DNA of 64,000 nt, taken from positions 4,216,001-4,280,000 of the forward strand of contig NZ_JACHMM010000001.1 of NCBI RefSeq assembly GCF_014204975.1, read 5' to 3'. The notes under the pieces are model-generated. The model saw nothing but the letters and a program-made list of their open reading frames with translations. It was not told the DNA's origin and did not search any database. This document shows, piece after piece, positions 1-64,000 of this stretch (its first letter is position 1; each line of letters begins with the position of its first letter). The stretch is from Jiangella mangrovi (lineage in GTDB: Bacteria; Actinomycetota; Actinomycetes; Jiangellales; Jiangellaceae). The position numbers and the translations under genes are program-made.

Positions 1-506
1 GGGCCAGCGCCACCACGGCCGGAGGCCCGCCGCGGCGACAGGTCAGCGTGCACGTGACGATCCCGTTCGGCACGCTGGCCGGGCTGAGCGAGGAGCCGGG
101 CGAGCTCGAGGGCTACGGACCCATACCCGCCCACATCGCCCGCAAGCTCGCCGCCGAAGGGGTATGGCGATGGCTGGCCACCGATCCCGGCAGCGGGCGG
201 GTCATGGATCTCGGCCGGACCACGTACCGGCCCACCAAGGCGCTCGCCGACTTCATCATCGCCCGCGACCGGACCTGCCGCATGCCCGGCTGCCACCGCC
301 CCGCCCGCTACTGCCACATCGACCACCGCGACCCCTACCAGAACGGCGGGGCCACCTCAGCGGCCAACTGCCAGTGCCTCTGCGAGACCCACCACCTGCT
401 CAAACACCACGGACACTGGCGCTGCGCCACCCTGCCCAACGGCACCACCGTCTGGACCAGCCCCACCGGCCACCGCTTCCTGAAACCACCCGCACGGGCA
501 GGCTAG
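1..506 (+). CDS. HNH endonuclease-domain protein (DUF222/13E12 type), 5' end outside the window
   Basis: The reading frame is open from the left edge of the window, so the gene is truncated at its N-terminus; the GTG at 48 is internal, not a convincing start. The visible part ends in an HNH nuclease fold: a Cys pair in TCRMPGC, then CHIDHRDPY and CLCETHHLLKHH, i.e. the two histidine/cysteine clusters that bind metal in HNH proteins. In actinobacteria this C-terminal HNH follows a long DUF222 domain (the 13E12 repeat family), which would lie upstream. These proteins are abundant and often near repeats, and their biological role is not established. The HNH assignment is firm; the DUF222 part is inferred. 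Confidence 0.8.
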   Translation, partial: ASATTAGGPPRRQVSVHVTIPFGTLAGLSEEPGELEGYGPIPAHIARKLAAEGVWRWLATDPGSGRVMDLGRTTYRPTKALADFIIARDRTCRMPGCHRPARYCHIDHRDPYQNGGATSAANCQCLCETHHLLKHHGHWRCATLPNGTTVWTSPTGHRFLKPPARAG

Positions 507-573
507 TGTCACGGTTCGAGGTGGGACAGCATTGCGGACACTGGGTGACCGCAATCGGGCCTAGGTTGCTGAC

Positions 574-1671
574 ATGCACGAGCGACTCGACGGGCGCCGG
601 CTGAGCCGGGCGACGCTCGCACGGCAGCATCTGCTCGTCCGCGTCGACCGGCGGCCGCTGGACGTCGCGCGCGACCTCGTGGGGCTGCAGGGACAGGAAC
701 CGGCCCCGCCGTACGTCATGCTGTGGAACCGTATCGACGGGTTCACGGTCGACGGGCTGACGACGCTGCAGCTGGACCGCAGCGTCGTCCGGGCGACGCT
801 GTTCCGCGGCACGCTGCACATGGTCGCCACCGACGACTACCTGTGGCTGCGGCCCATGCTGGCACCGATGCTCGAACGCCGGCAGCGCGGCGCGTGGGGC
901 AAGGCCCTCGACGGCGTCGACCTCGACCAGCTGGCCAAGACGGCGGCCGGGCTGCTCGACGGCGGCACCCTCACCCGGCCGAGGCTCAGCCGGGCGCTCG
1001 CCGAGCAGTGGCCGGACCACAGCCCGATGGCGCTGGCCCGCTCGATCCAGGGCCTGCTGCCGGTGGTGCACCCGCCGCCCGACGGCCTGTGGGACCGGCG
1101 CGGCCCGGCGCACATCGCGCTCGCCCGCACCTGGCTCGGCCGCCCGCTCTCCCCAGGCGTCGCGCCGAGCACGCTCGTGCGCCGCTACCTCGCCGCGTTC
1201 GGCCCGGCCACCGTCAAGGACGTCCAGGCGTGGAGCGGGCTGACCCGGCTGCGCGAGGTGGTCGACGGTATGCGGCCGCAGCTGGTCACGTTCACCGGCG
1301 AGCACGGCGAGGAGCTGTTCGACGTCCCCGACGCGCCCCGGCCCGACCCGGACACCCCGGCGCCGCCGCGACTGCTCGCCCCGCTCGACAACCTCGTCCT
1401 CGGCTACGCCGACCGCGGCCGCCTGGTCGGCCCGGACGCGGCGGCGCGCGTCGGCTGGGAGGCCGCCGTCCTGGTCGACGGCAAGGTCCGCGGCTTCTGG
1501 ACGGTCGCCCGCGACGACGGCGCCGCCACCCTGACGGTCGAGCTGCTCGGGCCGGTCGGCGCGGCCGCGGAAGAGGCGCTCGAAACCGAGGCCGCAGGAC
1601 TGCTGGCGTTCATCGCTCCCGCGGCCGAGCGCCGCGACGTCCGGCTGCGGGTGCCGGCCGGACATGGCTGA
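574..1671 (+). CDS. AlkZ-like winged-helix DNA glycosylase (HTH_42 superfamily)
   Basis: A 365-residue protein of the HTH_42 (AlkZ/YcaQ) superfamily, whose characterised members remove bulky alkylated bases and unhook interstrand crosslinks. The catalytic QxQ motif of the AlkZ branch is visible as Q39-G-Q41 within VGLQGQEPAPPY, and winged-helix segments follow (for example LVRRYLAAFGPATVKDVQAW). The length fits the family. Its stop lies 9 bases from the stop of a second HTH_42 protein on the opposite strand, so two members of the same superfamily are arranged tail to tail. Many AlkZ-like proteins lie near natural-product genes, but no biosynthetic genes are seen here. A general repair role is an inference; the damaged substrate is unknown. 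Confidence 0.75.
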   Translation: MHERLDGRRLSRATLARQHLLVRVDRRPLDVARDLVGLQGQEPAPPYVMLWNRIDGFTVDGLTTLQLDRSVVRATLFRGTLHMVATDDYLWLRPMLAPMLERRQRGAWGKALDGVDLDQLAKTAAGLLDGGTLTRPRLSRALAEQWPDHSPMALARSIQGLLPVVHPPPDGLWDRRGPAHIALARTWLGRPLSPGVAPSTLVRRYLAAFGPATVKDVQAWSGLTRLREVVDGMRPQLVTFTGEHGEELFDVPDAPRPDPDTPAPPRLLAPLDNLVLGYADRGRLVGPDAAARVGWEAAVLVDGKVRGFWTVARDDGAATLTVELLGPVGAAAEEALETEAAGLLAFIAPAAERRDVRLRVPAGHG

Positions 1672-1680
1672 CAGACAGGG

Positions 1681-2934
1681 CTAGCCGAGCGCCCGCCTCA
1701 GCGGCGCCGCGAGGTCTCCGCGCGCCCCGACATCGACGCCGTCCAGCTCCAGCCAGCTCGCGAGCCGGCGCAGCTCACCGGCCAGCGCATCGACGACGGC
1801 GGCAGCATCGGCCCCGTCCACGCCGGCCTCGGCGAACGCCCCCGGCACCAGCAGCACGCCACGCGATCGGTCCGCCTTGACGTCCACCCGGGCCACCAGC
1901 GCGTCACCCAGCAGGAACGGCAGCACGAAGTAGCCGAACTCGCGCTTCTCCGGCTTCACGTACAGCTCGAAGCTGTGCCGGAAGCCGAACAGCCGCTCCA
2001 CCCGGCTGCGCTCCCACAGCAGCGAGTCGAACGGCGACAGCAGCGCCCGCCCGTCGGCCGAGCGCGGCACCGGCCCGGGAGCCAGCCAGGCCGGGTCGGT
2101 CCAGCCCTCCACCCGGACGGGCTCGAGCTCCCCCGACGCGACCAGCTCGCGCAGCCGGGCCCGCGTCTCGACGCCGGGCATGCGGAAATAGTCGGCGACG
2201 TCGCGCGCGGTCGCGACCCCCAGCCCGGCCATGGCCCGCCGGACCAGCTCGCGCTGCCCGTCCTCCAGTGACGGCGTCGGCGTCGACAGCACCGACGGCG
2301 GCAGCACCCGGGACGGCAGGTCGTAGAGCCGCTCGAAGCCACGCCGTCCGGCCGCGGCCAACGAGCCCTCGTCGAACAACCCTTCCAGCGCCGACTTGCC
2401 GTCGGACCAGCGGTACCAGAGCAGCGTGGAGTCGGCGTACCCGTGGTCGACGGCGGAGCGGTCGCGCTGCGCCTTGTCGGCGAGGTCGGTGTAGGCGAGC
2501 GGCCCGCGTGCCGCGACCTCGGCCGCCAGCGCCTCCAGGTAGCCGGGCCGCTCCCGCGACACGCGCTCACGGAACCGCTGCCACGACGGCTGCTCCGCCC
2601 GCCGGGTCATCCGCCAGCGCAGCGCCGGCCGCAGCTCGACCGGCACCAGCGACGCCGCGTGTCCCCAGTACTCGAACCCGTGCCGCCGCCGGTACACGAC
2701 GTCGTCGAGCAGCGCCGGGTCGTACGGTCCCAGCCGCGAGTACAGCGTCAGGTAGTGCGACCGGACCAGCACGTTGACGGCGTCCAGCTGCACCGCCCCG
2801 AGCGAGCGCAGCACCGACCGGACCCGCGCGGGAGTGACGGCGGCACCGTCGGAAGCCGCACGGTCGAGCCCCTGCGCCCGCAGCGCGATCCGGCGCGCCT
2901 GCGCGAGCGACAACTCCGCCGGCGACCGGGTCAT
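1681..2934 (-). CDS. AlkX/YcaQ-like crosslink-repair DNA glycosylase
   Basis: A 417-residue HTH_42 superfamily protein. It carries the QxD catalytic motif of the YcaQ/AlkX branch (Q49-L-D51 in GAVQLDAVNVL) followed by the conserved RSHYLTLYSRLGPYD segment and FEYWGHAASLVP. E. coli YcaQ (AlkX) unhooks nitrogen-mustard interstrand crosslinks, so a base-excision role is expected. The ATG start overlaps the TGA of the upstream ligase gene by 4 bases (ATGA), indicating translational coupling, and this makes the gene the last member of the long minus-strand operon. The neighbouring ligase would suit a repair module, although that functional link is inferred. Confidence 0.8.
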   Translation of the reverse strand: MTRSPAELSLAQARRIALRAQGLDRAASDGAAVTPARVRSVLRSLGAVQLDAVNVLVRSHYLTLYSRLGPYDPALLDDVVYRRRHGFEYWGHAASLVPVELRPALRWRMTRRAEQPSWQRFRERVSRERPGYLEALAAEVAARGPLAYTDLADKAQRDRSAVDHGYADSTLLWYRWSDGKSALEGLFDEGSLAAAGRRGFERLYDLPSRVLPPSVLSTPTPSLEDGQRELVRRAMAGLGVATARDVADYFRMPGVETRARLRELVASGELEPVRVEGWTDPAWLAPGPVPRSADGRALLSPFDSLLWERSRVERLFGFRHSFELYVKPEKREFGYFVLPFLLGDALVARVDVKADRSRGVLLVPGAFAEAGVDGADAAAVVDALAGELRRLASWLELDGVDVGARGDLAAPLRRALG

Positions 2935-3914
2935 GGCAACGCAGCGCCCTCGCGGACGACCTCGCGGGCCGGCTTGTCGTGGCGCAGGCCCTTGTAGGCG
3001 GGATGGCGCAGCGTGCCGATGGCGGTCCACTCGGCGAACGCGACCTCGCAGACCAGCTCCGGCCGGACGAAGACGCAGCCGCGCTTGTCCGGCTGGGCGC
3101 CCACGAACGGGCTCTCGTCGGTGACCAGCGGCGCGAGCAGCCCGGCCAGCCGGTTCCGCTCGGCCAGCGTGAGGCCGGTGCCGACCCGGCCCGAGTACCG
3201 GAACACACCCTCGTCGTCGTACACGCCGACCGCCAGCGCCCCGAGGGTGCCGGTGAGCCCGCCCTCGCCGGGCAGCCAGCCGCCGATGACGACCTCCTGC
3301 CGGTTGACGTTCTTCACCTTGAGCCAGTCGGTCCCGCGGCGCCCCGGCAGGTACCGGCTGCCCAGCCGCTTGGCGATGACGCCCTCGAGCCGCTGCGCCT
3401 TGGTGGCGGCCAGCATGGCGGCGCCGTTGCCGGGCACGTACGCCGGTGCCTGCCAGCCCGCGCCGCCCCCGGACGGCAGCAGCGCCTCGAGCTCCGCCCG
3501 CCGCTCCTCGTACGGCGCGTCGAGCAGCGACCGGCCGTCGAGCCAGAGCAGGTCGAACAGCACGTACACCGCCGGCGCGCCCGCCACCAGCGGGTCGCCC
3601 AGCCCGGACACCTCGACGTTCATCCGCGACTGGAGCTTCTCGAAGCTCGGCCGGCCGGTGTCGTCGAACGCGACGACCTCGCCGTCGAGCACCGCCTCGC
3701 GCCCGCCGAGAGTATCCGCCACCCCGTGCACGTCCGGATACACCCGGGTGACGTCGCGCAGCGTGCGGCTCGACAGCTTCACGGCGCCGCCGGAGACGTA
3801 CGCGATGGTCCGCACGCCGTCCCACTTGACCTCGTAGCCGTAGGCGTCGTCGTCGGCCGGCAGCACCGGCGACGGCGACGCCATCATCGGCTTGACGGTG
3901 CCGGGCCGCGGCAT
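2931..3914 (-). CDS. ATP-dependent DNA ligase (LigC/LigD ligase-domain type)
   Basis: A 327-residue ATP-dependent DNA ligase made of an adenylation domain (about residues 1-200) and an OB-fold (about 210-327), without the polymerase or phosphoesterase domains of full LigD. The nucleotidyl-accepting lysine is K30 in EVKWDG. Further ligase motifs are DGEVVAF, EGVIAKR and WLKVK. Actinobacteria carry several such auxiliary ligases for end-joining and excision repair beside the NAD-dependent LigA. Its ATG overlaps the der stop by one base (TGATG) and its own stop overlaps the glycosylase start by four, so der, ligase and glycosylase are translationally coupled. The exact repair pathway cannot be read from the sequence. 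Confidence 0.85.
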   Translation of the reverse strand: MPRPGTVKPMMASPSPVLPADDDAYGYEVKWDGVRTIAYVSGGAVKLSSRTLRDVTRVYPDVHGVADTLGGREAVLDGEVVAFDDTGRPSFEKLQSRMNVEVSGLGDPLVAGAPAVYVLFDLLWLDGRSLLDAPYEERRAELEALLPSGGGAGWQAPAYVPGNGAAMLAATKAQRLEGVIAKRLGSRYLPGRRGTDWLKVKNVNRQEVVIGGWLPGEGGLTGTLGALAVGVYDDEGVFRYSGRVGTGLTLAERNRLAGLLAPLVTDESPFVGAQPDKRGCVFVRPELVCEVAFAEWTAIGTLRHPAYKGLRHDKPAREVVREGAALP

Positions 3915-5293
3915 CACGACCGGGAGCGCTTCTCTCGGATCTTCATCGAGATGTCCAGCGGCGTGCCCTCGAAGCCGAACTCCTCGCGCAGCCGCCGCTC
4001 GACGAAGCGCCGGTACGACGCCTCGAGGAACCCGGTCGTGAACAGCACGAACCGCGGCGGGCGGGTGTCGGCCTGGGTGGCGAACATGATGCGCGGCTGC
4101 TTGCCGCCGCGGACCGGGTGCGGGTGCGCGGCGACCAGCTGCCCGAGGAACGAGTTCAGCTTGCCGGTCGAGATGCGCTGCTCCCAGCCCTCGAGCGAGG
4201 TGTCGATCGCCTTGACCAGCCGGTCGACGTGCCAGCCGGTGCGCGCGGACACGTTGATCCGCGGCGCCCACGCGACCCGGTCGAGCTGCCGGTCGATCTC
4301 GCGCTCGAGCCCGTCGCGGCGCTCGTCGTCGAGGAGGTCCCACTTGTTGAACGCCAGTACCAGCGCCCGGCCGGCGTCGACGACCATGGAGATGATCCGC
4401 AGGTCCTGCTCGGCCAGCGGCTCGCTGGCGTCGATGAGCACGACGGCGACCTCGGCCCGCTCGAGCGCGGCGGCAGTGCGCAGCGACGCGAAGTACTCCG
4501 CGCCGGACGCCTCGTGCACGCGGCGCCGGATGCCGGCGGTGTCGATGAACCGCCACTCGCGCTCGCCCAGCTCGATCAGCTCGTCGATGGGGTCGACGGT
4601 GGTGCCGGCGACGGAGTCGACGACGACGCGGTCCTCGCCGGCGAGCTTGTTGAGCAGGCTGGACTTGCCGACGTTGGGCTTGCCGACCAGCGCGATGCGG
4701 CGCGGGCCGCCCTCGAGACCCTCGAAGGACTCCGGCGGCGCCTCGGGCAGCGCGGCGACGACGGCGTCGAGCAGGTCGCCGCTCCCCCGGCCGTGCAGCG
4801 CGGACACCGGGTACGGCTCGCCGAGCGCGAGGTTCCACAGCGCCGCCGCATCGGCCTCGCCGCTGGGCCCGTCGACCTTGTTCGCGACCAGGATGATCGG
4901 CTTGCCGGACCGGCGCAGCAGCTTCGCGACCGCCTCGTCGGTGTCGGTGGCGCCGACGGTGGAGTCGACGACGAACATGACGACGTCGGCCGCGGCCATG
5001 CCGACCTCGGCCTGCGCCGTGATGCGCGCCGCCATGCCCTTGGCCTCGGGGTCCCAGCCGCCGGTGTCGAGCAGGGTGAACGCCCGCCCGCCCCACGCGG
5101 CGTCGTAGGCGACGCGGTCGCGGGTGACCCCGGGCACGTCCTCGACGACCGCCTCGCGGCGGCCCAGAATGCGGTTGACCAGGGTCGACTTGCCGACGTT
5201 GGGACGGCCGACCACGGCCACCGTCGGCGTGTAGACGTCGGCCGCGGCCTCGGCGTCGGCCTCGAGGGCCTCCACCGGAATGTGCTCGCTCAC
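3914..5293 (-). CDS. der: ribosome biogenesis GTPase Der (EngA)
   Basis: A 459-residue tandem-GTPase protein that assists assembly of the 50S ribosomal subunit. The first G domain has the P-loop GRPNVGKST (residues 29-37), DTGGW and NKVD; the second has GKPNVGKSS (near residue 200), DTAGIRR and NKWD. A KH-like domain forms the C-terminus. A short acidic, Ala-rich N-terminal extension precedes the first G domain, as usual in actinobacteria. The GTG start overlaps the plsC stop by 4 bases (GTGA). The cmk-plsC-der order is a classic actinobacterial arrangement and supports the identification. Confidence 0.96.
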
Positions 5294-5943
5294 TTACGCT
5301 CCTCGGTTCGGGACGCCACGGCCTCGCGATGAGCCACCAGGGCCTCGCGCAGCTGTTCGGTCGCAGCGTCGAGTGCCGAGCGCGTGCGCCCGCCGCCGGT
5401 CGGCAGCACGACCGGGCGGCCGAAGACGACCTCGACCCGGGAACGCAGGCCGGGCATCGCACCAAATGTACGTCCCCGGGACGCCGTTCCCGCAAAGACG
5501 ACCGGAATGACCGGCGCGCCGGAGCGCAGCGCGAACCAGGCCAGCCCCGTCCGCAGCTCCGAGAAGTCGCCGGCGCCGCGGGTCCCCTCGGGGAAGACGA
5601 CCAGGATGCGGCCGTCGTCGAGCACCCCGATGCCGGACTCGATCATGGTGCGGCTGGGGTCGTTGCGGTCGAGCGGGATCTGCCCGACGGCGTGCAGCAG
5701 CCAGCCGAGCGGGCCCTTGAACAGCTCTTTCTTGGCCAGCGTGTGCACGGGCCGCGGGCAGGTGCCCATGAGCAGCGGCGCGTCGAGGAACCCGGTGTGG
5801 TTGGGCGCCAGGATGACCGGGCCGGTGCGCGGCACGTTCTCGCGGCCCGTGATGGTCACGCGGTACAGCAGCCGGGCCAGGAACATCGCGATGTACCTGC
5901 CCGCGATGGCCCCGACGTGGGTCGGCAGCTTCCGCTCGGTCAC
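5290..5943 (-). CDS. plsC: 1-acyl-sn-glycerol-3-phosphate acyltransferase (PlsC family)
   Basis: A 217-residue acyltransferase of the PlsC family, which transfers the second acyl chain to lysophosphatidate at the membrane during phospholipid synthesis. The catalytic HX4D motif is present as NHTGFLD and the substrate-binding FPEGTRG motif follows. The N-terminus ([15 protein letters not shown]) is hydrophobic and probably membrane-associated. The start is the GTG at 5943, whose GTGA overlaps the cmk stop; longer reading in this frame runs antisense-like, low-quality sequence. Some actinobacterial members next to cmk-der may prefer other acyl acceptors, so substrate choice is inferred from the family. 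Confidence 0.9.
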
Positions 5944-6692
5944 GCCCGTACCCCCGAGCGGGCCTCCACCAGCTTCAGGACGGCGGCGACGGTCTCGTCG
6001 AGCGACAGCACCGAGGAGTCGACGACATCGACGCCGTCGGCGGCCTCGTGGAAGCTGGCGACGGTGGAGTCGTCGGCGTCGCGCCGGACCACCTGGTCGC
6101 GGGTGGCGTCGACGGCGGACTCGTCGTCGGAGCCGTGCACCTCGAGCGCCCGGCGCGACAGCCGGACCTGCTCGTCGGCCGTGAGCAGCACCCGCACGGG
6201 CGCGTCCGGCGCGACGACGGTGGTGATGTCGCGGCCCTCGATGACGACACCGCCCGCCCGCGCGACCGCCTGCTGCCGGGCCACCAGCTCGGTCCGCACG
6301 CCCAGGTTGGTGGCGACGGCGCTGACGGCGGCCGAGATGCGGCTGGTGCGGATGGCCGCGACGACGTCGGTGCCGGCGACGCTGACCGCCTCGGTGCCGG
6401 GGTCGAGCCCCTGGTCCAGCGGCAGCTCGCGGGCCAGTTGCGCCACCCGCTCGGTGTCGGCGAGGTCGACCCCCTGCTCGAGCGCCCACCAGGTGACCGC
6501 CCGGTACATCGCGCCGGTGTCGAGGTAGCGCAGGCCGAGCGACGCGGCGACGCGGCGGGCGACCGTCGACTTCCCGGAGCCGGACGGGCCGTCGATGGCG
6601 ACGACGAGGTCACGGGCACTGACGTCAGCGGGGGTATCGGACACGTCCAGAAGATTACCGGGCAGCGGACTCACCCGCGGCCAGGCTCTCAT
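5940..6692 (-). CDS. cmk: cytidylate kinase
   Basis: Phosphorylates CMP and dCMP to the diphosphates. The P-loop GPSGSGKST, YLDTGAMYRA and the lid-region GRDITTVV are all present. I chose the ATG at 6692 because it forms the same 4-base ATGA overlap with the upstream tyrA stop seen throughout this operon, giving 250 residues. The GTG at 6644 (VSDTPADV, 234 residues) is a real alternative and puts the P-loop at a more typical distance from the N-terminus. Neither has a strong ribosome binding site. Confidence 0.92.
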   Translation of the reverse strand: MRAWPRVSPLPGNLLDVSDTPADVSARDLVVAIDGPSGSGKSTVARRVAASLGLRYLDTGAMYRAVTWWALEQGVDLADTERVAQLARELPLDQGLDPGTEAVSVAGTDVVAAIRTSRISAAVSAVATNLGVRTELVARQQAVARAGGVVIEGRDITTVVAPDAPVRVLLTADEQVRLSRRALEVHGSDDESAVDATRDQVVRRDADDSTVASFHEAADGVDVVDSSVLSLDETVAAVLKLVEARSGVRA

Positions 6693-7771
6693 CCACGAAT
6701 GGTCCAGCCGCGTTCGCGCAGCGACGCCGCCAGCTCCTGCTCGGTGCCGGGCCGGACGTCCAGCTCGACCAGCCCGAGCGCCTGGCCCGCGGCGTGCTCG
6801 ATGCGGACGTCCTCGACGTTGACGCCGGCCGCCCCCGCGTCGGCGAACAGCCGGGCCAGCTGGCCGGGCCTGTCGTCGACGGCGACGATGACCGTGGCGA
6901 ACTCCGTGTGGGCGGTGCCGTGCTTGCCGGGCAGCCGCGACCGGCCGTCGACTCCCCCGCGCAGCAGCTCGCGCAGCACCGGCTGGCCCGCGACGGGCGT
7001 CTCCAGCGCCGCCATCAGCCGGTCCAGGTCGCCGCGCAGCCCCTCGAGCACCGGGCGGACGGCCGCCGCGTTCGCCGTCAGGATCTCCGTCCACAGCTCC
7101 GGGTCGCCACTGGCGATGCGGGTGACGTCGGTGACGCCGGGGCCCGCGAGCCTCACCTCGTGCCCCGGCGCGCCGGCCAGGCGGCCCGCCATCAGCGCCG
7201 CCACCACGTGCGGTGTGTGCGACACCAGCGCGACGGCGGCGTCGTGCTCGGCCGCCGTCATGGTCATGGGGGCGGCGCCGACCAGCCGGGCGACGGCGAG
7301 CGCGCGGGTGACCGCCTGCTGGTGGGTGCCGTCGTCGGGGCAGATCACCCACGGCCGGCCCTCGAACAGGTCAGCCAGCGCGGCGCCCGGCCCGCTGATC
7401 TCGCGGCCGGCCATGGGGTGGCTGCCGACGTAGCGGCCCGGGTCCGCGACCCGCTCGCGCACCTGCGCTGTCGGCAGCATCTTCACGCTGGCGACGTCGG
7501 TGGCGTACTCGGCCCGGCCGCTCTGCAGCACCTCGCCGACGACGGCGGCGACGGCCTCCGGCGGGACGGCGACGACGGCCAGCGCGGCGGGACCGCCCGC
7601 CTCCGGCTCCGGACGTCCCGCGCCGAGACCCACCGCCTCGGCCAGGATCTCCGGCTTCGCGTCGGCCAGCCGCACGTCGACCCCGGCCCGCGTCAGCGCC
7701 AGCCCGAGCGAGGTCCCGACCAGCCCCGTGCCGACGACGAGGACGCTCCTGCCCTCGAACGGGTCCGTCAC
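6689..7771 (-). CDS. tyrA: prephenate dehydrogenase with C-terminal ACT domain
   Basis: A 360-residue enzyme converting prephenate to 4-hydroxyphenylpyruvate in tyrosine synthesis. The N-terminal NAD(P)-binding fold shows VVGTGLVGTSLG; GSHPMAGRE is the conserved substrate-binding segment of TyrA proteins. The C-terminal part (VIVAVDDRPGQLARLF onward) is an ACT domain and probably senses tyrosine. The GTG start is 18 bases downstream of the chorismate mutase stop, so the two successive steps chorismate to prephenate to 4-hydroxyphenylpyruvate are encoded side by side. Confidence 0.93.
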   Translation of the reverse strand: MTDPFEGRSVLVVGTGLVGTSLGLALTRAGVDVRLADAKPEILAEAVGLGAGRPEPEAGGPAALAVVAVPPEAVAAVVGEVLQSGRAEYATDVASVKMLPTAQVRERVADPGRYVGSHPMAGREISGPGAALADLFEGRPWVICPDDGTHQQAVTRALAVARLVGAAPMTMTAAEHDAAVALVSHTPHVVAALMAGRLAGAPGHEVRLAGPGVTDVTRIASGDPELWTEILTANAAAVRPVLEGLRGDLDRLMAALETPVAGQPVLRELLRGGVDGRSRLPGKHGTAHTEFATVIVAVDDRPGQLARLFADAGAAGVNVEDVRIEHAAGQALGLVELDVRPGTEQELAASLRERGWTIRG

Positions 7772-7789
7772 CGGTCCATCACCTGTCCG

Positions 7790-8155
7790 TCACCGGTCCG
7801 CGAGGTCGTCGCGCAGCACCGTCGTGCCGTGCAGGTAGACGTGGCGCATCTGCGACCGCGGCTTCGTGGTCTCGACGTGCGCCATGAGCCGCACGACCCG
7901 CGGCAGCGCCCCGGCGACTCCGATCTCCTGGGCGCACATCATCGGCACGTCGGTGATGCCCAGCTGGCGGACGGCCACGGCCGGGAACGCGGAGCGCAGG
8001 TCCGGCGTGGCGGTGAGGAAGATGCTGATGACGTCGTCGGGCGTCAGCTCGTTGCGGTCGAGCACCGTCGTCATCAGCTCGGCGGTCCGCTCCAGCAGGT
8101 GCTCGGCCTCGTCGGCGTCGAGCTGGGTGGCCCCCCGTATCGCGCGCACAGTCAC
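7790..8155 (-). CDS. aroH: chorismate mutase (AroH type)
   Basis: A 121-residue protein matching the monofunctional AroH class (trimeric, about 120 residues), which rearranges chorismate to prephenate. Diagnostic stretches are VRAIRGATQLDAD at the N-terminus, FLTATPDLRSAFPA and the C-terminal HVYLHGTTVLR. The start is the GTG at 8155 just before VRAIRG; reading further upstream is not conserved-looking. It lies directly ahead of tyrA on the same strand and 37 bases behind the pseudouridine synthase gene, so it is probably part of the same transcription unit. Confidence 0.93.
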   Translation of the reverse strand: MTVRAIRGATQLDADEAEHLLERTAELMTTVLDRNELTPDDVISIFLTATPDLRSAFPAVAVRQLGITDVPMMCAQEIGVAGALPRVVRLMAHVETTKPRSQMRHVYLHGTTVLRDDLADR

Positions 8156-8192
8156 AGGACAGCAAGGTACCCGGCGCGAGCCGGCCCGCGCG

Positions 8193-8948
8193 TCACAGCC
8201 CCACGTCGTGGTAGAGCGCGGCGACCTCGGCCTTGGTGAGAACGCGCGTGTTGCCGGGGCGCAGCTCGCCCATGGCCACCGGGCCCACATGCGTGCGGAC
8301 CAGCCGTTTCACCGGGTGGCCGACGGCCTCGAGCAGGCGGCGGACGATGTGCTTGCGGCCCTCGTGCAGCACGACCTCGACCATGACGCGCGTCCCCGAG
8401 CGGCTCACGACCCGGAAGGAGTCGACCCGCACCGGGCCGTCCTCGAGCTCGATGCCGGCGCGCAGCTCGCGGCCCAGCCCCGGCGACACCGGCCCGGGGA
8501 CCTCGGCCAGGTAGGTCTTGAGCACCTCGAACGACGGGTGCGCCAGCCGGTGGGCGAGCTCGCCGTCGTTGGTGAGGATGATGAGGCCCTCGGTGTCGGC
8601 GTCGAGCCGACCGACGTGGAACAGCCGCTCGCGCCGGCCGCGGACGTAGCCGCTGAGGTCGGGCCGGCCCTCGGGGTCGCTCATGGAGCTGACGACGCCG
8701 GTCGGCTTGTTCAGCGCGAGGTACACCTGGCCGCTCTCGGCGGTGGTGATGCGCGAGCCGTCGACCTTGATGACGGAGGTCGCGGGGTCGACCCGGGTGC
8801 CCAGGGTCCTGACGATGCGGCCGTCGACCTCGACCCGCCCCGCCGCGATCAGCGCCTCGCTGGCCCGGCGGCTGCCGACGCCGGCGGCGGCGAGCACCTT
8901 CTGCAGGCGGACACCCTGCTCGTCGGTGCGGGCGTCGGGCTCAGACAT
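8193..8948 (-). CDS. rluB: 23S rRNA pseudouridine synthase (RluB/RsuA family)
   Basis: A 251-residue pseudouridine synthase with an N-terminal S4 RNA-binding domain (GVRLQKVLAAAGVGSRRASE) and a catalytic domain carrying the active-site aspartate in GRLDADTEGL. The family modifies large- or small-subunit rRNA; RluB is the likely type because of the scpA-scpB-rluB gene order common in Gram-positive bacteria. The ATG at 8948 (MSEPDARTD) overlaps the scpB stop by 8 bases. A slightly longer reading from 8975 is possible but would lie deeper inside scpB. Confidence 0.9.
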   Translation of the reverse strand: MSEPDARTDEQGVRLQKVLAAAGVGSRRASEALIAAGRVEVDGRIVRTLGTRVDPATSVIKVDGSRITTAESGQVYLALNKPTGVVSSMSDPEGRPDLSGYVRGRRERLFHVGRLDADTEGLIILTNDGELAHRLAHPSFEVLKTYLAEVPGPVSPGLGRELRAGIELEDGPVRVDSFRVVSRSGTRVMVEVVLHEGRKHIVRRLLEAVGHPVKRLVRTHVGPVAMGELRPGNTRVLTKAEVAALYHDVGL

Positions 8949-9537
8949 TCTCACGTTCCTCGATGGAGTCGGCATCGGGCAGATAGGGCGCCAGCGGCGG
9001 CAGCTCGTCGATCGAGGCCATGCCGAGGCGCTCCAGGAAGTATGACGTGGTCCGGTACAGGTTCGCGCCGGACTCGGGGTCGGCGCCGGCCTCCTCGACC
9101 AGTCCGCGGGCGGTCAGGGTGCGCATGACGCCGTCGCAGTTGACCCCGCGGACGGCCGACACCCGGGCCCGGCTGACGGGCTGGCGGTAGGCGACGACGG
9201 CGAGCGTCTCGAGGGCGGCCTGGGTCAGCTTGGCGTGCTGGCCGTCGAGGACGAACCGTTCGACGACGGCGGCGCAGGAGGCGTGCGTGTAGAACCGCCA
9301 GCCGCCGCCGATCTCGCGCAGCTCGAAGCCGCGGCCGGGCCGGGCGTACTCGTCGCGCAGGATCTCGAGCACGTCGGTGATCTCGCCGCGCGGGCGCTCG
9401 AGCACCTGCGCCAGCGTGACGACGTCGATCGGCTCGTCGACCACCAGCAGGATCGCCTCGACCGAGGCTCGCAGGCCCGGCTCGCCGTCAGTCAGCGTCG
9501 GCTCGTGCACCGCTGCCGCCCTCCTCGTCGAACTCAC
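8941..9537 (-). CDS. scpB: segregation and condensation protein B
   Basis: A 198-residue kleisin-associated winged-helix protein that, with ScpA and SMC, compacts and segregates the chromosome. Recognisable segments are ASVEAILLVVDEPI near the N-terminus, LTQAALETLAVVAYRQPVSR in the middle and RTTSYFLERLGMASIDELPP near the C-terminus. The GTG at 9537 overlaps scpA by 50 bases; a second GTG at 9510 (VHEPTLTD) would reduce this to 23 bases and leaves the conserved domain intact, so the true start is uncertain by nine residues. Confidence 0.94.
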   Translation of the reverse strand: MSSTRRAAAVHEPTLTDGEPGLRASVEAILLVVDEPIDVVTLAQVLERPRGEITDVLEILRDEYARPGRGFELREIGGGWRFYTHASCAAVVERFVLDGQHAKLTQAALETLAVVAYRQPVSRARVSAVRGVNCDGVMRTLTARGLVEEAGADPESGANLYRTTSYFLERLGMASIDELPPLAPYLPDADSIEERENV

Positions 9538-10333
9538 CGCTCACCGCGACGTCCTCGTCGTCGTCGCCGGTCCACCGCACGGTCAGCTCGCCCAGCGCGA
9601 CGACCTGCTCGAACGCGACCACCTTCTCGCGGTACAGCTCCAGCAGCGACAGGAACCGGGCGACCACGTGCAGCGTCGTCGGGCAGTCGGCGGCCAGCGT
9701 GCGGAACGTCAGCACCCGTGAGCGGCGCAGCCGGTCGACGACGACGATCGCCTCCTCGCGGACGCTGACCCGCGGCTGGTGCAGGTGGGTCAGCCCGACC
9801 ACGGGCGGCGGCTTGGGCGTCAGGACCTTCGCCGCGAGCATGGCCAGCTCCTCGGGCCCGAGCCCGACGACCACCTCGGGCAGCAGGGCGGCGAAGCGCT
9901 CCTCGAGGCCGACGGCGCGCGGGAAGCGCAGCGACTCGTCGGCGAGGCGCTGCGCCAGCACGGAGGCGACCTCCTTGTACGCCTTGTACTGCAGCAGCCG
10001 GGCGAACAGCAGGTCGCGGGCCTCGAGCAGAGCGAGGTCGTCCTCGTCCTCGACCTCGCCGCTGGGCAGCAGCCGGGCCGCCTTGAGGTCGAGCAGCGTA
10101 GCGGCGACGACGAGGAACTCGCTGGTCTCGTCGAGGTCCCAGTCCGACGCCTTGATGTAGGCGATGAACTCGTCGGTGACCTGCGACAGCGCGACCTCGG
10201 TGACGTCGAGCTTGTGCTTGGAGATGAGCGTGAGCAGGAGGTCGAACGGCCCCTCGAAGTTCTCGAGGTGCACCTCGAACTTCGAGCTCTCGTCCAGCTC
10301 CGGCTCGATCAGCAGGGTGGCGGTGTCCGTCAC
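9488..10333 (-). CDS. scpA: segregation and condensation protein A
   Basis: A 281-residue kleisin that bridges the SMC heads and recruits ScpB. The diagnostic N-terminal segment FEVHLENFEGPFDLLLTLI and the following LDLKAARLLPS are present, and the C-terminal winged helix includes LHVVARFLSLLELYREKVV. The GTG start overlaps the stop of the parA-like gene in GTGA. A short acidic tail follows the conserved region. Confidence 0.95.
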   Translation of the reverse strand: MTDTATLLIEPELDESSKFEVHLENFEGPFDLLLTLISKHKLDVTEVALSQVTDEFIAYIKASDWDLDETSEFLVVAATLLDLKAARLLPSGEVEDEDDLALLEARDLLFARLLQYKAYKEVASVLAQRLADESLRFPRAVGLEERFAALLPEVVVGLGPEELAMLAAKVLTPKPPPVVGLTHLHQPRVSVREEAIVVVDRLRRSRVLTFRTLAADCPTTLHVVARFLSLLELYREKVVAFEQVVALGELTVRWTGDDDEDVAVSGEFDEEGGSGARADAD

Positions 10334-11235
10334 TGGCGGGCGGGCTCCCAGCGCGCCAGCACCTCGCGGGCCAGCTGACGGTAGGCCGACGCCCCGCGCG
10401 ACGACGGCGCGAAGCTGGTGATGGGCAGCCCGACGACCGTGGTCTCGGGGAACCGGACCGTGCGGCCGATGACCGTGTGGAACACCTTGTCGCCGAACGC
10501 CTCGACCAGCCGCGACAGCACCTCGCGGCCGTGCACCGTGCGGGAGTCGTACCTGGTGGCCAGCAGGCCCTCGATCTCGAGGTCGGGGTTGAGCCTGTCG
10601 CGGACCTTCTCGATGGTCTCCTGCAGCAGCGCGACGCCGCGCAGCGCGAAGTACTCGCACTCGAGCGGGATGATGACGCCGTCGGCCGCGGTGAGCGCGT
10701 TGACCGTCAGCAGGCCGAGCGACGGCTGGCAGTCGATGAGCATGAGGTCGTAGTCGGCCAGCAGCGGCTTCAGGATGCGCCCCAGCGCCTGCTCGCGGCC
10801 CACCTCGGTGACCAGCTGGATCTCGGCCGCGGAGAGGTCGATGTTGGCCGGCAGCAGGTCCATGTTCTCGATGGGCGTCTTCTGCACGATGTCGCCGGCC
10901 CGCAGTGACGGGTCCATCAGGACGTTGTAGATCGACAGCTCGAGGTCGTGCGCGTCGAGCCCGAGGCCCACCGACAGCGCGCCCTGAGGGTCGAAGTCGA
11001 CCAGCAGGACCCGGCGGCCGTAGTCGGCCAGCGCCGCACCGAGGTTGATCGTCGTGGTGGTCTTGCCGACGCCGCCCTTCTGGTTGCACATGGCGACGAT
11101 GCGCGCCGGGCCGTGGTGGTCCAGCCGCTTGGGCTTCGGGAAGTCGACCGGAGGACGGCGCGTGGGTCCGAGATCGAGCTCAGGCTCGGTGTCGAACGGC
11201 AGCACGCCCGCGGCGTCCGGCTTCGAGGGTGCCAC
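10330..11235 (-). CDS. ParA/Soj-family chromosome-partitioning ATPase
   Basis: A 301-residue ParA-type ATPase. The deviant Walker A motif KGGVGKTT follows an N-terminal extension of about 55 residues rich in Pro and charged residues, and LVDFDPQG and LIDCQPSL are further conserved motifs. This is the extra ParA located with scpAB in actinobacteria rather than the oriC-linked parA of the parAB pair, and no parB gene is present in the window. The GTG start at 11235 has a good GAGGAG ribosome binding site 11 bases upstream. Cooperation with ScpAB in chromosome organisation is inferred from gene order. Confidence 0.9.
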   Translation of the reverse strand: MAPSKPDAAGVLPFDTEPELDLGPTRRPPVDFPKPKRLDHHGPARIVAMCNQKGGVGKTTTTINLGAALADYGRRVLLVDFDPQGALSVGLGLDAHDLELSIYNVLMDPSLRAGDIVQKTPIENMDLLPANIDLSAAEIQLVTEVGREQALGRILKPLLADYDLMLIDCQPSLGLLTVNALTAADGVIIPLECEYFALRGVALLQETIEKVRDRLNPDLEIEGLLATRYDSRTVHGREVLSRLVEAFGDKVFHTVIGRTVRFPETTVVGLPITSFAPSSRGASAYRQLAREVLARWEPARQ

Positions 11236-11272
11236 GTCGTTCAGAGCTCCTCGATGGTCGTTTGAGCGTCTT

Positions 11273-12256
11273 CTACGCTTCGTCCTGGGCCGGAAGCCTA
11301 CCTCGCGAGGGCGGCGCAGAGCTGCGGGCGCGCGGGTGCGCGGCCACATAGACCTCGCGGAGTTGGTCGACGGTCACCAGCGTGTACACCTGGGTGGTGG
11401 TGACCGAGGCGTGCCCCAGCAGTTCCTGGACCACCCGGACGTCGGCGCCGCCCTCCAGGAGGTGGGTGGCGAACGAGTGCCGCAGCGTGTGCGGGGTGAC
11501 CGCGGTGGACAGCCCGGCCCGCCCGGCCGCCGTCCGCAGCACGGCCCAGGCGCTCTGCCGCGACAGCCGCCCGCCGCGGGCGTTGAGAAAGAGGGCAGGT
11601 GTCCCCTTGCTCGTCCCGGCCACCAGCGTCGGCCTGGCCCGGACCAGGTAGGCGTCGACGGCCTCCCAGGCGTAGCTGCCCAGCGGGACGACGCGGTCCT
11701 TGCCGCCCTTGCCGCGCAGCAGCACCGTCCCCGTCTCGCCGTCCAGGTCGTCGCGGTCGAGGCCGACCGCCTCGGAGATGCGTGCGCCGCACCCGTACAG
11801 CACCTCGAGCAGCGCCCGGTCGCGCAACGCCCGCGGCCCGTCGCCCACCGAGGCGGCGTCGAGCAGCCGCTCGACCTGGGCCAGCGGGATCGCCTTGGGC
11901 AGCCGCCGGGGCGGGGTGGGCGGACGGACGGCGCCCGCGGGGTCGCCGTCGGACAGCCCCTCGCGGTGCAGGAACCGGTGCAGGCCGCGGACGGCGACGA
12001 CGGTGCGCGCCGCCGAGCTGGCGCCCAGCGCGACCCGGCCCTCGTCGCCCTCGCGCAGGCTGCGCAGGAACGCCGTCACGTCCTCCTCCTCGACCTTCTC
12101 CGGGGCGTCGCGGCCGCGCTCGCGCAGGAACTCGGTGTAACGACGCAGGTCGCGGCGGTAGGAGGCGAGGGTGTTGACGGCCAGGCCACGCTCGACGGCG
12201 AGGTGGTCGAGGTAGCCGCGGACGGCCCGTTCGAGCGTGGACTCTGCGGTGTCCAT
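11273..12256 (-). CDS. xerD: tyrosine recombinase XerD
   Basis: A 327-residue tyrosine recombinase that resolves chromosome dimers at dif with XerC. The N-terminal SAM-like DNA-binding domain begins at [19 protein letters not shown]. The catalytic residues are visible: Arg in GARISE, Lys in GKGGKDR, the HTLRH box, the His in LGHASVTTT and the nucleophilic Tyr in TQVYT. Its position ahead of parA-scpAB is a common actinobacterial arrangement, so a housekeeping XerD rather than an integrase is the likely identity. The C-terminal tail after AAHPRARS is a short Pro/Ser-rich extension. Confidence 0.92.
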
Positions 12257-12275
12257 GGGCGGCGGCTCCTCGACG

Positions 12276-13391
12276 CTAGTGCAGCACCTTCTCCAGCGGG
12301 ACCGACGGCAGTCCGTGCGCCTCGGCGACCGGCTCGTAGACGATAGCGCCGTCGTGCACGTTCACGCCCTTCGCCAGGGCCGCGTCGGACCGCGCGGCGT
12401 CGCGCCACCCCCGGTTCGCCAGCTCGACGGCGTACGGGAGCGTCACGTTGGTGAGCGCGTACGTCGAGGTGTGCGGCACGGCGCCGGGCATGTTGGCGAC
12501 GCAGTAGAAGATCGACTCGTGCACCATGAAGGTCGGGTCGTCGTGCGTGGTGGGCCGTGAGCTCTCGAAGCATCCGCCCTGGTCGATGGCGATGTCGACC
12601 AGCACGCTGCCCGGGCGCATGCGCGACACGAGGTCGTCGGAGACCAGCTTCGGCGCCACCGCCCCCGGCACCAGCACCGCGCCGATGACGAGGTCGGCGT
12701 CGACGACGGCGCTCTCGATCTCGAACAGGTTCGACGCGATGGTCTGCGCCTTGCCGCCGTAGAGCTCCTCGACGTCGCGCAGCCGGGCCACGTTCTTGTC
12801 CAGCACCCACACGTCGGCCTGCATGCCCATGGCGATGACGGCGGCGTTCATACCGGCCATGCCGGCGCCGATGACGACGACCTTCGCCGACTTCACGCCC
12901 GGCACGCCGCCGAGCAGGATGCCGCGGCCGCCCTGCGCCCGCTCGAGCACGTGCGCGCCGACCTGCGTGGCCATGCGGCCCGCGACCTCGCTCATGGGCG
13001 CCAGCAGCGGCAGGTGCCCGCCGGCGGTCTCGACCGTCTCGTAGGCGATCGCGGTGGTGCCGGAGTCGAGGAGGGCCTGCGTGCACTCGCGCGACGCCGC
13101 GAGGTGCAGGTACGTGAAGAGGACCTGGTCGCGGCGCATGCGGTGGTACTCCTCCGCCACCGGCTCCTTGACCTTGAGCACGAGGTCCGCGGCGCCCCAG
13201 ACGGCGTCGGCGTCGGGCGCGATGCGCGCACCGGCCCGGACGTACTCCTCGTCGCGCACCGACGAGCCCTCGCCGGCGCCGGACTGCACCAGGACGTCGT
13301 GGCCGTTGCGCACGAACTCGTGCACACCGGCCGGCGTGATGGCCACGCGGTACTCGTTGTTCTTGACCTCGGTAGGGATGCCGACCAGCAC
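12276..13391 (-). CDS. ald: alanine dehydrogenase
   Basis: Catalyses the reversible NAD-dependent oxidative deamination of L-alanine to pyruvate and ammonia. [16 protein letters not shown] at the N-terminus and the Rossmann glycine motif [11 protein letters not shown] are diagnostic, and YLHLAA and [14 protein letters not shown] are conserved segments. I place the start at the GTG at 13391 ([10 protein letters not shown]) because this gives 371 residues, the length of the mycobacterial enzyme, and leaves a GAAGAGG ribosome binding site about nine bases upstream. A GTG at 13403 would add four residues and sit on top of that site. Confidence 0.95.
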
Positions 13392-13495
13392 GACGCGTTC
13401 CACCTCTTCCGCACTCCCGACGACGCTGTCGGGCCGCCGCCCCGTGTGGACGGCGGGGCGAGTCTAAGTCGACACGCGTCACGCCGTCTCGGTCC

Positions 13496-13505
13496 TGTCA
13501 TGACA
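13496..13505. promoter_or_regulatory. TGTCATGACA palindrome in the divergent ald / membrane-protein promoter region
   Basis: The 146-base gap between the divergent ald gene and the membrane protein gene at 13538 contains a perfect 10-bp palindrome, TGTCATGACA. It lies 32 bases before the downstream ATG and about 105 before ald. A regulator-binding site is possible, but a 10-bp palindrome alone is weak evidence. A GC-rich partial inverted repeat (GCCGCC...GGCGGGGC) lies nearby at about 13435-13460. Confidence 0.3.
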
Positions 13506-13537
13506 AGTGACCAGCCCCACTGCGGTAGACCTCTGCC

Positions 13538-14206
13538 ATGCGCATCTACGCCGACCGCCCGCAGCGGCGGAGACAGCAGATCGTCGCCGACGTGCTCGGG
13601 CCGCTCTGGTGTGTGGGAATGATCGTCGCCGGGCTGGCGATCCGGCACTCCATCCGGTCCCGGACCACGCCCGCGACGTTCGTCGAGTCCACCGCCGGAG
13701 CGCTCGCCGACGCCCTCGCCGACACCGCCGAGTCGATCTCCCGGGTCCCGCTGGTCGGCGACGCGCTGGAGGAGTCGCTGCAGCGCGCCGCCGACGCCGC
13801 GGGCCGGCTGAGCGGCACCGGAGCCGACACGGCGGCGTCCATCGAGCGGGCCGGCGACGTCATCGGGCTGGTCGTCATCGTGGTGGCGCTGGCCGCGGCC
13901 GCCTACGTCTGGCTGCGCCCGCGGGTGCTCTGGTACCGCGCCGCGTCCGACGCCCGGGCCGTCATGGCGTTCCCCGACCGCGACGACCTGCTGTCGGCAC
14001 GGGCGCTGGGGACGGTGCGGCTGCCGCGGATCGGCGGCGGCCTGGTGGCGGGATGGCGGGCGGGTGAGCCGGCCGCCGTCCGGGCGCTGGCCAGGGCGGA
14101 GCTGGACCGGCTGGGGCTGGACTATCCCCCGGACCTGGCGGGCCTCGCGCCCGCGGGCCAGTCGCCGGCCGGCCAGGGCGCGTCGACCGGGCGCAGCGCG
14201 TCGTAG
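13538..14206 (+). CDS. hypothetical two-span membrane protein
   Basis: A 222-residue protein I cannot assign to a family. Two hydrophobic stretches look like membrane spans: about residues 20-38 (VLGPLWCVGMIVAGLAI) and about 108-127 (VIGLVVIVVALAAAAYVWL). The loop between them is Ala-rich and weakly amphipathic, as in a coiled coil (ADALADTAESI, ALEESLQRAADAAGRL), so an extracytoplasmic helical segment is likely. The C-terminal 75 residues are cytoplasmic in this topology and end in a low-complexity tail. The last 85 bases overlap the 3' end of the Nudix gene on the other strand. Confidence 0.65.
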   Translation: MRIYADRPQRRRQQIVADVLGPLWCVGMIVAGLAIRHSIRSRTTPATFVESTAGALADALADTAESISRVPLVGDALEESLQRAADAAGRLSGTGADTAASIERAGDVIGLVVIVVALAAAAYVWLRPRVLWYRAASDARAVMAFPDRDDLLSARALGTVRLPRIGGGLVAGWRAGEPAAVRALARAELDRLGLDYPPDLAGLAPAGQSPAGQGASTGRSAS

Positions 14207-14784
14207 CCGGCGCCGTCGCGAGCGGCCCTCGCGGCCAGCGCGCCGGCGCAGAGGGTGGCGTTCTGCACGTCGCCGGCCAGGACCGCGGCCACGAGGTCGT
14301 CCAGCGGCACCCACTCGACGCCGAGGTCGGCCTCCTCGTGCTCGCCGGCGAAGCGGTCGCCGTCGGGCAGCGTCTCGATGCCGCGGGCCAGGAACACCCG
14401 GATCGCCTCGTCGGTCATGCCCGGCGACGTGAGCAGGTCGGCGAGGACCCGCCACTCGGCGGCCTCGATGTGCCCCTCCTCGTAGAGCTCGCGGGCGGCG
14501 GCCTCGTGCGGCGGCTCACCGGCGACGTCGCGCAGCCCGGCCGGCAGCTCGACGGGGCGCAGCCCGACCGGGTGGCGGTACTGGCGGACGACGAGCACGC
14601 GGTCGTGGTCGTCGACGGCGACGACGGCGACCGCGCCCGGGTGGACGACGACGTCGCGGACGAACTCCGACCCGTCGACCGGCGACCGGACGGTGTCGCT
14701 GCGGACCGAGACGACGCGGCCCTCGAACCGGGTGGCCGACGCCGCGACCGGCCAGCTCAGCGGCTCGTCGCGCGGCCCGGTCAC
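14122..14784 (-). CDS. Nudix hydrolase, ADP-ribose pyrophosphatase-like
   Basis: A 220-residue Nudix hydrolase of the ADP-ribose pyrophosphatase type; VVRQYRHPVG and ELPAGLRDVAGEPP are typical of that group. The catalytic Nudix box reads REL-Y-EE-G-H-I, one residue shorter than the usual REUxEExGU because nothing separates the EE pair from the glycine; the metal-binding glutamates are kept. Substrate is unproven; ADP-ribose is the family expectation. The GTG start overlaps the GNAT gene stop in GTGA. The C-terminal Pro/Ala/Trp-rich tail overlaps the 3' end of the gene at 13538. Confidence 0.85.
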   Translation of the reverse strand: MTGPRDEPLSWPVAASATRFEGRVVSVRSDTVRSPVDGSEFVRDVVVHPGAVAVVAVDDHDRVLVVRQYRHPVGLRPVELPAGLRDVAGEPPHEAAARELYEEGHIEAAEWRVLADLLTSPGMTDEAIRVFLARGIETLPDGDRFAGEHEEADLGVEWVPLDDLVAAVLAGDVQNATLCAGALAARAARDGAGYDALRPVDAPWPAGDWPAGARPARSGG

Positions 14785-15338
14785 GTCGACGGCCCCAGCC
14801 GCAGCGGCGCGGCGAGCGGGTCCAGCGACGCCCAGGCGTACACCAGGATCGGCACGTCCTGGTCGCCGAACCGGTTGGTGCCACGGCCGGCCTCGACACC
14901 GCCCAGCGCCACGTAGAAGCCGCGGGCGGCCTCGTTGGTCTCGATGACCTCGAGGTGCAGCCGGTCGGCGGCGCCGAGGTCCTGGAGCCGGACGGCGGTC
15001 TCGGCGAGCAGCCGCCGGCCGATGCCCTGGCCCTTCAGCTCCGGCCGGACGTGCAGGTTGTCGACGAGGCTGCCGAGGCGCGGGTCGTGGTCGACGAACG
15101 TGTGCGCGAACCCGGCCAGGGCGCCCGAGGCACCGCGGGCGACCACCGTCAGCGTGCCGGTGCGGTCGCCGAACCGCGTGGTCCAGCCCGTGAGGTGCTC
15201 GGCCGCGAGGTCGTCGTCGAGGAACGCGTCCGGCACGTGCCCGCGGTAGGCCGACAGCCAGCTCTCGGTGTGCACGCCCGCGATCGCTGTGGCGTCGTCG
15301 TCGGCCGCGAGGTCGTAGAGGTAGCTCACGAGGGTCAT
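14781..15338 (-). CDS. GNAT-family N-acetyltransferase
   Basis: A 185-residue acetyltransferase with the acetyl-CoA-binding motif A signature LHVRPELKGQGIGRRLL, where QGIGRR corresponds to the Q/RxxGxG/A loop. The preceding strand (GFAHTFVDHDP) and the following LHLEVIETNEAARGFYVALG complete the fold. The acceptor substrate cannot be read from the sequence. The ATG start is separated from the rsmB stop by a single base, so it is probably co-transcribed with fmt-rsmB and the Nudix gene. Confidence 0.85.
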   Translation of the reverse strand: MTLVSYLYDLAADDDATAIAGVHTESWLSAYRGHVPDAFLDDDLAAEHLTGWTTRFGDRTGTLTVVARGASGALAGFAHTFVDHDPRLGSLVDNLHVRPELKGQGIGRRLLAETAVRLQDLGAADRLHLEVIETNEAARGFYVALGGVEAGRGTNRFGDQDVPILVYAWASLDPLAAPLRLGPST

Positions 15339-15339
15339 C

Positions 15340-16707
15340 TCACTCCGTCCGCCGCAGCAGCGCCAGGTACATCGCGTCGGTGCCGTGCCGGTGCGGCCAG
15401 AGCTGCACGTCCGGGCCGTCGCCCAGATCGGGCACGCCGGGCAGGTACGGACGGGCGTCGACCCGCTCGGCGTCGTCGCGACCGCGCAGGACGTCGTCGA
15501 CGACGGTGACCGTCTCGGCCAGGTGCGGCGAGCAGGTGACGTAGGCGACCAGCCCGCCGGGGCGGACCGACCACAGCGCCGAGCGGAGCAGGTCGGCCTG
15601 CAGCCTGCGCAGCCCCGCCACGTCGGCCGGGCGGCGCCGCCAGCGCGCCTCGGGCCGGCGCCGCAGCGCGCCGAGCCCGGTGCACGGGGCGTCCAGGAGG
15701 ACCCGGTCGAAGTCGGCCTCGGGCCACTCCGGCTTCGTCGCGTCGCCGACCAGGATCTCGTGCTCGCCGGGGTCGCCGGCCAGCGCCTGCGCGACCAGCC
15801 GGGCGCGGTGCTCGTGCTGCTCGACGGCGAGCAGCCGGCCGCCGCGCTGGGTGAGCAGGCCGGCCAGCAGCGCCGCCTTGCCGCCCGGGCCTGCGCAGAG
15901 GTCGAGCCAGCGCTCGTCCGGCGGCTCGACCGGGGCCGTGGCGAGGGCCAGCGCGACGAGCTGGCTGCCCTCGTCCTGCACGCCGGCCCGGCCGTCGCGG
16001 ACCGCGGCCAGCCGCGCGGGCGACCCGGACTCGAGCACGGCACCGAACGGCGACCAGCGGGTGGCCCGGGCCCCGGCCTGGGCCAGCTCCTCGACGGTGG
16101 CGCGGCCGGGCCGGGCGGCGAGGGTGACCTCGGCCGGCTCGTTGTCCGCCCGCAGCGTCGCCTCCAGCTCCGCGTCGTCGCCCTTCAGCGCGTCGCGGAA
16201 GGCCCGGACGATCCAGGCCGGGTGCGCGTGCCGGAACGCCAGGTGGCCGACCAGGTCCTCCTCGCGCGACGGGGCCAGCTCGGCCGCCCAGCCGTCGAGG
16301 TCGCGCTCGCCGATCCGCCGCAGGACCGCGTTGGCCAGCCGCGCCGCGCCCTCGTTGACGTGCCGGCGGACCAGATCGACGCTCGTCGACACCGCGGCGT
16401 GCGCGGGGACCCGCGTCGCCAGCAGCTGGTGGGCGCCCAGCCGGAGCGCGTCGAGCAGCGGCGGGTCCAGGTCGTCGAGCGACCGCGTCACGCAGGCCTC
16501 GATGACGGCGTCGTACGTGCCCTGCCCGCGCAGCGTCCCGTACCCGAGCTCGGTCGCCAGGCCGGCGTCGCGGCCGCGCAGCTCGTGGCGGCGCAGCGCC
16601 GCGGGCATGGCCAGGTTGGCGTAGGCGTCGTCGGCGCCGACTGCGCGCAGGACCTCGTAGGCGGCCTCGCGGGCGGGGTCGCCCGCCCGGCTCTTCTCCT
16701 GCCTCAC
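15340..16707 (-). CDS. rsmB: 16S rRNA m5C967 methyltransferase RsmB
   Basis: A 455-residue RNA m5C methyltransferase. An N-terminal NusB-like domain (about residues 10-150, [20 protein letters not shown] onward) is followed by the SAM-dependent domain with [25 protein letters not shown] and VTCSPH; the last two carry the paired cysteines used for release and catalysis in this family. The GTG start overlaps the fmt stop in GTGA; fmt-rsmB is a conserved pair across bacteria. Confidence 0.94.
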
Positions 16708-17633
16708 GCGCCGAGCCGCTCCCCCGGCTCCAGCCGGAGTCCGCGGGCCCAGTCGGCGGCCGGCATCGCCTTCTTGCCCTGCGGCTGGACCTCGCCGAGG
16801 ACGACGGCGTGGCTGCCGGTGCCGACCCGCACGCCGGACTTCTCGACGACGATCTCGCCGGGGGCCAGGCCGTCGCGGCCGCGTTCGAGGGCGACGGGGC
16901 GCAGCTTCAGCCGCTCGCCGCGGAAGGTCGTCCAGGCGCCGGGCGCGGGCGTGCAGCCGCGCACGACCCGGTCGACCCGCATGGCCGGCGCCGTCCAGTC
17001 GACGTGCGCGTCGTCGACGGTGAGCTTCGGCGCCAGCGACACCCCGTCGGCCGGCTGCGGCTGCGGGCTGAGCGCCCCGTCCTCGATGCCGTCGAGCGTG
17101 CGGACCAGCAGCTCCGCGCCCGACAGCGACAGCCGGTGCAGCAGGTCGCCGCTGGTGTCGGTGGGGTGGACGGCCTCGGTGACGGTGCCGTAGACCGGAC
17201 CGGTGTCGAGACCCTCCTCGAGTTGGAACGTGCAGGCGCCGGTGATGTCGTCGCCGGCCAGCACCGCGTGCTGCACCGGCGCCGCGCCCCGCCAGGCCGG
17301 CAGCAGCGAGAAGTGCAGGTTCACCCACCCGTGCTTCGGCACGTCGAGCGCCGTCTTCGGGATCAGCCCCCCGTAGGCGACGATCGGCGCGCAGTCCGGC
17401 GCCAGCTCGCCCAGCCGCTCGAGGAACTCGGGGTCGCGCGGCTTCAGCGGCCGCAGGATCTCGATGCCCGCCTCGGCCGCGACCTCCGCCACCGGCGACG
17501 GCGTCAGCCTGCGCCCCCGCCCGGCGGGGGCGTCGGGCCGCGTCAGGACGGCGATCACCTCGTGCCGCGACCCGAGCACCGCCCGCAGCGACGGGACGGC
17601 GACCTCAGGGGTTCCGGCGAACAGCACACGCAT
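16704..17633 (-). CDS. fmt: methionyl-tRNA formyltransferase
   Basis: A 309-residue enzyme formylating the initiator Met-tRNA with 10-formyl-tetrahydrofolate. The N-terminal catalytic domain starts [16 protein letters not shown] and carries the folate/catalytic signature [27 protein letters not shown] is another conserved segment. The C-terminal OB-like domain binds tRNA. The upstream peptide deformylase and PriA genes that often precede fmt are not present; instead a repeat-rich gap follows. Confidence 0.95.
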
Positions 17634-17716
17634 GAGCGCCGAGCCTACCGGCCCCGCCCGCCCCCGCTGCGCACCCGGCGCCCTCGGCCCACTCGGCCCA
17701 CGAACGCCGCCACTAT

Positions 17717-17860
17717 GTCACCTGATCATCTTCGGCGGACCGATCAGCTGACCGGGTCGACGCGAGCACGCACCGTCCGTCACCTGATCATCTCCAGCAT
17801 GTGGACTGAAACGATCAGGTGACCCAACCGCCACCGAGCCGGCGTGTACGTCACCTGATC
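17717..17860. repeat. five alternating copies of GTCACCTGATC between fmt and the ring-opening amidohydrolase
   Basis: The 270-base gene-free gap at 17634-17903 contains an 11-base motif five times in strictly alternating orientation: plus at 17717 and 17779 (both extended to GTCACCTGATCATC) and at 17850, minus at 17742-17752 (one mismatch, GATCAGCTGAC) and 17813-17823 (GATCAGGTGAC). Successive starts are 25, 37, 34 and 37 bases apart, so neighbouring copies could pair into hairpins or form an operator array. The 13-base core TCACCTGATCATC occurs again at 43114. No ORF of quality is present. Function unknown. Confidence 0.75.
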
Positions 17861-17903
17861 GCGACGGACGCCCGACGTCCGACGCCCGGCGCGCCGCGGC
17901 CGG

Positions 17904-19010
17904 CTACCCCAGGTCGACGATCGCGGCGACGGGGCCGCCGCCGTCGGGGCCCTGGTGGGCGGCCGACACCGAGACGAAGGCGGCCGGGTCGCCCGTGACC
18001 GCCGCCGTCACGCCGCCGACCGCCGCCTTGATCTGGCGGTGCCAGTGCACGTCGGAGTCGTCGAGCATGGCGTTGCGGCGGCCGCGCACCACGCCGTCCT
18101 GGCTGACCTCGCACTTGAGGAACACGTTGACCAGCCGGCCGTCCAGGTCGTCCGGATGCGGGCGGTCCGGCAGTTTCAGCCCCGCGTCGCGGACGGCGGC
18201 CCAGATGCCGTCGGCGTCGATGGCGTCGCGCATGACGGAGTGGCCGATGCGGTACCGCCCGCCCACCCCGCGCACGTTCCCGACCACCACGACCTGCGCC
18301 TGGTCCAGCTCGACACCGGAGGAGCAGGACGCGACCGACGAGTACAGCGAGCGGTCGTGCAGGACGGCGTCGTCGGACGGCATCGGGATCTCGCCCAGCG
18401 CGACCGCGACGCCGAGGCCGGTTGCACCGTTGGAGAGGTCCATCGACTCGTGCGTGTTCTCGGTCCACACCGACTTGCCGCGCGCCTTGGCGTCGCGGAT
18501 GGTGTGGATGGTCAGCAGCGGCGTCTTCGTCTGCACGTAGTGGACGTCGGCGGGGCCGGTGATGCCGGCCCGCTCCATGCCGACGCGCACGGCGGCCGCG
18601 ACCTTCTCGATCATGCCGCGGCGGCCGATCTCCTCGGGCAGGATCGGCTCGCTCATGGCGAACCCGACGGTCAGCCGCGGCTCGTCGGTCGCCTCGACGG
18701 AGGACGCCGGGACCGTCGCGAACACCGTCGCGTGTGGGCTGAGCACGCCGTCGGTGCCGCCGGACCAGACGATCGGGATCTGCTTGACCTCTTCGGGCGT
18801 GCGCGTGCCGCGGCTCACCAGCACCTCGCGGAAGGCGCGGTCGGCGATGATCCGCGTGTAGTCGTTGACCCCGCCGTTGCCCTCGGTCTTCCCGACGACG
18901 GCGATGACGCGGTCGGCCTCCATGACCCCGGCGTCGATCAGCTCGGCGAGCCCGGAGGCGTCGCTGACGTGCGTGATCGGCACCTTGCGGACCTCGATCG
19001 GCTCAGGCAT
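17904..19010 (-). CDS. ring-opening amidohydrolase (cyanuric acid hydrolase / barbiturase family)
   Basis: A 368-residue member of the small CAH/barbiturase family, which hydrolyses the heterocyclic ring of cyanuric acid (to carboxybiuret) or barbiturate (to ureidomalonate). The family has three similar domains that each supply a Lys-Ser pair: K41 in [16 protein letters not shown] is the first lysine, QTKTPLL is in the second region, and serines lie in [11 protein letters not shown] and in [14 protein letters not shown] cannot tell the two substrates apart from sequence alone. The ATG lies 8 bases inside the end of the carbamate kinase gene, so the two are co-translated. Barbiturase is favoured by the pyrimidine-type genes at 37-43 kb (inference). 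Confidence 0.85.
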
Positions 19011-19983
19011 GCCCGGCCACCTCTCGTGTGATGTCTGCTGGCAGTACGGTCGTGCCCGCGCTGTCGCTGCCGGCCTCGGCGACGACGGCGTCGGCGATGC
19101 GGCCCAGCGTGGTGATGACGGCGCGCCGGCCGCCCTGCTCGACGAACCGGCAGGCCGCCTCGACCTTGGGGCCCATGCTTCCGGACGCGAAGTGCCCCTC
19201 GGCGGCGTACCCGCGCAGGGTGGGGACGTCGACGGTGGTCAGCGGCCGGGCCTTCGGGGTGCCGAAGCCGAGTACGGCGCCGTCGACGTCGGTCGCGATG
19301 ACCAGCACGTCGGCGCCGAGCGCCCGGCCGAGCAGTGCCGCGCCCAGGTCCTTGTCGACGACGGCCTCGACCCCGCGGACCTCGCCGTCGGCCTCCCGGA
19401 CGACGGGAATGCCGCCGCCCCCGTTGGCGACGACGACGAACCCGGCGGCCAGCAGCGCGGCGGCAGCCGGGGCGTCCAGCACCTCCAGCGGCTCCGGACT
19501 GGCGACGACCCGCCGCCAGCCGCGCGCGCCGCGGTCCTCCCAGGTCTCGCCGTGGTCGATCAGCACCGCCGCCTCGTCGCGCGGCAGGTACCGCCCGATC
19601 GGCTTCGTCGGCCGCGCGAACCCCGGGTCGGCGGCGTCGACGAGGGTCCGGGTGACGACGGCGGCAACCCTGCGGCGCACGCCGCGCGCGGCCAGCGCCC
19701 GCTCCAGCGCGTCGATGACGATGAACCCGATGGTCCCCTGGGTCTGCGCGCCGCACCAGTCCAGCGGCACCGGCGGCACGACGGCGGCCGCGAGCTCGTT
19801 CTTGACCAGCAGGTTCCCCACCTGCGGCCCGTTGCCGTGGGTCAGCACGACGTCGTAACCGGCGGCGACGAGGTCGGCGACCGGCTCCATGGCGACGGTG
19901 ACCGCGACGATCTGGTCACCCGGCCGCGCCCGCCCGTCGGCCGACGTCATGGCGTTGCCACCCAGAGCGATCAGCACCCGCAC
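19003..19983 (-). CDS. arcC: carbamate kinase
   Basis: A 326-residue amino-acid-kinase-fold enzyme interconverting carbamoyl phosphate + ADP and carbamate + ATP. Diagnostic stretches are LIALGGNAM at the N-terminus, [25 protein letters not shown] and the C-terminal [18 protein letters not shown]. It is not beside arginine deiminase or ornithine carbamoyltransferase genes; instead it overlaps a ring-opening amidohydrolase. This suggests that carbamate or carbamoyl phosphate from heterocycle or ureide breakdown is used to make ATP, as in allantoin fermentation, though no carbamoyltransferase is visible nearby. GTG or ATG start at 19983 is preceded by a divergent promoter gap of 114 bases. Confidence 0.92.
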
Positions 19984-20097
19984 GCGCCGAGCCTACGGAC
20001 CGCCGTGGGTGGCGACGATGGTCACCTTCGCCCAATCGGCCTGCGGGGTTCGGCATGATGTGCCGTCACAGCCGTTCTTGTGAGATGGAGGGGTCCC

Positions 20098-21195
20098 ATG
20101 GCCGGCGCCGGCTTCCCGCCGGACACCAGGCTGACGTACCGCATCGCGGAGACGTGGCTGCTGGTGCTGCTGCTTGCGTTCGGGTACGCGGCGCTGCTCG
20201 GGCTGCTGCTGCAGTGGCTCGTCGGCTGGCCGTGGTGGGTGGCACTGGCCGCCCCGCTGCTGGGCGGCGCCGTCGTCTACGCCATCGAGGGCGGCGCGGT
20301 GCTGCCGCGCAAGCTGGTGGTGGCCGACGCGGACCCCGCCGCCGTCGACGACCGCCGCCTGTTCGCCGTCGTCGACCGGCTGTGCGCGCTGGCCGCGCTG
20401 GACCGGCCTCGGTTGAAGGTCATCGATGCGACCTGGCCCAACGCGCTCGCCTTCCGGTTGCCCGGCCGCAAGCCGACCATCGCCGTCACGCGCGGGCTGC
20501 TCGAGCAGAGCGACGAACCGCGGCTGGACGCCGTCCTGGCGCACGAGCTCGCCCACATCGCCCACCGCGACGCCGCCGCCATGACCGTCGCGATGGCGCT
20601 GTCGACGTCGCTGGCGCTGGCCCCGATGGCGCTGCTCGCGCCGCTGATGGCGCTCGAGGTCCCGCTCTGCCGGGCAGCGCGCTGGTGCGGGCGGCCGTGG
20701 AAGCCCGCCACCGAGGACGACGACTTCCCGATGCCGCCCGTACGCACCGACGCGCCGGCGGTGTCGCTGCTGGCCGTGCCGGTCCTGGGGTTGGTCCGGG
20801 TGTCGAACTTCATGCTGCTGGCGGGGCTCGGCGTCGTGCTGCTGCCGCCGATGCTGTTGCTGGCGTTGCCGGCGGCCGGGATCATCGCCCGGCTGGGCCG
20901 GTACCGCGAACTGGCCGCCGACCGCGGCGCGGCTGTCCTGACCGGCCGCCCGGCAGCACTGGCCGCCGCCCTGACGGCCCTGGATGCCGACGGCCCGGCG
21001 ATCCCGGCGAAGGACCTGCGCGAGCTGCGGGCGATGTCCTCGATGACGATCGTCGCGCTCCCGGCGGACGACGCGGGCGCTGGGACCGGCTGGTTCTCGC
21101 GGCTCATCGACAAGTTGATGGCGTCGCACCCGCCGCTCGCCGCCCGGCTCGAGCCCCTGGCGGCTCTGTCCCGCGACCTGGGGAACGAGCCATGA
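20098..21195 (+). CDS. M48-family membrane zinc metallopeptidase (HtpX-like)
   Basis: A 365-residue membrane protease. The zinc-binding HELAH motif is H149-E-L-A-H153, and the third ligand is the Glu in YRELAADRGAAVL (about residue 272), as in HtpX/Ste24 proteins. There are N-terminal spans at about residues 18-42 and 48-64 and two further hydrophobic segments near 162-182 and 222-265. The ATG at 20098 follows a GGAGGGG ribosome binding site. HtpX-type enzymes degrade misfolded membrane proteins; a quality-control role here is by family only. The gene is divergent from arcC and convergent with the CoA-transferase gene. Confidence 0.85.
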   Translation: MAGAGFPPDTRLTYRIAETWLLVLLLAFGYAALLGLLLQWLVGWPWWVALAAPLLGGAVVYAIEGGAVLPRKLVVADADPAAVDDRRLFAVVDRLCALAALDRPRLKVIDATWPNALAFRLPGRKPTIAVTRGLLEQSDEPRLDAVLAHELAHIAHRDAAAMTVAMALSTSLALAPMALLAPLMALEVPLCRAARWCGRPWKPATEDDDFPMPPVRTDAPAVSLLAVPVLGLVRVSNFMLLAGLGVVLLPPMLLLALPAAGIIARLGRYRELAADRGAAVLTGRPAALAAALTALDADGPAIPAKDLRELRAMSSMTIVALPADDAGAGTGWFSRLIDKLMASHPPLAARLEPLAALSRDLGNEP

Positions 21196-21241
21196 GCTCG
21201 CTCCGCCGGTCGTCACTCGTCGATGTCGGCCGCGGCCTGAC

Positions 21242-21296
21242 GATCATGGAGAAATCGGCCTTCCGACACCTCGGGAACCCCGATTTCTCCGTGATC
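21242..21296. terminator. 17-bp inverted repeat between convergent genes, likely bidirectional terminator
   Basis: Arms at 21242-21258 (GATCATGGAGAAATCGG) and 21280-21296 pair over 17 positions with one G-U-type mismatch and a 21-base loop. The structure sits in the 169-base gap between the convergent M48 protease and CoA-transferase genes, so transcription termination in both directions is the simplest reading. There is no clear T-tract. Its outer GATCATGG resembles the arms of the perfect stem at 51520-51575. Confidence 0.55.
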
Positions 21297-21364
21297 AAGA
21301 GAGTGTGACGGCGACGCCTCGGGAACCGGCGGAGCCGGTGTGCGGGGCAGGAGTCCGGGCGGAC

Positions 21365-22543
21365 CTAGTCGTCCGAGGACAGCCAGGCGCGGACGGACTC
21401 GTCGTGTTCGCCGAGCAGAGGCGGCGACGCGTGCTGCTTGGGCGCCGCGCCGTCGAAGCGGATCGCCGGCCCGGGCAGCGACACCCTCCCCAGCAGCGGG
21501 TGCTCGACGTCGACGAGGAGGCCCTGTGAGCGGGTCTGCTCCCACTCGTACACCTCGTCCAACGTCCGCACCTTGCCGCTCGCGATCCCGGCCGCGTCCA
21601 GTAGCGCCAGCCAGTGGTCGCGCGGGTGGGCGGCGAACGCCTTCTCGATGACGGCGACGAGCTCTTCGCGGTGCTGGACGCGCAGCCGGTTGGTGGCGAA
21701 CCGCGGCTCGGCCGCATCCAACCCCACCACACCGGCGAACGCGCGCCACGAGGCGTCGTTGCCGACGGCGACCTGCAGGGCCCCGTCGGCGGCGTTGAAC
21801 AGGCCGTACGGCGCGATGGACGGGTGGTGGTTGCCGATGGCGTGCGGCACCTCGCCGGCCGCGGTCCACCGGGTGCCCTGGAACGCGTGCACCCCGACCA
21901 GGGCCGACAGCAGCGACACTCGCACGACGCGCCCTCGCCCCGTGCGCTCGCGCTCGAGCAGCGCCGCGAGCAGCCCGGACACGCCGTACATGCCGGCGAG
22001 CAGGTCGCCGATGGGCACGCCGACCTTCGCCGGCCGGCCCGGCTCGCCGGTGAGGCTCATGATGCCGGCCTCGCCCTGGGCGATCTGGTCGTAGCCGGCC
22101 CGGCCGGCCTCGGGACCGTCGGGCCCGAACCCCGTGATCGACAGGACGACGAGCCGCGGATTGAGCTCGTGCAGCCGCGAGACACCGAAGCCGAGGCGGT
22201 CGAGCACGCCGGTGCGGAAGTTCTCGACGAGGACGTCGGCCCGCTCGACCAGCCGGGTGAGCAGCTCCTTGCCCTCGGCGGACTTGAGGTCGGCGGTGAC
22301 GGACTCCTTGTTGCGGTTGGCCGACAGGAAGTACGACGACACCGGCTGGTCGTCGGGGCCGAGGAACGGCGGGCCCCAGGTGCGCGACTCGTCGCCGTGG
22401 CCGGGCGCCTCGACCTTGATGACGCGCGCACCGAGGTCGCCGAGCATCATGCCGGCGTGCGGCCCGGCGAGCGCCCGGCTCAGGTCGACGACGACGTAGC
22501 CGGCCAACGGTCCGGCATCGGCGAACTCCTGGGTGTCGGACAT
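21365..22543 (-). CDS. CaiB/BaiF-family CoA-transferase
   Basis: A 392-residue class III CoA-transferase. It begins GPLAGYVVVDLSRALAGP, has the conserved GADVIKVE-like segment as GARVIKVEAPGHGD, NKESVTADLKS, and the acyl-accepting aspartate in VGVPIGDLLAGMYG. The family moves CoA between carboxylic acids; the acids used cannot be told from the sequence. Succinyl-CoA:malonate or similar transfer would fit a malonate-forming pyrimidine route, but that is speculation. The ATG at 22543 gives MSDTQEF; a GTG two codons earlier is possible. The gene is divergent from the carbonic anhydrase gene with only 23 bases between starts. Confidence 0.85.
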   Translation of the reverse strand: MSDTQEFADAGPLAGYVVVDLSRALAGPHAGMMLGDLGARVIKVEAPGHGDESRTWGPPFLGPDDQPVSSYFLSANRNKESVTADLKSAEGKELLTRLVERADVLVENFRTGVLDRLGFGVSRLHELNPRLVVLSITGFGPDGPEAGRAGYDQIAQGEAGIMSLTGEPGRPAKVGVPIGDLLAGMYGVSGLLAALLERERTGRGRVVRVSLLSALVGVHAFQGTRWTAAGEVPHAIGNHHPSIAPYGLFNAADGALQVAVGNDASWRAFAGVVGLDAAEPRFATNRLRVQHREELVAVIEKAFAAHPRDHWLALLDAAGIASGKVRTLDEVYEWEQTRSQGLLVDVEHPLLGRVSLPGPAIRFDGAAPKQHASPPLLGEHDESVRAWLSSDD

Positions 22544-22566
22544 CGTCACAGATTACGCTGCTGACC

Positions 22567-23331
22567 ATGATCAACGGCGGCCGGCTGACCCGGCGCGACG
22601 CCCTCGGCATGCTCGGCCTGCTGGCCCTGTCGACGACGGTGCCGGCCTCCTGTTCGCGGGGGGACGTGTCGCCGGCGGCCGTCACCCAGGCGCCCGTCCC
22701 CACGCCCGTCCCCACGCCCCTCCCCACCGGCGTCCCCACCGGTCCCGACGGCGCCTGGGCCCTGCTGGCCGCCGGCAACGAGCGGTTCGCGACGGGGACC
22801 CCGCAGCACCCGCACGAGGACACCGCCTACCGCGAGTCGCTGGTCGCCGGACAGCACCCCATCGCCTGCGTGCTCAGCTGTGCGGACTCGCGGGTCGCGC
22901 CGGAGCTCGTGTTCGACCAGGGCCTCGGCGACCTGTTCACCGTCCGGTCCGCCGGCGAGGTCCTCGACGACGCCGTCGTCGGCAGCATCGAATACGCCGT
23001 CGAGCACGTCGCCGTCCCGCTGATCGTCGTGCTCGGGCACGCCGGCTGCGGCGCGGTGCAGGCGACCGTCGACGTCGTTCGCGGCGGCCCGGCGCCCGAC
23101 GGCTCCATCGCGGCCCTCGTGCAGGCCATCGAGCCGGCCGTCCGCGGCGTGCCGGCGACCGGCGCCGACGACGCCGCCTACCTGGCCGACTGCGTGGCCG
23201 CCCAGGCCCGGCACGCCGCCTCGGCGCTCACCACCGCCTCGCCGATCGTGCACGAGGCGGTCGCGGCCGGGCGCACCGCGGTCGTCGCCGGCGTCTACGA
23301 CCTCGAGTCCGGCCGCGTCAGCCAGCTCTGA
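22567..23331 (+). CDS. beta-carbonic anhydrase, exported (Tat-type signal)
   Basis: A 254-residue beta-class carbonic anhydrase hydrating CO2 to bicarbonate. Zinc and active-site residues are C105 and D107 (SCADSR), H158 and C161 (GHAGCG). Unlike cytoplasmic homologues it starts with a twin-arginine signal (LTRRDALGMLGLLALS) followed by a Cys at about residue 29 (VPASC), which could be a poor lipobox, and a Pro/Thr linker (PVPTPVPTPLPTGVPT). So the enzyme probably acts outside the membrane, perhaps lipid-anchored. Its 3' end overlaps the MHYT gene tail by 37 bases on the opposite strand. Confidence 0.9.
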   Translation: MINGGRLTRRDALGMLGLLALSTTVPASCSRGDVSPAAVTQAPVPTPVPTPLPTGVPTGPDGAWALLAAGNERFATGTPQHPHEDTAYRESLVAGQHPIACVLSCADSRVAPELVFDQGLGDLFTVRSAGEVLDDAVVGSIEYAVEHVAVPLIVVLGHAGCGAVQATVDVVRGGPAPDGSIAALVQAIEPAVRGVPATGADDAAYLADCVAAQARHAASALTTASPIVHEAVAAGRTAVVAGVYDLESGRVSQL

Positions 23332-24269
23332 ACCACCGGCGGGTCGTTCTTCGCCTGCTCCTCGTCACGGGCCGGCGTCCGCGTCGGCAGCGGCCGGGCG
23401 TGCTCGGCGCGGCGCAGCGGCGTGGGCGGCGCAGGCGGGCGGGCGGCCGCGCGCTCGCGCATGGCCCGCACCTCCCGCGTCGGCGGCGCGAACAGGTTCT
23501 CGCGCTGCTCGGCGCCCGGCTCGTCGTCGTCATCGTCGTCGCGCGGTCCGAGCTCGACCGGCGAGACGGCGATGACGGTGAACCCGGCCAGCAGCAGCGC
23601 CCCGAGCCCGATCGACAGCGGCACCAGGAACTCCATGGCCGTCGCGCCGGCGACCGGAAGCGGGTCCGGCGCGAGGTCCGCGGAGACCGCCGCCATGCCG
23701 GTGTAGTGCATGCTGCTCACGGCGACGCCCATGACCAGCGCGGCGATGATCGCGCCACCGAAGCTGCGGATGTTGAACGCCAGCCACAGCGCCGCGGTCG
23801 CCGCGGCGACGGCGATGGCCAGCGACGCCACCACCAGCTCGACGCGGTAGTGGGTGCTCCCGTTGATCTGCACCGAGGCCATGCCGGTGTAGTGCATGGC
23901 GGCGACGCCGACCCCGGTCGCCAGTCCGCCGAACGCCAGCGAGCGGTTGCGGTTGGTGCCGTAACCGACCATCAGGACGCCGAGACCGACGACGAGGAAA
24001 GCGACGACCAGACTGATCAAGGTGAGCGATACGTTGTAGCGCACCGGGCTGCCGGCGACGCGGAAGCCGAGCATTGCGATGAAGTGCAATGTCCAGATCC
24101 CGGCGGCCAGCGACGCGGCCCCGGTGATCAACCAATTGCGTTTGGCGCCCCCGGACGATTCCCGCGCCCGTACGGTGCACATCAGCCCGATCACGGCCGC
24201 CATCACCATGAAGACGTAACCGATCGCGGGCGTGATGGGTCCGTGAGTGAAATGATCGACGTGGCTCAT
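23295..24269 (-). CDS. MHYT-domain integral membrane protein
   Basis: A 324-residue membrane protein with the three repeats of the MHYT sensor domain: a variant LHFIAM in the first repeat and MHYTGMA in the second and third, each at the outer end of a hydrophobic helix. The family is proposed to bind metal (copper) and sense O2, CO or NO. After seven predicted spans a charged, Pro-rich cytoplasmic tail of about 90 residues (with a run of six Asp) follows, but no GGDEF, EAL or kinase domain, so any output must be through a partner. ATG at 24269 (MSHVDHF) fits the family start. Three TGATCAACT repeats lie upstream. Confidence 0.88.
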   Translation of the reverse strand: MSHVDHFTHGPITPAIGYVFMVMAAVIGLMCTVRARESSGGAKRNWLITGAASLAAGIWTLHFIAMLGFRVAGSPVRYNVSLTLISLVVAFLVVGLGVLMVGYGTNRNRSLAFGGLATGVGVAAMHYTGMASVQINGSTHYRVELVVASLAIAVAAATAALWLAFNIRSFGGAIIAALVMGVAVSSMHYTGMAAVSADLAPDPLPVAGATAMEFLVPLSIGLGALLLAGFTVIAVSPVELGPRDDDDDDEPGAEQRENLFAPPTREVRAMRERAAARPPAPPTPLRRAEHARPLPTRTPARDEEQAKNDPPVVQSWLTRPDSRS

Positions 24270-24317
24270 GCAGACACAGCCCCCCGTGTCCATCGGATCA
24301 ATATGAACGTGTGTTGA

Positions 24318-24353
24318 TGATCAACTCAGGTGATCAACTTCCAGTGATCAACT
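24318..24353. repeat. three phased TGATCAACT direct repeats upstream of the MHYT gene
   Basis: The 185-base gap at 24270-24454 holds three exact copies of TGATCAACT at 24318, 24331 and 24345, i.e. 13 and 14 bases apart. They lie 49-84 bases upstream of the MHYT start codon on its coding strand (read there as AGTTGATCA), a natural place for an operator or activator array. Nothing else is recognisable in this gap, which is unusually AT-rich for the window. Confidence 0.55.
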
Positions 24354-24454
24354 GTGGCATCTCGCGGAAACCACCATCGGGAGCATGAGATATCGCGGCA
24401 TGCGCCGTCAATACCCGAATGCGGATGAATTGCCCGATTTGACGAAGATCTACG

Positions 24455-26302
24455 TCACAGATGGTCGACGGGGGCCGCTGCGGCGCCGCCGGAGAGCCGG
24501 GCGTACCCCGGGCCACGGTCGAAGAACGGCTCGTCAGCGGGCCGTGCGGCGCGCAGGTCCGCCCGCAGCGCCGCCGTCGCGCCCTCGTCGGCGACGGGGT
24601 CGTCGAGCGGCCCGCGCACGACGACGCCGTAGTCCGAGCGGGCACCGTCGGGCGACACCTTCCGCCAGCGCACGTCGCGCAGGACGTCCTCGACCGGGCG
24701 GTCCAGCGGGTCGCCCCAGCCGCCCCCGCCCGTGGTCCGGATCCGGATCGCCTCGCCGGCCCGCACCGGCTCGGCGTCGGCGAGGGCGTCGACCGTCCGC
24801 TCCCCCGGGCCGCCCGGGTCGATGGTCACCGAGAACGGCCGCCCGGCCCGCCCGCCGCGCACGCCCCAGCAGGACAGGATCGAGCGGTCGGCGATCGACA
24901 TGAAGTGCGCGTCGCGGAGCATGCGGATGTGCTTCTCGTAGCCCAGGCCGCCGCGGAACCGGCCCGGCCCGCCGGAGTCGGCGGCCAGCCCCAGCCGCTC
25001 GACGACGAACGGGAAGCGCGCCTCGCTGAACTCCGTCGGCAGGTTCCGGGAGTCCGGCACGACGTGGATGGTGTCCTCGCCGTCGGCGTAGTAGCGCCCG
25101 CCCGACCCGCCGCCCAGCACCTCGCGCATGAGGTACGGCCGGCCGTCCAGGTCGTCGCCGTAGACGCCGGTATAGCGGATGGTCTCCTGGTCCGCCGGCA
25201 TCCGCCCGTCGACGGCCTTCGCCAGCACGCCGGCCAGCACGCCGAGCAGCCGCAGGATCACGAACGTCCGCGCGTTCGTCGGCGCCGGGAAGACCGGCGT
25301 CAGCAGCGTGCCGGGCGGCGGGAAGCGCATCTCGATGAGCGGCACGACGCCCTCGTTGACCTCGAGCTCGGCCATCCGCTCCGGCGAGTCGGCCAGGTTG
25401 CGCAGGATCGGCGCCAGCCACTTCTTCAGGAACGCGCCGTCGGCGTAGTCGCCGCAGTGGTTGATCGGCCCCCTGGCCTGCGGTCCCGTACCGGTGAAGT
25501 CGATGACCAGGCGGCCACCGTCGTCGTCGATCTTCGTCAGGGTGATCCGCTGGGTATGGAGGCGAGGCTCGTCGACGCCGTCGTGCTCGGCGTAGTCCTC
25601 CCACACGTAGCTGCCGGCCGGGATCTTCGCCAGGATCTCGCGGCGGAAGGTCTCGGTCGTCTTGTCGAGGATCGCGTCGAAGCACGCCTCGACCTCGGAG
25701 CGGCCGTAGCGACCGAACAGCTCGGCCAGCCGCCGCGCGCCCATGAGGCAGGCCGCGCACTCGGCGTCGAGGTCGGCGGCCAGCGACTCCGGCATCCGCG
25801 AGTTGCGGGTCATGATCTTCAGCGCGGCCTCGTTCGGCACGCCCTGGTCCCACAGCCGGATCGGCGGGACCATCAGGCCCTCCTCGAACACACTGGTGGC
25901 GTGCGAGGGCATCGAGCCGGGGACGGTGCCGCCGATGTCGTCGTGGTGCCCGAACGCCTGGACGAACGCGACGACCTCGCCCTCGTGGAAGACGGGCGCG
26001 GTCACACAGAGGTCCGGCAGGTGCCCGATGCCGCCCTCGGAGAGGTAGACGTCGTTGTGGAAGAACACGTCCCCCGGCCGCATGGTCTCGATCGGGTAGT
26101 CGCGGACGACGGGGTTCACCAGCGCCGAGTACGACCGGCCGGTCAGCTTGCGCAGCCTCCGGTCGTGGATGCCGGCGCGGTAGTCGTGCGCGTCGCGGAT
26201 CATCGGCGAGCGCGACGTACGCCCGATGGCGGTCTCGACCTCCTTCTCGACCGACGTCAGGTAGCCCTCGACGATCTCGACCAGGATCGGGTCCACGGTC
26301 AT
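24455..26302 (-). CDS. hyuB: hydantoinase B / oxoprolinase beta-subunit family protein
   Basis: A 615-residue HyuB-type subunit. It starts DPILVEIVEGYLTSV, and PGDVFFHNDVYLSEGG, GHHDDIGG, DFTGTGPQARGPIN and the C-terminal GGGGWGDPL are hallmarks. With HyuA it forms ATP-dependent hydantoinases, 5-oxoprolinases, or (with a third subunit) acetone/acetophenone carboxylases; no gamma subunit is present here. The GTG/ATG start overlaps the hyuA stop by 4 bases. The substrate is open; a cyclic amide is the family expectation. Confidence 0.9.
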   Translation of the reverse strand: MTVDPILVEIVEGYLTSVEKEVETAIGRTSRSPMIRDAHDYRAGIHDRRLRKLTGRSYSALVNPVVRDYPIETMRPGDVFFHNDVYLSEGGIGHLPDLCVTAPVFHEGEVVAFVQAFGHHDDIGGTVPGSMPSHATSVFEEGLMVPPIRLWDQGVPNEAALKIMTRNSRMPESLAADLDAECAACLMGARRLAELFGRYGRSEVEACFDAILDKTTETFRREILAKIPAGSYVWEDYAEHDGVDEPRLHTQRITLTKIDDDGGRLVIDFTGTGPQARGPINHCGDYADGAFLKKWLAPILRNLADSPERMAELEVNEGVVPLIEMRFPPPGTLLTPVFPAPTNARTFVILRLLGVLAGVLAKAVDGRMPADQETIRYTGVYGDDLDGRPYLMREVLGGGSGGRYYADGEDTIHVVPDSRNLPTEFSEARFPFVVERLGLAADSGGPGRFRGGLGYEKHIRMLRDAHFMSIADRSILSCWGVRGGRAGRPFSVTIDPGGPGERTVDALADAEPVRAGEAIRIRTTGGGGWGDPLDRPVEDVLRDVRWRKVSPDGARSDYGVVVRGPLDDPVADEGATAALRADLRAARPADEPFFDRGPGYARLSGGAAAAPVDHL

Positions 26303-28365
26303 GGCGCCACCTCGCGAGTGATCAGCAGGTTGCCGTGGCCGTCGACGACGGCGCGGAAGCCCGGGTGGACCGGGACGGTGGAGCCGAACTCCTCGACGAC
26401 GGCGGGGCCGGCAACGGCGTCACCGGCGCCCAGCGCGGCGCGGTCGTAGACGGGGGTGTCGGCCCAGCCCTCGCCGAAGTCGACCCGCCGCGTCGTCCGC
26501 GGCAGCGCCCCGGACCCCGCGGGCACCGTCGGCACCGCCGGGCGGGCGATCGGGCCGACGCCGGTGACCCGCAGGTTCACCCACTCGACCTCCTGCCGCG
26601 CGTCGTGGGCGAAGTCGTAGCCGTAGAGCCGGCGGTGGGCGGCATGGAACGCGTCGGCGACGGCGTCGGCGAGCGCCGTCGTGACCGGGCCGTCGGGGAC
26701 GTCGACCCGCACCTCGTAGGCCTGGCCGAAGTAGCGCAGGTCGGCGGTGCGCAGGAACCGCCGCTCCCCCGCCGCGAACCCCTCGCGCTCGAGCGCCGCG
26801 GACGCCTCGGCGCGCAGGTCGTCGAAGGTCTTGCCGACGGCGTCCGGGTCGAGGACGGCGTGCCGGGCGACCGCCGTCCGCACGTAGTCGTTGCGCACGT
26901 CGACCGTCAGCAGCCCGTACGCCGACAGGTTGCCCGGGTTGGGCGGCACCAGCACGCCGGCCAGGCCCAGGACGTCGGCCAGCCGGCAGGCCAGCAGCGA
27001 CCCGGAGCCGCCGAAGCTGACCAGGTGGAAGTCGCGGACGTCGAGCCCGCGCGTGACCGTGACCTGGCGCAGCGCGTTCGCCTGGTTCCACGCGGAGATC
27101 TCGAGGATGCCCTCGGCGCAGCGCTCGGCGGTCAGACCCAGCGACGCCGCCAGCGCCGCGATGCCCTCGCGCGCCGCCGCCACGTCCAGCGGGATCTCGC
27201 CGCCGAGCAGGTGTGGCGGAATGCGCCCGAGCAGCACGTGCGCGTCGGTGACGGTCGGCTCGGTGCCGCCGGCGCCGTAGCAGAGCGGGCCCGGGTCGGC
27301 GCCGGCCGATCGCGGGCCGACCTTGAGCGTCCCCTCGGGGCTGAGCCAGGCGACCGACCCGCCGCCGGCGCCGACGGTGACGACGTCGATCATGGGGATC
27401 TTGCTCGGGTAGGCGCCGACGGTGCCCTCGGTCGTCAGCGCCGGGTGCCCGTCGACGACCACGGCGACGTCGGTCGAGGTGCCGCCGCCGTCGAGCGTGA
27501 GGACGCTGTCGAAGCCGGCCGCCTGCGCGACGACGGCCGCCCCCAGTGCGCCGGCGGCCGGCCCGGACAGCACCGTCGAGATCGGCTGCCGCACCACCTC
27601 GTCGGCCGACAGCACGCCGCCGTTGGACTTCATGACGTAGAACGGGACGGCGTCGCCGTCGCTCGGCCGGAGCTCGGTCAGACGGGACGCGATCGTCGCG
27701 ACGTAGCGCGCGATGCTCGGCTTCACGGCGGCGTCGACCAGCGTCGTCACGCTGCGCTCGTACTCGCGGTACTCGCGCAGCACCTCGGCCGAGATCGACA
27801 CGACGGCGTCCGGGTGCTCGCGTGCGAGGACGTCGCGCATGCGCAGCTCGTGCTCCGGGTCGGCGTAGGAGTGCAGGAAGCAGACGCCGATGGTGGTGAT
27901 GCCGCGGTCGCGGAAGAACCGGGCCGCGGCGACGGCGTCGTCCTGGTCGAACGGGCGCAGCTCGGTGCCGTCGTGGGCGAGCCGGCCGCCGACGGTGCGG
28001 ACGAGGTCCGCGGGGACGATGCGCGGCGGCTTCACCCAGAAGTAGCTGTTGCCGTAACCGTCGGGCACGGACTGCCGGGCGATCTCGAGCAGGTGCGCGT
28101 AGCCCTCGGTGGTGATGAACCCGAGGTGGTCGACCTTCCCCTCGAGCAGCCGGTTGGTCGCGACGGTGGTGCCGTGCACGACGGCGGCGACGTCGCCCGG
28201 GCGTGCGCCGATGAGGGGCAGGATCTTGTGGATGCCGGCCATGAACCCCTCGGCGGGATCGGCCGGCGTCGACGGCGTCTTCGTGCTCGCCTGCCGGCCG
28301 GTCTCCTCGTCGACGGCGACGACGTCGGTGAAGGTGCCGCCGGTGTCGATGCCGATGCGGATCAT
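26299..28365 (-). CDS. hyuA: hydantoinase A / oxoprolinase alpha-subunit family protein
   Basis: A 688-residue HyuA-type subunit with an ASKHA ATPase fold. GIDTGGTFTDVVAVD at the N-terminus is the phosphate-binding loop; VLSGPAAGALGA, DGGGTSTDVAVV and SFGGSGSLLACRLADVLG are further conserved motifs. I use the ATG at 28365 because it overlaps the regulator stop as ATGA; an ATG two codons upstream also exists. It forms an operon ArsR-hyuA-hyuB with translational coupling at both junctions. The pair probably opens a hydantoin-like ring with ATP hydrolysis. Confidence 0.9.
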   Translation of the reverse strand: MIRIGIDTGGTFTDVVAVDEETGRQASTKTPSTPADPAEGFMAGIHKILPLIGARPGDVAAVVHGTTVATNRLLEGKVDHLGFITTEGYAHLLEIARQSVPDGYGNSYFWVKPPRIVPADLVRTVGGRLAHDGTELRPFDQDDAVAAARFFRDRGITTIGVCFLHSYADPEHELRMRDVLAREHPDAVVSISAEVLREYREYERSVTTLVDAAVKPSIARYVATIASRLTELRPSDGDAVPFYVMKSNGGVLSADEVVRQPISTVLSGPAAGALGAAVVAQAAGFDSVLTLDGGGTSTDVAVVVDGHPALTTEGTVGAYPSKIPMIDVVTVGAGGGSVAWLSPEGTLKVGPRSAGADPGPLCYGAGGTEPTVTDAHVLLGRIPPHLLGGEIPLDVAAAREGIAALAASLGLTAERCAEGILEISAWNQANALRQVTVTRGLDVRDFHLVSFGGSGSLLACRLADVLGLAGVLVPPNPGNLSAYGLLTVDVRNDYVRTAVARHAVLDPDAVGKTFDDLRAEASAALEREGFAAGERRFLRTADLRYFGQAYEVRVDVPDGPVTTALADAVADAFHAAHRRLYGYDFAHDARQEVEWVNLRVTGVGPIARPAVPTVPAGSGALPRTTRRVDFGEGWADTPVYDRAALGAGDAVAGPAVVEEFGSTVPVHPGFRAVVDGHGNLLITREVAP

Positions 28366-29438
28366 GGCCATGCGGACGATTCAACCGGCGCCGCGCCGCG
28401 CCCTGCGTCGGCAACTGGTGCCAACGGTCCGCCGCCGACCTCGTGCACCATTCCGTCCTGCAGGGCGACGCCCAACGCCGTCGTGCGATAGAGCACCGCC
28501 CGCCCGAGCCGCTCGCCCTCGACCAGGCCGTTCTCGCGCAGCACGCGCAGGTGCTGGCCGACGGCGCTGGGCGTGACGCCGAGCGCGCGGGCGAGGTCGG
28601 TGGTCGACGCCGGCGAGCGCAGGGTGGAGAGCAGCTCCGCGCGGGCCCGGCCGAGCAGCCGTACGGTCGCGCCCACGGGCCGCCGCCCGAACAGCGCGCT
28701 CCACAGCTCCCCGACGCCGCGGGCCGGATAGCGCACCGTCGTCTGGCTCGACGTCCGCCGTTTGATCAGCACGTACGCCGACCCCAGCACCACCGGCATC
28801 AGCACCAGCCCGCCCGGTCCGCGGTCGACGGTGCTGTCCTGACGCCAGCGGTCGCCGCCCAGCTCCAGCCGGCCGTCCTGCCAGCTCAGGTCCGGGTGCA
28901 GGCCGGCGAAGAGGGCCGCCGCTCCCCCGTTGGCCAGCCGCCGGGCCCGGTGGGCGATGTCGGCGGCGAGGACGGCGCGGATGCGCGGCCAGTGCGGCCC
29001 GACCAGGCGGTCGTGGGCGTCGCGCAGCTCGGCGGCCAGCTCGCGCAGGCCGCGCTCCGGGTCGGCGGCGAGGTCGGCGACGGCGGCGGACGGTGCGGTG
29101 TCGCCGAACCGGCGCCGCAGGTTGGCGCGCACGCTCGCGGCCGGGGTGCGCCGCAGCGCCGCGAGGTCGTCGTCGATGGTGCCGCCGGGGCCGGCCGGCG
29201 CCGGGACGAGGAACTCCGGCCAGCCGCGCGCGTCGCCGAACAGCAGCGGCCATGTGAGCGGCAGCACGAGCGGCTCGCGGGCCAGCTCGCCCTGGGCCCA
29301 GGTGAGCCAGCGCCGATGGACGGCTTGGCGGTCCTGCCCGGCCAGCTGCTGCAGCGCGGCGACCGTCTCGGACAGCGGCGAGACGGCGAACCGGGTGCCG
29401 GCCAGCTCGTCCACGCTCAGGTCCACCGTCAGCGCCAC
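28362..29438 (-). CDS. ArsR-type winged-helix regulator with N-terminal DUF5937-like domain
   Basis: A 358-residue regulator. The C-terminal quarter is an ArsR-like winged helix (LLSTLRSPASTTDLARALGVTPSAVGQHLRVLRENGLVEGERLGRAVLYRTT). The long N-terminal part (FAVSPLSETVAALQQL onward) matches the arrangement of actinobacterial ArsR proteins with a DUF5937 domain, presumably ligand-binding. No cysteine metal site is visible. It is the first gene of the hyuAB operon, its TGA overlapping the hyuA ATG, and is divergent from an MFS gene; an inverted repeat 10 bases from its GTG start is a plausible operator for both directions. Confidence 0.8.
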   Translation of the reverse strand: MALTVDLSVDELAGTRFAVSPLSETVAALQQLAGQDRQAVHRRWLTWAQGELAREPLVLPLTWPLLFGDARGWPEFLVPAPAGPGGTIDDDLAALRRTPAASVRANLRRRFGDTAPSAAVADLAADPERGLRELAAELRDAHDRLVGPHWPRIRAVLAADIAHRARRLANGGAAALFAGLHPDLSWQDGRLELGGDRWRQDSTVDRGPGGLVLMPVVLGSAYVLIKRRTSSQTTVRYPARGVGELWSALFGRRPVGATVRLLGRARAELLSTLRSPASTTDLARALGVTPSAVGQHLRVLRENGLVEGERLGRAVLYRTTALGVALQDGMVHEVGGGPLAPVADAGRGAAPVESSAWP

Positions 29439-29448
29439 GACCCCAGTA

Positions 29449-29465
29449 TGTAGCACAGCGCTACA
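29449..29465. promoter_or_regulatory. putative ArsR operator TGTAGCAC-A-GCGCTACA
   Basis: A 17-bp inverted repeat (8-base arms, one mismatch, one-base centre) in the 66-base space between the divergent ArsR-hyuAB operon and the MFS gene. ArsR-family proteins bind such dyads overlapping promoters. From its position it could control both directions, making the MFS exporter and the hydantoinase genes one regulon. Confidence 0.55.
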
Positions 29466-29504
29466 AGGTGCCGTCTGCCGTGAACGACGGCGACGATCGC
29501 CGGC

Positions 29505-30698
29505 ATGACGGGCTACCGCCGGTTCGCGGCCGCGACGAGTCTGACCACCGCCGGCGACGGTGTGTTCGCGGCGGCCGTGCCGCTGCTGGCGGCCACGCTG
29601 ACCCGCGACCCGCGGCTGGTCTCGGTCGTCGCGGCGGCGACCTCGCTGCCGTGGCTGCTGTTCTCGCTGCCGGCCGGCGCCCTGGTGGACCGCAACGACC
29701 GGGCACGGATGATGGGCCGCGGCGTCGCGGTGCAGGCGGCGGTCGCGGCCGTGGTCGCGGTGCTCGCGGCGTCGGAGCGGCTGGGGGTGGGCGGGCTGGC
29801 GGCGCTGGCGTTCGGGCTGGGCGCGTGCCAGGTGGCGGTGGGGACGGCGGCGCAGGCCCTGCTGCCGTCGCTGGTCGCCGCCGAGCGGCTGCCGTCGGCC
29901 AACGGCTACCAGCAGACGATCGCCGTCGTCGGGCAGCAGTTCCTCGGCCCGCCGGCGGGCAGCCTGCTGTTCGCCGTCGCCGCCGGTCTCCCGTTCGGGG
30001 CCTACGCCGTCGTCCTGACGGTGGCGGCGGCGCTCCTCGCGACGCTGGCGGCGCGGGGTGATCGCGGGCGGCCGCAGCGAACACCGTCGTCGCTGCGGGC
30101 CGAGATCGGGGCCGGGCTGCGCTGGCTGGCCGCGCACCGGCTGCTGCGGACGCTGACGCTGCTCGCGGCCGTGAACACCTTCTGCTTCCAGCTCGGGAAC
30201 GCCACCCTGGTGCTACTGGCGACGACGGAGCTGGGCGTGTCGGCGCGCGGGTTCGGCCTGCTGCTGGCGACGGCGGCGGCCGGGTCGCTGGCCGGCGGGC
30301 TGGGCGGGCCGTGGCTGCTGCGCAGGCTCGGCGACCGGGCGGTGCTGCTCGCGGCGCTCGTGCTGAACGCCGTCGCCGTCGGCGCCATGGGGCTGGCCCC
30401 GGACGCCGCCGTGCTCGGCGTGCTGCTCGCGACGACAGGGCTGGGCGTGACGCTGTGGAACCTGGTGAGCATCGGGCTGCGGCAGCGGCTGGTGCCCGCG
30501 GACCTGCTGGGCCGGGTCATGGGCGTGCACCGGCTGGTCAGCTGGGGGCTGATCCCCGCGGGCGCGCTGCTCAGCGGCGTCGTCGCGCACGCGTGGGGCC
30601 TGCGGGCGCCGTACCCGCTGGCCGGCGCCGTCCGCGCGGTGGCGCTGCTGGTCGCCCTGCCCACGCTGGTCGCCGCCTTCCGCGACCCGCGCGGCTGA
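29505..30698 (+). CDS. MFS transporter (drug-efflux type)
   Basis: A 397-residue major facilitator with about 12 hydrophobic segments. The N-terminal half carries SLPAGALVDRNDRARMM, the loop 2-3 motif A of MFS exporters; DRNDR is the charged core. The second half begins near residue 200 after a central loop (RGDRGRPQRTPSSLRAEI). It resembles the MFS_3-type antibiotic efflux group. It is divergent from the ArsR-hyuAB operon with a shared putative operator, so its substrate may be the ligand of that regulator or a product of HyuAB. Confidence 0.85.
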   Translation: MTGYRRFAAATSLTTAGDGVFAAAVPLLAATLTRDPRLVSVVAAATSLPWLLFSLPAGALVDRNDRARMMGRGVAVQAAVAAVVAVLAASERLGVGGLAALAFGLGACQVAVGTAAQALLPSLVAAERLPSANGYQQTIAVVGQQFLGPPAGSLLFAVAAGLPFGAYAVVLTVAAALLATLAARGDRGRPQRTPSSLRAEIGAGLRWLAAHRLLRTLTLLAAVNTFCFQLGNATLVLLATTELGVSARGFGLLLATAAAGSLAGGLGGPWLLRRLGDRAVLLAALVLNAVAVGAMGLAPDAAVLGVLLATTGLGVTLWNLVSIGLRQRLVPADLLGRVMGVHRLVSWGLIPAGALLSGVVAHAWGLRAPYPLAGAVRAVALLVALPTLVAAFRDPRG

Positions 30699-30795
30699 GA
30701 GATCGCGCGGGAAGGGATCGTCGTTCGCGCGTACTGGCGAGACGATGGGTTCCTCGTCACCTACAGCACGGGACACCCCAGGAAGGGACACCGCC

Positions 30796-31401
30796 ATGCC
30801 GGAGCTTCTCGTCGACTTCATCACCTCCCTCGACGGCCACGCATCGGGCGAGGGATGGCCCGGATTCTGGGGCCTCGAGGGCCCCGAGTACCTCGCCTGG
30901 CTCGGCGAGCAGCCCGAGGCCACCTACCTGATGGGAGCGAACACCTACCGCCTGATGTCGGGCTTCGCCGCCGGCGAGGTCCCGAGTGGCCAGGACGAGT
31001 TCAGGCCCGAGGAAGAGGCGTCCGTCGACGAGCTCACGCAGGCGTCCAAGGTGGTGTTCTCCTCCTCACTCGAGGAACCACTGACGTGGGCCAACGCCAC
31101 GCTGATCCGCGACGACGCCGTCGAGGCGGTCCGCGCCATGAAGTCGAGCGGCTCGGGACTCCTCAGCACGATCGGCAGCCTCAGCCTGTGCCGGTCCCTG
31201 CTGCGAGCCGGACTCGTCGACCGCTTCCGGGTGGTGATGTTCCCGGTGATCACTGGGGCCACGGGCGCGGAACGCATCTACGACGGCTATCCGGACGTCG
31301 CCCTCGAGATGATCGGGCACCACACTTTCGACGGCCGCATCCAGCTGGTCGAGTACAGGCCCAGCGTGCTCGAGCACCCGCCGCTCGGCGCCCCTGCGTG
31401 A
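30796..31401 (+). CDS. dihydrofolate reductase-like protein (RibD C-terminal family)
   Basis: A 201-residue protein of the RibD C-terminal/DHFR-like family. It opens ELLVDFITSLDGHASGEG, the usual start of this group, has LMGANTYRLMSG in the NADPH-binding region, GSGLLSTIGSLSLCRSLL and a C-terminal DRFRVVMFPVITGATG. Such small reductases occur in many copies in actinobacteria and few have known substrates. The ATG at 30796 follows an AGGAAGGGA ribosome binding site. Confidence 0.85.
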   Translation: MPELLVDFITSLDGHASGEGWPGFWGLEGPEYLAWLGEQPEATYLMGANTYRLMSGFAAGEVPSGQDEFRPEEEASVDELTQASKVVFSSSLEEPLTWANATLIRDDAVEAVRAMKSSGSGLLSTIGSLSLCRSLLRAGLVDRFRVVMFPVITGATGAERIYDGYPDVALEMIGHHTFDGRIQLVEYRPSVLEHPPLGAPA

Positions 31402-31437
31402 CATCGCCCCGCGGAGCACGCGAGAGAACAGCTGCGC

Positions 31438-31776
31438 TCAGGGGTGGGTCGCCTCGATGCGAGCCATGTTGGCGTGCCCCCAGTCGCCCAGCGGGCGCAG
31501 CGCCACCTCGAGGGTGCGGCCGTAGTCGGTGAGCGAGTACTCCACCTTCGGCGGCACCTGGTGGAAGATCTCGCGGTGCACCAGGCCGTCGGCCTCGAGC
31601 TCGCGCAGCTGCTGGATGAGCATCTTCTCGGTGACCCCGGGGACGCGGCGGCGCAGCTCGCCGAAGCGCAGCGGCCCCTGGTCCTCGAGCGTCCACAGGA
31701 CGGTCGCCTTCCACTTGCCGCCGACGACGTCGATGGCGGCGTCGAGTCCGCAGGTGTAGGGCCGGTTCCTCGCCAT
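31438..31776 (-). CDS. HxlR-family transcriptional regulator
   Basis: A 112-residue winged-helix regulator. The HxlR signature CGLDAAIDVVGGKWKATVLW with its conserved Cys at residue 9, RFGELRRRVPGVTEKMLIQQLREL and YSLTDYGRTL are all present. HxlR proteins sense electrophiles, quinones or aldehydes through the N-terminal Cys or control detoxifying reductases. It is divergent from an F420-type oxidoreductase; two GTAC-ended dyads in the 87-base spacer are probable operators. Confidence 0.92.
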   Translation of the reverse strand: MARNRPYTCGLDAAIDVVGGKWKATVLWTLEDQGPLRFGELRRRVPGVTEKMLIQQLRELEADGLVHREIFHQVPPKVEYSLTDYGRTLEVALRPLGDWGHANMARIEATHP

Positions 31777-31787
31777 GGCGCACTCCC

Positions 31788-31827
31788 GTACTGACCTTTT
31801 GGTGAGTACCTGACTTTATAGTCGGTA
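31788..31827. promoter_or_regulatory. tandem GTAC-ended dyads: putative HxlR operators over the HxlR promoter
   Basis: Two overlapping inverted repeats lie between the divergent HxlR and oxidoreductase genes: GTACTGACC-TTTT-GGTGAGTAC at 31788-31809 (9-base arms, one mismatch) and GTACC-TGACT...AGTC-GGTAC at 31806-31827 (one bulge). On the minus strand a TATAAA (complement of 31815-31820) with a TTGCCG 16 bases upstream gives a plausible HxlR promoter, and the second dyad covers its -10. Autorepression and control of the neighbour is the expected logic. Confidence 0.6.
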
Positions 31828-31863
31828 CTTGATCATCGGCAAGCACGAGCCGACGATCGAGAC

Positions 31864-32745
31864 ATGACGACGCACCCACGACGCTTCGGTGTGCTGGTCC
31901 TTCCCGACGCCGGCGCGCCCACGCTCCTCGGCCGCTTCCGCCGCGCCGAGGAGCTCGGCTTCGACCAGCTCTTCCTCCCCGACCACATCGGCAACATCTT
32001 CGCCACCGAGCCGCCCTGGCTGGACGGCTGGACCATGACCGCCGCGGCCGCGCTGGCCACCGAGCGGATCCGCATCGGCACCCTGGTCGCCAACCCGATC
32101 CTGCGCCCGCCGGCGGTGCTGGCGAAGGCGGCGCTCACCGTCGACCAGCTGTCCGGCGGCCGGCTCGACCTCGGCATCGGCGCGGGAATCATGGAGTCCG
32201 ACCACCACGCCACCGGCACCGAGCCGTGGACCGTCAAGGAGCGGGTCGCCCGCTTCCCCGAGTACGTGCGGGTCCTCGACGAGGTGCTGCGGCGCGACGG
32301 CGGCCCCTACGAGTTCGCGGGCGACTGGTACACCGTCCGAGACCTCCCCACCGGCCCGGCGACCGTCCAGCGGCCGCGCCCGCCGATCCTCGTCGGCGGC
32401 AACGCGCCGACGGTGCTGCGGGTCGCAGCCGAGCAGGCCGACGTCTGGAACACCAACGGCCGGCCCAACCTCGGCGTCGACGACAACGTCGCGCTGGCCG
32501 CCGACTGGAGCCGCCAGGTCGACGAGTTCGCCGAGCGGGCCGGCCGCGACCCCGCGACGCTGCGCAAGTCGGTCCTGCTGTGGGCGACCACGGACGCGCT
32601 CACCGGGTCGGCGACGCTGGAGCAGCTGGTCGACCTGTACGCGCCGGCCGGGTTCACCGAGTTCGTCCTGGGCTGGCCCGAGACCGACGCGGAGAACGAG
32701 ACGTTCGAGCGGCTGGCGACGGAGGTCGTGCCCAAGCTGCGCTGA
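31864..32745 (+). CDS. LLM-class F420-dependent oxidoreductase
   Basis: A 293-residue luciferase-like TIM-barrel protein. FGVLVLPDAGAPTLLGRFRRAEELGFDQLFLPDH is the typical opening, followed by RIRIGTLVANPILRPPAVLAKAALTVDQLSGGRLDLGIGAG, the cofactor-binding region of F420/FMN-dependent monooxygenases and reductases, and PPILVGGNAPTVLRVAAEQADVWN. The substrate cannot be read. Control by the divergent HxlR regulator suggests a role in handling a reactive or toxic compound. Confidence 0.88.
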   Translation: MTTHPRRFGVLVLPDAGAPTLLGRFRRAEELGFDQLFLPDHIGNIFATEPPWLDGWTMTAAAALATERIRIGTLVANPILRPPAVLAKAALTVDQLSGGRLDLGIGAGIMESDHHATGTEPWTVKERVARFPEYVRVLDEVLRRDGGPYEFAGDWYTVRDLPTGPATVQRPRPPILVGGNAPTVLRVAAEQADVWNTNGRPNLGVDDNVALAADWSRQVDEFAERAGRDPATLRKSVLLWATTDALTGSATLEQLVDLYAPAGFTEFVLGWPETDAENETFERLATEVVPKLR

Positions 32746-32763
32746 CGGCCGTAGGCTGCGGCG

Positions 32764-33795
32764 ATGAGCGAGGAGACGGCCGACGAGCCGCTCGTCGTCG
32801 CCGCCCGCGACGGCGACGAGGCCGCGTTCGCCGAGCTCATCACCCGGCACCGGCCGGAGCTGCAGGTCCACTGCTACCGCATGCTCGGCTCGGTCCACGA
32901 GGCCGAGGACCTGGTGCAGGAGACGTTCCTGCGGGCCTGGCGGCGGCGCGAGAGCTACCGCGGGCCGGGCAGCTACCGCGCCTGGCTCTACGGCATCGCG
33001 ACGCACGCCTGCCTCGACGCGCTGAAGGCGCGGCGTCGCCGCCCGGGCGGCGACGGGCCGCCGCCGGACGCGCCGCACCTCGCCCCCACGCCCGCCGTCG
33101 CCGTCCCCTGGCTGCAGCCGTACCCCGACGACCTGCTCGAGGGCGTCGTCGCCCGCGAGACCGTCGAGCTGGCGTTCCTGGCCGCCGTCCAGTACCTGCC
33201 CCCGCGGCAGCGGGCCGTCCTGCTGCTGCGCGACGTGCTCGGCTGGCCGGCGGCGCAGGTCGCCGAGGCGCTGGGGACGAGCGTCGCGTCGGTGACCAGC
33301 GCGCTGCAGCAGGCCCGGCCGGCGCTGCGCTCGCGGCTGCCCGAACGACGGCTGGACTGGACGGCGCCCGCCGAGGTGAGCGCCGGCGACCGCGCGCTGG
33401 TCCGGCGCTACGTCGACGCGATCGAGCGGTCCGACGGCGCCGCGCTGGCGGCGCTGCTGCGGGCCGACGCGCGGGCCGGTCACCAGCCCGGCGCCGGTGG
33501 ACATGTGGGCGACCGTCCGGTCTGGTACCAGGGCCGCGACGTCCTGGTGGCGGCGTGGGCGCCGGTCATGCCGGGTCCGGGCGACGGGCCGTCGCTGCGG
33601 CTGGTCCCGACGACGGCGAACGGGCGGCCGGCCGTGGCGACCTATGTCCGCGCGCCCGGATCGCCGCGGTTCAGCGCGTTCGCGCTGGCCGTTCTCACCG
33701 TCGTCGACGGTTTGATCGGTGAGGTCCAGGCGTTCACGCCGGACGTGTTCCCCGCGTTCGGGCTCCCACCCGCCCGCGGCGCCGATGAGTTCTGA
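32764..33795 (+). CDS. ECF sigma factor with C-terminal SnoaL-like domain
   Basis: A 343-residue extracytoplasmic-function sigma factor. Region 2 is AAFAELITRHRPELQVHCYRMLGSVHEAEDLVQETFLRAWRR, region 4 is LAAVQYLPPRQRAVLLLRDVLGWPAAQVAEALGTSVASVTSALQQAR. About 150 further residues form a SnoaL/NTF2-like domain, as in SigJ/SigG-type and ECF41-like factors, where this domain regulates the sigma factor in place of a separate anti-sigma protein. No anti-sigma gene is adjacent. The SDR gene 50 bases downstream is a candidate partner or target. Confidence 0.88.
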   Translation: MSEETADEPLVVAARDGDEAAFAELITRHRPELQVHCYRMLGSVHEAEDLVQETFLRAWRRRESYRGPGSYRAWLYGIATHACLDALKARRRRPGGDGPPPDAPHLAPTPAVAVPWLQPYPDDLLEGVVARETVELAFLAAVQYLPPRQRAVLLLRDVLGWPAAQVAEALGTSVASVTSALQQARPALRSRLPERRLDWTAPAEVSAGDRALVRRYVDAIERSDGAALAALLRADARAGHQPGAGGHVGDRPVWYQGRDVLVAAWAPVMPGPGDGPSLRLVPTTANGRPAVATYVRAPGSPRFSAFALAVLTVVDGLIGEVQAFTPDVFPAFGLPPARGADEF

Positions 33796-33845
33796 GCCGA
33801 TCCGTCGTCACACGAGCAGCAACCCGTCCCGATGAGAGGAACACC

Positions 33846-34649
33846 ATGCTGCTCGAGCACAAGACCGCGATCGTCTACGGGGGCGGCGGCGCCGTCGGTG
33901 GCGCCGTGGCCCGCGCGTTCGCCCGCGAGGGCGCCGTCGTCCACCTCGCCGGCCGCACGAGGACCACTCTCGACGCCGTCGCCGACGACATCCGCCAGGC
34001 CGGCGGGACCGCCGCCACCGCCGTCGTCGATGCCCTGGACCAGGACGCCGTCGACGCGCACGCGGCCGCCGTCGTCGCCGAGACCGGACGCCTCGACGTC
34101 TCGTTCAACGGCGTGGGCGACGACAACGGCGAGCAGGGCGTCCCGCTGGTCGAGCTGACCGCCGACCAGTACGTCCGCCCGGTCGCCGAGTACGCGCGGA
34201 CCCACTTCGTCACGGCGCGGGCGGCGGCCCGGCACATGGCGGCGCAGGGGTCCGGCGTGATCCTGCCGCTGTCGAACCCGATGGCCGGCTCGCCAGCGGC
34301 CCTGACCGGCCCGTTCGGCCAGGCCTGCGCCGCCGTCGAGAACCTCGCCCGGCAACTGGCCGCCGAGCTGGGCCCGCGCGGGATCCGCGTGGTCTGCCTG
34401 CGCCCGACCGGCATGCCCGAGACGGCGACCCGGCTCGGCTCGCACACGCGCGAGGTCTGGACCCGGGCGGCGGAACGCCTGGGGATGACGCTGGAGGAGA
34501 TGCTGCCGCAGGTCGCGGCCGGCAGCCCGCTCGGCCGAGCGCTCACCGTCGCCGACGTGGCCGAGGTCGCCGCGTTCGTCGCCTCCGACCGCGCCGCGGG
34601 CATGACCGGGACGGTGGCGAACGTCACGGGTGGCGCGGTGGCGGACTGA
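33846..34649 (+). CDS. SDR-fold protein with a degenerate YxxxK active site
   Basis: A 267-residue short-chain dehydrogenase/reductase-like protein. The nucleotide-binding turn is YGGGGAVGGAVARAF rather than TGxxxGxG. At the place of the catalytic YxxxK the sequence reads F-G-Q-A-C (in TGPFGQACAAVENLA), so both the tyrosine and lysine are missing; the serine region is PLSNPMAGSP. Related actinobacterial proteins with a YGGGG start also lack the motif, so it probably is a distinct subfamily rather than a decayed gene. Activity is therefore uncertain. It ends 59 bases before the MerR gene. Confidence 0.82.
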   Translation: MLLEHKTAIVYGGGGAVGGAVARAFAREGAVVHLAGRTRTTLDAVADDIRQAGGTAATAVVDALDQDAVDAHAAAVVAETGRLDVSFNGVGDDNGEQGVPLVELTADQYVRPVAEYARTHFVTARAAARHMAAQGSGVILPLSNPMAGSPAALTGPFGQACAAVENLARQLAAELGPRGIRVVCLRPTGMPETATRLGSHTREVWTRAAERLGMTLEEMLPQVAAGSPLGRALTVADVAEVAAFVASDRAAGMTGTVANVTGGAVAD

Positions 34650-34708
34650 GGCGCTTGACTCGTCCCCAAGGGCAGACTCCAGGCTCCGAAGGGTGAGAGG
34701 AGGTGGCG

Positions 34709-35518
34709 ATGGACGAGCTGATGCCGATCGGCCGGTTCTCGCGGCTGTGCTGGCTGAGCATCAAGGCGCTGCGGGTCTACGACGAGCAGGGCCTGCTGCA
34801 TCCGGCGCACGTCGACCCCGGCACCGGCTACCGGTACTACACGCCGGACCAGGCGGCGACGGCTCGGGTCATCGCCACCCTGCGCACGCTCGACATGCCG
34901 CTGGCATCCATCAGGGAGGTGCTGGCCGAGCCCGACCCGGACCGCGTCCGCGACCTCCTCGACGGCTACCGGCTGGTGCTCGAGCAGCGCATCGACCGTC
35001 ATCGGCACATGCTCAACCGTGTCGAGACCTTCATCCGGAAGGGAGCCGTCATGGCTTACGAGATCACCACCCGCGACACCACACCCACCGAGGTGCTCGG
35101 CACCACGTACCCGTCGACGCTGGACTCGCTCTCCGAGACCAGCGCTGTCGCCTACCACCGCGTCTACACCGCCATCGCCGAGGCCGGCGGGCGCCCGGCC
35201 GGGCCGCCCCGCATGGTCTACCTCGAGCTCGCCGACGACACCTGGACCATCGAGGCCTGCGTCCCGGTGGCCGGGGTATCCCGGGCGCCCGACGGGTTCG
35301 GCCTGCACCAGGTGCCGGGCGGGCTGGCCGCCGTCACCCACCACACCGGGCCGTACGACGAGCTGGGCCTCGCCTACCGCGAGGTCGAGGCCTGGATCGA
35401 GGCCCAGGGGCTGACGTCCAACGGGGCGCCGTACGACGTCTACCTCAACGACCCGTCCGAGGTGGGCGACCCGGCGAAGCTCGAGACCGAGATCGTCTGG
35501 CCGGTCAGGCGGTCCTGA
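34709..35518 (+). CDS. MerR-family regulator with GyrI-like effector domain
   Basis: A 269-residue regulator: an N-terminal MerR winged helix (IGRFSRLCWLSIKALRVYDEQGLLHPAHVDPGTGYRYYTPDQ), a dimerisation helix to about residue 110 and a C-terminal GyrI-like (BltR/TipA-type) effector-binding domain (YEITTRDTTPTEVLG onward, HHTGPYDELGLAYREVEAWI). Such proteins activate multidrug-efflux or protective genes on binding cationic or hydrophobic drugs. The ATG at 34709 has AGGAGG five bases upstream; a GTG at 34703 is less likely. No obvious drug target gene is adjacent in its direction. Confidence 0.88.
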   Translation: MDELMPIGRFSRLCWLSIKALRVYDEQGLLHPAHVDPGTGYRYYTPDQAATARVIATLRTLDMPLASIREVLAEPDPDRVRDLLDGYRLVLEQRIDRHRHMLNRVETFIRKGAVMAYEITTRDTTPTEVLGTTYPSTLDSLSETSAVAYHRVYTAIAEAGGRPAGPPRMVYLELADDTWTIEACVPVAGVSRAPDGFGLHQVPGGLAAVTHHTGPYDELGLAYREVEAWIEAQGLTSNGAPYDVYLNDPSEVGDPAKLETEIVWPVRRS

Positions 35519-35524
35519 GCCCGG

Positions 35525-36424
35525 TCAGTCGTTCTTGAACGGGCTGGCGGCCGGGCGGGTCAGCTCGTCCGTGTGCCGCCGGATCAGCTCGAGGTTGCGG
35601 TCGGCCAGGTGGTCGAAGCCCTGGCCGATGCTGGACCCCGGCGTGAGCGACTCGAGCGCCGCGTCCGGGTCCAGCCGGGCGGACACCCAGCACTCGTGGC
35701 TGGCCGCCCGCGCGACCACCTCGGCGATCGGCGTGACGATCATCGAGTTGCCGAAGTAGAGCACGCCGGCCGGGTCCGTGCCCGTCGCGTTGGCGCCGAC
35801 CACGAAGACGTGGTTGTCGTAGGCGCGGGCCCGGTTGGTCAGCTCCCAGAGGTCGGCCGAGCGCAGCAGCGCCGACGGGCGCAGGATCACCTCGGCGCCG
35901 CGGACGGCGGTGATGCGCGACAGCTCCGGGTAGTCGCCGTCGAAGCAGATGATCATGCCGATCTTCCCCAGCGCGGTGTCGACCACGCAGACGTCGTCGC
36001 CCGGCGTCACCCAGCCGCCGCGCGACGCCAGCTCGGTACAGAACGGGTGCGTCTTGCGGTAGACGCCGCCGATCTCGCCGTCCGGGCCGGCCAGGACGGC
36101 GGAGTTGTAGACGACGCCGCGCTCGGGGCCGCGCTCGTACGTCCCCCACGCCAGGTGCACACCGAGGCGGCGCGCGGTCTCCTGGAACGGCTCGGCCAGC
36201 GCGCCGGGGACGTCGGTGACCAGGTCCCACAACTCGTCGGCCGGTATCGCCGGGGTGAACCCGGTGGTGACGGACTCCGGCAGCACGATCAGCTCGGCGC
36301 CCGTGTCCTCGGCGCAGCGTTCGACGTGGTCGAGCGCGTGCTCGATGTTCGCCTTGATGCTCTGCGCGGTCAGCGGCTCGGCCAGCGGCCGCACCTGGAC
36401 CGCGGCCGCGGTGAACGCCCGCAT
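35525..36424 (-). CDS. carbon-nitrogen hydrolase (nitrilase superfamily)
   Basis: A 299-residue amidase-type nitrilase-superfamily enzyme. The catalytic Glu-Lys-Cys triad is visible: E50 in LPESVT, the Lys in GGVYRKTHPF and the Cys in IICFDGDYPE. FCTELASRGG and NHVFVVGANATG are other conserved parts. The superfamily includes N-carbamoyl-beta-alanine amidohydrolase, amidases and nitrilases, and the exact substrate cannot be read. It is the last gene behind the permease-hydroxylase-TA run on the same strand, with 21 bases to vapC, so a ureide such as ureidomalonate is a conceivable substrate (speculative). Confidence 0.87.
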   Translation of the reverse strand: MRAFTAAAVQVRPLAEPLTAQSIKANIEHALDHVERCAEDTGAELIVLPESVTTGFTPAIPADELWDLVTDVPGALAEPFQETARRLGVHLAWGTYERGPERGVVYNSAVLAGPDGEIGGVYRKTHPFCTELASRGGWVTPGDDVCVVDTALGKIGMIICFDGDYPELSRITAVRGAEVILRPSALLRSADLWELTNRARAYDNHVFVVGANATGTDPAGVLYFGNSMIVTPIAEVVARAASHECWVSARLDPDAALESLTPGSSIGQGFDHLADRNLELIRRHTDELTRPAASPFKND

Positions 36425-36445
36425 ACTCCTCGCCTCCTCAGTGCG

Positions 36446-36832
36446 TCAGGCCTTCACGACCCGGACGTCGTAGTCGTTGATCGCCGTGTCGCGCGTGACC
36501 AGCGTCAGCCCCTCGACCCGTGCCTGTGCGACCAGCATGCGGTCGAACGGGTCGCGATGATGGAGGGGCAGCCGCCCGGCCTCGATCGCGTGCTCGAAGC
36601 CGATCGGCAACTGCTGCAGGTCGCTGCGCAGGATCTCCTCGGCGAGGTCGACCGGCGCGGACAGCTTGCCCAGTCCCTGCTTGATCGAGACCTCCCACGC
36701 GGTGGCCGAGCTGACGAAGACCTCGAGCTCCTCGTCGATGGCCTCCTTCAGCTCGTCCGACAGCTCGGCGTCGTCCATCAGCCACCACAGGACGACATGG
36801 GTGTCGAGCAGGAGCCGGGTACGTGTCGTCAC
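36446..36832 (-). CDS. vapC: VapC-type PIN-domain toxin
   Basis: A 128-residue PIN-domain ribonuclease, the toxin of a type II toxin-antitoxin module. The acidic active-site residues are seen as D10 in LLLDTHVVLWW, Glu in ATAWEVSIKQ, Asp in DPFDRMLVAQA and Asp in LVTRDTAINDY. The GTG start overlaps the antitoxin stop as GTGA. VapC toxins cut tRNA or rRNA; the target is unknown here. Confidence 0.9.
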   Translation of the reverse strand: MTTRTRLLLDTHVVLWWLMDDAELSDELKEAIDEELEVFVSSATAWEVSIKQGLGKLSAPVDLAEEILRSDLQQLPIGFEHAIEAGRLPLHHRDPFDRMLVAQARVEGLTLVTRDTAINDYDVRVVKA

Positions 36833-37086
36833 GGCCGCATCCCGAAGTCGTCGGCGATCGCGCCGTTGACGTCGTCGGAGTCCCAGTCGGCGGCCAGCGT
36901 GACCTGGCCGGCCAGCGAGCCCCGCTGCCGCCGGCGTGCCTTCGCAGGGAACGGCACGACCTTGGCCACGGGGACACCGGCCCTGCTGATGACGACCTGC
37001 TCGCCGCGTTCGACGCGCTCGATGATCCGCGACAGCTGGGTCTTCGCCTCGTGGATGTTGAACTGGGCTGCTGCTGGCTCTCCCAT
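36829..37086 (-). CDS. Phd/YefM-family antitoxin
   Basis: An 85-residue antitoxin. FNIHEAKTQLSRIIERVERGEQVVISRAGVPVAKVVP is the Phd/YefM DNA-binding and dimerisation domain; the C-terminal part (LAADWDSDDVNGAIADDFG) should wrap the PIN toxin. The pair is a Phd-type antitoxin with a VapC-type toxin, a common combination. A palindromic operator lies 9 bases upstream of the ATG, so autoregulation is expected. Confidence 0.9.
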   Translation of the reverse strand: MGEPAAAQFNIHEAKTQLSRIIERVERGEQVVISRAGVPVAKVVPFPAKARRRQRGSLAGQVTLAADWDSDDVNGAIADDFGMRP

Positions 37087-37094
37087 GGAAACAC

Positions 37095-37113
37095 CTTAGC
37101 TAAGTTAGCTTAG
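37095..37113. promoter_or_regulatory. putative Phd/YefM operator, TTAGCTAA-type repeats
   Basis: The 19-base AT-rich string CTTAGCTAAGTTAGCTTAG contains the perfect palindrome TTAGCTAA and a second TTAGCTTA half, 11 bases apart. It lies just before the antitoxin ATG and stands out from the GC-rich surroundings. Phd/YefM antitoxins repress their own promoter at such sites. The 3' end of the coxG-like gene (stop at 37110-37112) runs into it. Confidence 0.6.
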
Positions 37114-37739
37114 TTTGTCACGGATCGCGCGCGGGCGGAGAGCCAGCCGCCGAGGGCGACGCCTGCCAACGCGACCGCGGCGCCGACGAGGATGCCGCGG
37201 GTGAAGTCGGCCGGGGCGGCGGCCGGGCCGCGGGTCGGCGCCTCGAACACACCGGGGGTCCCGACGGCGACAACCTGCGGCCCGGCGGCGGCCGGCGCCA
37301 CTCCCGTCAGCACGTCCTCGACGGCGGCGAAGAACTCGCCCGCCGTCTTCTTCGCGACGCCGGCGAGCATCCGTTGCCCGACGCCGCCGATCATGCCGCC
37401 GACGATGGCGTCGGCGTCGTAGTCCAGCCGGGTGCCGCCGGCACCGTCGTCAGCCAGGACGACCCGGACGTCGGCGCTCACCGTCCCCGGCGCGCCCGCA
37501 CCGGACGCCGTCATGACGAACGAGCCCGGCTCGTCCTGCGAGTGCAGCCGCACGTCGCCGGCGTAGGTGCCCTTGATCGAGCCGACGCCGGCGGACACCG
37601 TCATGCGGTACTGGTCCGGCCCGGCCTCCTCGAGCCGCGAGCAGCCGGGAATCGTCCGCACCAGCACGGCCGGGTCGTTGAGCGCCTTCCACACCTCGGC
37701 GCGCGGTGCCCGCAGCACGGCGGTCCCGGAAACCTTCAT
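37110..37739 (-). CDS. CoxG-like SRPBCC protein with C-terminal membrane anchor
   Basis: A 209-residue protein of the CO-dehydrogenase subunit G (CoxG) family. The SRPBCC fold spans about residues 1-145 (MKVSGTAVLRAPRAEVWKALNDP, LVRTIPGCSRLEE, VGGMIGGVGQRMLAGVAKKTAGEFF). After a Pro/Ala-rich linker a single hydrophobic helix (GILVGAAVALAGVALGGWL) anchors the C-terminus. In Oligotropha CoxG recruits the hydroxylase to the membrane. It overlaps the large-subunit stop by 4 bases (ATGA). Its stop sits inside the TA operator. Confidence 0.87.
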   Translation of the reverse strand: MKVSGTAVLRAPRAEVWKALNDPAVLVRTIPGCSRLEEAGPDQYRMTVSAGVGSIKGTYAGDVRLHSQDEPGSFVMTASGAGAPGTVSADVRVVLADDGAGGTRLDYDADAIVGGMIGGVGQRMLAGVAKKTAGEFFAAVEDVLTGVAPAAAGPQVVAVGTPGVFEAPTRGPAAAPADFTRGILVGAAVALAGVALGGWLSARARSVTN

Positions 37740-40138
37740 GGCGTGTCCCCTTCCCCAGCGGCGCGCAGCCGCAACGCATACAGGTCCGACGGCGAGATCG
37801 GCATCCGCGTGATCGCGAACCCCTCGGCGTCGGAGATGGCCGACGCCAGCACCGCGGAGCCGGGGATGACGCCGGCCTCGCCCGCGCCCTTGATGCCCAG
37901 CGGGTTCAGCGGCGACGGCGTCTCGAGGTGGTCGGTCTCGACGACCGGCACCTCGGTCGAGTACGGCATGAGGAAGTCCATGAACGACGCGTTCAGCAGC
38001 TGGCCGGCGCCGTCGTAGACCATGCGCTCGTACAGCGCTCCCCCGACGCCCTGGGCGACGCCGCCGTGGATCTGGCCCTCGACGATGCGCGAGTTGATCA
38101 GCGTGCCGCAGTCGTGGACGACGCAGTAGCGCAGGATGGTGATCTCGGCGGTGTCCGGGTCGGTCTCGACGACGGCGGCGTGCATGCCGTTGGCGAACGT
38201 CGACCGCGGCGGCGAGTAGTAGCCGGTGTCCTCCAGGCCCGGCGAGTCGCCCTCGGCCACCGGCGGCTTCGAGTAGTCGACCGGGCCGCCGAACTGGGTG
38301 GCCCGCTCGGCCTCGCGGTCGAACGCGTAGCGCAGCGGGTTGGCCAGGACGGCGACGGTGGCCAGCGGGATCGTCGTGCCCGGCGCACCCGCCGGCGACC
38401 CGACCACCCGCACGACACCGTCGACGATCTCGAGGTCGCGCGGGTCGGCCTCGAGCGCCTCGCCGGCGACGCGCAGCGCCTTGTCGCGGACCTTCCGCGC
38501 GGCCGACGCCAGGGCGTTGCCGCTCATGACGGCCGCGCGCGAGGCGAACGTCCCCACGGCGTACCCGAACCGCCGGGTGTCGCCGGTCGTGACGTTCACC
38601 CGCTCGACCGGGACGCCCAGCTCCGACGCGACGACCTGCGCGAACGCCGTCTTGTGGCCCTGGCCCTGCGTCGTCAGCCCGGTCGCCGCGATGACCGTGC
38701 CGTCGGTCTCGACCTTGACCCAGCCGCCCTCGTACGGGCCGACGCCGGTGCCCTCGACGTAGCAGGCGATGCCGATGCCGACCCGCCGCCCGGCCGCCCG
38801 CGCCTCGGCTCGGAACGCCTCGAACTCGTCCCAGCCGACCAGCTTCTTCAGCTTCTCGAGCGTGGCCGGGTAGTCGCCGGAGTCGTAGATCAGCGGCCGG
38901 CCGTCCTGGAAGATCAGGCCGTGGTCGTAGGGCATCTCGTCGGGCCGGATGAAGTTGCGCTCGCGCACCACCGTCCGGTCCAGGCCCAGATGAGCGGCGA
39001 CGGCGTCCATGGTGCGTTCCATGGCGAAGCAGCCCTGCGGCCGGCCGGCGCCGCGGTACGGCGTCACGGTGACGGTGTTGGTGTAGAGGCTGAAGAACTC
39101 CGCCCGGTACGCGCCCGGCTTGTACGGCCCGAGCAGCTGGGTGGTGGTGATGATCGGGACGATGATGCCGTACGGCGTGTAGGCCCCGTTGTCGTGCCAG
39201 ACGGTGACGTCGAGGCCAAGCAGCCGGCCGTCGTCGTCGAAGCCCACCCTGATGTGCTGCAGCTGGCCGCGCTCGTGGGCGGCGCCGACGAAGTGCTCGC
39301 GCCGGTCCTCGGTCCACTTGACCTCGCGGCCCAGCCGGATGGCCGCCCACGCGACCATGACCTCCTCGGGCCACGGGTGCACGATCTTGACGCCGAACCC
39401 GCCGCCGACGTCGGGCGCGATGACCTCGACGCGGTCCGGCGGCAGCTCCAGCCGGGCCGCCAGCGCCGCCCGCACCGACGTCGACGCCTGGGTGGACGTG
39501 TAGACACGCAGGCTGGCGTCGTCGGCGTCCCAGCGCGCGTGCACGCCCTTGCCCTCGAGCGGGGTCGACGCGCTGCGCTCGATGTCGAGGTCCAGCTCGA
39601 GGACGTGCGGCGCGGCGTCGATGGCGGCGGCCGCGTCGCCGCGCGACTGCACCATGTGGGCCGCGACGTTGCCGGGAACGTCGTCGTGGACCAGCAGCTC
39701 CCCGGCCCTGGCGGCCTCGATGCCCACCACCGGCGGCAGGAAGTCGTAGGTCACCACGATCCGCGAGCAGACGTCCTCGGCGACGTACCGGTCCGTGGCG
39801 ACGACCATGACGATCGGCTCGCCGACGTGGTTGACCTCGTCCTTCGCCAGCGCGTACGCCGTGCGGCCATGAGTGAGCGCGGCGTGCGGGATGAGCAGCG
39901 GCAGCGGCTCGCCGGCCCGGCCGTCGAGATCCTCGTGCGTGTAGACAGCGACCAGGCCCTCGACGCCGACCGCGTCGGCGACGTCGATGTCGGCGATGCG
40001 GGCGTGCGCGTGCGGGCTGCGGACGAACGCCGCCGCCAGCGCCTGGTGGCCGATGTCGTCGAGGTAGCGACCCTGCCCGGTCAGCAGCCGCGGGTCCTCG
40101 AGCCGCGCGATCGGCTCGCCGAGCGACCTGGTCGTCAC
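37736..40138 (-). CDS. molybdenum hydroxylase large subunit (xanthine dehydrogenase/CoxL form II type)
   Basis: An 800-residue molybdopterin-cytosine-dinucleotide-binding subunit. GEPIARLEDPRLLTGQGRYLDD is the usual opening, VGGGFGVK and the active-site loop P360-YRGAGR-P367 are conserved, and KGAGEAGVIPG carries the catalytic Glu near the C-terminus. The loop YRGAGR, not the AYRCSFR of true (form I) CO dehydrogenase, means CO is unlikely to be the substrate; form II and related enzymes hydroxylate purines, pyrimidines, nicotinate or similar. The GTG start overlaps the small-subunit stop as GTGA. The adjacent nucleobase permease makes a nucleobase the best guess. Confidence 0.88.
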   Translation of the reverse strand: MTTRSLGEPIARLEDPRLLTGQGRYLDDIGHQALAAAFVRSPHAHARIADIDVADAVGVEGLVAVYTHEDLDGRAGEPLPLLIPHAALTHGRTAYALAKDEVNHVGEPIVMVVATDRYVAEDVCSRIVVTYDFLPPVVGIEAARAGELLVHDDVPGNVAAHMVQSRGDAAAAIDAAPHVLELDLDIERSASTPLEGKGVHARWDADDASLRVYTSTQASTSVRAALAARLELPPDRVEVIAPDVGGGFGVKIVHPWPEEVMVAWAAIRLGREVKWTEDRREHFVGAAHERGQLQHIRVGFDDDGRLLGLDVTVWHDNGAYTPYGIIVPIITTTQLLGPYKPGAYRAEFFSLYTNTVTVTPYRGAGRPQGCFAMERTMDAVAAHLGLDRTVVRERNFIRPDEMPYDHGLIFQDGRPLIYDSGDYPATLEKLKKLVGWDEFEAFRAEARAAGRRVGIGIACYVEGTGVGPYEGGWVKVETDGTVIAATGLTTQGQGHKTAFAQVVASELGVPVERVNVTTGDTRRFGYAVGTFASRAAVMSGNALASAARKVRDKALRVAGEALEADPRDLEIVDGVVRVVGSPAGAPGTTIPLATVAVLANPLRYAFDREAERATQFGGPVDYSKPPVAEGDSPGLEDTGYYSPPRSTFANGMHAAVVETDPDTAEITILRYCVVHDCGTLINSRIVEGQIHGGVAQGVGGALYERMVYDGAGQLLNASFMDFLMPYSTEVPVVETDHLETPSPLNPLGIKGAGEAGVIPGSAVLASAISDAEGFAITRMPISPSDLYALRLRAAGEGDTP

Positions 40139-40647
40139 GACGGCGTCACCTCCCCCGCCGCCCCGGCCCGGAGCTCCGCCGCGCGCAGGACCGACGCGAC
40201 GATGTTCTGGTAACCGGTGCAGCGGCACAGGTTGCCGGCGATCGCCTCGCGCGCCTGCTCCTCCGTCGGCGCTGGGTTCTCCTCGAGGTACGCCGTGATC
40301 GTCGTGACGAAGCCGGGCGTGCAGAAGCCGCACTGCAGCCCGTGGCAGTCGCGGAACGCCTGCTGGACGTGGCCCAGCTCGCCGTCCGCCCGGGTACAGC
40401 CCTCCACGGTCGTCACCGAGGCGCCGTCGACGGTGACGGCGAACTGCAGGCATGACCGGATGGGGCGGCCGTCGACCAGCACCGTGCAGGCGCCGCAGAC
40501 GCCGTGCTCGCAGCCGACGTGGGTGCCGGTCAGCTCGAGGTCGTGGCGCAGGAAGTCCGACAGCAGCCTCCGGGCGGGCACCGTCGCCGACCGTGGCACG
40601 CCGTTGACCAGCAGAGAGACCTCGAACAGCTCGTCGGCGGCCGTCAC
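40135..40647 (-). CDS. molybdenum hydroxylase small subunit, two [2Fe-2S] clusters
   Basis: A 170-residue iron-sulphur subunit. The plant-ferredoxin-type cluster ligands are in GCEHGVCGACTVLVDG and SCLQF, the second cluster in QCGFCTPGF and LCRCTGYQNI. It passes electrons from the molybdenum site to FAD. GTG start with GTGA overlap to the FAD subunit gene. Subunit order medium-small-large is the classic coxMSL order. Confidence 0.94.
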   Translation of the reverse strand: MTAADELFEVSLLVNGVPRSATVPARRLLSDFLRHDLELTGTHVGCEHGVCGACTVLVDGRPIRSCLQFAVTVDGASVTTVEGCTRADGELGHVQQAFRDCHGLQCGFCTPGFVTTITAYLEENPAPTEEQAREAIAGNLCRCTGYQNIVASVLRAAELRAGAAGEVTPS

Positions 40648-41534
40648 GGGCGACCTCCGGTCACGCTCGCGCGCCCGGCCGCCTCGCGCAGCGCCCGGGT
40701 GGTCAGCACCTCGGCCAGGTGGGACCGGTAGGCGGCCGTGGCGTGGATGTCCTCGTCGGGGTCGAGCCGGCCGGCGGCCAGTCGCCCGGCCGCCGGCCAG
40801 TCGGCGTCGTCGTACATCGCGCCCACGACCGCTTCGGAGAGATCGAGCACGACCGGCTCCGGGGCGACCGAGATGTACGCGGCTCTGGCACCGGCGACCC
40901 GTAGGTCGTCGTCGAGTGTCACCACCACTCCCGTGCCGCAGACGGCGTAGTCGCCGTGGCGCCGGGCCACCTCCGTCCAGACGGCCCCGGTACGGCCCTC
41001 CGGTACCGGGAACGTCACGGACGTCACCAGCTCGCCGACATCGGCGCAGGTGGACATGGGTCCGGTGAAGAAGTCGTGTGCGGCGACGGTGCGCTCGCCG
41101 GCCGCCGCCGACCGCAGCGTGACCGTCCCGCCGAGCAGCGCCAGCACCGCCGTCATCTCGCCGGACGGGTCGGCGTGCGCGATGCTGCCCACCGTCGTGC
41201 CCCGGTTGCGGATGGTCGGGTGGGCGACGTGCCGCAGGGTGTCGCGCAGCAGCGGCAGGACGGCGTGAGCGGCGGCGTCGCGCTCGACGTCGGCGTGCCG
41301 GGCCAGCGCGCCCACCGTCACGCTGCCGCCGTCGTCGCCCACCCGCACGTAGGCGAGGTCGGCGAGACGGTTGATGTCGACCAGATGCTCGGGCGACGCG
41401 AGGCGCATGCTGAGCAGCGGGACCAGGCTCTGCCCGCCGGCCAGCACCTTGCCGGCAGGGCTCACCTCGGCCAGGACCGCGACGGCGTCGTCGACGGTGG
41501 CCGGCCGGTGGTAGGTGAACCCCGCTGGCTTCAC
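40644..41534 (-). CDS. molybdenum hydroxylase medium subunit, FAD-binding
   Basis: A 296-residue FAD-binding subunit. FTYHRPATVDDAVAVLAE, the FAD motif LAGGQSLVPLLSMRLA and the second motif TTVGSIAHADPSGE are present. I choose the GTG at 41534 (VKPAGFTYHRP), which has a GAGAGAGG ribosome binding site and lies 4 bases behind the permease stop; a longer start would overlap the permease. It re-oxidises the enzyme by passing electrons to an acceptor. Confidence 0.92.
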   Translation of the reverse strand: MKPAGFTYHRPATVDDAVAVLAEVSPAGKVLAGGQSLVPLLSMRLASPEHLVDINRLADLAYVRVGDDGGSVTVGALARHADVERDAAAHAVLPLLRDTLRHVAHPTIRNRGTTVGSIAHADPSGEMTAVLALLGGTVTLRSAAAGERTVAAHDFFTGPMSTCADVGELVTSVTFPVPEGRTGAVWTEVARRHGDYAVCGTGVVVTLDDDLRVAGARAAYISVAPEPVVLDLSEAVVGAMYDDADWPAAGRLAAGRLDPDEDIHATAAYRSHLAEVLTTRALREAAGRASVTGGRP

Positions 41535-41538
41535 GCCC

Positions 41539-43005
41539 TCATCCTCTCTCGTCCCGCCGTTCGGTGCGCTCCGCATCGCCGTCGGGTTCCGGTTCGACCT
41601 CGTGCACGCCCGGCGGGCCGACGGTGACGACGGCGCCGCCGGCGGGCTCGCGCAGGTGCGACGGGGCGACGGCCCGGGCCAGGTGGTAGGCGACGATGGT
41701 GACCAGCGTGCCGAGCGCGATGCCCGACAGGACGAAGTCGTCGGTGATCTCCAGCGAGGTGTTGCCGATGGCGATGATGATGCCCGCCGACACCGGCACC
41801 AGGTTGACGGGGTTGGAGAAGTCGACCCGGTTCTCGATCCAGATGCGGGCGCCGAGCAGGCCGATCATGCCGTAGAGCACGACGGTGATGCCGCCCAGGA
41901 CGCCACCGGGCGTCGCCGCGATCAGCGCCCCGAACTTCGGCGAGAACCCGAACAGGATCGCCACGATCGCCGCCACGTAGTACGCCGCCGTCGAGTACAC
42001 CCTCGTCGCGGCCATGACGCCGATGTTCTCCGCGTACGTCGTGGTCGGCGAGCCGCCGACCGAGCTCGCGATCACGGTGCCGACGCCGTCGGCCGCGATC
42101 GCCTTGCCCATGACCGGGTCGAGGTCCTTGCCGGTCATCTCCGCGACGGCCTTGACGTGGCCCGCGTTCTCGGCGATCAGCGCGATGACGGCGGGCAGCA
42201 CCAGCAGGATGAACGTGATGCTGAAGCTCGGCAGGTGCCAGCCCGCCACCTCGTTCCCGTCGGGGCCTACGAACGTCTCGTCCGGGAAGCCGAACCAGCT
42301 CGCCTCGCGGACGCCGTCGAAGTTCACCCGGTCGCGGGTCACGATCTCGCCGGTGCCGTCGGGCGACGTGATCTGGCCGAAGACGCGGTCGAACACCCAG
42401 GACAGCGCGTAGCCGAACACCAGGCCCACGAAGATCGCGATGCGGCCGAGGAACCCGCGCAGCCCGACCGCCATGAGGATGACGGCGAACATCACGATGA
42501 GCGCGATCCACTGGTCCTGCGGCCAGTAGACGTCGGCGACCACCGGCGCCAGGTTGAACCCGATGAGCATGACGACGGCGCCCGTCACCACCGGCGGCAG
42601 GACCGTGTAGAGCACGCGGGCGCCCAGGTAGTGGATGAGCAGGCCGCACGCCGCCAGCACGATGCCGGCGACCAGGATCGCCCCGGTGACGTCGGCGGAG
42701 TCGCCGTCCTGCGCCCGGATGGCGATCACGCCGCCCACGAACGAGGCACTGGTGCCCAGGTAGCTCGGCACCACACCCTTGACGATGAGCAGGAAGCAGA
42801 TCGTCGCGACGCCGCTCATCATGATGGCCAGCTGCGGATTCAGCCCCATGATGATCGGGAACACGAACGTCGCGCCGAACATCGCGACGACGTGCTGGGC
42901 GCCCAGGCCCACCGTCCGCCCCCACGACAACCGTTCGTCCGGCCGGACCACCGCCCCCGGCGGTGGTGTCTTTCCGTCGTAGACCACCTTCCAGGGCAGT
43001 GCCAC
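41539..43005 (-). CDS. nucleobase permease, NCS2 family (UraA-like)
   Basis: A 488-residue NCS2 transporter with about 14 membrane segments. LGAQHVVAMFGATFVFPIIMG at the N-terminus, the NAGHVKAVAEMTGKDLDP segment after the conserved AEN (ALIAENAGH) and SSVGGSPTTTYAENIG are typical of the uracil-permease branch (the QN/GxxxTR-type signature of xanthine carriers is absent). So uracil or a related pyrimidine is the likely cargo. The GTG start follows a GAGGAGG ribosome binding site. It leads the operon permease-coxM-coxS-coxL-coxG. A charged 40-residue tail follows the last span. Confidence 0.9.
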   Translation of the reverse strand: MALPWKVVYDGKTPPPGAVVRPDERLSWGRTVGLGAQHVVAMFGATFVFPIIMGLNPQLAIMMSGVATICFLLIVKGVVPSYLGTSASFVGGVIAIRAQDGDSADVTGAILVAGIVLAACGLLIHYLGARVLYTVLPPVVTGAVVMLIGFNLAPVVADVYWPQDQWIALIVMFAVILMAVGLRGFLGRIAIFVGLVFGYALSWVFDRVFGQITSPDGTGEIVTRDRVNFDGVREASWFGFPDETFVGPDGNEVAGWHLPSFSITFILLVLPAVIALIAENAGHVKAVAEMTGKDLDPVMGKAIAADGVGTVIASSVGGSPTTTYAENIGVMAATRVYSTAAYYVAAIVAILFGFSPKFGALIAATPGGVLGGITVVLYGMIGLLGARIWIENRVDFSNPVNLVPVSAGIIIAIGNTSLEITDDFVLSGIALGTLVTIVAYHLARAVAPSHLREPAGGAVVTVGPPGVHEVEPEPDGDAERTERRDERG

Positions 43006-43025
43006 GGAAGCCTCCTCGCGCGGGG

Positions 43026-43045
43026 CAGGTGACGCAGATCACCTG
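43026..43045. promoter_or_regulatory. CAGGTGA-n6-TCACCTG dyad upstream of the permease-hydroxylase operon
   Basis: A perfect inverted repeat with 7-base arms and a 6-base centre lies 20 bases before the permease GTG. GntR- and LacI-type regulators bind dyads of this shape. Its arm shares TCACCTG with the array at 17.7 kb and with the copy at 43114. No regulator gene is adjacent, so the cognate protein is unknown. Confidence 0.5.
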
Positions 43046-43113
43046 TGCGGACACGTTGGAGGCAACTTAGGCACCCCGCGTTTCAGGAGCATGGGCACGA
43101 AGTGCCGAGGAGA

Positions 43114-43131
43114 TCACCTGATCATCGGCAA
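43114..43131. repeat. dispersed motif TCACCTGATCATC-GGCAA
   Basis: The 13-base string TCACCTGATCATC seen at 17718 and 17780 occurs here a third time, continued as GGCAA. The overlapping TGATCATCGGCAA (43119-43131) is also found at 31830-31842 in the HxlR promoter region. All copies are intergenic. A dispersed palindromic repeat family or a shared regulator site are the options. Confidence 0.55.
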
Positions 43132-43153
43132 CCTCTGTTCTCGGTCGGTCGGC

Positions 43154-43250
43154 GTCCTGGTCTGTCGTCACGTCCTGGTCTGTTGTCACGCGAAGTGGTC
43201 GATGTAGGGCTGTGAGCGTGACGCGAGACCAGGACGTGACGACAGACCAG
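43154..43250. repeat. perfect 25-bp inverted repeat built from four 18-bp units
   Basis: Two tandem 18-bp units, GTCCTGGTCTGTCGTCAC at 43154-43171 and the same with one change at 43172-43189, face two further inverted units ending at 43250. As a result 43157-43181 and 43226-43250 are exact reverse complements over 25 bases with a 44-base loop. The element lies about 150-245 bases upstream of the permease start, within the 302-base gap 43006-43307 that has no gene. It could be a multi-site operator or a structured RNA; nothing in it looks like a transposon end. Confidence 0.75.
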
Positions 43251-43258
43251 CACGCGAA

Positions 43259-43288
43259 GGCCGCCGCGGGACGGATCCCGCGGCGGCC
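43259..43288 (-). terminator. 12-bp stem hairpin behind the RseB/LolA-like gene
   Basis: GGCCGCCGCGGG, a 6-base loop and its exact complement form a very stable GC hairpin 19 bases beyond the stop of the minus-strand gene at 43308. A T-rich tract is only hinted at (TTCG), as usual in high-GC genomes. It separates that gene from the permease operon. Confidence 0.7.
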
Positions 43289-43307
43289 TCCTCTGCGTCG
43301 CGCGGCC

Positions 43308-44528
43308 CTACTGCGCGGCCGGGTCCTGAGCGGCCTGCTCGAGGACCTCGAGCGGGACGGCGCCGGCCAGCAGCCGGCCGTCGTCGAGCAGGAGGACGGT
43401 GAACAGGTCGCTGGTCATCGCGCGGCCGGTGCCGTAGGCGCCGCTGACGTCCTGCAGGTCGGCGATGAACGCGTCGGCGATGGCGGCCGCGTCGCCCTCG
43501 AGGCCGGCGGTGAGCTCGTCGAGGTCCACGCCCTGGGCGACGACCACGGTGGTCCAGCCGGAGCCGACGGTGGTGACGTCCGACGGCGCCATGTCGAGGT
43601 GGCCGTCGGGGCCGACGTCGGGCGCGTCGCCGCCGTGGTGGGGCAGCGCCTCGTCGATGTCGCCGGGCTCGATCTCCTCGACCGTGGTGCCGGGCGGCGG
43701 CGTGAAGTCGTAGGTCGACTCGTCCGGCTCGTCGAACGAGACCGACGTGAAGCCGACCTCGAACGACGGCTCGCTGTGGTCGCGGGCGAAGATCTGCACC
43801 CGCAGCGGCATGTTGTTCTCGCCGTCGACGGCCAGCCGGATGGAGCCGATGAGCGACTCCTCGGCCTTGGGCCGCAGCACCAGCTCGTACGCCGAGCGGC
43901 CGGCGACCGTCGCGGTGCCGTCGACGTCGACCTGCGTGGACGGCTCGATCATGGCCAGCGCGAGCGACGCGGCCTCGGTGGGGATATTCGTCGGCAGGTC
44001 CTCCGGCATGCCCTCGCCGCCGAACGGGCCGCCGTCACCGCCGAAGGGGCCGCCGCCCCCGAACGGGCCCTTGCCGCCGTCGTCGCCCTCGGGCTCCTCG
44101 GGGACCACCACGTGCGACGCCGTCGACCCCTCGCTGCTCCAGAAGTAGAGGTCCTGGCCGTTGCGCAGCAGGTCGGACTCGGACTGGTCGTCCTGCAGCG
44201 CGAACCGGTAGGTGTCGCCGTCGGTGTACCAGATGCGTGCCGTCGACGACCCGTTGAGCAGCGAGAGCGCCGCGGTGGGCAGCGACGTCGCGTCGGCGCC
44301 GGTGAGCGCCGGCAGCCCGAGGTCGGCGGACTGGACGACGGTGCCGGCGAACGGCTGCACGTCGACGGTCGCGAGGCCGACGAGCAGCTCGGCGGCGGTG
44401 CGGTCGGGCAGGTCGGAGTCGGCACCGGCGATCAGCGGGCCGGCCACGGCCGCGCCGACGACCACGGTGGCGACCGTGGCACCGGTCGCCCACCGCCTGG
44501 CCGGGGTGCTGAGAAGGGAGTTCGGCAT
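43308..44528 (-). CDS. exported RseB/LolA-like protein
   Basis: A 406-residue secreted or membrane-anchored protein. An N-terminal hydrophobic segment (WATGATVATVVVGAAVAGPLIAGA) is a signal peptide or anchor. The rest resembles the LolA/RseB-like half-barrel proteins of actinobacteria (SSTARIWYTDGDTYRFALQD, LYFWSSEGSTASHV, AYELVLRPKAEESLIGSIRLAVDGENNMPLRVQIFA). A Gly-rich insert with three PFGGxG repeats lies near residues 155-178. The ATG at 44528 gives the signal peptide directly. It is divergent from a response regulator, whose kinase it may inform, or which may control it. Confidence 0.8.
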   Translation of the reverse strand: MPNSLLSTPARRWATGATVATVVVGAAVAGPLIAGADSDLPDRTAAELLVGLATVDVQPFAGTVVQSADLGLPALTGADATSLPTAALSLLNGSSTARIWYTDGDTYRFALQDDQSESDLLRNGQDLYFWSSEGSTASHVVVPEEPEGDDGGKGPFGGGGPFGGDGGPFGGEGMPEDLPTNIPTEAASLALAMIEPSTQVDVDGTATVAGRSAYELVLRPKAEESLIGSIRLAVDGENNMPLRVQIFARDHSEPSFEVGFTSVSFDEPDESTYDFTPPPGTTVEEIEPGDIDEALPHHGGDAPDVGPDGHLDMAPSDVTTVGSGWTTVVVAQGVDLDELTAGLEGDAAAIADAFIADLQDVSGAYGTGRAMTSDLFTVLLLDDGRLLAGAVPLEVLEQAAQDPAAQ

Positions 44529-44663
44529 GTCAGTGCTCCTGTATGGCTCGGTGCGTTTCGACCGGGGGTTTCGCCCCGATGACATCCAGGTTGCCTCGTC
44601 GTCGCTGTGAGATCCCTGAGAGCCTCCGCCGGAGCCCTCGCGCGGCAGGGCATGCTTGACGGC

Positions 44664-45341
44664 ATGCGGGTGCTGGTGGTCGAGGACGAGCGCGGGCTGG
44701 CCCGTGCCCTGCACCGCGGGCTGTCGGCCGAGGGGTTCTCGGTCGAGCTGGCGCACGACGGCCTCGACGGCCTGCACCTGGCCCGCGAGCACACCTACGA
44801 CGTCATCGTGCTCGACATCATGCTGCCGTCGCTGTCGGGCTACCGCATCTGCCAGACGCTGCGGGCCGAGGGCAACTGGGTGCCCATCCTCATGCTGTCG
44901 GCGAAGGACGGCGAGTACGACCAGGCCGACGGCCTCGACGTCGGCGCCGACGACTACCTCACGAAGCCGTTCTCGTACGTGGTGCTGGTGGCGCGGCTGC
45001 GTGCGTTGCTGCGACGGGGCGCGCCGGCCCGTCCCGCGGTGCTCGCGGCCGGCGACCTCGAGCTGGACCCGGGCGCCAAGACGGTGCGCCGCGGCGACGC
45101 CGACATCACGCTGACGCCACGCGAGTTCGGCGTGCTCGAGTACCTCATGCGCCACCCCGACGAGGTCGTGTCCAAGCGCGACCTCCTCGAGCACGTCTGG
45201 GACGCCCACTACGACGGCGACCCCAACGTCGTCGAGGTCTACGTCGGCTACCTGCGGCGCAAGATCGACACCCCGTACGGGCGGGCGGCGCTGCAGACCG
45301 TGCGCGGCGCCGGCTACCGGCTCTCCGGCGACGGCGGCTGA
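44664..45341 (+). CDS. OmpR/PhoB-family response regulator
   Basis: A 225-residue two-component regulator: receiver domain with D51 (VIVLDIMLP) as phosphoacceptor, acidic pair E7-D8, and LTKPF lysine; C-terminal winged helix with TLTPREFGVLEYLM and VYVGYLRRKID. I use the ATG at 44664 (MRVLVVEDE), the usual family start; an ATG four codons upstream and a GTG at 44607 are possible. The kinase gene starts 5 bases after its stop. Confidence 0.93.
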   Translation: MRVLVVEDERGLARALHRGLSAEGFSVELAHDGLDGLHLAREHTYDVIVLDIMLPSLSGYRICQTLRAEGNWVPILMLSAKDGEYDQADGLDVGADDYLTKPFSYVVLVARLRALLRRGAPARPAVLAAGDLELDPGAKTVRRGDADITLTPREFGVLEYLMRHPDEVVSKRDLLEHVWDAHYDGDPNVVEVYVGYLRRKIDTPYGRAALQTVRGAGYRLSGDGG

Positions 45342-45346
45342 TCGGC

Positions 45347-46744
45347 GTGGGCGTGTTCGGGCGGCTCAGCCTGCGGGCCCGGTTGACCCTGGCGGCGACG
45401 GCGATGGCTGCGGTCGGGCTGGGCATCGGCGGGGTGCTGCTGCTGATAGCGCTGGACCGGGCGCTGATCGGCGCGCTGGACGAGACCGCCCAGCGGCAGG
45501 GGCAGGACATCGCGGCGCTGGTCGAGTCCGGGCAGCCGCCCAACCCGCTGCCGGGCTTCGGCGCCGTCGTCGCGCAGGTCATCGATTCGGAGGGGCGGGT
45601 CCTGGCGTCGACGCCCGGCGGGGACCGCCTGACGCCCGTCGTCGCCGGCTCCGATCTGGCCGCCGTCCGCGCGGGCGATGCGGTCGAGCTCGACGGCACC
45701 CGGCTCGGCCAGCCCGAGCCGCTGCGCGTCGTCGGCGTGCCGGCCGACGCGCCGAGCGGGCCGGTCACCGTCCTCGTCGCCGTCTCGCTCGAGGAGCAGC
45801 AGCGCAGCGTCGAGTTCGCCAAGATCGGCGTCGCGGCGGGCGGGGCGACGGTCACGGCTGCGCTGGGCATCCTGAGTTGGCTGGTCATCGTCCGCGCGCT
45901 GCGCCCCGTCGACCGGCTGCGCGGCGGCGCCGAGGAGATCACCGGCGCCGGCGGCGGGCACCGGCTGCCCGTCCCCGCGGGCGGCGACGAGCTGAGCCGG
46001 CTCGCCGTCACGCTCAACGACATGCTCGGCCGGCTCGACGCCGCCGCGGCCCGGCAGCGCGCGTTCGTCGCCGACGCCGCGCACGAGCTGCGCAGCCCCA
46101 TCGCCGCGCTGCGGACGGAACTGGAGGTCGCGCTGGCGCATCCCGACGCCGTCGACCCCCACGACACCGCCCGCGAGGCCCTGGTCGAGGTCGAGCGCAT
46201 GGGCCGCCTGGTCGACGACCTGCTGGTGCTCGCGCACCTCGACAGCCCGCGGCCGGCGCGGCGCGACGAGCTGATCTCGCTGGACGAGCTGGCGGCCGAG
46301 GTCGCCGACGGCGTTCGCGGCGGCCGGGTGCCGGTGCGGGTCTCGATGTCGTCGTCTGCCGGGGCCGGCGTGCACACCCGCGGGCACCGCGACTCCCTCG
46401 CGCGAGTGCTGCGCAACCTGGTCGACAACGCCGTCCGGCACGCGTCGTCGGGCGTTTCCGTCTCCGTGTCAGCGTCCGGTCCGGTGGCGCTGGTGGCGGT
46501 GAGCGACGACGGCGCGGGGGTGCCGCCGTCGGACCGGGAGCGGATCTTCGAGCGCTTCACCCGCCTCGACGACGCCCGCGACCGCGACGCCGGCGGCTCC
46601 GGGCTGGGACTGGCCATCGCGCGCGAGATCGTCGTGGCGCACGGCGGCCGCCTGGTCGTCGAGGACGCCGGCCCCGGCGCCCGGTTCGTCGTCACCCTGC
46701 CGTTCGCACCGGTCACGATCGGGGCGCCGCGCGCCGTGCCGTAG
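45347..46744 (+). CDS. sensor histidine kinase
   Basis: A 465-residue membrane kinase. Spans at about residues 12-36 and 165-188 enclose an extracytoplasmic sensor domain of about 130 residues; a HAMP linker follows (RALRPVDRLRGGAEEI). The phosphorylated histidine is H246 in FVADAAHELRSPIAAL; N box NLVDNAVRHA, G1 DDGAGV and G2 GSGLGLAIA complete the ATPase. GTG start, co-transcribed with the regulator. The signal is unknown; the divergent exported protein is a candidate. Confidence 0.93.
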   Translation: MGVFGRLSLRARLTLAATAMAAVGLGIGGVLLLIALDRALIGALDETAQRQGQDIAALVESGQPPNPLPGFGAVVAQVIDSEGRVLASTPGGDRLTPVVAGSDLAAVRAGDAVELDGTRLGQPEPLRVVGVPADAPSGPVTVLVAVSLEEQQRSVEFAKIGVAAGGATVTAALGILSWLVIVRALRPVDRLRGGAEEITGAGGGHRLPVPAGGDELSRLAVTLNDMLGRLDAAAARQRAFVADAAHELRSPIAALRTELEVALAHPDAVDPHDTAREALVEVERMGRLVDDLLVLAHLDSPRPARRDELISLDELAAEVADGVRGGRVPVRVSMSSSAGAGVHTRGHRDSLARVLRNLVDNAVRHASSGVSVSVSASGPVALVAVSDDGAGVPPSDRERIFERFTRLDDARDRDAGGSGLGLAIAREIVVAHGGRLVVEDAGPGARFVVTLPFAPVTIGAPRAVP

Positions 46745-46776
46745 GCGTCGCCGGAGGTGCCTTAGGGTGTGACATC

Positions 46777-47367
46777 GTGTCTGAAGCCGATCTCATCGTC
46801 CTGCGACCGGCGCCCGGGCCGCGCCGCCAGGTCCTCATGATCGCCGCCGTCATCGCCGTCGTGCTCGTCATCGCCGGTGTGATGGCCGGCGGCCGGCCCG
46901 CCCTGATCACCTGCATCGTGCTCGCCCTGCTGCTGGCCGCGGCCGCCGCGGTGTACCTGGGGCGCTCCCGCATCGTCGTCACGCCGGCCGAGATCTCGGT
47001 GCGCGGGCTCTGGTTCCACCACCGCCGCGACCGCACGCTCGCCGCCGCACTGGTCCGGGCGACGGTGGTCCAGCCCATGGCCGCCCCCGCGGAGACCATC
47101 GTGGTCGTCGATGTGGACGATCGTGCCCTGCTGCGCATCAACGGCGCGCTCTACTCCACCAGCGACCTCGACCGGCTGGTCGACCACCTCGGGCTGATCA
47201 GCGGCGGGCCGGACCGCCCGGTAACCCTCGGCCAGCTGGCCCGCGAGCGGCCCGGCTCCGTCGGCTGGGTCGGGCGGCACCCGGTCGCGTTCACGCTGCT
47301 CTGCGCCCTCGGCTTCGCCGTGCTGGCGGTCGTGCTCGGGGCCGTGATCGCAGGCCTGTCGGGCTGA
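46777..47367 (+). CDS. hypothetical PH-like membrane protein, first of a paralogous pair
   Basis: A 196-residue protein with two adjacent spans near the N-terminus (about residues 20-38 and 42-60), a soluble PH-like part (RIVVTPAEISVRGLWF) and a third span at the C-terminus (FTLLCALGFAVLAVVLGAVIAGL). Its architecture matches the next gene, which has AITVTPSEIAVTGLLR at the same place, so the two are probably an old duplication. The GTG at 46777 is the likely start. Function unknown. Confidence 0.7.
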   Translation: MSEADLIVLRPAPGPRRQVLMIAAVIAVVLVIAGVMAGGRPALITCIVLALLLAAAAAVYLGRSRIVVTPAEISVRGLWFHHRRDRTLAAALVRATVVQPMAAPAETIVVVDVDDRALLRINGALYSTSDLDRLVDHLGLISGGPDRPVTLGQLARERPGSVGWVGRHPVAFTLLCALGFAVLAVVLGAVIAGLSG

Positions 47368-47384
47368 CCCCGCCGGCCCCTAGG

Positions 47385-48002
47385 ATGCTGGCCGTGCCCG
47401 CACCCCTGCCTGGACCCGTCTCCGGCGCCGCGCTCGTGCTGCGGCCGTCGTGGCGCCGGTACCTGCGCACCGTGAAATGGTCGGTGCTGCCGGTCGTGGT
47501 GCTGCTGGCGGCCCTGCTGTTCCGCGGCGGCGGTTTCGGCGCCGTCGTGTCGATCATCGTCATCGTGCTCGCGTCGGCGGTGCTGCCGGTGTACTTCCGC
47601 CGCGCCGCCATCACCGTGACGCCGTCGGAGATCGCCGTCACCGGGCTGCTCCGCACCCGCCGCGTCCCCCGCGACGCCGTCGGGTCGATCATCACCGTGG
47701 CGCTCCCCCGCACCCACAAGAACAGCAAGAGCCTCGCCCACCTGTACGTCCTCGACCGCGGCGGCCGGCGCGTGGCGCGACTGAAGGGCAGCCGCTGGGT
47801 CGAGGACGACATGCGCCGGCTCATCACCGCCCTGGGCATCGAGCCGACCAAGCTGGGCCGGCTCGCCTCTCCCCGCGCCCTCGCCCGCCGCTACCCGCAC
47901 GCCGTCCCCCTGCTGGAGCGCTACCCCGTCCTCGCCGGCGCCCTCGTCGTCATCCCCTCCGTGGCCGCCATCATCCTGATCTCACAGCAGTACTCGTCCT
48001 GA
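47385..48002 (+). CDS. hypothetical PH-like membrane protein, second of a paralogous pair
   Basis: A 205-residue protein with spans at about residues 32-46 and 51-68, the soluble segment AITVTPSEIAVTGLLRTRRVPRD and a C-terminal span (VLAGALVVIPSVAAIILI). It shares layout and the T-P-x-E-I-x-V-x-G-L core with the gene before it. A GTG at 47393 is out of frame, so the ATG at 47385 is kept; a shorter in-frame start is not obvious. It is linked by a one-base overlap (TGATG) to the next gene. Confidence 0.7.
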   Translation: MLAVPAPLPGPVSGAALVLRPSWRRYLRTVKWSVLPVVVLLAALLFRGGGFGAVVSIIVIVLASAVLPVYFRRAAITVTPSEIAVTGLLRTRRVPRDAVGSIITVALPRTHKNSKSLAHLYVLDRGGRRVARLKGSRWVEDDMRRLITALGIEPTKLGRLASPRALARRYPHAVPLLERYPVLAGALVVIPSVAAIILISQQYSS

Positions 48003-48643
48003 TGGGCGACCTGGTGACGCTCTATTACAGGCGGAACCGCGGCTGGCCCACGCCCGAGGACTCCTACGGACTCACCCCGATGTACGGCGCCGACGGCTGG
48101 TGCCGCGGCTGCGGCGTCTCGCTGCGCGAACAGACCGGCTCGATCGTGCTGCGTTCGAAGGGACTCACCGGCGCCCAGGGCGCCTGGATCCCGTACTGGC
48201 GGACCAACGTGCTCTGCATGCAGCGCTCGCTCGGTGAGGACCTGGCCGGACGGTTCGGGCTGCGGCTGCGGCCGGTGGTCTGGCCCCGTCAGGCCCCTGG
48301 CGAGGCGGTCCAGGTGCTCATGCCGGTGGTCGGCGAGCGATGGTTCGACCCGGACGAGCTGCGCCGCAGGACCCACCTGCGGCACGGGCGCGACGGTGTC
48401 GCCTGTCCCACGTGCGGGACCTGGCGGTGGTTGCCCTTGAGGCTCGTCGAGCAGCCCCCTGTGCACGTCGGGCCGGAACTGGCGGCGGCGCCCATCGCGG
48501 CGAGTCCCGAGTGGTTCGGCGACGGGTGGAGCTCGTTCCACAAGCTCCTGATGGTCCGCGAGCTGGCCGAGCTGATCCAGCGGGCCAGCCCGCGCGACTT
48601 CACCGTCGAGGAGGTCCCACAGGTGTACGAGTCGCATCCCTGA
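48002..48643 (+). CDS. hypothetical protein with two CXXCG knuckles
   Basis: A 213-residue soluble protein. Two short zinc-ribbon-like knuckles, CRGCG near residue 35 and CPTCG near residue 136, flank a region rich in Trp and Arg (AWIPYWRTNVLCM, WFDPDELRRRTHL). This spacing recalls the double-CXXCG proteins described mainly from myxobacteria, but I cannot confirm the family. It overlaps the preceding membrane protein gene by one base, so it may work with it. Zinc binding is likely; function is unknown. Confidence 0.7.
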   Translation: MGDLVTLYYRRNRGWPTPEDSYGLTPMYGADGWCRGCGVSLREQTGSIVLRSKGLTGAQGAWIPYWRTNVLCMQRSLGEDLAGRFGLRLRPVVWPRQAPGEAVQVLMPVVGERWFDPDELRRRTHLRHGRDGVACPTCGTWRWLPLRLVEQPPVHVGPELAAAPIAASPEWFGDGWSSFHKLLMVRELAELIQRASPRDFTVEEVPQVYESHP

Positions 48644-48691
48644 GCCCGTCCAGCGGGTCGCTGCACGGAGCACGGCCCGGGCGGGGCGACA

Positions 48692-51223
48692 ATGGTCGGC
48701 ATGGCACGCCGGACCACGACACCCCCGCCCGAGGACTTCGAAGAGGTCATCCTCGACGTCGACGTCTCGGACGAGATGCGGGGCAGCTTCCTCGAGTACG
48801 CCTATTCGGTCATCTACTCCCGCGCCATCCCGGACGCCCGCGACGGGCTGAAGCCGGTGCAGCGCCGGATCCTGTTCCAGATGAACGAGATGGGCCTGCG
48901 CCCCGACCGCCCGCACGTCAAGTGCGGCCGCGTCGTCGGCGACGTGATGGGCAAGCTGCACCCGCACGGCGACGGCGCCATCTACGACACCCTCGTGCGC
49001 ATGGCGCAGCCGTGGGCCATGCGGGTGCCGCTGGTCGACGGGCACGGCAACTTCGGGTCGCTCGACGCGGGCCCGGCCGCCTACCGGTACACCGAGTGCC
49101 GCATGAGCGAGCCGGCCATGCTGCTGGTGCGCTCGCTCGACGAGAACGTCGTCGACATGGTGCCGAACTACGACGGCCAGTTCGAGCAGCCCGAGGTGCT
49201 CCCGGCGGCGTTCCCAAACCTGCTGGTCAACGGCGCCACCGGCATCGCCGTCGGCATGGCGACGAACATGGCGCCGCACAACCTCGGCGAGGTCATCGAC
49301 GCGACGCGGCACCTGCTCACGCATCCTGAGGCGAGCCTCGACGACCTCATGCGGTTCGTCCCGGGGCCCGACCTCCCCAGCGGCGGCCGGATCATCGGGC
49401 TCGACGGCGTCCGCGAGGCCTACGAGTCGGGGCGCGGCGCCTTCAAGACCCGCGCGACCGCCCGCATCGAGAACATCACCGCCCGCCGCAAGGGCATCGT
49501 CATCACCGAGCTTCCGTACATGGTCGGCCCGGAGCGCGTGCGCGAGCGGATCGTCGAACTCGTCCGCAACAAGAAGCTCCAAGGCGTGGCCGACGTCGTC
49601 GACTACACCGACCGCAACACCGCGCTGCGCCTCGTCATCGAGCTGAAGAGCGGCTTCGTGCCCGAGGCGGTGCTCGAGGAGCTGTACCGCCTCACGCCGC
49701 TCGAGGACTCGTTCTCGATCAACAACGTCGCGCTCGTCGACGGGCAGCCGCGGACGCTGGGCCTCAAGGAGCTGCTCGAGGTCTTCATCGCGCACCGCCT
49801 GTCGGTCGTGCGGCGCCGCAGCGAGTTCCGTCGCACCAAGGCCGCCGACCGGCTGCACCTGGTCGACGGCCTCATGATCGCGCTGCTCGACATCGACGAG
49901 GTCATCGCGGTCATCCGCTCGTCCGACGACGCGTCGGCCGCCCGCGAGCGGTTGATGACGGTCTTCGACCTGTCTGACATCCAGGCCCGCTACATCCTCG
50001 ACACCCCGCTGCGCCGGCTCACCCGCTACGACCGGCTGGAGCTGGAGAAGGAGGGCGAGGACCTCCGTCGCACCATCGCCGAGCTGACGGCGCTGCTCGA
50101 GAACGAGGGCCTGCTGCGCCAGGCGGTCTCCGACGAGCTGGCCGAGATCGCCGCCGCGCACGCGACCCCGCGGCGCACGGTGCTGCTCGAGGAGTCCGGC
50201 GCCGTCACCACCCGGGCCGGCGCCGCGTCGCTCGAGATCGCCGACGACCCCTGCCAGGTGCTGCTGTCGTCGTCCGGCCTGCTGGCGCGGACGGCGGGCG
50301 AGGAGCCGCTGCTCTACGGCGACAAGCGCTCCAAGCACGACGTCATCGTCTCCGTGGCCGCGTCGACGGCGCGCGGCGAAGTCGGCGTCGTCACGTCGAC
50401 GGGGCGCGTGCTGCGACTGTCGGTGCTCGACCTGCCCTCGTTGCCGCCGACGGCCGCCCTGACGCTGGCGGGCGGGGCAGCCTTGAAGGAGTTCATCGAG
50501 CTGGATCCGGGCGAGCGAGCCCTGGCGCTGACGACGTTCTCCGAGTCGTCGCCGGGCCTGGCCCTCGGGACCGAGCGCGGCATCGTCAAGCGGGTCGTCC
50601 CGGACCACCCCGGCAAGGACTCCTACGACGTCATCCGGCTCGACGACGGCGACCGCGTGGTCGGCGCCGTCGAACTGGTCACCGGCGACGAGGACCTGGT
50701 CTTCATCACCTCTGACGCACAACTGCTGCGGTTCTCGGCGTCGGCGGTCCGTCCGCAGGGCCGGGCCGGCGGCGGGATCGCCGGCGTCAAGCTGTCGTCA
50801 GGGGCGAAGGTGACGTTCTTCGGTTCGGTCGACGGCGCTCGCCCGGGTTCCGTGGTCACCGTCTCCGGCTCGTCGACGGCGTTGCCGGGGACCCAGCCGG
50901 GCGCGGTCAAGGTGACGCCATACTCGGAGTACCCGGCCAAGGGCCGCGCGACCGGTGGGGTTCGGTGCCATCGGTTCCTGAAGGGCGAGGACACGCTGAT
51001 CTTGGCGTGGGCGGGAGCGGCTCCGGCGCGGGCGGCTGCCGCGAGCGGGGTGCCCATCGAACTTCCGGCGGACGTCGGGCGGCGCGACGGGTCCGGCATC
51101 GGAGTCGCCCAGCCGATCGCCGCCGTGGGCGGACCCCTGGTCGCCGGTTCCGAGGGTGATTCCGAGGCGGCTTCGGGGGCGCCAGTGATCGACGGGGAGC
51201 AGGCGACGCTGGACCTGGAGTAG
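48692..51223 (+). CDS. DNA gyrase/topoisomerase IV subunit A
   Basis: An 843-residue type IIA topoisomerase A subunit. The catalytic tyrosine is Y133 (AYRYTECRM). The quinolone region reads [11 protein letters not shown]95 stands at the place of GyrA Ser83 (E. coli numbering), and D99 at that of Asp87. The C-terminal half is the beta-pinwheel with repeated blades ([49 protein letters not shown]); the short Ala/Gly-rich tail ends QATLDLE. Because the housekeeping gyrA normally sits with gyrB and recF near oriC and neither is here, the second actinobacterial enzyme (ParC-like) is more likely; no parE is in the window. ATG at 48692 or 48701. Confidence 0.9.
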
Positions 51224-51298
51224 GCGGGTACTGCGTTGGCGGGGTGGCCGTGCGCCGGATTTGCCGAGTTGGCCGGCCCCCTGCTGCTCTCCATTGTC

Positions 51299-51380
51299 GG
51301 GGGCGCGGGAGACCGCCTCAAGCGGACCAAGAAGGCGCTTCGCGCAGAGGGGACCGCTTGACCCGGACTCCCGCGCCCCC
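51299..51380. terminator. nested three-tier inverted repeat behind the topoisomerase gene
   Basis: Perfect 13-bp outer arms (GGGGGCGCGGGAG at 51299-51311, complement at 51368-51380) enclose perfect 8-bp arms (TCAAGCGG at 51318-51325, CCGCTTGA at 51354-51361) and a small central GCGC-TTC-GCGC hairpin. It begins 75 bases after the topoisomerase stop. A strong transcription terminator is the simplest reading; a structured small RNA or a dispersed repeat is possible. Confidence 0.6.
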
Positions 51381-51395
51381 GCTCACAGCACCATC

Positions 51396-51831
51396 AGGGA
51401 CCCCACCCCCAGAATGGCCCCGGCACTTATCCCCGCTGTTCTCGAGTCAAGCCGGCCGCTGACGGCTCACGCGTGGGTGGCAACCTCTCCCGCTGTGGTG
51501 AGGTCCCGCCGGCCGCTTTCCATGATCATCAACCTTTCGTGTCGCCAGAGCAGCCCGAAAGGTTGATGATCATGGTCCGGGGGCGGCGCTGACGCCCTGG
51601 AAACCGGCGGACGCCTCGGAAACCGGCGGTTGGCAGCGAATTCCGGGCCGCAAGCGCCGGTTTCCCGAGCGTGAGCCGGATTGCGGGGCGTCGCCACCGC
51701 CGCCGGCGGCCGGCGAGACCGCCACCCACGGCGAGACCAACTGCCGAACACCACAGCGGAACCGCCAGCGGCCGGCGTGACTCGAGAACAGCGGGTCTGA
51801 GGGCCGGGGCCATTCCGGGGAGGGGGCCCTC
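51396..51831. repeat. MITE-like non-coding element with long terminal inverted repeats
   Basis: Arms at 51412-51461 and 51766-51815 are inverted repeats matching at 45 of 50 positions, including an unbroken 18-base match (CCCGCTGTTCTCGAGTCA) and flanking blocks GAATGGCCCCGGC and GCCGGCCGCTG. Weaker matching continues outward (AGGG-CCCC-CCCC) to about 51396 and 51831. The interior has the perfect stem at 51520-51575 and no credible gene; the short frames here have poor codon pattern. Together with 51224-51395 it fills the 660-base gap between the topoisomerase and TetR genes. No target-site duplication was clear. Confidence 0.6.
51520..51575. repeat. perfect 20-bp inverted repeat inside the MITE-like element
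   Basis: Arms CCATGATCATCAACCTTTCG (51520-51539) and its exact complement (51556-51575) are separated by 16 bases. The arms are much more AT-rich than their surroundings and contain ATGATCAT, echoing the GATCATG ends of the hairpin at 21242. It could be a terminator for the convergent genes on either side or part of the element's own structure. Confidence 0.7.
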
Positions 51832-51883
51832 GACACTAAGGACAGCAGGGGCCCGACCCACGTCAGGACCCCACCGCAGAACC

Positions 51884-52519
51884 TCAATCCCCCCGGCCAA
51901 CCCCGTCCAGAACACCGTCGACGAACTGCTCCAACTGCCGGCGGGTGGGACTGCGGTCCGGGTTGTGCAGCAGCCAATGCAGCGTGGGAGCGGAGACGAT
52001 CTCGGCCAGGATGTCCAGGTCGAGGTCGTCGCGGAGTTCGCCGCGCTCGATGGCGTTCTTCAGGGCCGTCGCCAGGAGCTCGCGCCGCGGCCGGATGACC
52101 GACGAGCGGTACTGGGCGTCGAGCGCCGGGTAGCGGGCCATCTCGCCGATGAAGCAGGCGTAGACCTTGCGGTTGCGCGCGGACTCGCGCCCGCGCGCCG
52201 CCGCTTCGGACAGTGCGATGAGATCGTCGCGGATGGAGGTGCCGGGCAGCGTCGGCAGCGGGCCCTTGAGCTCGGCGACGGCGTCGCAGATGAGGCTCTC
52301 GAGGCCCTTCCACCGCCGGTAGATGGTGGTCTTGCCGACGCCGGCCCGGGCGGCAATGCCCTCGATCGTGGTGCCGGCGATGCCGAAGTCCGCCAGCAGG
52401 TCGAGGGTCGCCTCGATGATCGCCCGGTCCGCACCCTCGCTGCGCGGCCGCCCGGCGCGGCGCGGCTCCACCGCTGCCGGCTCCAGCGGCCCAGCCCCCA
52501 CCGGCACGATCTCCGTCAT
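51884..52519 (-). CDS. TetR-family transcriptional regulator
   Basis: A 211-residue regulator. A disordered N-terminus of about 25 residues precedes the TetR helix-turn-helix (AIIEATLDLLADFGIAGTTIEGIAARAGVGKTTIYRRWKG); the ligand-binding C-terminal domain follows. It lies 4 bases behind the DHA2 exporter gene on the same strand, so both are expressed from the promoter at about 54.1 kb, where two nearly identical dyads lie. It most likely represses that operon and is released by an exporter substrate. Confidence 0.92.
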   Translation of the reverse strand: MTEIVPVGAGPLEPAAVEPRRAGRPRSEGADRAIIEATLDLLADFGIAGTTIEGIAARAGVGKTTIYRRWKGLESLICDAVAELKGPLPTLPGTSIRDDLIALSEAAARGRESARNRKVYACFIGEMARYPALDAQYRSSVIRPRRELLATALKNAIERGELRDDLDLDILAEIVSAPTLHWLLHNPDRSPTRRQLEQFVDGVLDGVGRGD

Positions 52520-52523
52520 CAGG

Positions 52524-54086
52524 TCACGTCCTCGCTGTCTCCGGCTCCGGCGCCTCCGGTGCTCCGTCCACCTCGGCGGGCGCGGGCGAGGCCGACCGTC
52601 CCGGCAGGAACACCGTCACGACGACCACGCTCAGCGCCGCGACCGCGGCTCCCAAGAAGGCTACCCAGTGCACACCGCTGAGGAAGGCCGTGAACGCCGG
52701 GCCGCGCACCTGGTCGACGACGCCGGCCTGCTCGGCCGCCATCATCGTGGTGCCGAGCGACTCGGCGGCCGCGTGCCGGACCCCTTCGGGAAGCACGCCG
52801 ACCACGTCGTCGACCCCGCCCCGGTAGCGGGCCGACAGCACCGCGCCCAGGACGGCGACACCGAGCGCGCCGCCGACCTGCCGCATGGTGTTGTTGACCG
52901 CCGAGCCGACGCCGGCCTTCTCGCGCGGGACCGCCGCCATGACGGCCGTCGTCGCGGGCGGCATGACGTTGGCGATGCCGGCGCCCTGGACGAAGAACGC
53001 CAGCAGCAGGTACCAGAGCGGCGTGGTCTCCTCGATGAAACCCATCGCCACCAGGCTCAGCGCCACCAGCCCCAGGCCGGTCGCCGTCACGGTCCGGATG
53101 CCGAACCGGGCGACCGCCGTCGACGACAGCGTCGAGAACACCGTCTGGGCGATCGCGAACGGCAGGAACATCAGGCCGGTCTCGAGCGGGGTGTAGCCGC
53201 GGACGATCTGCAGGTAGAACGTCATGAAGAAGAACGTCCCGAGCATGGCGAAGAACACCAGCCCGATGGTCGTCACCGACGCCGAGAACACCGGGTTGCG
53301 GAACAGCCCGACGTCCAGCGCGGGATGGGTCGAGCGCCGCTCGTACCAGACGAACAGCGCCAGCACGGCCAGTCCGCCGAGCGTCGAGCCCCAGACCAGC
53401 GGGTCGGTCACCGTCGCCCGCTCGCCGCCCTCGATGATGCCGTAGACCAGCAGCGTCAGGCCGATGATCGACAGCAGGACGCCGCCCGGATCCAGCCGGC
53501 CGGGAACGGGGTTGCGCGATTCCGGGACCAGCCAGGCGATCAGCGCCAGGCCGATCACCACTACCGGCACGTTGATGAGGAACACCGAGCCCCACCAGAA
53601 CCGCTCCAGCAGCGCGCCGCCGAGCACCGGCCCGAGCACGACGGAGATGCCGACGGAGGCGACCCAGATGCCGATGGCCCGGCCACGCTCCTCGGGTTCG
53701 AAGACGTTGGTGATGATGGCGAGCGTCGACGGCATGACGGCGGCGGCGCCGACACCCATGAACGCCCGCGCGGCGATGAGCTGCTCCGGCGAGCTCGCGT
53801 AGGCCGACACCGCGGAGGCGATGCCGAACAGCAGCAGCCCCAGCATCAGCATGCGGCGCCGGCCGAACCGGTCGCCGAGCAGGCCGAACGTGAAGAGCAG
53901 TCCGGCGAAGACGAGAGTGTAGGAGTTGATCGCCCACTCGAGTTCGCTCTGAGTGGCCGAGAGATCGTCCTGGATCGTTCGGAGCGCGACGTTGAGCACC
54001 GTGTTGTCGAGCACGACGACGAGCAGGCTCACGACGAGAACGCCGAGGATGCTCCATCGCCGGTTGTGGATCGTCGCTTGGTCCAC
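52524..54086 (-). CDS. DHA2-family MFS multidrug exporter (EmrB/QacA type)
   Basis: A 520-residue 14-span drug:proton antiporter. SILGVLVVSLLVVVLDNTVLNVAL contains the family's motif D1 (LDxTVxNVAL); LLGDRFGRRRML is motif A and VLGPVLGGALLERFWWGSVFLINVP is motif C. The GTG start fits; translation begins about 30 bases from the first of two operator dyads. It forms an operon with its TetR regulator. Substrates are unknown but typically lipophilic cations or antibiotics. Confidence 0.92.
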   Translation of the reverse strand: MDQATIHNRRWSILGVLVVSLLVVVLDNTVLNVALRTIQDDLSATQSELEWAINSYTLVFAGLLFTFGLLGDRFGRRRMLMLGLLLFGIASAVSAYASSPEQLIAARAFMGVGAAAVMPSTLAIITNVFEPEERGRAIGIWVASVGISVVLGPVLGGALLERFWWGSVFLINVPVVVIGLALIAWLVPESRNPVPGRLDPGGVLLSIIGLTLLVYGIIEGGERATVTDPLVWGSTLGGLAVLALFVWYERRSTHPALDVGLFRNPVFSASVTTIGLVFFAMLGTFFFMTFYLQIVRGYTPLETGLMFLPFAIAQTVFSTLSSTAVARFGIRTVTATGLGLVALSLVAMGFIEETTPLWYLLLAFFVQGAGIANVMPPATTAVMAAVPREKAGVGSAVNNTMRQVGGALGVAVLGAVLSARYRGGVDDVVGVLPEGVRHAAAESLGTTMMAAEQAGVVDQVRGPAFTAFLSGVHWVAFLGAAVAALSVVVVTVFLPGRSASPAPAEVDGAPEAPEPETART

Positions 54087-54116
54087 GTTGGCGGGTCCTT
54101 CCCTGCTTGCTCTTTC

Positions 54117-54193
54117 GATACGGGACCGTGCCGTATCAGTTCTCGCGCCCGACGCTAGACCCGCTTCCAGCGATACGCAACCGTCGCGTATCG
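54117..54193. promoter_or_regulatory. two matching TetR-type operators
   Basis: Site 1 (54117-54137) is GATACGG, 7 bases, CCGTATC; site 2 (54171-54193) is CGATACGC, 7 bases, GCGTATCG. Both keep ACCGT in the centre, giving the shared form GATACGS-RACCGTS-SCGTATC. They lie 30 and 85 bases upstream of the exporter start, 55 bases apart. Two sites of one sequence make binding by the TetR protein of this operon very likely. The divergent lipoprotein operon starts about 140 bases away and may share the control. Confidence 0.7.
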
Positions 54194-54329
54194 ATATTTA
54201 CCGAACTCTCAGCGAAATCACAGGCGTGAACCCGCATGGTGAGCCGGCCGCCCAACGGGAGGAGAGCAGTCGATGTCCAGGCCGGGTGTCGTGGGCCGCA
54301 GGGGCCGGAAAGGCTGGCAGACTGCCCCC

Positions 54330-55043
54330 ATGCGTCCCTCCGCACGTCGCATCCTGCCCGCCGCGATCGCCGTCGCCGCGCTGGCACTCACCGCGTGCAG
54401 CGACGACGGCGACGGCGGGGGCGGCGAGGAGACCGCCGATCCGCAGGCGCAGCTCGACACCGCCGCCGACCTCCTCAACGAGGCCTCGAGCGTGAAGTTC
54501 GTGGTCGAGGGCGACGACCTCCCCGACGACGGCACCGTCGTCGTGGGCGGCGAGGGCGTCGCGGTGCCGCCGTCGTCGTTCGAGGGCGAGATCCGCATCC
54601 GCGCCGGCGCGCTGCCCGCGACCATCGAGGTCGTCTCCGTCGACGGGACGCTGTGGGCGCAGCTGCCGCTGACCAGCGGGTTCGACGAGGTCGACGCCGA
54701 CGAGCTCGGCTTCGGCGACCCCGGCCTGCTGATCGACCCCGACCACGGCGTCAGCCAGCTGCTCACGTCCGGCACCGAGGTCACCGCCACCGAGCAGGTG
54801 CGCGTCGACGGCGAGGTCTACGACCAGGTCGAGTCCGTCCTGCCCGGCGAGCTGGTCGGCGAGGTCCTCACCATCGCCGACCCCGACGCCGAGGTCCAGG
54901 CGGTCTGGGCCATCGACGAGTCCGGCCACCTGCGCCAGGCCACGCTCACCGGCCCGTTCTACGACGGCGGCGACGAGCAGACCTACACCGTCAGCCTCGA
55001 CGACTATGACGAGCCCGCCGAGATCAGTGCTCCCGAGAGCTGA
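54330..55043 (+). CDS. LppX/LprG-like lipoprotein
   Basis: A 237-residue lipoprotein. The signal peptide RRILPAAIAVAALALTAC ends in a lipobox with the lipidated C23. The mature part, after an Asp/Gly-rich linker, fits the LppX_LprAFG family of half-barrel lipid carriers (LLNEASSVKFVVEGDDLP, GEIRIRAGALPATIEVVSVDGTLWAQLP, AVWAIDESGHLRQATLTGPFY). The MFS gene downstream overlaps it by 38 bases. In mycobacteria LprG and the MFS protein P55 are encoded as an operon and export triacylglycerides/lipoglycans together; this pair has the same order. Confidence 0.85.
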   Translation: MRPSARRILPAAIAVAALALTACSDDGDGGGGEETADPQAQLDTAADLLNEASSVKFVVEGDDLPDDGTVVVGGEGVAVPPSSFEGEIRIRAGALPATIEVVSVDGTLWAQLPLTSGFDEVDADELGFGDPGLLIDPDHGVSQLLTSGTEVTATEQVRVDGEVYDQVESVLPGELVGEVLTIADPDAEVQAVWAIDESGHLRQATLTGPFYDGGDEQTYTVSLDDYDEPAEISAPES

Positions 55044-56793
55044 GCGGACGGGGCGCGCCGGTCGCGCCGCGCTCGTCCTCGGGGTCATCGGCGTCCTCCT
55101 CGCCGCCGCCGACACCTACGTCATCGTCCTGGCGCTGCCGGACATGATGGTCGGCGTCGGACTCGACGTCGACGAGCTGCAGCGGGCGGCCCCGCTGGTC
55201 TCGATGTTCCTGCTCGGCTACGTCGTCGTGCTGCCGCTGGTCGGCCGCGTCTCCGACGTCACGGGCCGGCTCCCCGTGCTGACGGGGTCGCTGCTCGTGT
55301 TCACCGCAGGGTCGCTGCTGACGGCGTCGGCCGACGGCGTCGCGGGCGCGGTCGTCGGGCGGTTCCTGCAGGGCGCGGGCGGCGGCGCGCTGGTCCCGGT
55401 GACGCTCGCGCTGGTCGCCGACCTGTGGCCGCCCGACCGCCGCGGCGTCCCGCTGGGGCTGGTCGGCGCGGTGCAGGAGCTGGGGTCCGTGCTGGGCCCG
55501 CTGTTCGGCGCGGCGATCCTCGCGGTCGCCGACTGGCGGGCGATCTTCTGGGTCAACTTCGCCGTCGGCGCTGTGCTGTTCGCGGGGACGGCCACGGTTC
55601 GCCGGCGACGGGGTGAGTCCGCGGCCGCCGCCCTGGATGCGGAAGGGCCGCCCGCCGGCCGGTTCGACGTCGTCGGGCTGGTCCTCGGGCTGGGGGCGCT
55701 GGTCTGCGCCGGCCTCGCCGTCAACCGCCCCAGCGGCCTCGAGCAGAGCGTCCAGTGGGGCGAGCTGCTGGTCCCGCGGCTCGACGGGCACGAGTGGACG
55801 ACGCCGCTCGCCCTCGCCGCGTACGTCCTGACCATCGCGTTCGTCGTCCGCGAGCTGACCGCCCGCCGGCCGCTGCTGCCGCTGCGCCGCACCCCCGCGG
55901 TCCTGCGCGCCGCCGACCTGCCCGGCGCGCTGCTGCTGGGCGTCGCGCTCGGCGGCATCGTGCTGACGTTCGCGACCGCCGACCCCGCGGTCGAGCTGAT
56001 GGCGCCGTCGGGCCCCTGGCTGCTCGCCGGATCCGCGGTCGCGCTGGCGGCGTTCGCCTGGCGGCAGCGCCGGGCCGCCGCTCCCCTGGTCCCGCCCGAC
56101 GCCGTCCGGGCGATGCCCGCCTGGGGCGCACTGGTCGTCAGCCTGTTCGTCGGCGCCGCGCTGGTCGCCGTCGTCGTCGACGTCCCGATCCTCGCCCGCA
56201 CCGTCGTGCCGGGGTCGAGCCAGCTGGACGCGGCGCTGGTGCTGCTGCGGTTCCTGGTGGCGCTGCCGGTCGGCGCGCTGCTCGGCGGCTGGCTGCTGCG
56301 CCGGTACGGGCCCGCGCTGCTGGCCGGCGGCGGCATGGCGCTGGGCACGGCGGGCCTCGCGATCATGGCGACCTGGGGCATGGGCTCGCTCGACGGCCTG
56401 ATCGACGACGGCGTCCTGGTGGCGGCCGGTCTGGGGTTCGGGCTGGCGATCGCCCCGGTGAACGCGGCCCTGCTGGCGGCGGCGCCGCGGTCGACGCACG
56501 GGGTGGCGACCGCCCTGCTCGTCGTCGCCCGCATGGTCGGCATGCTGGCCGGGCTGTCGGCACTGACGGCGATCGGGTTGCGCAAGCTGTACTCCGTCCA
56601 GGCCGGCATCGAGTCGCCCGCCGTCCTGTGCCCCGACTCCCCCACCGACTGCGGGCCGTACGACGACGCCGTCCGGCAGGCGATCGTCGAGCAGCTGCAG
56701 GCCACGTTCACCGGCGCCGCCGTGTGCGCGGCGACCGCCGCCCTGGGTGCCGTGCTGCTGCTGCGGCACCGTCCACGTACCGTTGAGGCGTGA
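55006..56793 (+). CDS. P55-like 14-span MFS transporter
   Basis: A 595-residue MFS protein with about 14 spans; LAAADTYVIVLALPDMM is the helix 1 motif, RVSDVTGRLPVL motif A and GPLFGAAILAVADWRAIFWVNFAVG motif C. A long loop near residues 240-265 follows span 7-8, as in P55. CPDSPTDCGPYDDAVRQAI near the end is an extracytoplasmic loop with two Cys that could form a disulphide. Its ATG lies inside the lipoprotein gene. Lipid or drug export with the lipoprotein partner is the expected role. Confidence 0.87.
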   Translation: MTSPPRSVLPRAERTGRAGRAALVLGVIGVLLAAADTYVIVLALPDMMVGVGLDVDELQRAAPLVSMFLLGYVVVLPLVGRVSDVTGRLPVLTGSLLVFTAGSLLTASADGVAGAVVGRFLQGAGGGALVPVTLALVADLWPPDRRGVPLGLVGAVQELGSVLGPLFGAAILAVADWRAIFWVNFAVGAVLFAGTATVRRRRGESAAAALDAEGPPAGRFDVVGLVLGLGALVCAGLAVNRPSGLEQSVQWGELLVPRLDGHEWTTPLALAAYVLTIAFVVRELTARRPLLPLRRTPAVLRAADLPGALLLGVALGGIVLTFATADPAVELMAPSGPWLLAGSAVALAAFAWRQRRAAAPLVPPDAVRAMPAWGALVVSLFVGAALVAVVVDVPILARTVVPGSSQLDAALVLLRFLVALPVGALLGGWLLRRYGPALLAGGGMALGTAGLAIMATWGMGSLDGLIDDGVLVAAGLGFGLAIAPVNAALLAAAPRSTHGVATALLVVARMVGMLAGLSALTAIGLRKLYSVQAGIESPAVLCPDSPTDCGPYDDAVRQAIVEQLQATFTGAAVCAATAALGAVLLLRHRPRTVEA

Positions 56794-57722
56794 CGCTCTG
56801 CTCGGACGCCGGCCGCGAGCTGTCCGAGCCGTTGGCCGGGACGGCGCCCGTGGCGGCGTGGTGGCTCGTCGTCGAACAGCCCGGCCCGTGGGGCGCGAAG
56901 GCGCTGACGCAGTCGCATCTGGACCCTGTGCTGGGGGCGTCGCTGGACGCCGCGGCCGGCGCGCACGGCGGGCGGGTCGCGCTGGTCCGGCGGCCGCGGC
57001 GGCACCCCGACACCCACTACCCCGCCTCGCACCGGGTCTGGGTCGCCGGGACGACGCCGGGAGCGACGTTCCTGCTCGGCGGCTGGCTGCCCGACGTGTC
57101 GGTGCTGCTCGCGCTGGACTGGGCCGCGCTGCGCGCGGGTGACCCTTCCGCCGTCGTCGATCGGCTGCCGGACCTGCGTCCCGAGACCGAGCCCCTGCTG
57201 CTGGTCTGCACGAACGGACGGCGCGACCTCTGCTGCGCGGCGAAGGGCCGCCAGCTCGTCGCCGACCTCCGCGACGACGTGGTCGGGCGTGTGTGGGAGA
57301 CGACGCACCTCGGCGGACACCGGTTCGCGCCGACGGCGGTGCTGCTGCCACACGGCGTCGTGTACGGGCGGATGGACGACAAGCAGGCGCTGCTGCTGGT
57401 CGAGTCGGCGCGCGAGGGCCGCTTCCTCGACGACGGGTACCGCGGGCGGAGCACGTTCTCGCGCCCCGGCCAGTCGGCCGAGGCCGCCGTCCGGCGACTG
57501 CTCGGCGACACCGCCCTGGACGACCTGTCGGTCGCGTCCGTCGTTGCGGGCGGCTCGGGTGGCGCGGAAGGCGCCTGGGACGCCGTCGTCGATCATGCGG
57601 ACGGGCGCAGCTGGAGCGTCGCCGTCCGGGCCGAGGAGCAGCAGCCGCCGCGGCCGGAGTCCTGCGGCAAACCGCCCGTCACCCCGATCGCGTACGTTGC
57701 GAGTGTCCCCGTCCCGCGGTGA
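56790..57722 (+). CDS. sucrase/ferredoxin-like protein
   Basis: A 310-residue protein of the sucrase/ferredoxin-like family. The C-terminal half has a thioredoxin-like [2Fe-2S] ferredoxin site, visible as LLVCTNGRRDLCC and ETTHLGGHRFAPT (Cys and His ligands). The N-terminal part (WWLVVEQPGPWGAKAL) is family-typical. It overlaps the exporter gene by 4 bases (GTGA), so it belongs to the same operon; what redox job it has there is unknown. The name sucrase is historical. Confidence 0.85.
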   Translation: MTLCSDAGRELSEPLAGTAPVAAWWLVVEQPGPWGAKALTQSHLDPVLGASLDAAAGAHGGRVALVRRPRRHPDTHYPASHRVWVAGTTPGATFLLGGWLPDVSVLLALDWAALRAGDPSAVVDRLPDLRPETEPLLLVCTNGRRDLCCAAKGRQLVADLRDDVVGRVWETTHLGGHRFAPTAVLLPHGVVYGRMDDKQALLLVESAREGRFLDDGYRGRSTFSRPGQSAEAAVRRLLGDTALDDLSVASVVAGGSGGAEGAWDAVVDHADGRSWSVAVRAEEQQPPRPESCGKPPVTPIAYVASVPVPR

Positions 57723-57732
57723 GAGGATCCCG

Positions 57733-58233
57733 ATGCAGTCCGAGCAGTTCGTCGACGTCCTGGCCGGCAACGACCACTACGCGGCCTCGTTCCGCCTGGC
57801 CGGCCTCGAGCCGGTCGCGGCGGCCGGGCTCGCGGTCGTCACGTGCATGGACTCCCGCATCGAGCCGCTCGACATGCTCGGCCTGAAGCCGGGCGACGCG
57901 AAGATCATGCGCAACGCCGGCGCCCGCGTGACGACCGACGTGCTGCGCACCCTGGCGCTGGCGACGCACCTGCTCGGCGTCACGCGCATCATGGTGGTCG
58001 CGCACACGCGGTGCAAGATGGCCAGCGCGACCACCGAGGAGGTCGTGGCGGCGATCGAGCAGTCGTCGGGGATCGACGTGCGGAGCCTCGACTTCCAGCT
58101 CATCGCCGACCAGCGGGCGACCCTGGCCGAGGACGTGCAGAAGATCCGGTCGTGGCCTTTCCTGCCCGCCGGCGTCCCGGTCGGCGGCTTCCTGTACGAC
58201 GTCGACACCGGCAAGCTCACTCAGCTCGCCTGA
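57733..58233 (+). CDS. beta-carbonic anhydrase (short, Rv1284-like)
   Basis: A 166-residue beta-class carbonic anhydrase without signal peptide. Active-site residues are C38 and D40 (VTCMDSR), H91 and C94 (AHTRCKM). HTRC in place of HxxCG is typical of the small mycobacterial Rv1284-like enzymes. The ATG follows a GAGAGGA site 7 bases upstream and begins 10 bases after the ferredoxin-like gene. Together with the exported enzyme at 22.6 kb this window has two carbonic anhydrases of different location. Confidence 0.9.
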   Translation: MQSEQFVDVLAGNDHYAASFRLAGLEPVAAAGLAVVTCMDSRIEPLDMLGLKPGDAKIMRNAGARVTTDVLRTLALATHLLGVTRIMVVAHTRCKMASATTEEVVAAIEQSSGIDVRSLDFQLIADQRATLAEDVQKIRSWPFLPAGVPVGGFLYDVDTGKLTQLA

Positions 58234-58260
58234 CCGTCCGCCCGGGGACCTCAGCCGCGT

Positions 58261-58304
58261 GGCGGGCGGTCTGGTGGGGCTATAGCGCCACCAAACCGCC
58301 CGCC
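58261..58304. terminator. 22-bp inverted repeat, bidirectional terminator
   Basis: GGCGGGCGGT-C-TGGTGG-G-GCTA pairs with TAGC-G-CCACCA-A-ACCGCCCGCC over 22 positions with two mismatches and no loop beyond the GCTATAGC centre. It sits midway between the convergent carbonic anhydrase and F420-type oxidoreductase genes. Confidence 0.75.
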
Positions 58305-58318
58305 ATCTCAGGCCCGCG

Positions 58319-59182
58319 TCAGGCCACAGTGAGTGCCGGCGCCAGCTCGCGCCACTCCGGAAGCGGCAAGCCCGCCCGGCCGGTGAGGACCTGGACACAG
58401 ACGTGGTCGGCGCCGGCGGCGTGGTGCTCGGCGACCCGGGCGGCCACGGTGTCCACGTCGCCCCAGGCGATCAGGGCGTCGAGCAGGCGCCGGCTCCCCG
58501 AGCCGGACAGGTCGTCGTCGGTGAAGCCGATGCGGCGGAGGTTGTTCACGTAGTTGGGCAGGCCGAGGTAGAACTCGACCACCGGGCCGGCGATCCGCCG
58601 CACCTCGTCGAAATCGGCGGACAGGACCACCTTCTGCTCGGGCGCGAGGAGCGGCCCAATCCCCAGGACGTCACGGGCCAGCCGCGTGTGATCGGGTGTC
58701 ACGAGGTACGGGTGCGCGCCGAGGCTGCGCTCCCCCGCCAGCCGCACCGTCCGCGGCCCGAGCGCCGCCACCGCCCGATGGTCTGCCGGCACGTCCGCCG
58801 CGTCGAGCTCGTCCAGGTAGGACACCACCTTGCTGTACGGACGGCGGTACTGCCGGCCGCTCTGCTCGACGAACTTCGCGTGGCCGGCGCCGATGCCGAG
58901 CAGCAGCCGATTCGGGAACAGGTCATCCACCCGGTGGAACGCCGCCGCCACCTCCTCCGCCGGCTCGCTCCACACGTTGACGATGCCGGTGGCGGCCACC
59001 AGCCGCGACGTCGCCGCCAGCACCTGCGACGGCCGGACCAGGTCGCCCTCGGCTCCACCCAGCCACGCCGCGCCGAACCCGAGCGCCTCGACCTCCGCGA
59101 ACCCGGACGCCACCTCGCCGGGGTCGCCGGGCCAGTTCCGTGCGCCGACCCACACGCCGGCCCGTCCCACGTCGATCGCCAT
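58319..59182 (-). CDS. LLM-class F420-dependent oxidoreductase
   Basis: A 287-residue luciferase-like protein of the TIGR03620-type group. Sequence features: GVWVGARNWPGDPGEVASGFAEVEALGFGAAWLG, VAATGIVNVW, FPNRLLLGIGAGH and a C-terminal GADHVCVQVLTG. It probably uses F420 or FMN. It is a stand-alone gene, divergent from a GNAT gene with 49 bases between them. Substrate unknown. It is only distantly similar to the member at 31.9 kb. Confidence 0.87.
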   Translation of the reverse strand: MAIDVGRAGVWVGARNWPGDPGEVASGFAEVEALGFGAAWLGGAEGDLVRPSQVLAATSRLVAATGIVNVWSEPAEEVAAAFHRVDDLFPNRLLLGIGAGHAKFVEQSGRQYRRPYSKVVSYLDELDAADVPADHRAVAALGPRTVRLAGERSLGAHPYLVTPDHTRLARDVLGIGPLLAPEQKVVLSADFDEVRRIAGPVVEFYLGLPNYVNNLRRIGFTDDDLSGSGSRRLLDALIAWGDVDTVAARVAEHHAAGADHVCVQVLTGRAGLPLPEWRELAPALTVA

Positions 59183-59231
59183 GCTCAGGGCAACCGCCAG
59201 GCGGCCCGGTCTCTTCCTTTAGGCTCGACGG

Positions 59232-59714
59232 GTGCCGCACATCTTCCGCGCCCCCGTCGAAGCCGATCTTCCCACCCTGCTGAAGCTCAACAACGACCAC
59301 GCCCTCGAGCTGTCCGAGCTGGCGGAGGACGAGTTCCGTGAGCTGCTGAAGGTGGCCTGGCGCAGCCGCGTCACCGACGACCTCAGCGCCATGGTCGTCG
59401 CGTTCGACCAGGACACCGCTCGCATCAGCCAGAACTTCGACTGGTTCAAGGCACGGTACCCGCGCTTCGCCTACGTCGACCGGGTCGTCGTGGCGGAGGC
59501 GACGCGTGGGCAGGGGCTGGCCCGGGCGCTCTACGACGACGTCATCGAGGCCGCCCGCGCCGAGGGGCAGACGTTGCTGTGCGCCGAGGTCAACCTCGAC
59601 CCGCCCAACCCGGCGTCCGACGCGCTGCACACGTCCGTCGGGTTCACGCCGGTCGGCTCGGCCGATGTCGTCGGCAGGGACAAGTCGGTCCGGTACTACG
59701 TCCGCCCACTCTGA
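59232..59714 (+). CDS. GNAT-family N-acetyltransferase
   Basis: A 160-residue acetyltransferase. RFAYVDRVVVAEATRGQGLARALYDDVIEAARAEG carries the acetyl-CoA loop RGQGLA, and LLCAEVNLDPPNPASDALHTSVGFTPVG the following strand and helix. The N-terminus (FRAPVEADLPTLLKLNNDHALELSEL) matches a group of small actinobacterial GNATs with unknown substrates. GTG start. Its end overlaps the mnhG end by 19 bases on the opposite strand. Confidence 0.85.
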   Translation: MPHIFRAPVEADLPTLLKLNNDHALELSELAEDEFRELLKVAWRSRVTDDLSAMVVAFDQDTARISQNFDWFKARYPRFAYVDRVVVAEATRGQGLARALYDDVIEAARAEGQTLLCAEVNLDPPNPASDALHTSVGFTPVGSADVVGRDKSVRYYVRPL

Positions 59715-60097
59715 CGGTCGCCGTCCGAGCCGGAGCCGGAGCCGGAGCCGGCGCCGAAGTCCTCGGCCTCGAGGGCCGGGGTCAGTTCGTCGACCAGCAG
59801 GGTGTCCTGGCGGACGGCGCCGCGCCGGTAGGCCGCCCGGCCGATCATGTGCGCGGCCACCGGCGCCGTCAGCAGCTGGAACATCGCGACCGCCAGCAGC
59901 ATGCCGACGTCGGTCCAGTCGCGCAGCCGCAGCCCGACACCGACCAGGATCAGCAGCAGCCCGAGGACCTGCGGCTTCGTGCCGGCGTGCATGCGGCTGA
60001 ACAGGTCCGGGAAGCGGATCAGGCCGATGGCGGCGATCAGCGACAGCGCGCATCCGGCCAGCAGGCACGCCCCCGACAGCACGTCGAGCCAGGTCAC
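59696..60097 (-). CDS. mnhG: Na+/H+ antiporter subunit G (Mrp/Mnh)
   Basis: A 133-residue membrane subunit of the Mrp-type cation/proton antiporter. Three spans with GLIRFPDLFSRMHAGTKPQVLGLLLIL, the signature of MnhG/PhaG. A low-complexity Gly-Ser tail (GAGSGSGSGSDG) follows the last span. The GTG start overlaps mnhF as GTGA. It is the last gene of the antiporter operon. Confidence 0.93.
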   Translation of the reverse strand: MTWLDVLSGACLLAGCALSLIAAIGLIRFPDLFSRMHAGTKPQVLGLLLILVGVGLRLRDWTDVGMLLAVAMFQLLTAPVAAHMIGRAAYRRGAVRQDTLLVDELTPALEAEDFGAGSGSGSGSDGDRQSGRT

Positions 60098-60366
60098 GAT
60101 CCCTCCCCCTTGTCGTCGTGGGCGGCGAACCGGGCGACGCTGACCGAGCCGACGAAGCCGACCAGCGAGAGCACGACGAGGATGGGCAGCGTCGTCGCGT
60201 GCCGGTTCAGTGCTGCCTCGAGCCCGAGCCCGGCGACGACGACGGCGATGAGCACGTCCATGGCGACGACCCGGTTGAGCATGGTCGGGCCGGCCGCCAT
60301 GCGGATCAGCACCAGGACGGCGGACAGGCTCAGCATGGCGGCGCACACCCAGATCACGACGGTCAT
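60094..60366 (-). CDS. mnhF: Na+/H+ antiporter subunit F (Mrp/Mnh)
   Basis: A 90-residue small subunit with three spans; VLVLIRMAAGPTMLNRVVAMDVL is the conserved MnhF/PhaF segment. The ATG overlaps the mnhE stop as ATGA. Role: part of the hetero-oligomeric complex that exchanges Na+ (or K+) for protons across the cytoplasmic membrane. Confidence 0.93.
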   Translation of the reverse strand: MTVVIWVCAAMLSLSAVLVLIRMAAGPTMLNRVVAMDVLIAVVVAGLGLEAALNRHATTLPILVVLSLVGFVGSVSVARFAAHDDKGEGS

Positions 60367-60983
60367 CGACCCACCCCCTGGTCCGCAGCGGCAGCCAGAT
60401 AGGCGGCCAGTTCCTCGTCCGACGCCAGCGCCCGCACGACCCGCGCCTCCTGCCGTAGTGCCCGCCGTCGCGCCTCCTCGACGTCGGCCTCGGAGCGCAC
60501 CCCGAGCACGTGCAGGAACAGCGTCGACGTCGACCGGCGCACCTCGACGACGAGGCTGCCCGGGACGAGCGACAGCAGCTCGGCCGTCAGCGTTAGGTAG
60601 AGGTCGGACCGGCTGCGCAGGTCGACCTGGATGACGGCGTTCAGCGGCCGCTTCCCGATCCGCAGCGCCAGGGCCGCCACCTGGGTGCTGGCGATGATCA
60701 GGTCGGCGACGAACCAGCCGGCCAGCACCGCCAGCCCGCGCACCCGCAGCCGGCCGCCGAACACGATCGGCGGCAGCGGGAACACCAGGACCACCACGAC
60801 GGCGACGACCAGCCCGGACAGCACGTTCGCCACGGTCACGCTGCCCCAGAGCAGCACCCAGACGACGGTCAGCCCGATCAGCATCGGCCACTGCAGCCCG
60901 TTGCGCCGCGACGGCACGTCGCCCGGCGCCTCACCTGGCGTCTCGCCCGGTGCCGGACCCACCCGGTCGGGATCGACGGTCAT
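60363..60983 (-). CDS. mnhE: Na+/H+ antiporter subunit E (Mrp/Mnh)
   Basis: A 206-residue subunit. After a Pro/Gly-rich N-terminus come two or three spans and the conserved FVADLIIASTQVAALAL, then the cytoplasmic part LYLTLTAELLSLVPGSLVVEV typical of MnhE. A charged C-terminal tail (about 30 residues) is longer than in many homologues. ATGA overlap with mnhD. Confidence 0.92.
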   Translation of the reverse strand: MTVDPDRVGPAPGETPGEAPGDVPSRRNGLQWPMLIGLTVVWVLLWGSVTVANVLSGLVVAVVVVLVFPLPPIVFGGRLRVRGLAVLAGWFVADLIIASTQVAALALRIGKRPLNAVIQVDLRSRSDLYLTLTAELLSLVPGSLVVEVRRSTSTLFLHVLGVRSEADVEEARRRALRQEARVVRALASDEELAAYLAAAADQGVGR

Positions 60984-62572
60984 GGCGCACCTCCCGGCAG
61001 GACGGCCTCGATGTACGGTGTGCGCTCGCGCAGGTCGGCGGCGGCGCGGTCGGTGAGCCCGAACAGCGGCCCGGCGAATACCGTCAGCGCGACCCCGACC
61101 GCCAGCAGCGCCGCGGCCGGCCCGGCCATGCCGGCCCGCATGACGACGGCGGCCTTGCCGGTCAGGACGGCGCCGTCGGTCCGCACCGGCTTGCCGTGCA
61201 GGTCCGTCGTCGCCCCGGCCGCCTCCGCTTCCGACGACAGCTCCTCCGACGACGGCGGCTGCCAGAACGCCCGGTTCCACGCCTTCGCCATGGCGTACAA
61301 CGTCAGCAGGCTCGTCACGACGCTCCCCGCCACCAGCACGTACGCCAGCCAGCTGCCGTCGTCGACGCCGGCCTGCATGAGCCCCAGCTTGCCGAGGAAC
61401 CCGGAGAACGGCGGGATGCCGGCCAGGTTCATCGCGGGCACGAAGAACAGCAGCGCCAGCACGGGCGACAGCCGGGCGAGCCCGCCGAGCCGCTCGAGCG
61501 ACGTGCTGCCGCCGCGGCGCTCGATCAGTCCGGCGACGAGGAACAGGTTGGTCTGGATGACGATGTGGTGGACGACGTAGTAGATGGCGCCGGACAGGCC
61601 GTCGTCGGTGGCCAGCGCGACCCCGAACACCATGTACCCGATATGGCTGACCAGCGTGAACGAGAGCATGCGTTTGAGGTCGTCCTGCGCGACGGCGCCC
61701 AGGATTCCGATGACCATGGTCAGCAGCGCCGCCCACAGCAGCGCGTCGGACAGCGGGCTGTCCGGGAACAGCAGCGTCTGCGTCCGGATGATCGCGTAGA
61801 CGCCGACCTTCGTCAGCAGGCCGGCGAACACCGCGGTCACCGGCGCGGGCGCCGTCGGATAGCTGTCCGGCAGCCAGGCCGACAGCGGGAACACCGCGGC
61901 CTTGATGGCGAACGCCGTCAGCAGCATGAGCTGCAGCAACAACGCCACGCCGTCGGGCAGCTCGTCCAGCCGCCCGGCCAGCTGCGCCATGCTCACGGTC
62001 CCGGTGGCGGCGTAGACCAGCGCGAGTGCGGTCAGGAACACGATCGACGACGCCAGGCTGACGACGACGTACGTGCTGCCGGCCCGGATCCGGTCGGCGG
62101 TCCCGCCCAGGGTCAGGAGCACGTACGACGCGGCGAGCAGGATCTCGAACCCGACGTAGAGGTTGAACAGGTCGCCGGAGAGGAACGCGTTGGCCACGCC
62201 GGCGACCAGGATGAGGAACGTCGGGTGGTAGATCGACAACGGCGTGTCCGGGCCGTACTCCACCAGCCCCTGGCTCAGCGAGTACACCAGAACGCACAGC
62301 GCCACGATCGCCGACACCAGCAGCATCAGCGCCGACAGCCGGTCGGCGACCAGCGAGATCCCGAGGGGCGCCTCCCAGCCGCCGACGTGCATGACCTGCG
62401 GGCCGTCGGCATCGGCGCGCACCAGCAGGACGGCCGCGATCGCCACCATGAGCGCGAGCACGACGACGCTGACCACCCGCTGCGCCCGGGCGGACCGGCC
62501 GAGCGCCAGCGCCAGGCCGGCGCCGAACAGCGGCAGGATCACCGGCAGCGGGACGAGGACGGACGCGCTCAT
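60980..62572 (-). CDS. mnhD: Na+/H+ antiporter subunit D (Mrp/Mnh)
   Basis: A 530-residue subunit homologous to the proton-pumping NuoM/NuoN subunits of complex I, with about 14 spans. AFAIKAAVFPLSAWLPDSYPTAPAPV carries the conserved lysine and the LPDSYP signature, VGFEILLAASYVLL the conserved Glu, and LSFTLVSHIGYMVFG follows. It forms a proton pathway of the antiporter. ATGA overlap with mnhC. A soluble loop near residues 440-470 is longer than usual. Confidence 0.95.
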   Translation of the reverse strand: MSASVLVPLPVILPLFGAGLALALGRSARAQRVVSVVVLALMVAIAAVLLVRADADGPQVMHVGGWEAPLGISLVADRLSALMLLVSAIVALCVLVYSLSQGLVEYGPDTPLSIYHPTFLILVAGVANAFLSGDLFNLYVGFEILLAASYVLLTLGGTADRIRAGSTYVVVSLASSIVFLTALALVYAATGTVSMAQLAGRLDELPDGVALLLQLMLLTAFAIKAAVFPLSAWLPDSYPTAPAPVTAVFAGLLTKVGVYAIIRTQTLLFPDSPLSDALLWAALLTMVIGILGAVAQDDLKRMLSFTLVSHIGYMVFGVALATDDGLSGAIYYVVHHIVIQTNLFLVAGLIERRGGSTSLERLGGLARLSPVLALLFFVPAMNLAGIPPFSGFLGKLGLMQAGVDDGSWLAYVLVAGSVVTSLLTLYAMAKAWNRAFWQPPSSEELSSEAEAAGATTDLHGKPVRTDGAVLTGKAAVVMRAGMAGPAAALLAVGVALTVFAGPLFGLTDRAAADLRERTPYIEAVLPGGAP

Positions 62573-63063
62573 CGCTGCTCCCCCTCGGGCCCGACGGCGG
62601 CCGGGTCACCATCGGGCGACGAGGCGACGGCGGCGGGCTCGTCCGCCCCCTCCTCGTCCATCGTGCCCCCGGCGCTGTCGTCGTAGCTCGACGACACCTC
62701 GTCCAGCTCGGCGCGACGGCGGATCGCGGCGTCCTCGACGTCGTCCTGCACCTCGTCGTTGCCGTTGAGCTGCCAGGCCCGGTAGGCCATGGCCAGCAGG
62801 AACGCCGTCACGCCGAGCGTGATGACGATGGCGGTGAGCACCAGCGCCTGCGGCAGCGGGTCGCTCATGTCGTCCACGTCGTTGAGGCCGACGATCGGCG
62901 CTCGTCCGGCCGGCCCGGAGGCCACGAGGAACAGCGTGTTGACGCCGTTGCCGATGAGGATGACGCCGACGAGCACGCGGGTCAGGCTGCGCTCGAGCAG
63001 CAGGTAGACGCCGGCGGCGAACAGCACGCCGACCACGACGACGAGGACCAGGTTGGCGCTCAT
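62569..63063 (-). CDS. mnhC: Na+/H+ antiporter subunit C (Mrp/Mnh)
   Basis: A 164-residue subunit homologous to NuoK. Three spans; GVYLLLERSLTRVLVGVILIGNGVNTLFL and DPLPQALVLTAIVITLGVTAF are the MnhC/NuoK signatures. The C-terminal 60 residues are hydrophilic and acidic, an extension not seen in the shorter homologues. ATGA overlap with the preceding subunit A/B gene. Confidence 0.94.
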   Translation of the reverse strand: MSANLVLVVVVGVLFAAGVYLLLERSLTRVLVGVILIGNGVNTLFLVASGPAGRAPIVGLNDVDDMSDPLPQALVLTAIVITLGVTAFLLAMAYRAWQLNGNDEVQDDVEDAAIRRRAELDEVSSSYDDSAGGTMDEEGADEPAAVASSPDGDPAAVGPEGEQR

Positions 63064-64000
63064 CGCACCCCCTCCGCGGTCTCCAGGGCCTCGGCCGAGT
63101 CCGAGGCCGCGTCCGAGTCGGAATCGTCGCCGTCGGCCTGCCGGTCGATGCCGCCGCCGAGGCTGCGCAGCACGTCGAGCATCAGCCCGACCACCACCAG
63201 GTACACGCCGATGTCGAAGAACAGCGACGTCACGAAGTGCACGTGCCCGATCAGCGGCACCTCGACGTCGACGACGGCGCTCTGCAGGACGTCGCCGCCG
63301 AACAGCAGCGGCACCAGCCCGGTCCCCGTCGCGACGAACAGCCCGATGCCCAGCACCAGCCCGGCGTCGACGGGGGCGGCCTCGTCCAGCTCGTGCCGGC
63401 CGCCGGCGAGGTAGCGGACCATCAGCGCAAGCCCGGCGACCAGCCCGCCGGCGAACCCGCCGCCCGGGGCGTTGTGCCCGACGAACAGCAGGTAGATCGA
63501 GAACACGATGACCACGTGGAACGCCAGCCGCGTGACCACCTCGAACAGGATCGAGCGGCCCTCGGGCGCGACGGTGCGCCCGGCCCGCAGCCAGAGGTTG
63601 CGGTGCGAGCGGCGGCCGTGCGGCGACGGCGCGCTGGCGATCGCGTCGTCGGGCCGCCACCGCCCCGTGCGCCCGGTGATGAGGAAGATCAGGCTGGCCA
63701 CGCCGGTCGCGGCGACGACGAGCACCGAGATCTCGCCCATGGTGTCCCAAGCCCGGATGTCGACCAGCGTGACGTTGACGATGTTGTGCCCGCCGCCGTA
63801 CGACACGGCCGGCTCGGCGAACCCGTCGGACACCGGCTGGGCCGTCCGCGCGCCCGACGCCGCCAGCGCCAGCCCGGCCATGATCACGCCGACGGCGACG
63901 CCGAGGCCGAGCCGCCACCAGCGCGACGCCGTCAGCGGCCGGTCGGAGAAGTACGTCGGCAGTCGCCGCAACACCAGCACGAAGATCACCAGCGTGACGG
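63060..64000 (-). CDS. mnhA: Na+/H+ antiporter subunit A with fused MnhB domain, 5' part outside the window
   Basis: The frame is open through the right edge, so the GTG at 63989 is internal and only the C-terminal about 313 codons are seen. DIRAWDTMGEISVLVVAATGVASL is the C-terminal end of MnhA; FEVVTRLAFHVVIVFSIYLLFVGHNAPGGGFAGGLVAGLAL and FDIGVYLVVVGLMLDVL are the MnhB domain. The fused A-B arrangement is common in actinobacteria. The missing N-terminal part would hold the NuoL-like proton channel. An acidic Asp/Ser tail ends the protein. Confidence 0.92.
   Translation of the reverse strand, partial: VTLVIFVLVLRRLPTYFSDRPLTASRWWRLGLGVAVGVIMAGLALAASGARTAQPVSDGFAEPAVSYGGGHNIVNVTLVDIRAWDTMGEISVLVVAATGVASLIFLITGRTGRWRPDDAIASAPSPHGRRSHRNLWLRAGRTVAPEGRSILFEVVTRLAFHVVIVFSIYLLFVGHNAPGGGFAGGLVAGLALMVRYLAGGRHELDEAAPVDAGLVLGIGLFVATGTGLVPLLFGGDVLQSAVVDVEVPLIGHVHFVTSLFFDIGVYLVVVGLMLDVLRSLGGGIDRQADGDDSDSDAASDSAEALETAEGVR

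What the first reader, a model, noticed from the sequence alone, without database searches (positions are those of the whole stretch)
17717..17860. Five-copy alternating GTCACCTGATC array in a gene-free gap
An 11-base motif is repeated five times in strict plus/minus/plus/minus/plus order with 25-37 base spacing; two copies are extended to 14 identical bases. This is far beyond chance in 144 bases. It could be a multi-site operator, a nucleoid-protein binding array or a folded RNA between fmt and the ring-opening amidohydrolase.
Basis: seen in the sequence. Interest (0 to 1): 0.7.

Follow-up and report, generated by a model that had tools for sequence, protein, structure and literature searches.

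The report
Repeat array tied to nuclease gene
The five-copy repeat is one of many scattered arrays of a short DNA site that also flanks a gene for a DNA-binding nuclease, and many relatives of that gene are framed by their own private palindromes, which points to a repeat-and-nuclease partnership like REP/RAYT but built on an unrelated enzyme.

Summary
The array is real: window 17717-17860 holds five GTCACCTGATC sites in +-+-+ order (one with a mismatch) in a 270-bp gap between fmt and a ring-opening amidohydrolase. It is not a private operator of these genes: the genome has 33 exact copies, many in alternating intergenic arrays, and 20 family genomes have 3 to 258. The fullest unit has six sites (++-+-+) at fixed spacing. 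Sites stay the same while spacers drift, without clear covariation, so sequence rather than RNA fold is kept. In 8 family genomes the arrays flank one gene, an AbiEi-antitoxin fold fused to a Vsr-like nuclease. Its relatives carry other palindromes: 49 of 101 loci have matching hairpins on both sides, against 24 of 7110 mispaired flanks, and motifs follow protein clades. The window's site is empty or nearly so in three relatives and holds other families' hairpins in others. No Y1 (RAYT-type) transposase was found in 12 genomes. Best reading: a REP/RAYT-like repeat-nuclease system with an unrelated enzyme. Shown: association, conservation, presence/absence, dispersal. Inferred: binding, cutting, mobilisation. 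Against: one genome has 165 copies but no close gene; 52 of 101 loci lack the matched pair; no dispersal was seen in Mumia.

The parts
17717..17860 (.). Whole array, sites R2-R3'-R4-R5'-R6 of the six-site unit (R1 is missing here)
   Evidence: unit geometry from relatives
17717..17727 (+). Site 1, GTCACCTGATC
17728..17741 (.). 14-bp loop between sites 1 and 2
17742..17752 (-). Site 2, GTCAGCTGATC (one mismatch)
17753..17778 (.). 26-bp variable spacer
17779..17789 (+). Site 3, GTCACCTGATC
17790..17812 (.). 23-bp semi-conserved loop (atctccagcatgtggactgaaac)
17813..17823 (-). Site 4, GTCACCTGATC
17824..17849 (.). 26-bp variable spacer
17850..17860 (+). Site 5, GTCACCTGATC
17634..17903 (.). Intergenic place that holds the array in G000 and G004, is empty or nearly so in G003, G006, G011, and holds other palindromes in G001, G008, G009, G010
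16704..17633 (-). fmt, neighbour; not thought to be part of the system
17904..19010 (-). Ring-opening (cyanuric-acid-type) amidohydrolase, neighbour; its stop codon is 43 bp from the array
51507..51588 (.). A second palindrome in this window, of the CCATGATCATCAACCTTT type that flanks other clades of the same nuclease family in G003, G009 and G010
   Evidence: family motif

Best explanation
The array is a non-autonomous, dispersed member of a repeat family that belongs with one nuclease gene, much as REPINs belong with RAYTs. SHOWN: (1) the 11-bp sites occur in alternating intergenic arrays of fixed geometry at many loci; (2) the same arrays flank a gene for a protein with an AbiEi fold and a C-terminal Vsr-like nuclease domain (predicted structure); (3) other clades of this protein family are flanked by their own, different palindromes, and the palindromes follow the protein clades; (4) sites, not spacers, are kept; (5) arrays and hairpins are present at a given place in some relatives and absent in others. 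INFERRED: the AbiEi-like winged-helix part binds the sites, several copies along one array; the nuclease part nicks or cuts at or next to the bound array; repair or strand transfer then copies or moves the array into other intergenic places, mostly soon after stop codons; arrays without a gene are the non-autonomous copies. In the window's genome the presumed partner gene is at C1:3006506-3007432, outside the window. Whether a host benefit also keeps the sites is open.
For: 33 exact copies in the genome with arrays at several places. Six-site unit with the same spacing in several genera. The longest of 20 fetched G017 elements encodes the protein; its closest homologues in G000, G002, G004, G008, G010, G017, G018 and G021 all lie beside arrays, on both sides in four. 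Fold: residues 10-200 to AbiEi antitoxin 6y8q (Z 11.9), 203-307 to 3hrl (Z 10.0) and 202-307 to the homing endonuclease I-Bth0305I 3r3p (Z 9.1); profile match to 3hrl E 3e-5; D239, E250, H256, D265, R268 invariant in 36 proteins. Matching flank hairpins in 49 of 101 family loci against 24 of 7110 mispaired flanks, and in 15 of 44 named loci against 0 of 40 control windows. Arm words shared in 645 of 1230 between-genome pairs at 50% identity or more, 2 of 1943 at 30-50%, 35 of 1760 at 20-30%. A second clade's motif is dispersed too: 60 copies in G000, 38 in G006, none in G002, G004, G005, G009. Site conservation 54/55 against 63/91, and 55/55 against 63/91 beside the gene (Fisher p 7e-6, 4e-7). 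Presence/absence at fmt and sdhB. Related array cores in different contexts in G009. No Y1 transposase in 12 genomes. Copies against gene: 30-258 in 8 genomes with it, 3-11 in 11 of 12 without.
Against: G009 has 165 copies and no close homologue. 52 of 101 loci show no matched pair; 3' side only in four of the eight clade-A genomes. No dispersal of the Mumia palindrome: 3 copies away from the gene, against 0-3 in nine other genomes. The clade-A gene sits at one conserved place (beside sdhB) in several Jiangella-like genomes and H. alba, so the gene itself is not seen to move there. No target duplication was recognised (by eye). Binding and cutting are untested. Copy-number and gene table: cut chosen after looking, not corrected for kinship. 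Conserved sites could also mean a host function.
Confidence: 0.66

Rival explanations
1. The arrays are a genome-wide set of operators: the AbiEi-like protein is a regulator of its own gene and of many others, and the sites are conserved for gene control.
For: AbiEi-family antitoxins repress their own promoters through inverted repeats (PMC7319586, passages). Sites are conserved in place.
Against: Arrays lie nearer to stop codons (median 28.5 bp, 44 distances) than to start codons (111 bp, 22 distances); they flank the gene on the 3' side in all eight clade-A genomes and on the 5' side in only four; presence differs between sister species and the same place can hold other families' hairpins; the protein carries a nuclease domain.
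Confidence: 0.13
2. The arrays are miniature elements of some other transposase (for example a DDE type); the AbiEi-nuclease gene is only a passenger caught between ends, as the CsbD gene is in one G017 element.
For: One G017 element (L090) holds a CsbD gene (PF05532, 53.1 bits) between its ends; paired inverted ends look like transposon ends; G009 has many copies without a close gene.
Against: The same protein family is beside the arrays in eight genomes of three or more genera, and its distant clades have their own palindromes, which a chance passenger would not explain. Only six G017 elements were looked through for long reading frames, so another enzyme elsewhere is not excluded.
Confidence: 0.1
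3. The arrays are 3'-end structures (terminators or transcript-stabilising hairpins) kept for RNA reasons.
For: They lie close behind genes and both strands fold better than shuffles (z -2.6, -2.5).
Against: No covariation: Watson-Crick pairs in spacers and loops are not above re-dealt partners (z 0.7 and -0.8 for spacers over 8 and 11 positions, -1.8 and -3.6 for the long loop, 0.9 for the short loop), except z 2.8 at the outermost four spacer positions. No Rfam match at the arrays. Exact site sequence is kept, which a hairpin does not need.
Confidence: 0.06
4. The arrays are binding sites of a nucleoid or chromosome-organising protein of the host.
For: Many dispersed multi-site arrays of fixed geometry.
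Against: Sister species of the same genus have almost none (3 to 11 exact copies in G001, G003, G005, G006, G007, G011), so no core chromosome function can depend on them.
Confidence: 0.05

Closest known systems
REP / REPIN sequences with RAYT (REP-associated Y1 tyrosine transposase)
   Same: Extragenic dispersed palindromes; enzyme gene flanked by its own repeats; one close gene copy per genome; repeats and enzyme clades match; some genomes with large amplification. The RAYT features are from passages of PMC2817692 and PMC3116915.
   Different: The enzyme is not an HUH/Y1 protein: AbiEi fold plus Vsr-like nuclease, and no Y1_Tnp in 12 genomes. The site is a non-palindromic 11-mer in arrays of up to six, without the GTAG/GTGG head.
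BIMEs (alternating REP mosaics)
   Same: Regularly spaced repeats in alternating orientation between genes, near gene ends (BIME definition from the PMC2817692 abstract).
   Different: Unit is an 11-bp asymmetric site, not a REP; six-site ++-+-+ unit with its own spacing.
AbiEi antitoxins of type IV toxin-antitoxin systems
   Same: The first 200 residues have the whole AbiEi fold (6y8q, Z 11.9, 184 aligned); two of five scanned members pass Pfam's AbiEi_4 cut-off; known members bind inverted repeats (PMC7319586).
   Different: A nuclease domain is fused on; palindromes lie on both sides of many of these genes and are dispersed; in G000 the gene downstream is sdhB beyond the array, not a toxin gene.
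Vsr-like / EDxHD nucleases (3hrl, homing endonuclease I-Bth0305I)
   Same: The C-terminal 105 residues share the fold (Z 10.0 and 9.1), with invariant D239, E250, H256, D265, R268.
   Different: No intron or intein context seen; an AbiEi-type domain in front; own palindromes on the flanks.

Membership tests
REPIN/RAYT | Enzyme with the HUH/Y1 transposase domain (PF01797) | tested here: not met
   0 of 12 genomes match PF01797 at E 0.001; the control set gives matches in 5 of 14 known genomes. The linked protein has other folds.
REPIN/RAYT | Enzyme gene flanked by its own repeats on both sides | tested here: met
   Clade A: both sides in 4 of 8 genomes, 3' side only in 4. Whole family: 49 of 101 loci. 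So met for part of the family.
REPIN/RAYT | Repeat unit is a palindrome with a GTAG/GTGG head | tested here: not met
   GTCACCTGATC and the other clades' palindromes read directly have no such head.
REPIN/RAYT | Repeats dispersed, extragenic, many copies | tested here: met
   33 copies in G000, up to 258 in the family; 0 of 33 arrays overlap a predicted gene.
REPIN/RAYT | One copy of each enzyme gene per genome | tested here: met
   One homologue of about 55% identity or more in each of the eight genomes (in two pieces in G002 and G004); other homologues in them are 44% or less (the listing is complete for E 0.001 as printed).
BIME | REP units in alternating orientation | tested here: not met
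   Alternation is there, but the unit is an asymmetric 11-mer, not a REP.
AbiE type IV toxin-antitoxin | AbiEi fold | tested here: met
   6y8q Z 11.9, rmsd 4.3, 184 aligned; Foldseek E 1.5e-5.
AbiE type IV toxin-antitoxin | Adjacent AbiEii nucleotidyltransferase toxin gene | tested here: inconclusive
   Downstream of the array in G000 is sdhB; no AbiEii family search was run.
Vsr-like / EDxHD nuclease | Nuclease fold and conserved acidic/histidine residues | tested here: met
   3hrl Z 10.0, 3r3p Z 9.1; 3hrl by profile E 3e-5; invariant residues. DUF559 in Pfam only below its cut-off.
Vsr-like / EDxHD nuclease | DNA cleavage | not testable with these tools
Insertion sequence / DDE transposon | DDE or other known transposase between the ends | tested here: inconclusive
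   Of the G017 elements six were looked through for long frames: one holds the AbiEi-nuclease gene, one a CsbD gene, four no recognised gene. No transposase family search was run except Y1.
Structured RNA | Covarying helices or a known Rfam family | tested here: not met
   (a weak signal, z 2.8, at the outermost four spacer positions is the exception)

The most novel reading that the evidence does not exclude
A separate class of bacterial repeat-and-nuclease systems: proteins with an AbiEi fold fused to a Vsr-like nuclease each recognise a private palindrome or site array, keep copies beside their own gene, and spread them through intergenic DNA. It would be an independent invention of the REP/RAYT way of life, spread over several orders of Actinomycetes, in which the target sequence changes with the protein clade and a shared palindrome centre (CTATGA-like) may be the cut site.
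Probability: 0.5. Interest if true: 0.92.

Novelty: new variant of a known kind. Interest (0 to 1): 0.84.

Why it matters
REP-like repeats in bacteria are tied in print mainly to one enzyme family, the RAYTs, and one large REP group (CGTC) apparently lacks a dedicated enzyme (PMC3733652, abstract passage). Here an unrelated nuclease family shows the same signs: private palindromes on both flanks, clade-matched motifs, dispersed copies, and presence/absence at shared places. If true, it offers a second, testable answer to how intragenomic repeat populations are made and kept, gives a likely target rule for a protein family without known function, and supplies many natural protein/site pairs for learning how an AbiEi-type winged helix reads DNA.

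Tried and rejected
Folded RNA: Rfam at E 1 on 14 loci gave one row, far below its gathering score and away from the array; covariation absent apart from one weak signal. RAYT as the mobiliser: none in 12 genomes. The reversed-pattern control of the genome search is biased for this motif (reversed it contains CTAG, which I recall as rare in such genomes), so I do not lean on its zeros. A first flank test and a first clade comparison with some mis-framed genes were replaced; one search gave 35 of 69 own pairs against 650 of 4692 mispaired, the latter including related paralogues; 183 of 752 pairs at 10-20% identity shared words because of wrong frames. In one search one of 102 loci (L120, broken gene) fell out for length; two loci are in the set twice under two ids (L116/L182 and L129/L184), none of them with matched hairpins, so 49 of 99 distinct loci. 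Same-genome paralogue pairs share words in 44 of 117, so clades within a genome are not always separate. Gene orientation around arrays (18 codirectional, 13 convergent, 2 divergent of 33) is not visibly different from all adjacent gene pairs in those loci (51, 18, 8), so only distances are used; genes there were called by a GC3 rule, 5 arrays at locus edges were dropped and clusters under 3 sites not counted; loci were picked by the motif. The palindrome centre (31 of 98 hairpins against 36 of 1985 random 16-mers) was chosen after looking and is only a lead. The gene-presence table uses a cut made after looking (about 55% identity or more to the G017 protein): G012, G015, G016, G019, G020 have 45-52% homologues and count as without; G013 and G014 (81% and 75% complete, 5 and 2 copies) were left out. 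Without G009 the split would be complete; with it Fisher p is 7e-5 and Mann-Whitney p 9e-4, neither corrected for kinship. Literature: 0 papers hold both AbiEi and DUF559; DUF559 with palindrom gives 2, unrelated by title and abstract; some searches were seen as listings only. Passages were read of PMC3733652, PMC12306157, PMC7319586, PMC3116915 and PMC2817692; no paper was read whole. The library is open-access PubMed Central only, so absence from print is not shown.

Full report
What is there. The window carries five copies of GTCACCTGATC in strict +-+-+ order at 17717-17860, one with a mismatch, in a 270-bp gap between the start of fmt and the end of a ring-opening amidohydrolase, both on the minus strand. 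The only 10-mers with four copies within 150 bp anywhere in the window lie here; 100 Markov resamples of the window never reached four.

It is a genome-wide repeat. The genome has 33 exact copies. Besides this array there are alternating arrays at C1:3007449 (5 sites), 6179645 (6), 3908814 (3), 3927287 (5, two of them with a mismatch) and 6646708 (3), a pair at 182734, and single copies. Across 20 genomes of the family exact copies range from 3 to 258. The fullest units, seen in several genera, have six sites, ++-+-+, at start-to-start steps of 19, 25, 37, 35 and 37 bases; the window array is this unit without its first site. In one relative, G017, 165 such ends (two mismatches allowed; 100 listed) are largely paired as inverted repeats 115 to 1438 bp apart. 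Of 20 fetched elements, 9 have 59 or 60 of 60 identical positions between the two ends at positions 61-120, where different elements differ from each other; others are less alike. Why the ends agree is not known; correction of imperfect inverted repeats during replication would do it (general knowledge, untested).

The linked gene. The longest of those 20 elements (1470 bp) encodes a 310-residue protein. The closest homologues in eight family genomes are all next to arrays of this motif: on both sides in G017, G021, G018 and G002 (where the gene is broken by a stop), on the 3' side only in G000, G010, G008 and G004. The predicted structure of the Haloactinopolyspora alba protein (36-sequence alignment, mean pLDDT 89, pTM 0.69) matches the AbiEi antitoxin 6y8q over residues 10-200 (Z 11.9) and, over residues 202-307, the endonuclease-like protein 3hrl (Z 10.0) and the homing endonuclease I-Bth0305I (Z 9.1). 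By sequence a profile finds 3hrl at E 3e-5. D239, E250, H256, D265 and R268 are invariant in 36 proteins. Pfam's AbiEi_4 passes its cut-off in 2 of 5 members scanned, DUF559 in none; the G017 and H. alba proteins give no family.

The rule is general. Relatives of this gene carry other palindromes on their flanks, such as CATGATCATCAAGGATC, CCCATGATCATGTTCCCTCG, CTACCGACATT and CGTCCTGCAG. With corrected frames, 49 of 101 loci share hairpin-arm words between their two flanks (39 of 68 from the G genomes, 10 of 33 from named records; two of the latter repeat G loci), against 24 of 7110 mispaired flanks from proteins under 45% identical. In 44 named loci, family members included, 15 share, against 0 of 40 control windows 800 bp further out in the same loci. 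In Hoyosella rhizosphaerae an identical 51-bp palindrome stands on both sides. Between genomes, sharing of arm words depends on protein kinship: 35 of 1760 pairs at 20-30% identity, 2 of 1943 at 30-50%, 645 of 1230 at 50% or more. A second clade's motif is dispersed in its own hosts: GATCATCAAGGATC has 60 copies in G000, 38 in G006, 12 in G007, 6 in G001, 4 in G008 and G011, 3 in G003, 2 in G010, 1 in G012 and none in G002, G004, G005 and G009. Against generality: 52 of 101 loci showed no matched pair, and the palindrome of the Mumia gene has three copies away from the gene, no more than chance-like counts of 0-3 in nine other genomes.

Sites, not structure, are kept. At the window's own locus G000 and G004 agree at 54 of 55 site positions but at 63 of 91 loop and spacer positions; beside the nuclease gene G000 and G010 agree at 55 of 55 and 63 of 91 (Fisher p 7e-6 and 4e-7). 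G000 against G008 there is 43 of 55 and 44 of 91, because G008 lacks part of the array. If the G004 array were an independent insertion, the first comparison would show conservation within the family rather than in place. Pairing inside spacers and loops is not above that of re-dealt partners, apart from a weak signal at the outermost four spacer positions (z 2.8); the long loop even pairs less (z -3.6). The positions next to the sites are also biased (for example T three bases before and C one base before GTCACCTGATC), so the site may be nearer 18 bp.

Presence and absence at shared places. The fmt-amidohydrolase gap could be compared in 11 of 12 genus genomes. G000 and G004 have the array; G003 is empty and G006 and G011 nearly so; G001 has the GATCATCGGCGATCGAC hairpin that flanks another clade of the same nuclease family; G008 has a GATCTTGGAGTA hairpin; G009 and G010 have another palindrome; G002 and G007 have other sequence; G005 was not comparable. 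Beside sdhB (352.8 bits), where the clade-A gene sits in G000, G002, G008 and G010, four other species (G001, G006, G009, G011) have a distant family member (28-34% identical) with that GATCTTGGAGTA hairpin between it and sdhB; G003 has one lone site; G005 and G007 have neither; G004 is split between contigs. In Phytoactinopolyspora limicola the gene lies next to pcrA (985.9 bits), which in H. alba is on the other side of the gene. So the gene is at a largely conserved place, as RAYTs are. In G009 nine loci have array cores 88 to 96% identical to a tenth over 60 to 166 bp in partly different surroundings; several are nested in another palindrome family. Of 33 arrays none overlaps a predicted gene, and they lie nearer to stop codons (median 28.5 bp) than to start codons (111 bp).

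Gene and copy number. The 8 genomes with the close gene have 30 to 258 copies; the 12 without have 3 to 11, except G009 with 165 (cut made after looking, no kinship correction). G009 may have lost its gene after amplification, or something else may serve its arrays.

How it most likely works. By analogy with REPIN/RAYT (PMC2817692 and PMC3116915, passages read), the nuclease is a resident enzyme whose private sites spread in intergenic DNA. AbiEi-family antitoxins bind two or four inverted repeats (PMC7319586, passages read), which fits multi-site arrays. Binding, cutting and transfer are inference. It is not a RAYT system: the Y1 domain was not found in 12 genomes and the enzyme's folds differ.

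Novelty. No paper in the held library has AbiEi and DUF559 together; the two with DUF559 and palindrom are unrelated by title and abstract. I file it as a new variant of the repeat-plus-enzyme kind; the bolder reading, a separate class, is given as the novel case.

Noticed in passing
window 51507-51588: A second palindrome of the same wider system, CCATGATCATCAACCTTTCG...CGAAAGGTTGATGATCATGG, 284 bp after a DNA topoisomerase subunit A gene (48692-51223); its arms match the type that flanks nuclease-family genes in G003, G009 and G010.
   Followed up: partly
window 43114-43123: One isolated TCACCTGATC, not preceded by G and so not among the 33 exact 11-mers.
   Followed up: no
L248, L251-L254 (G009), fmt gap of G009 and G010 (L225, L226): Another palindromic repeat family (GGGTGTGGCTCCCGGGTC...GACCCGGGAGCCACACCC) that in G009 can hold a GTCACCTGATC array inside it.
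   Followed up: partly
L090 (G017:C34:453400-455100): A CsbD-like gene (PF05532, 53.1 bits) lies between two inverted array ends, as if carried.
   Followed up: partly
L229, L272, L274, L276, L278: A GTTGATCTTGGAGTA...TACTCCAAGATCAAC hairpin, at the fmt gap of G008 and beside a distant family gene next to sdhB in G001, G006, G009, G011; similar GATCTTGGA palindromes flank family genes in Planosporangium.
   Followed up: partly
flanks of 49 family loci: Centres of the flanking palindromes often hold CTAT/CATA-type words: 31 of 98 hairpins against 36 of 1985 random 16-mers; the word set was chosen after looking.
   Followed up: partly
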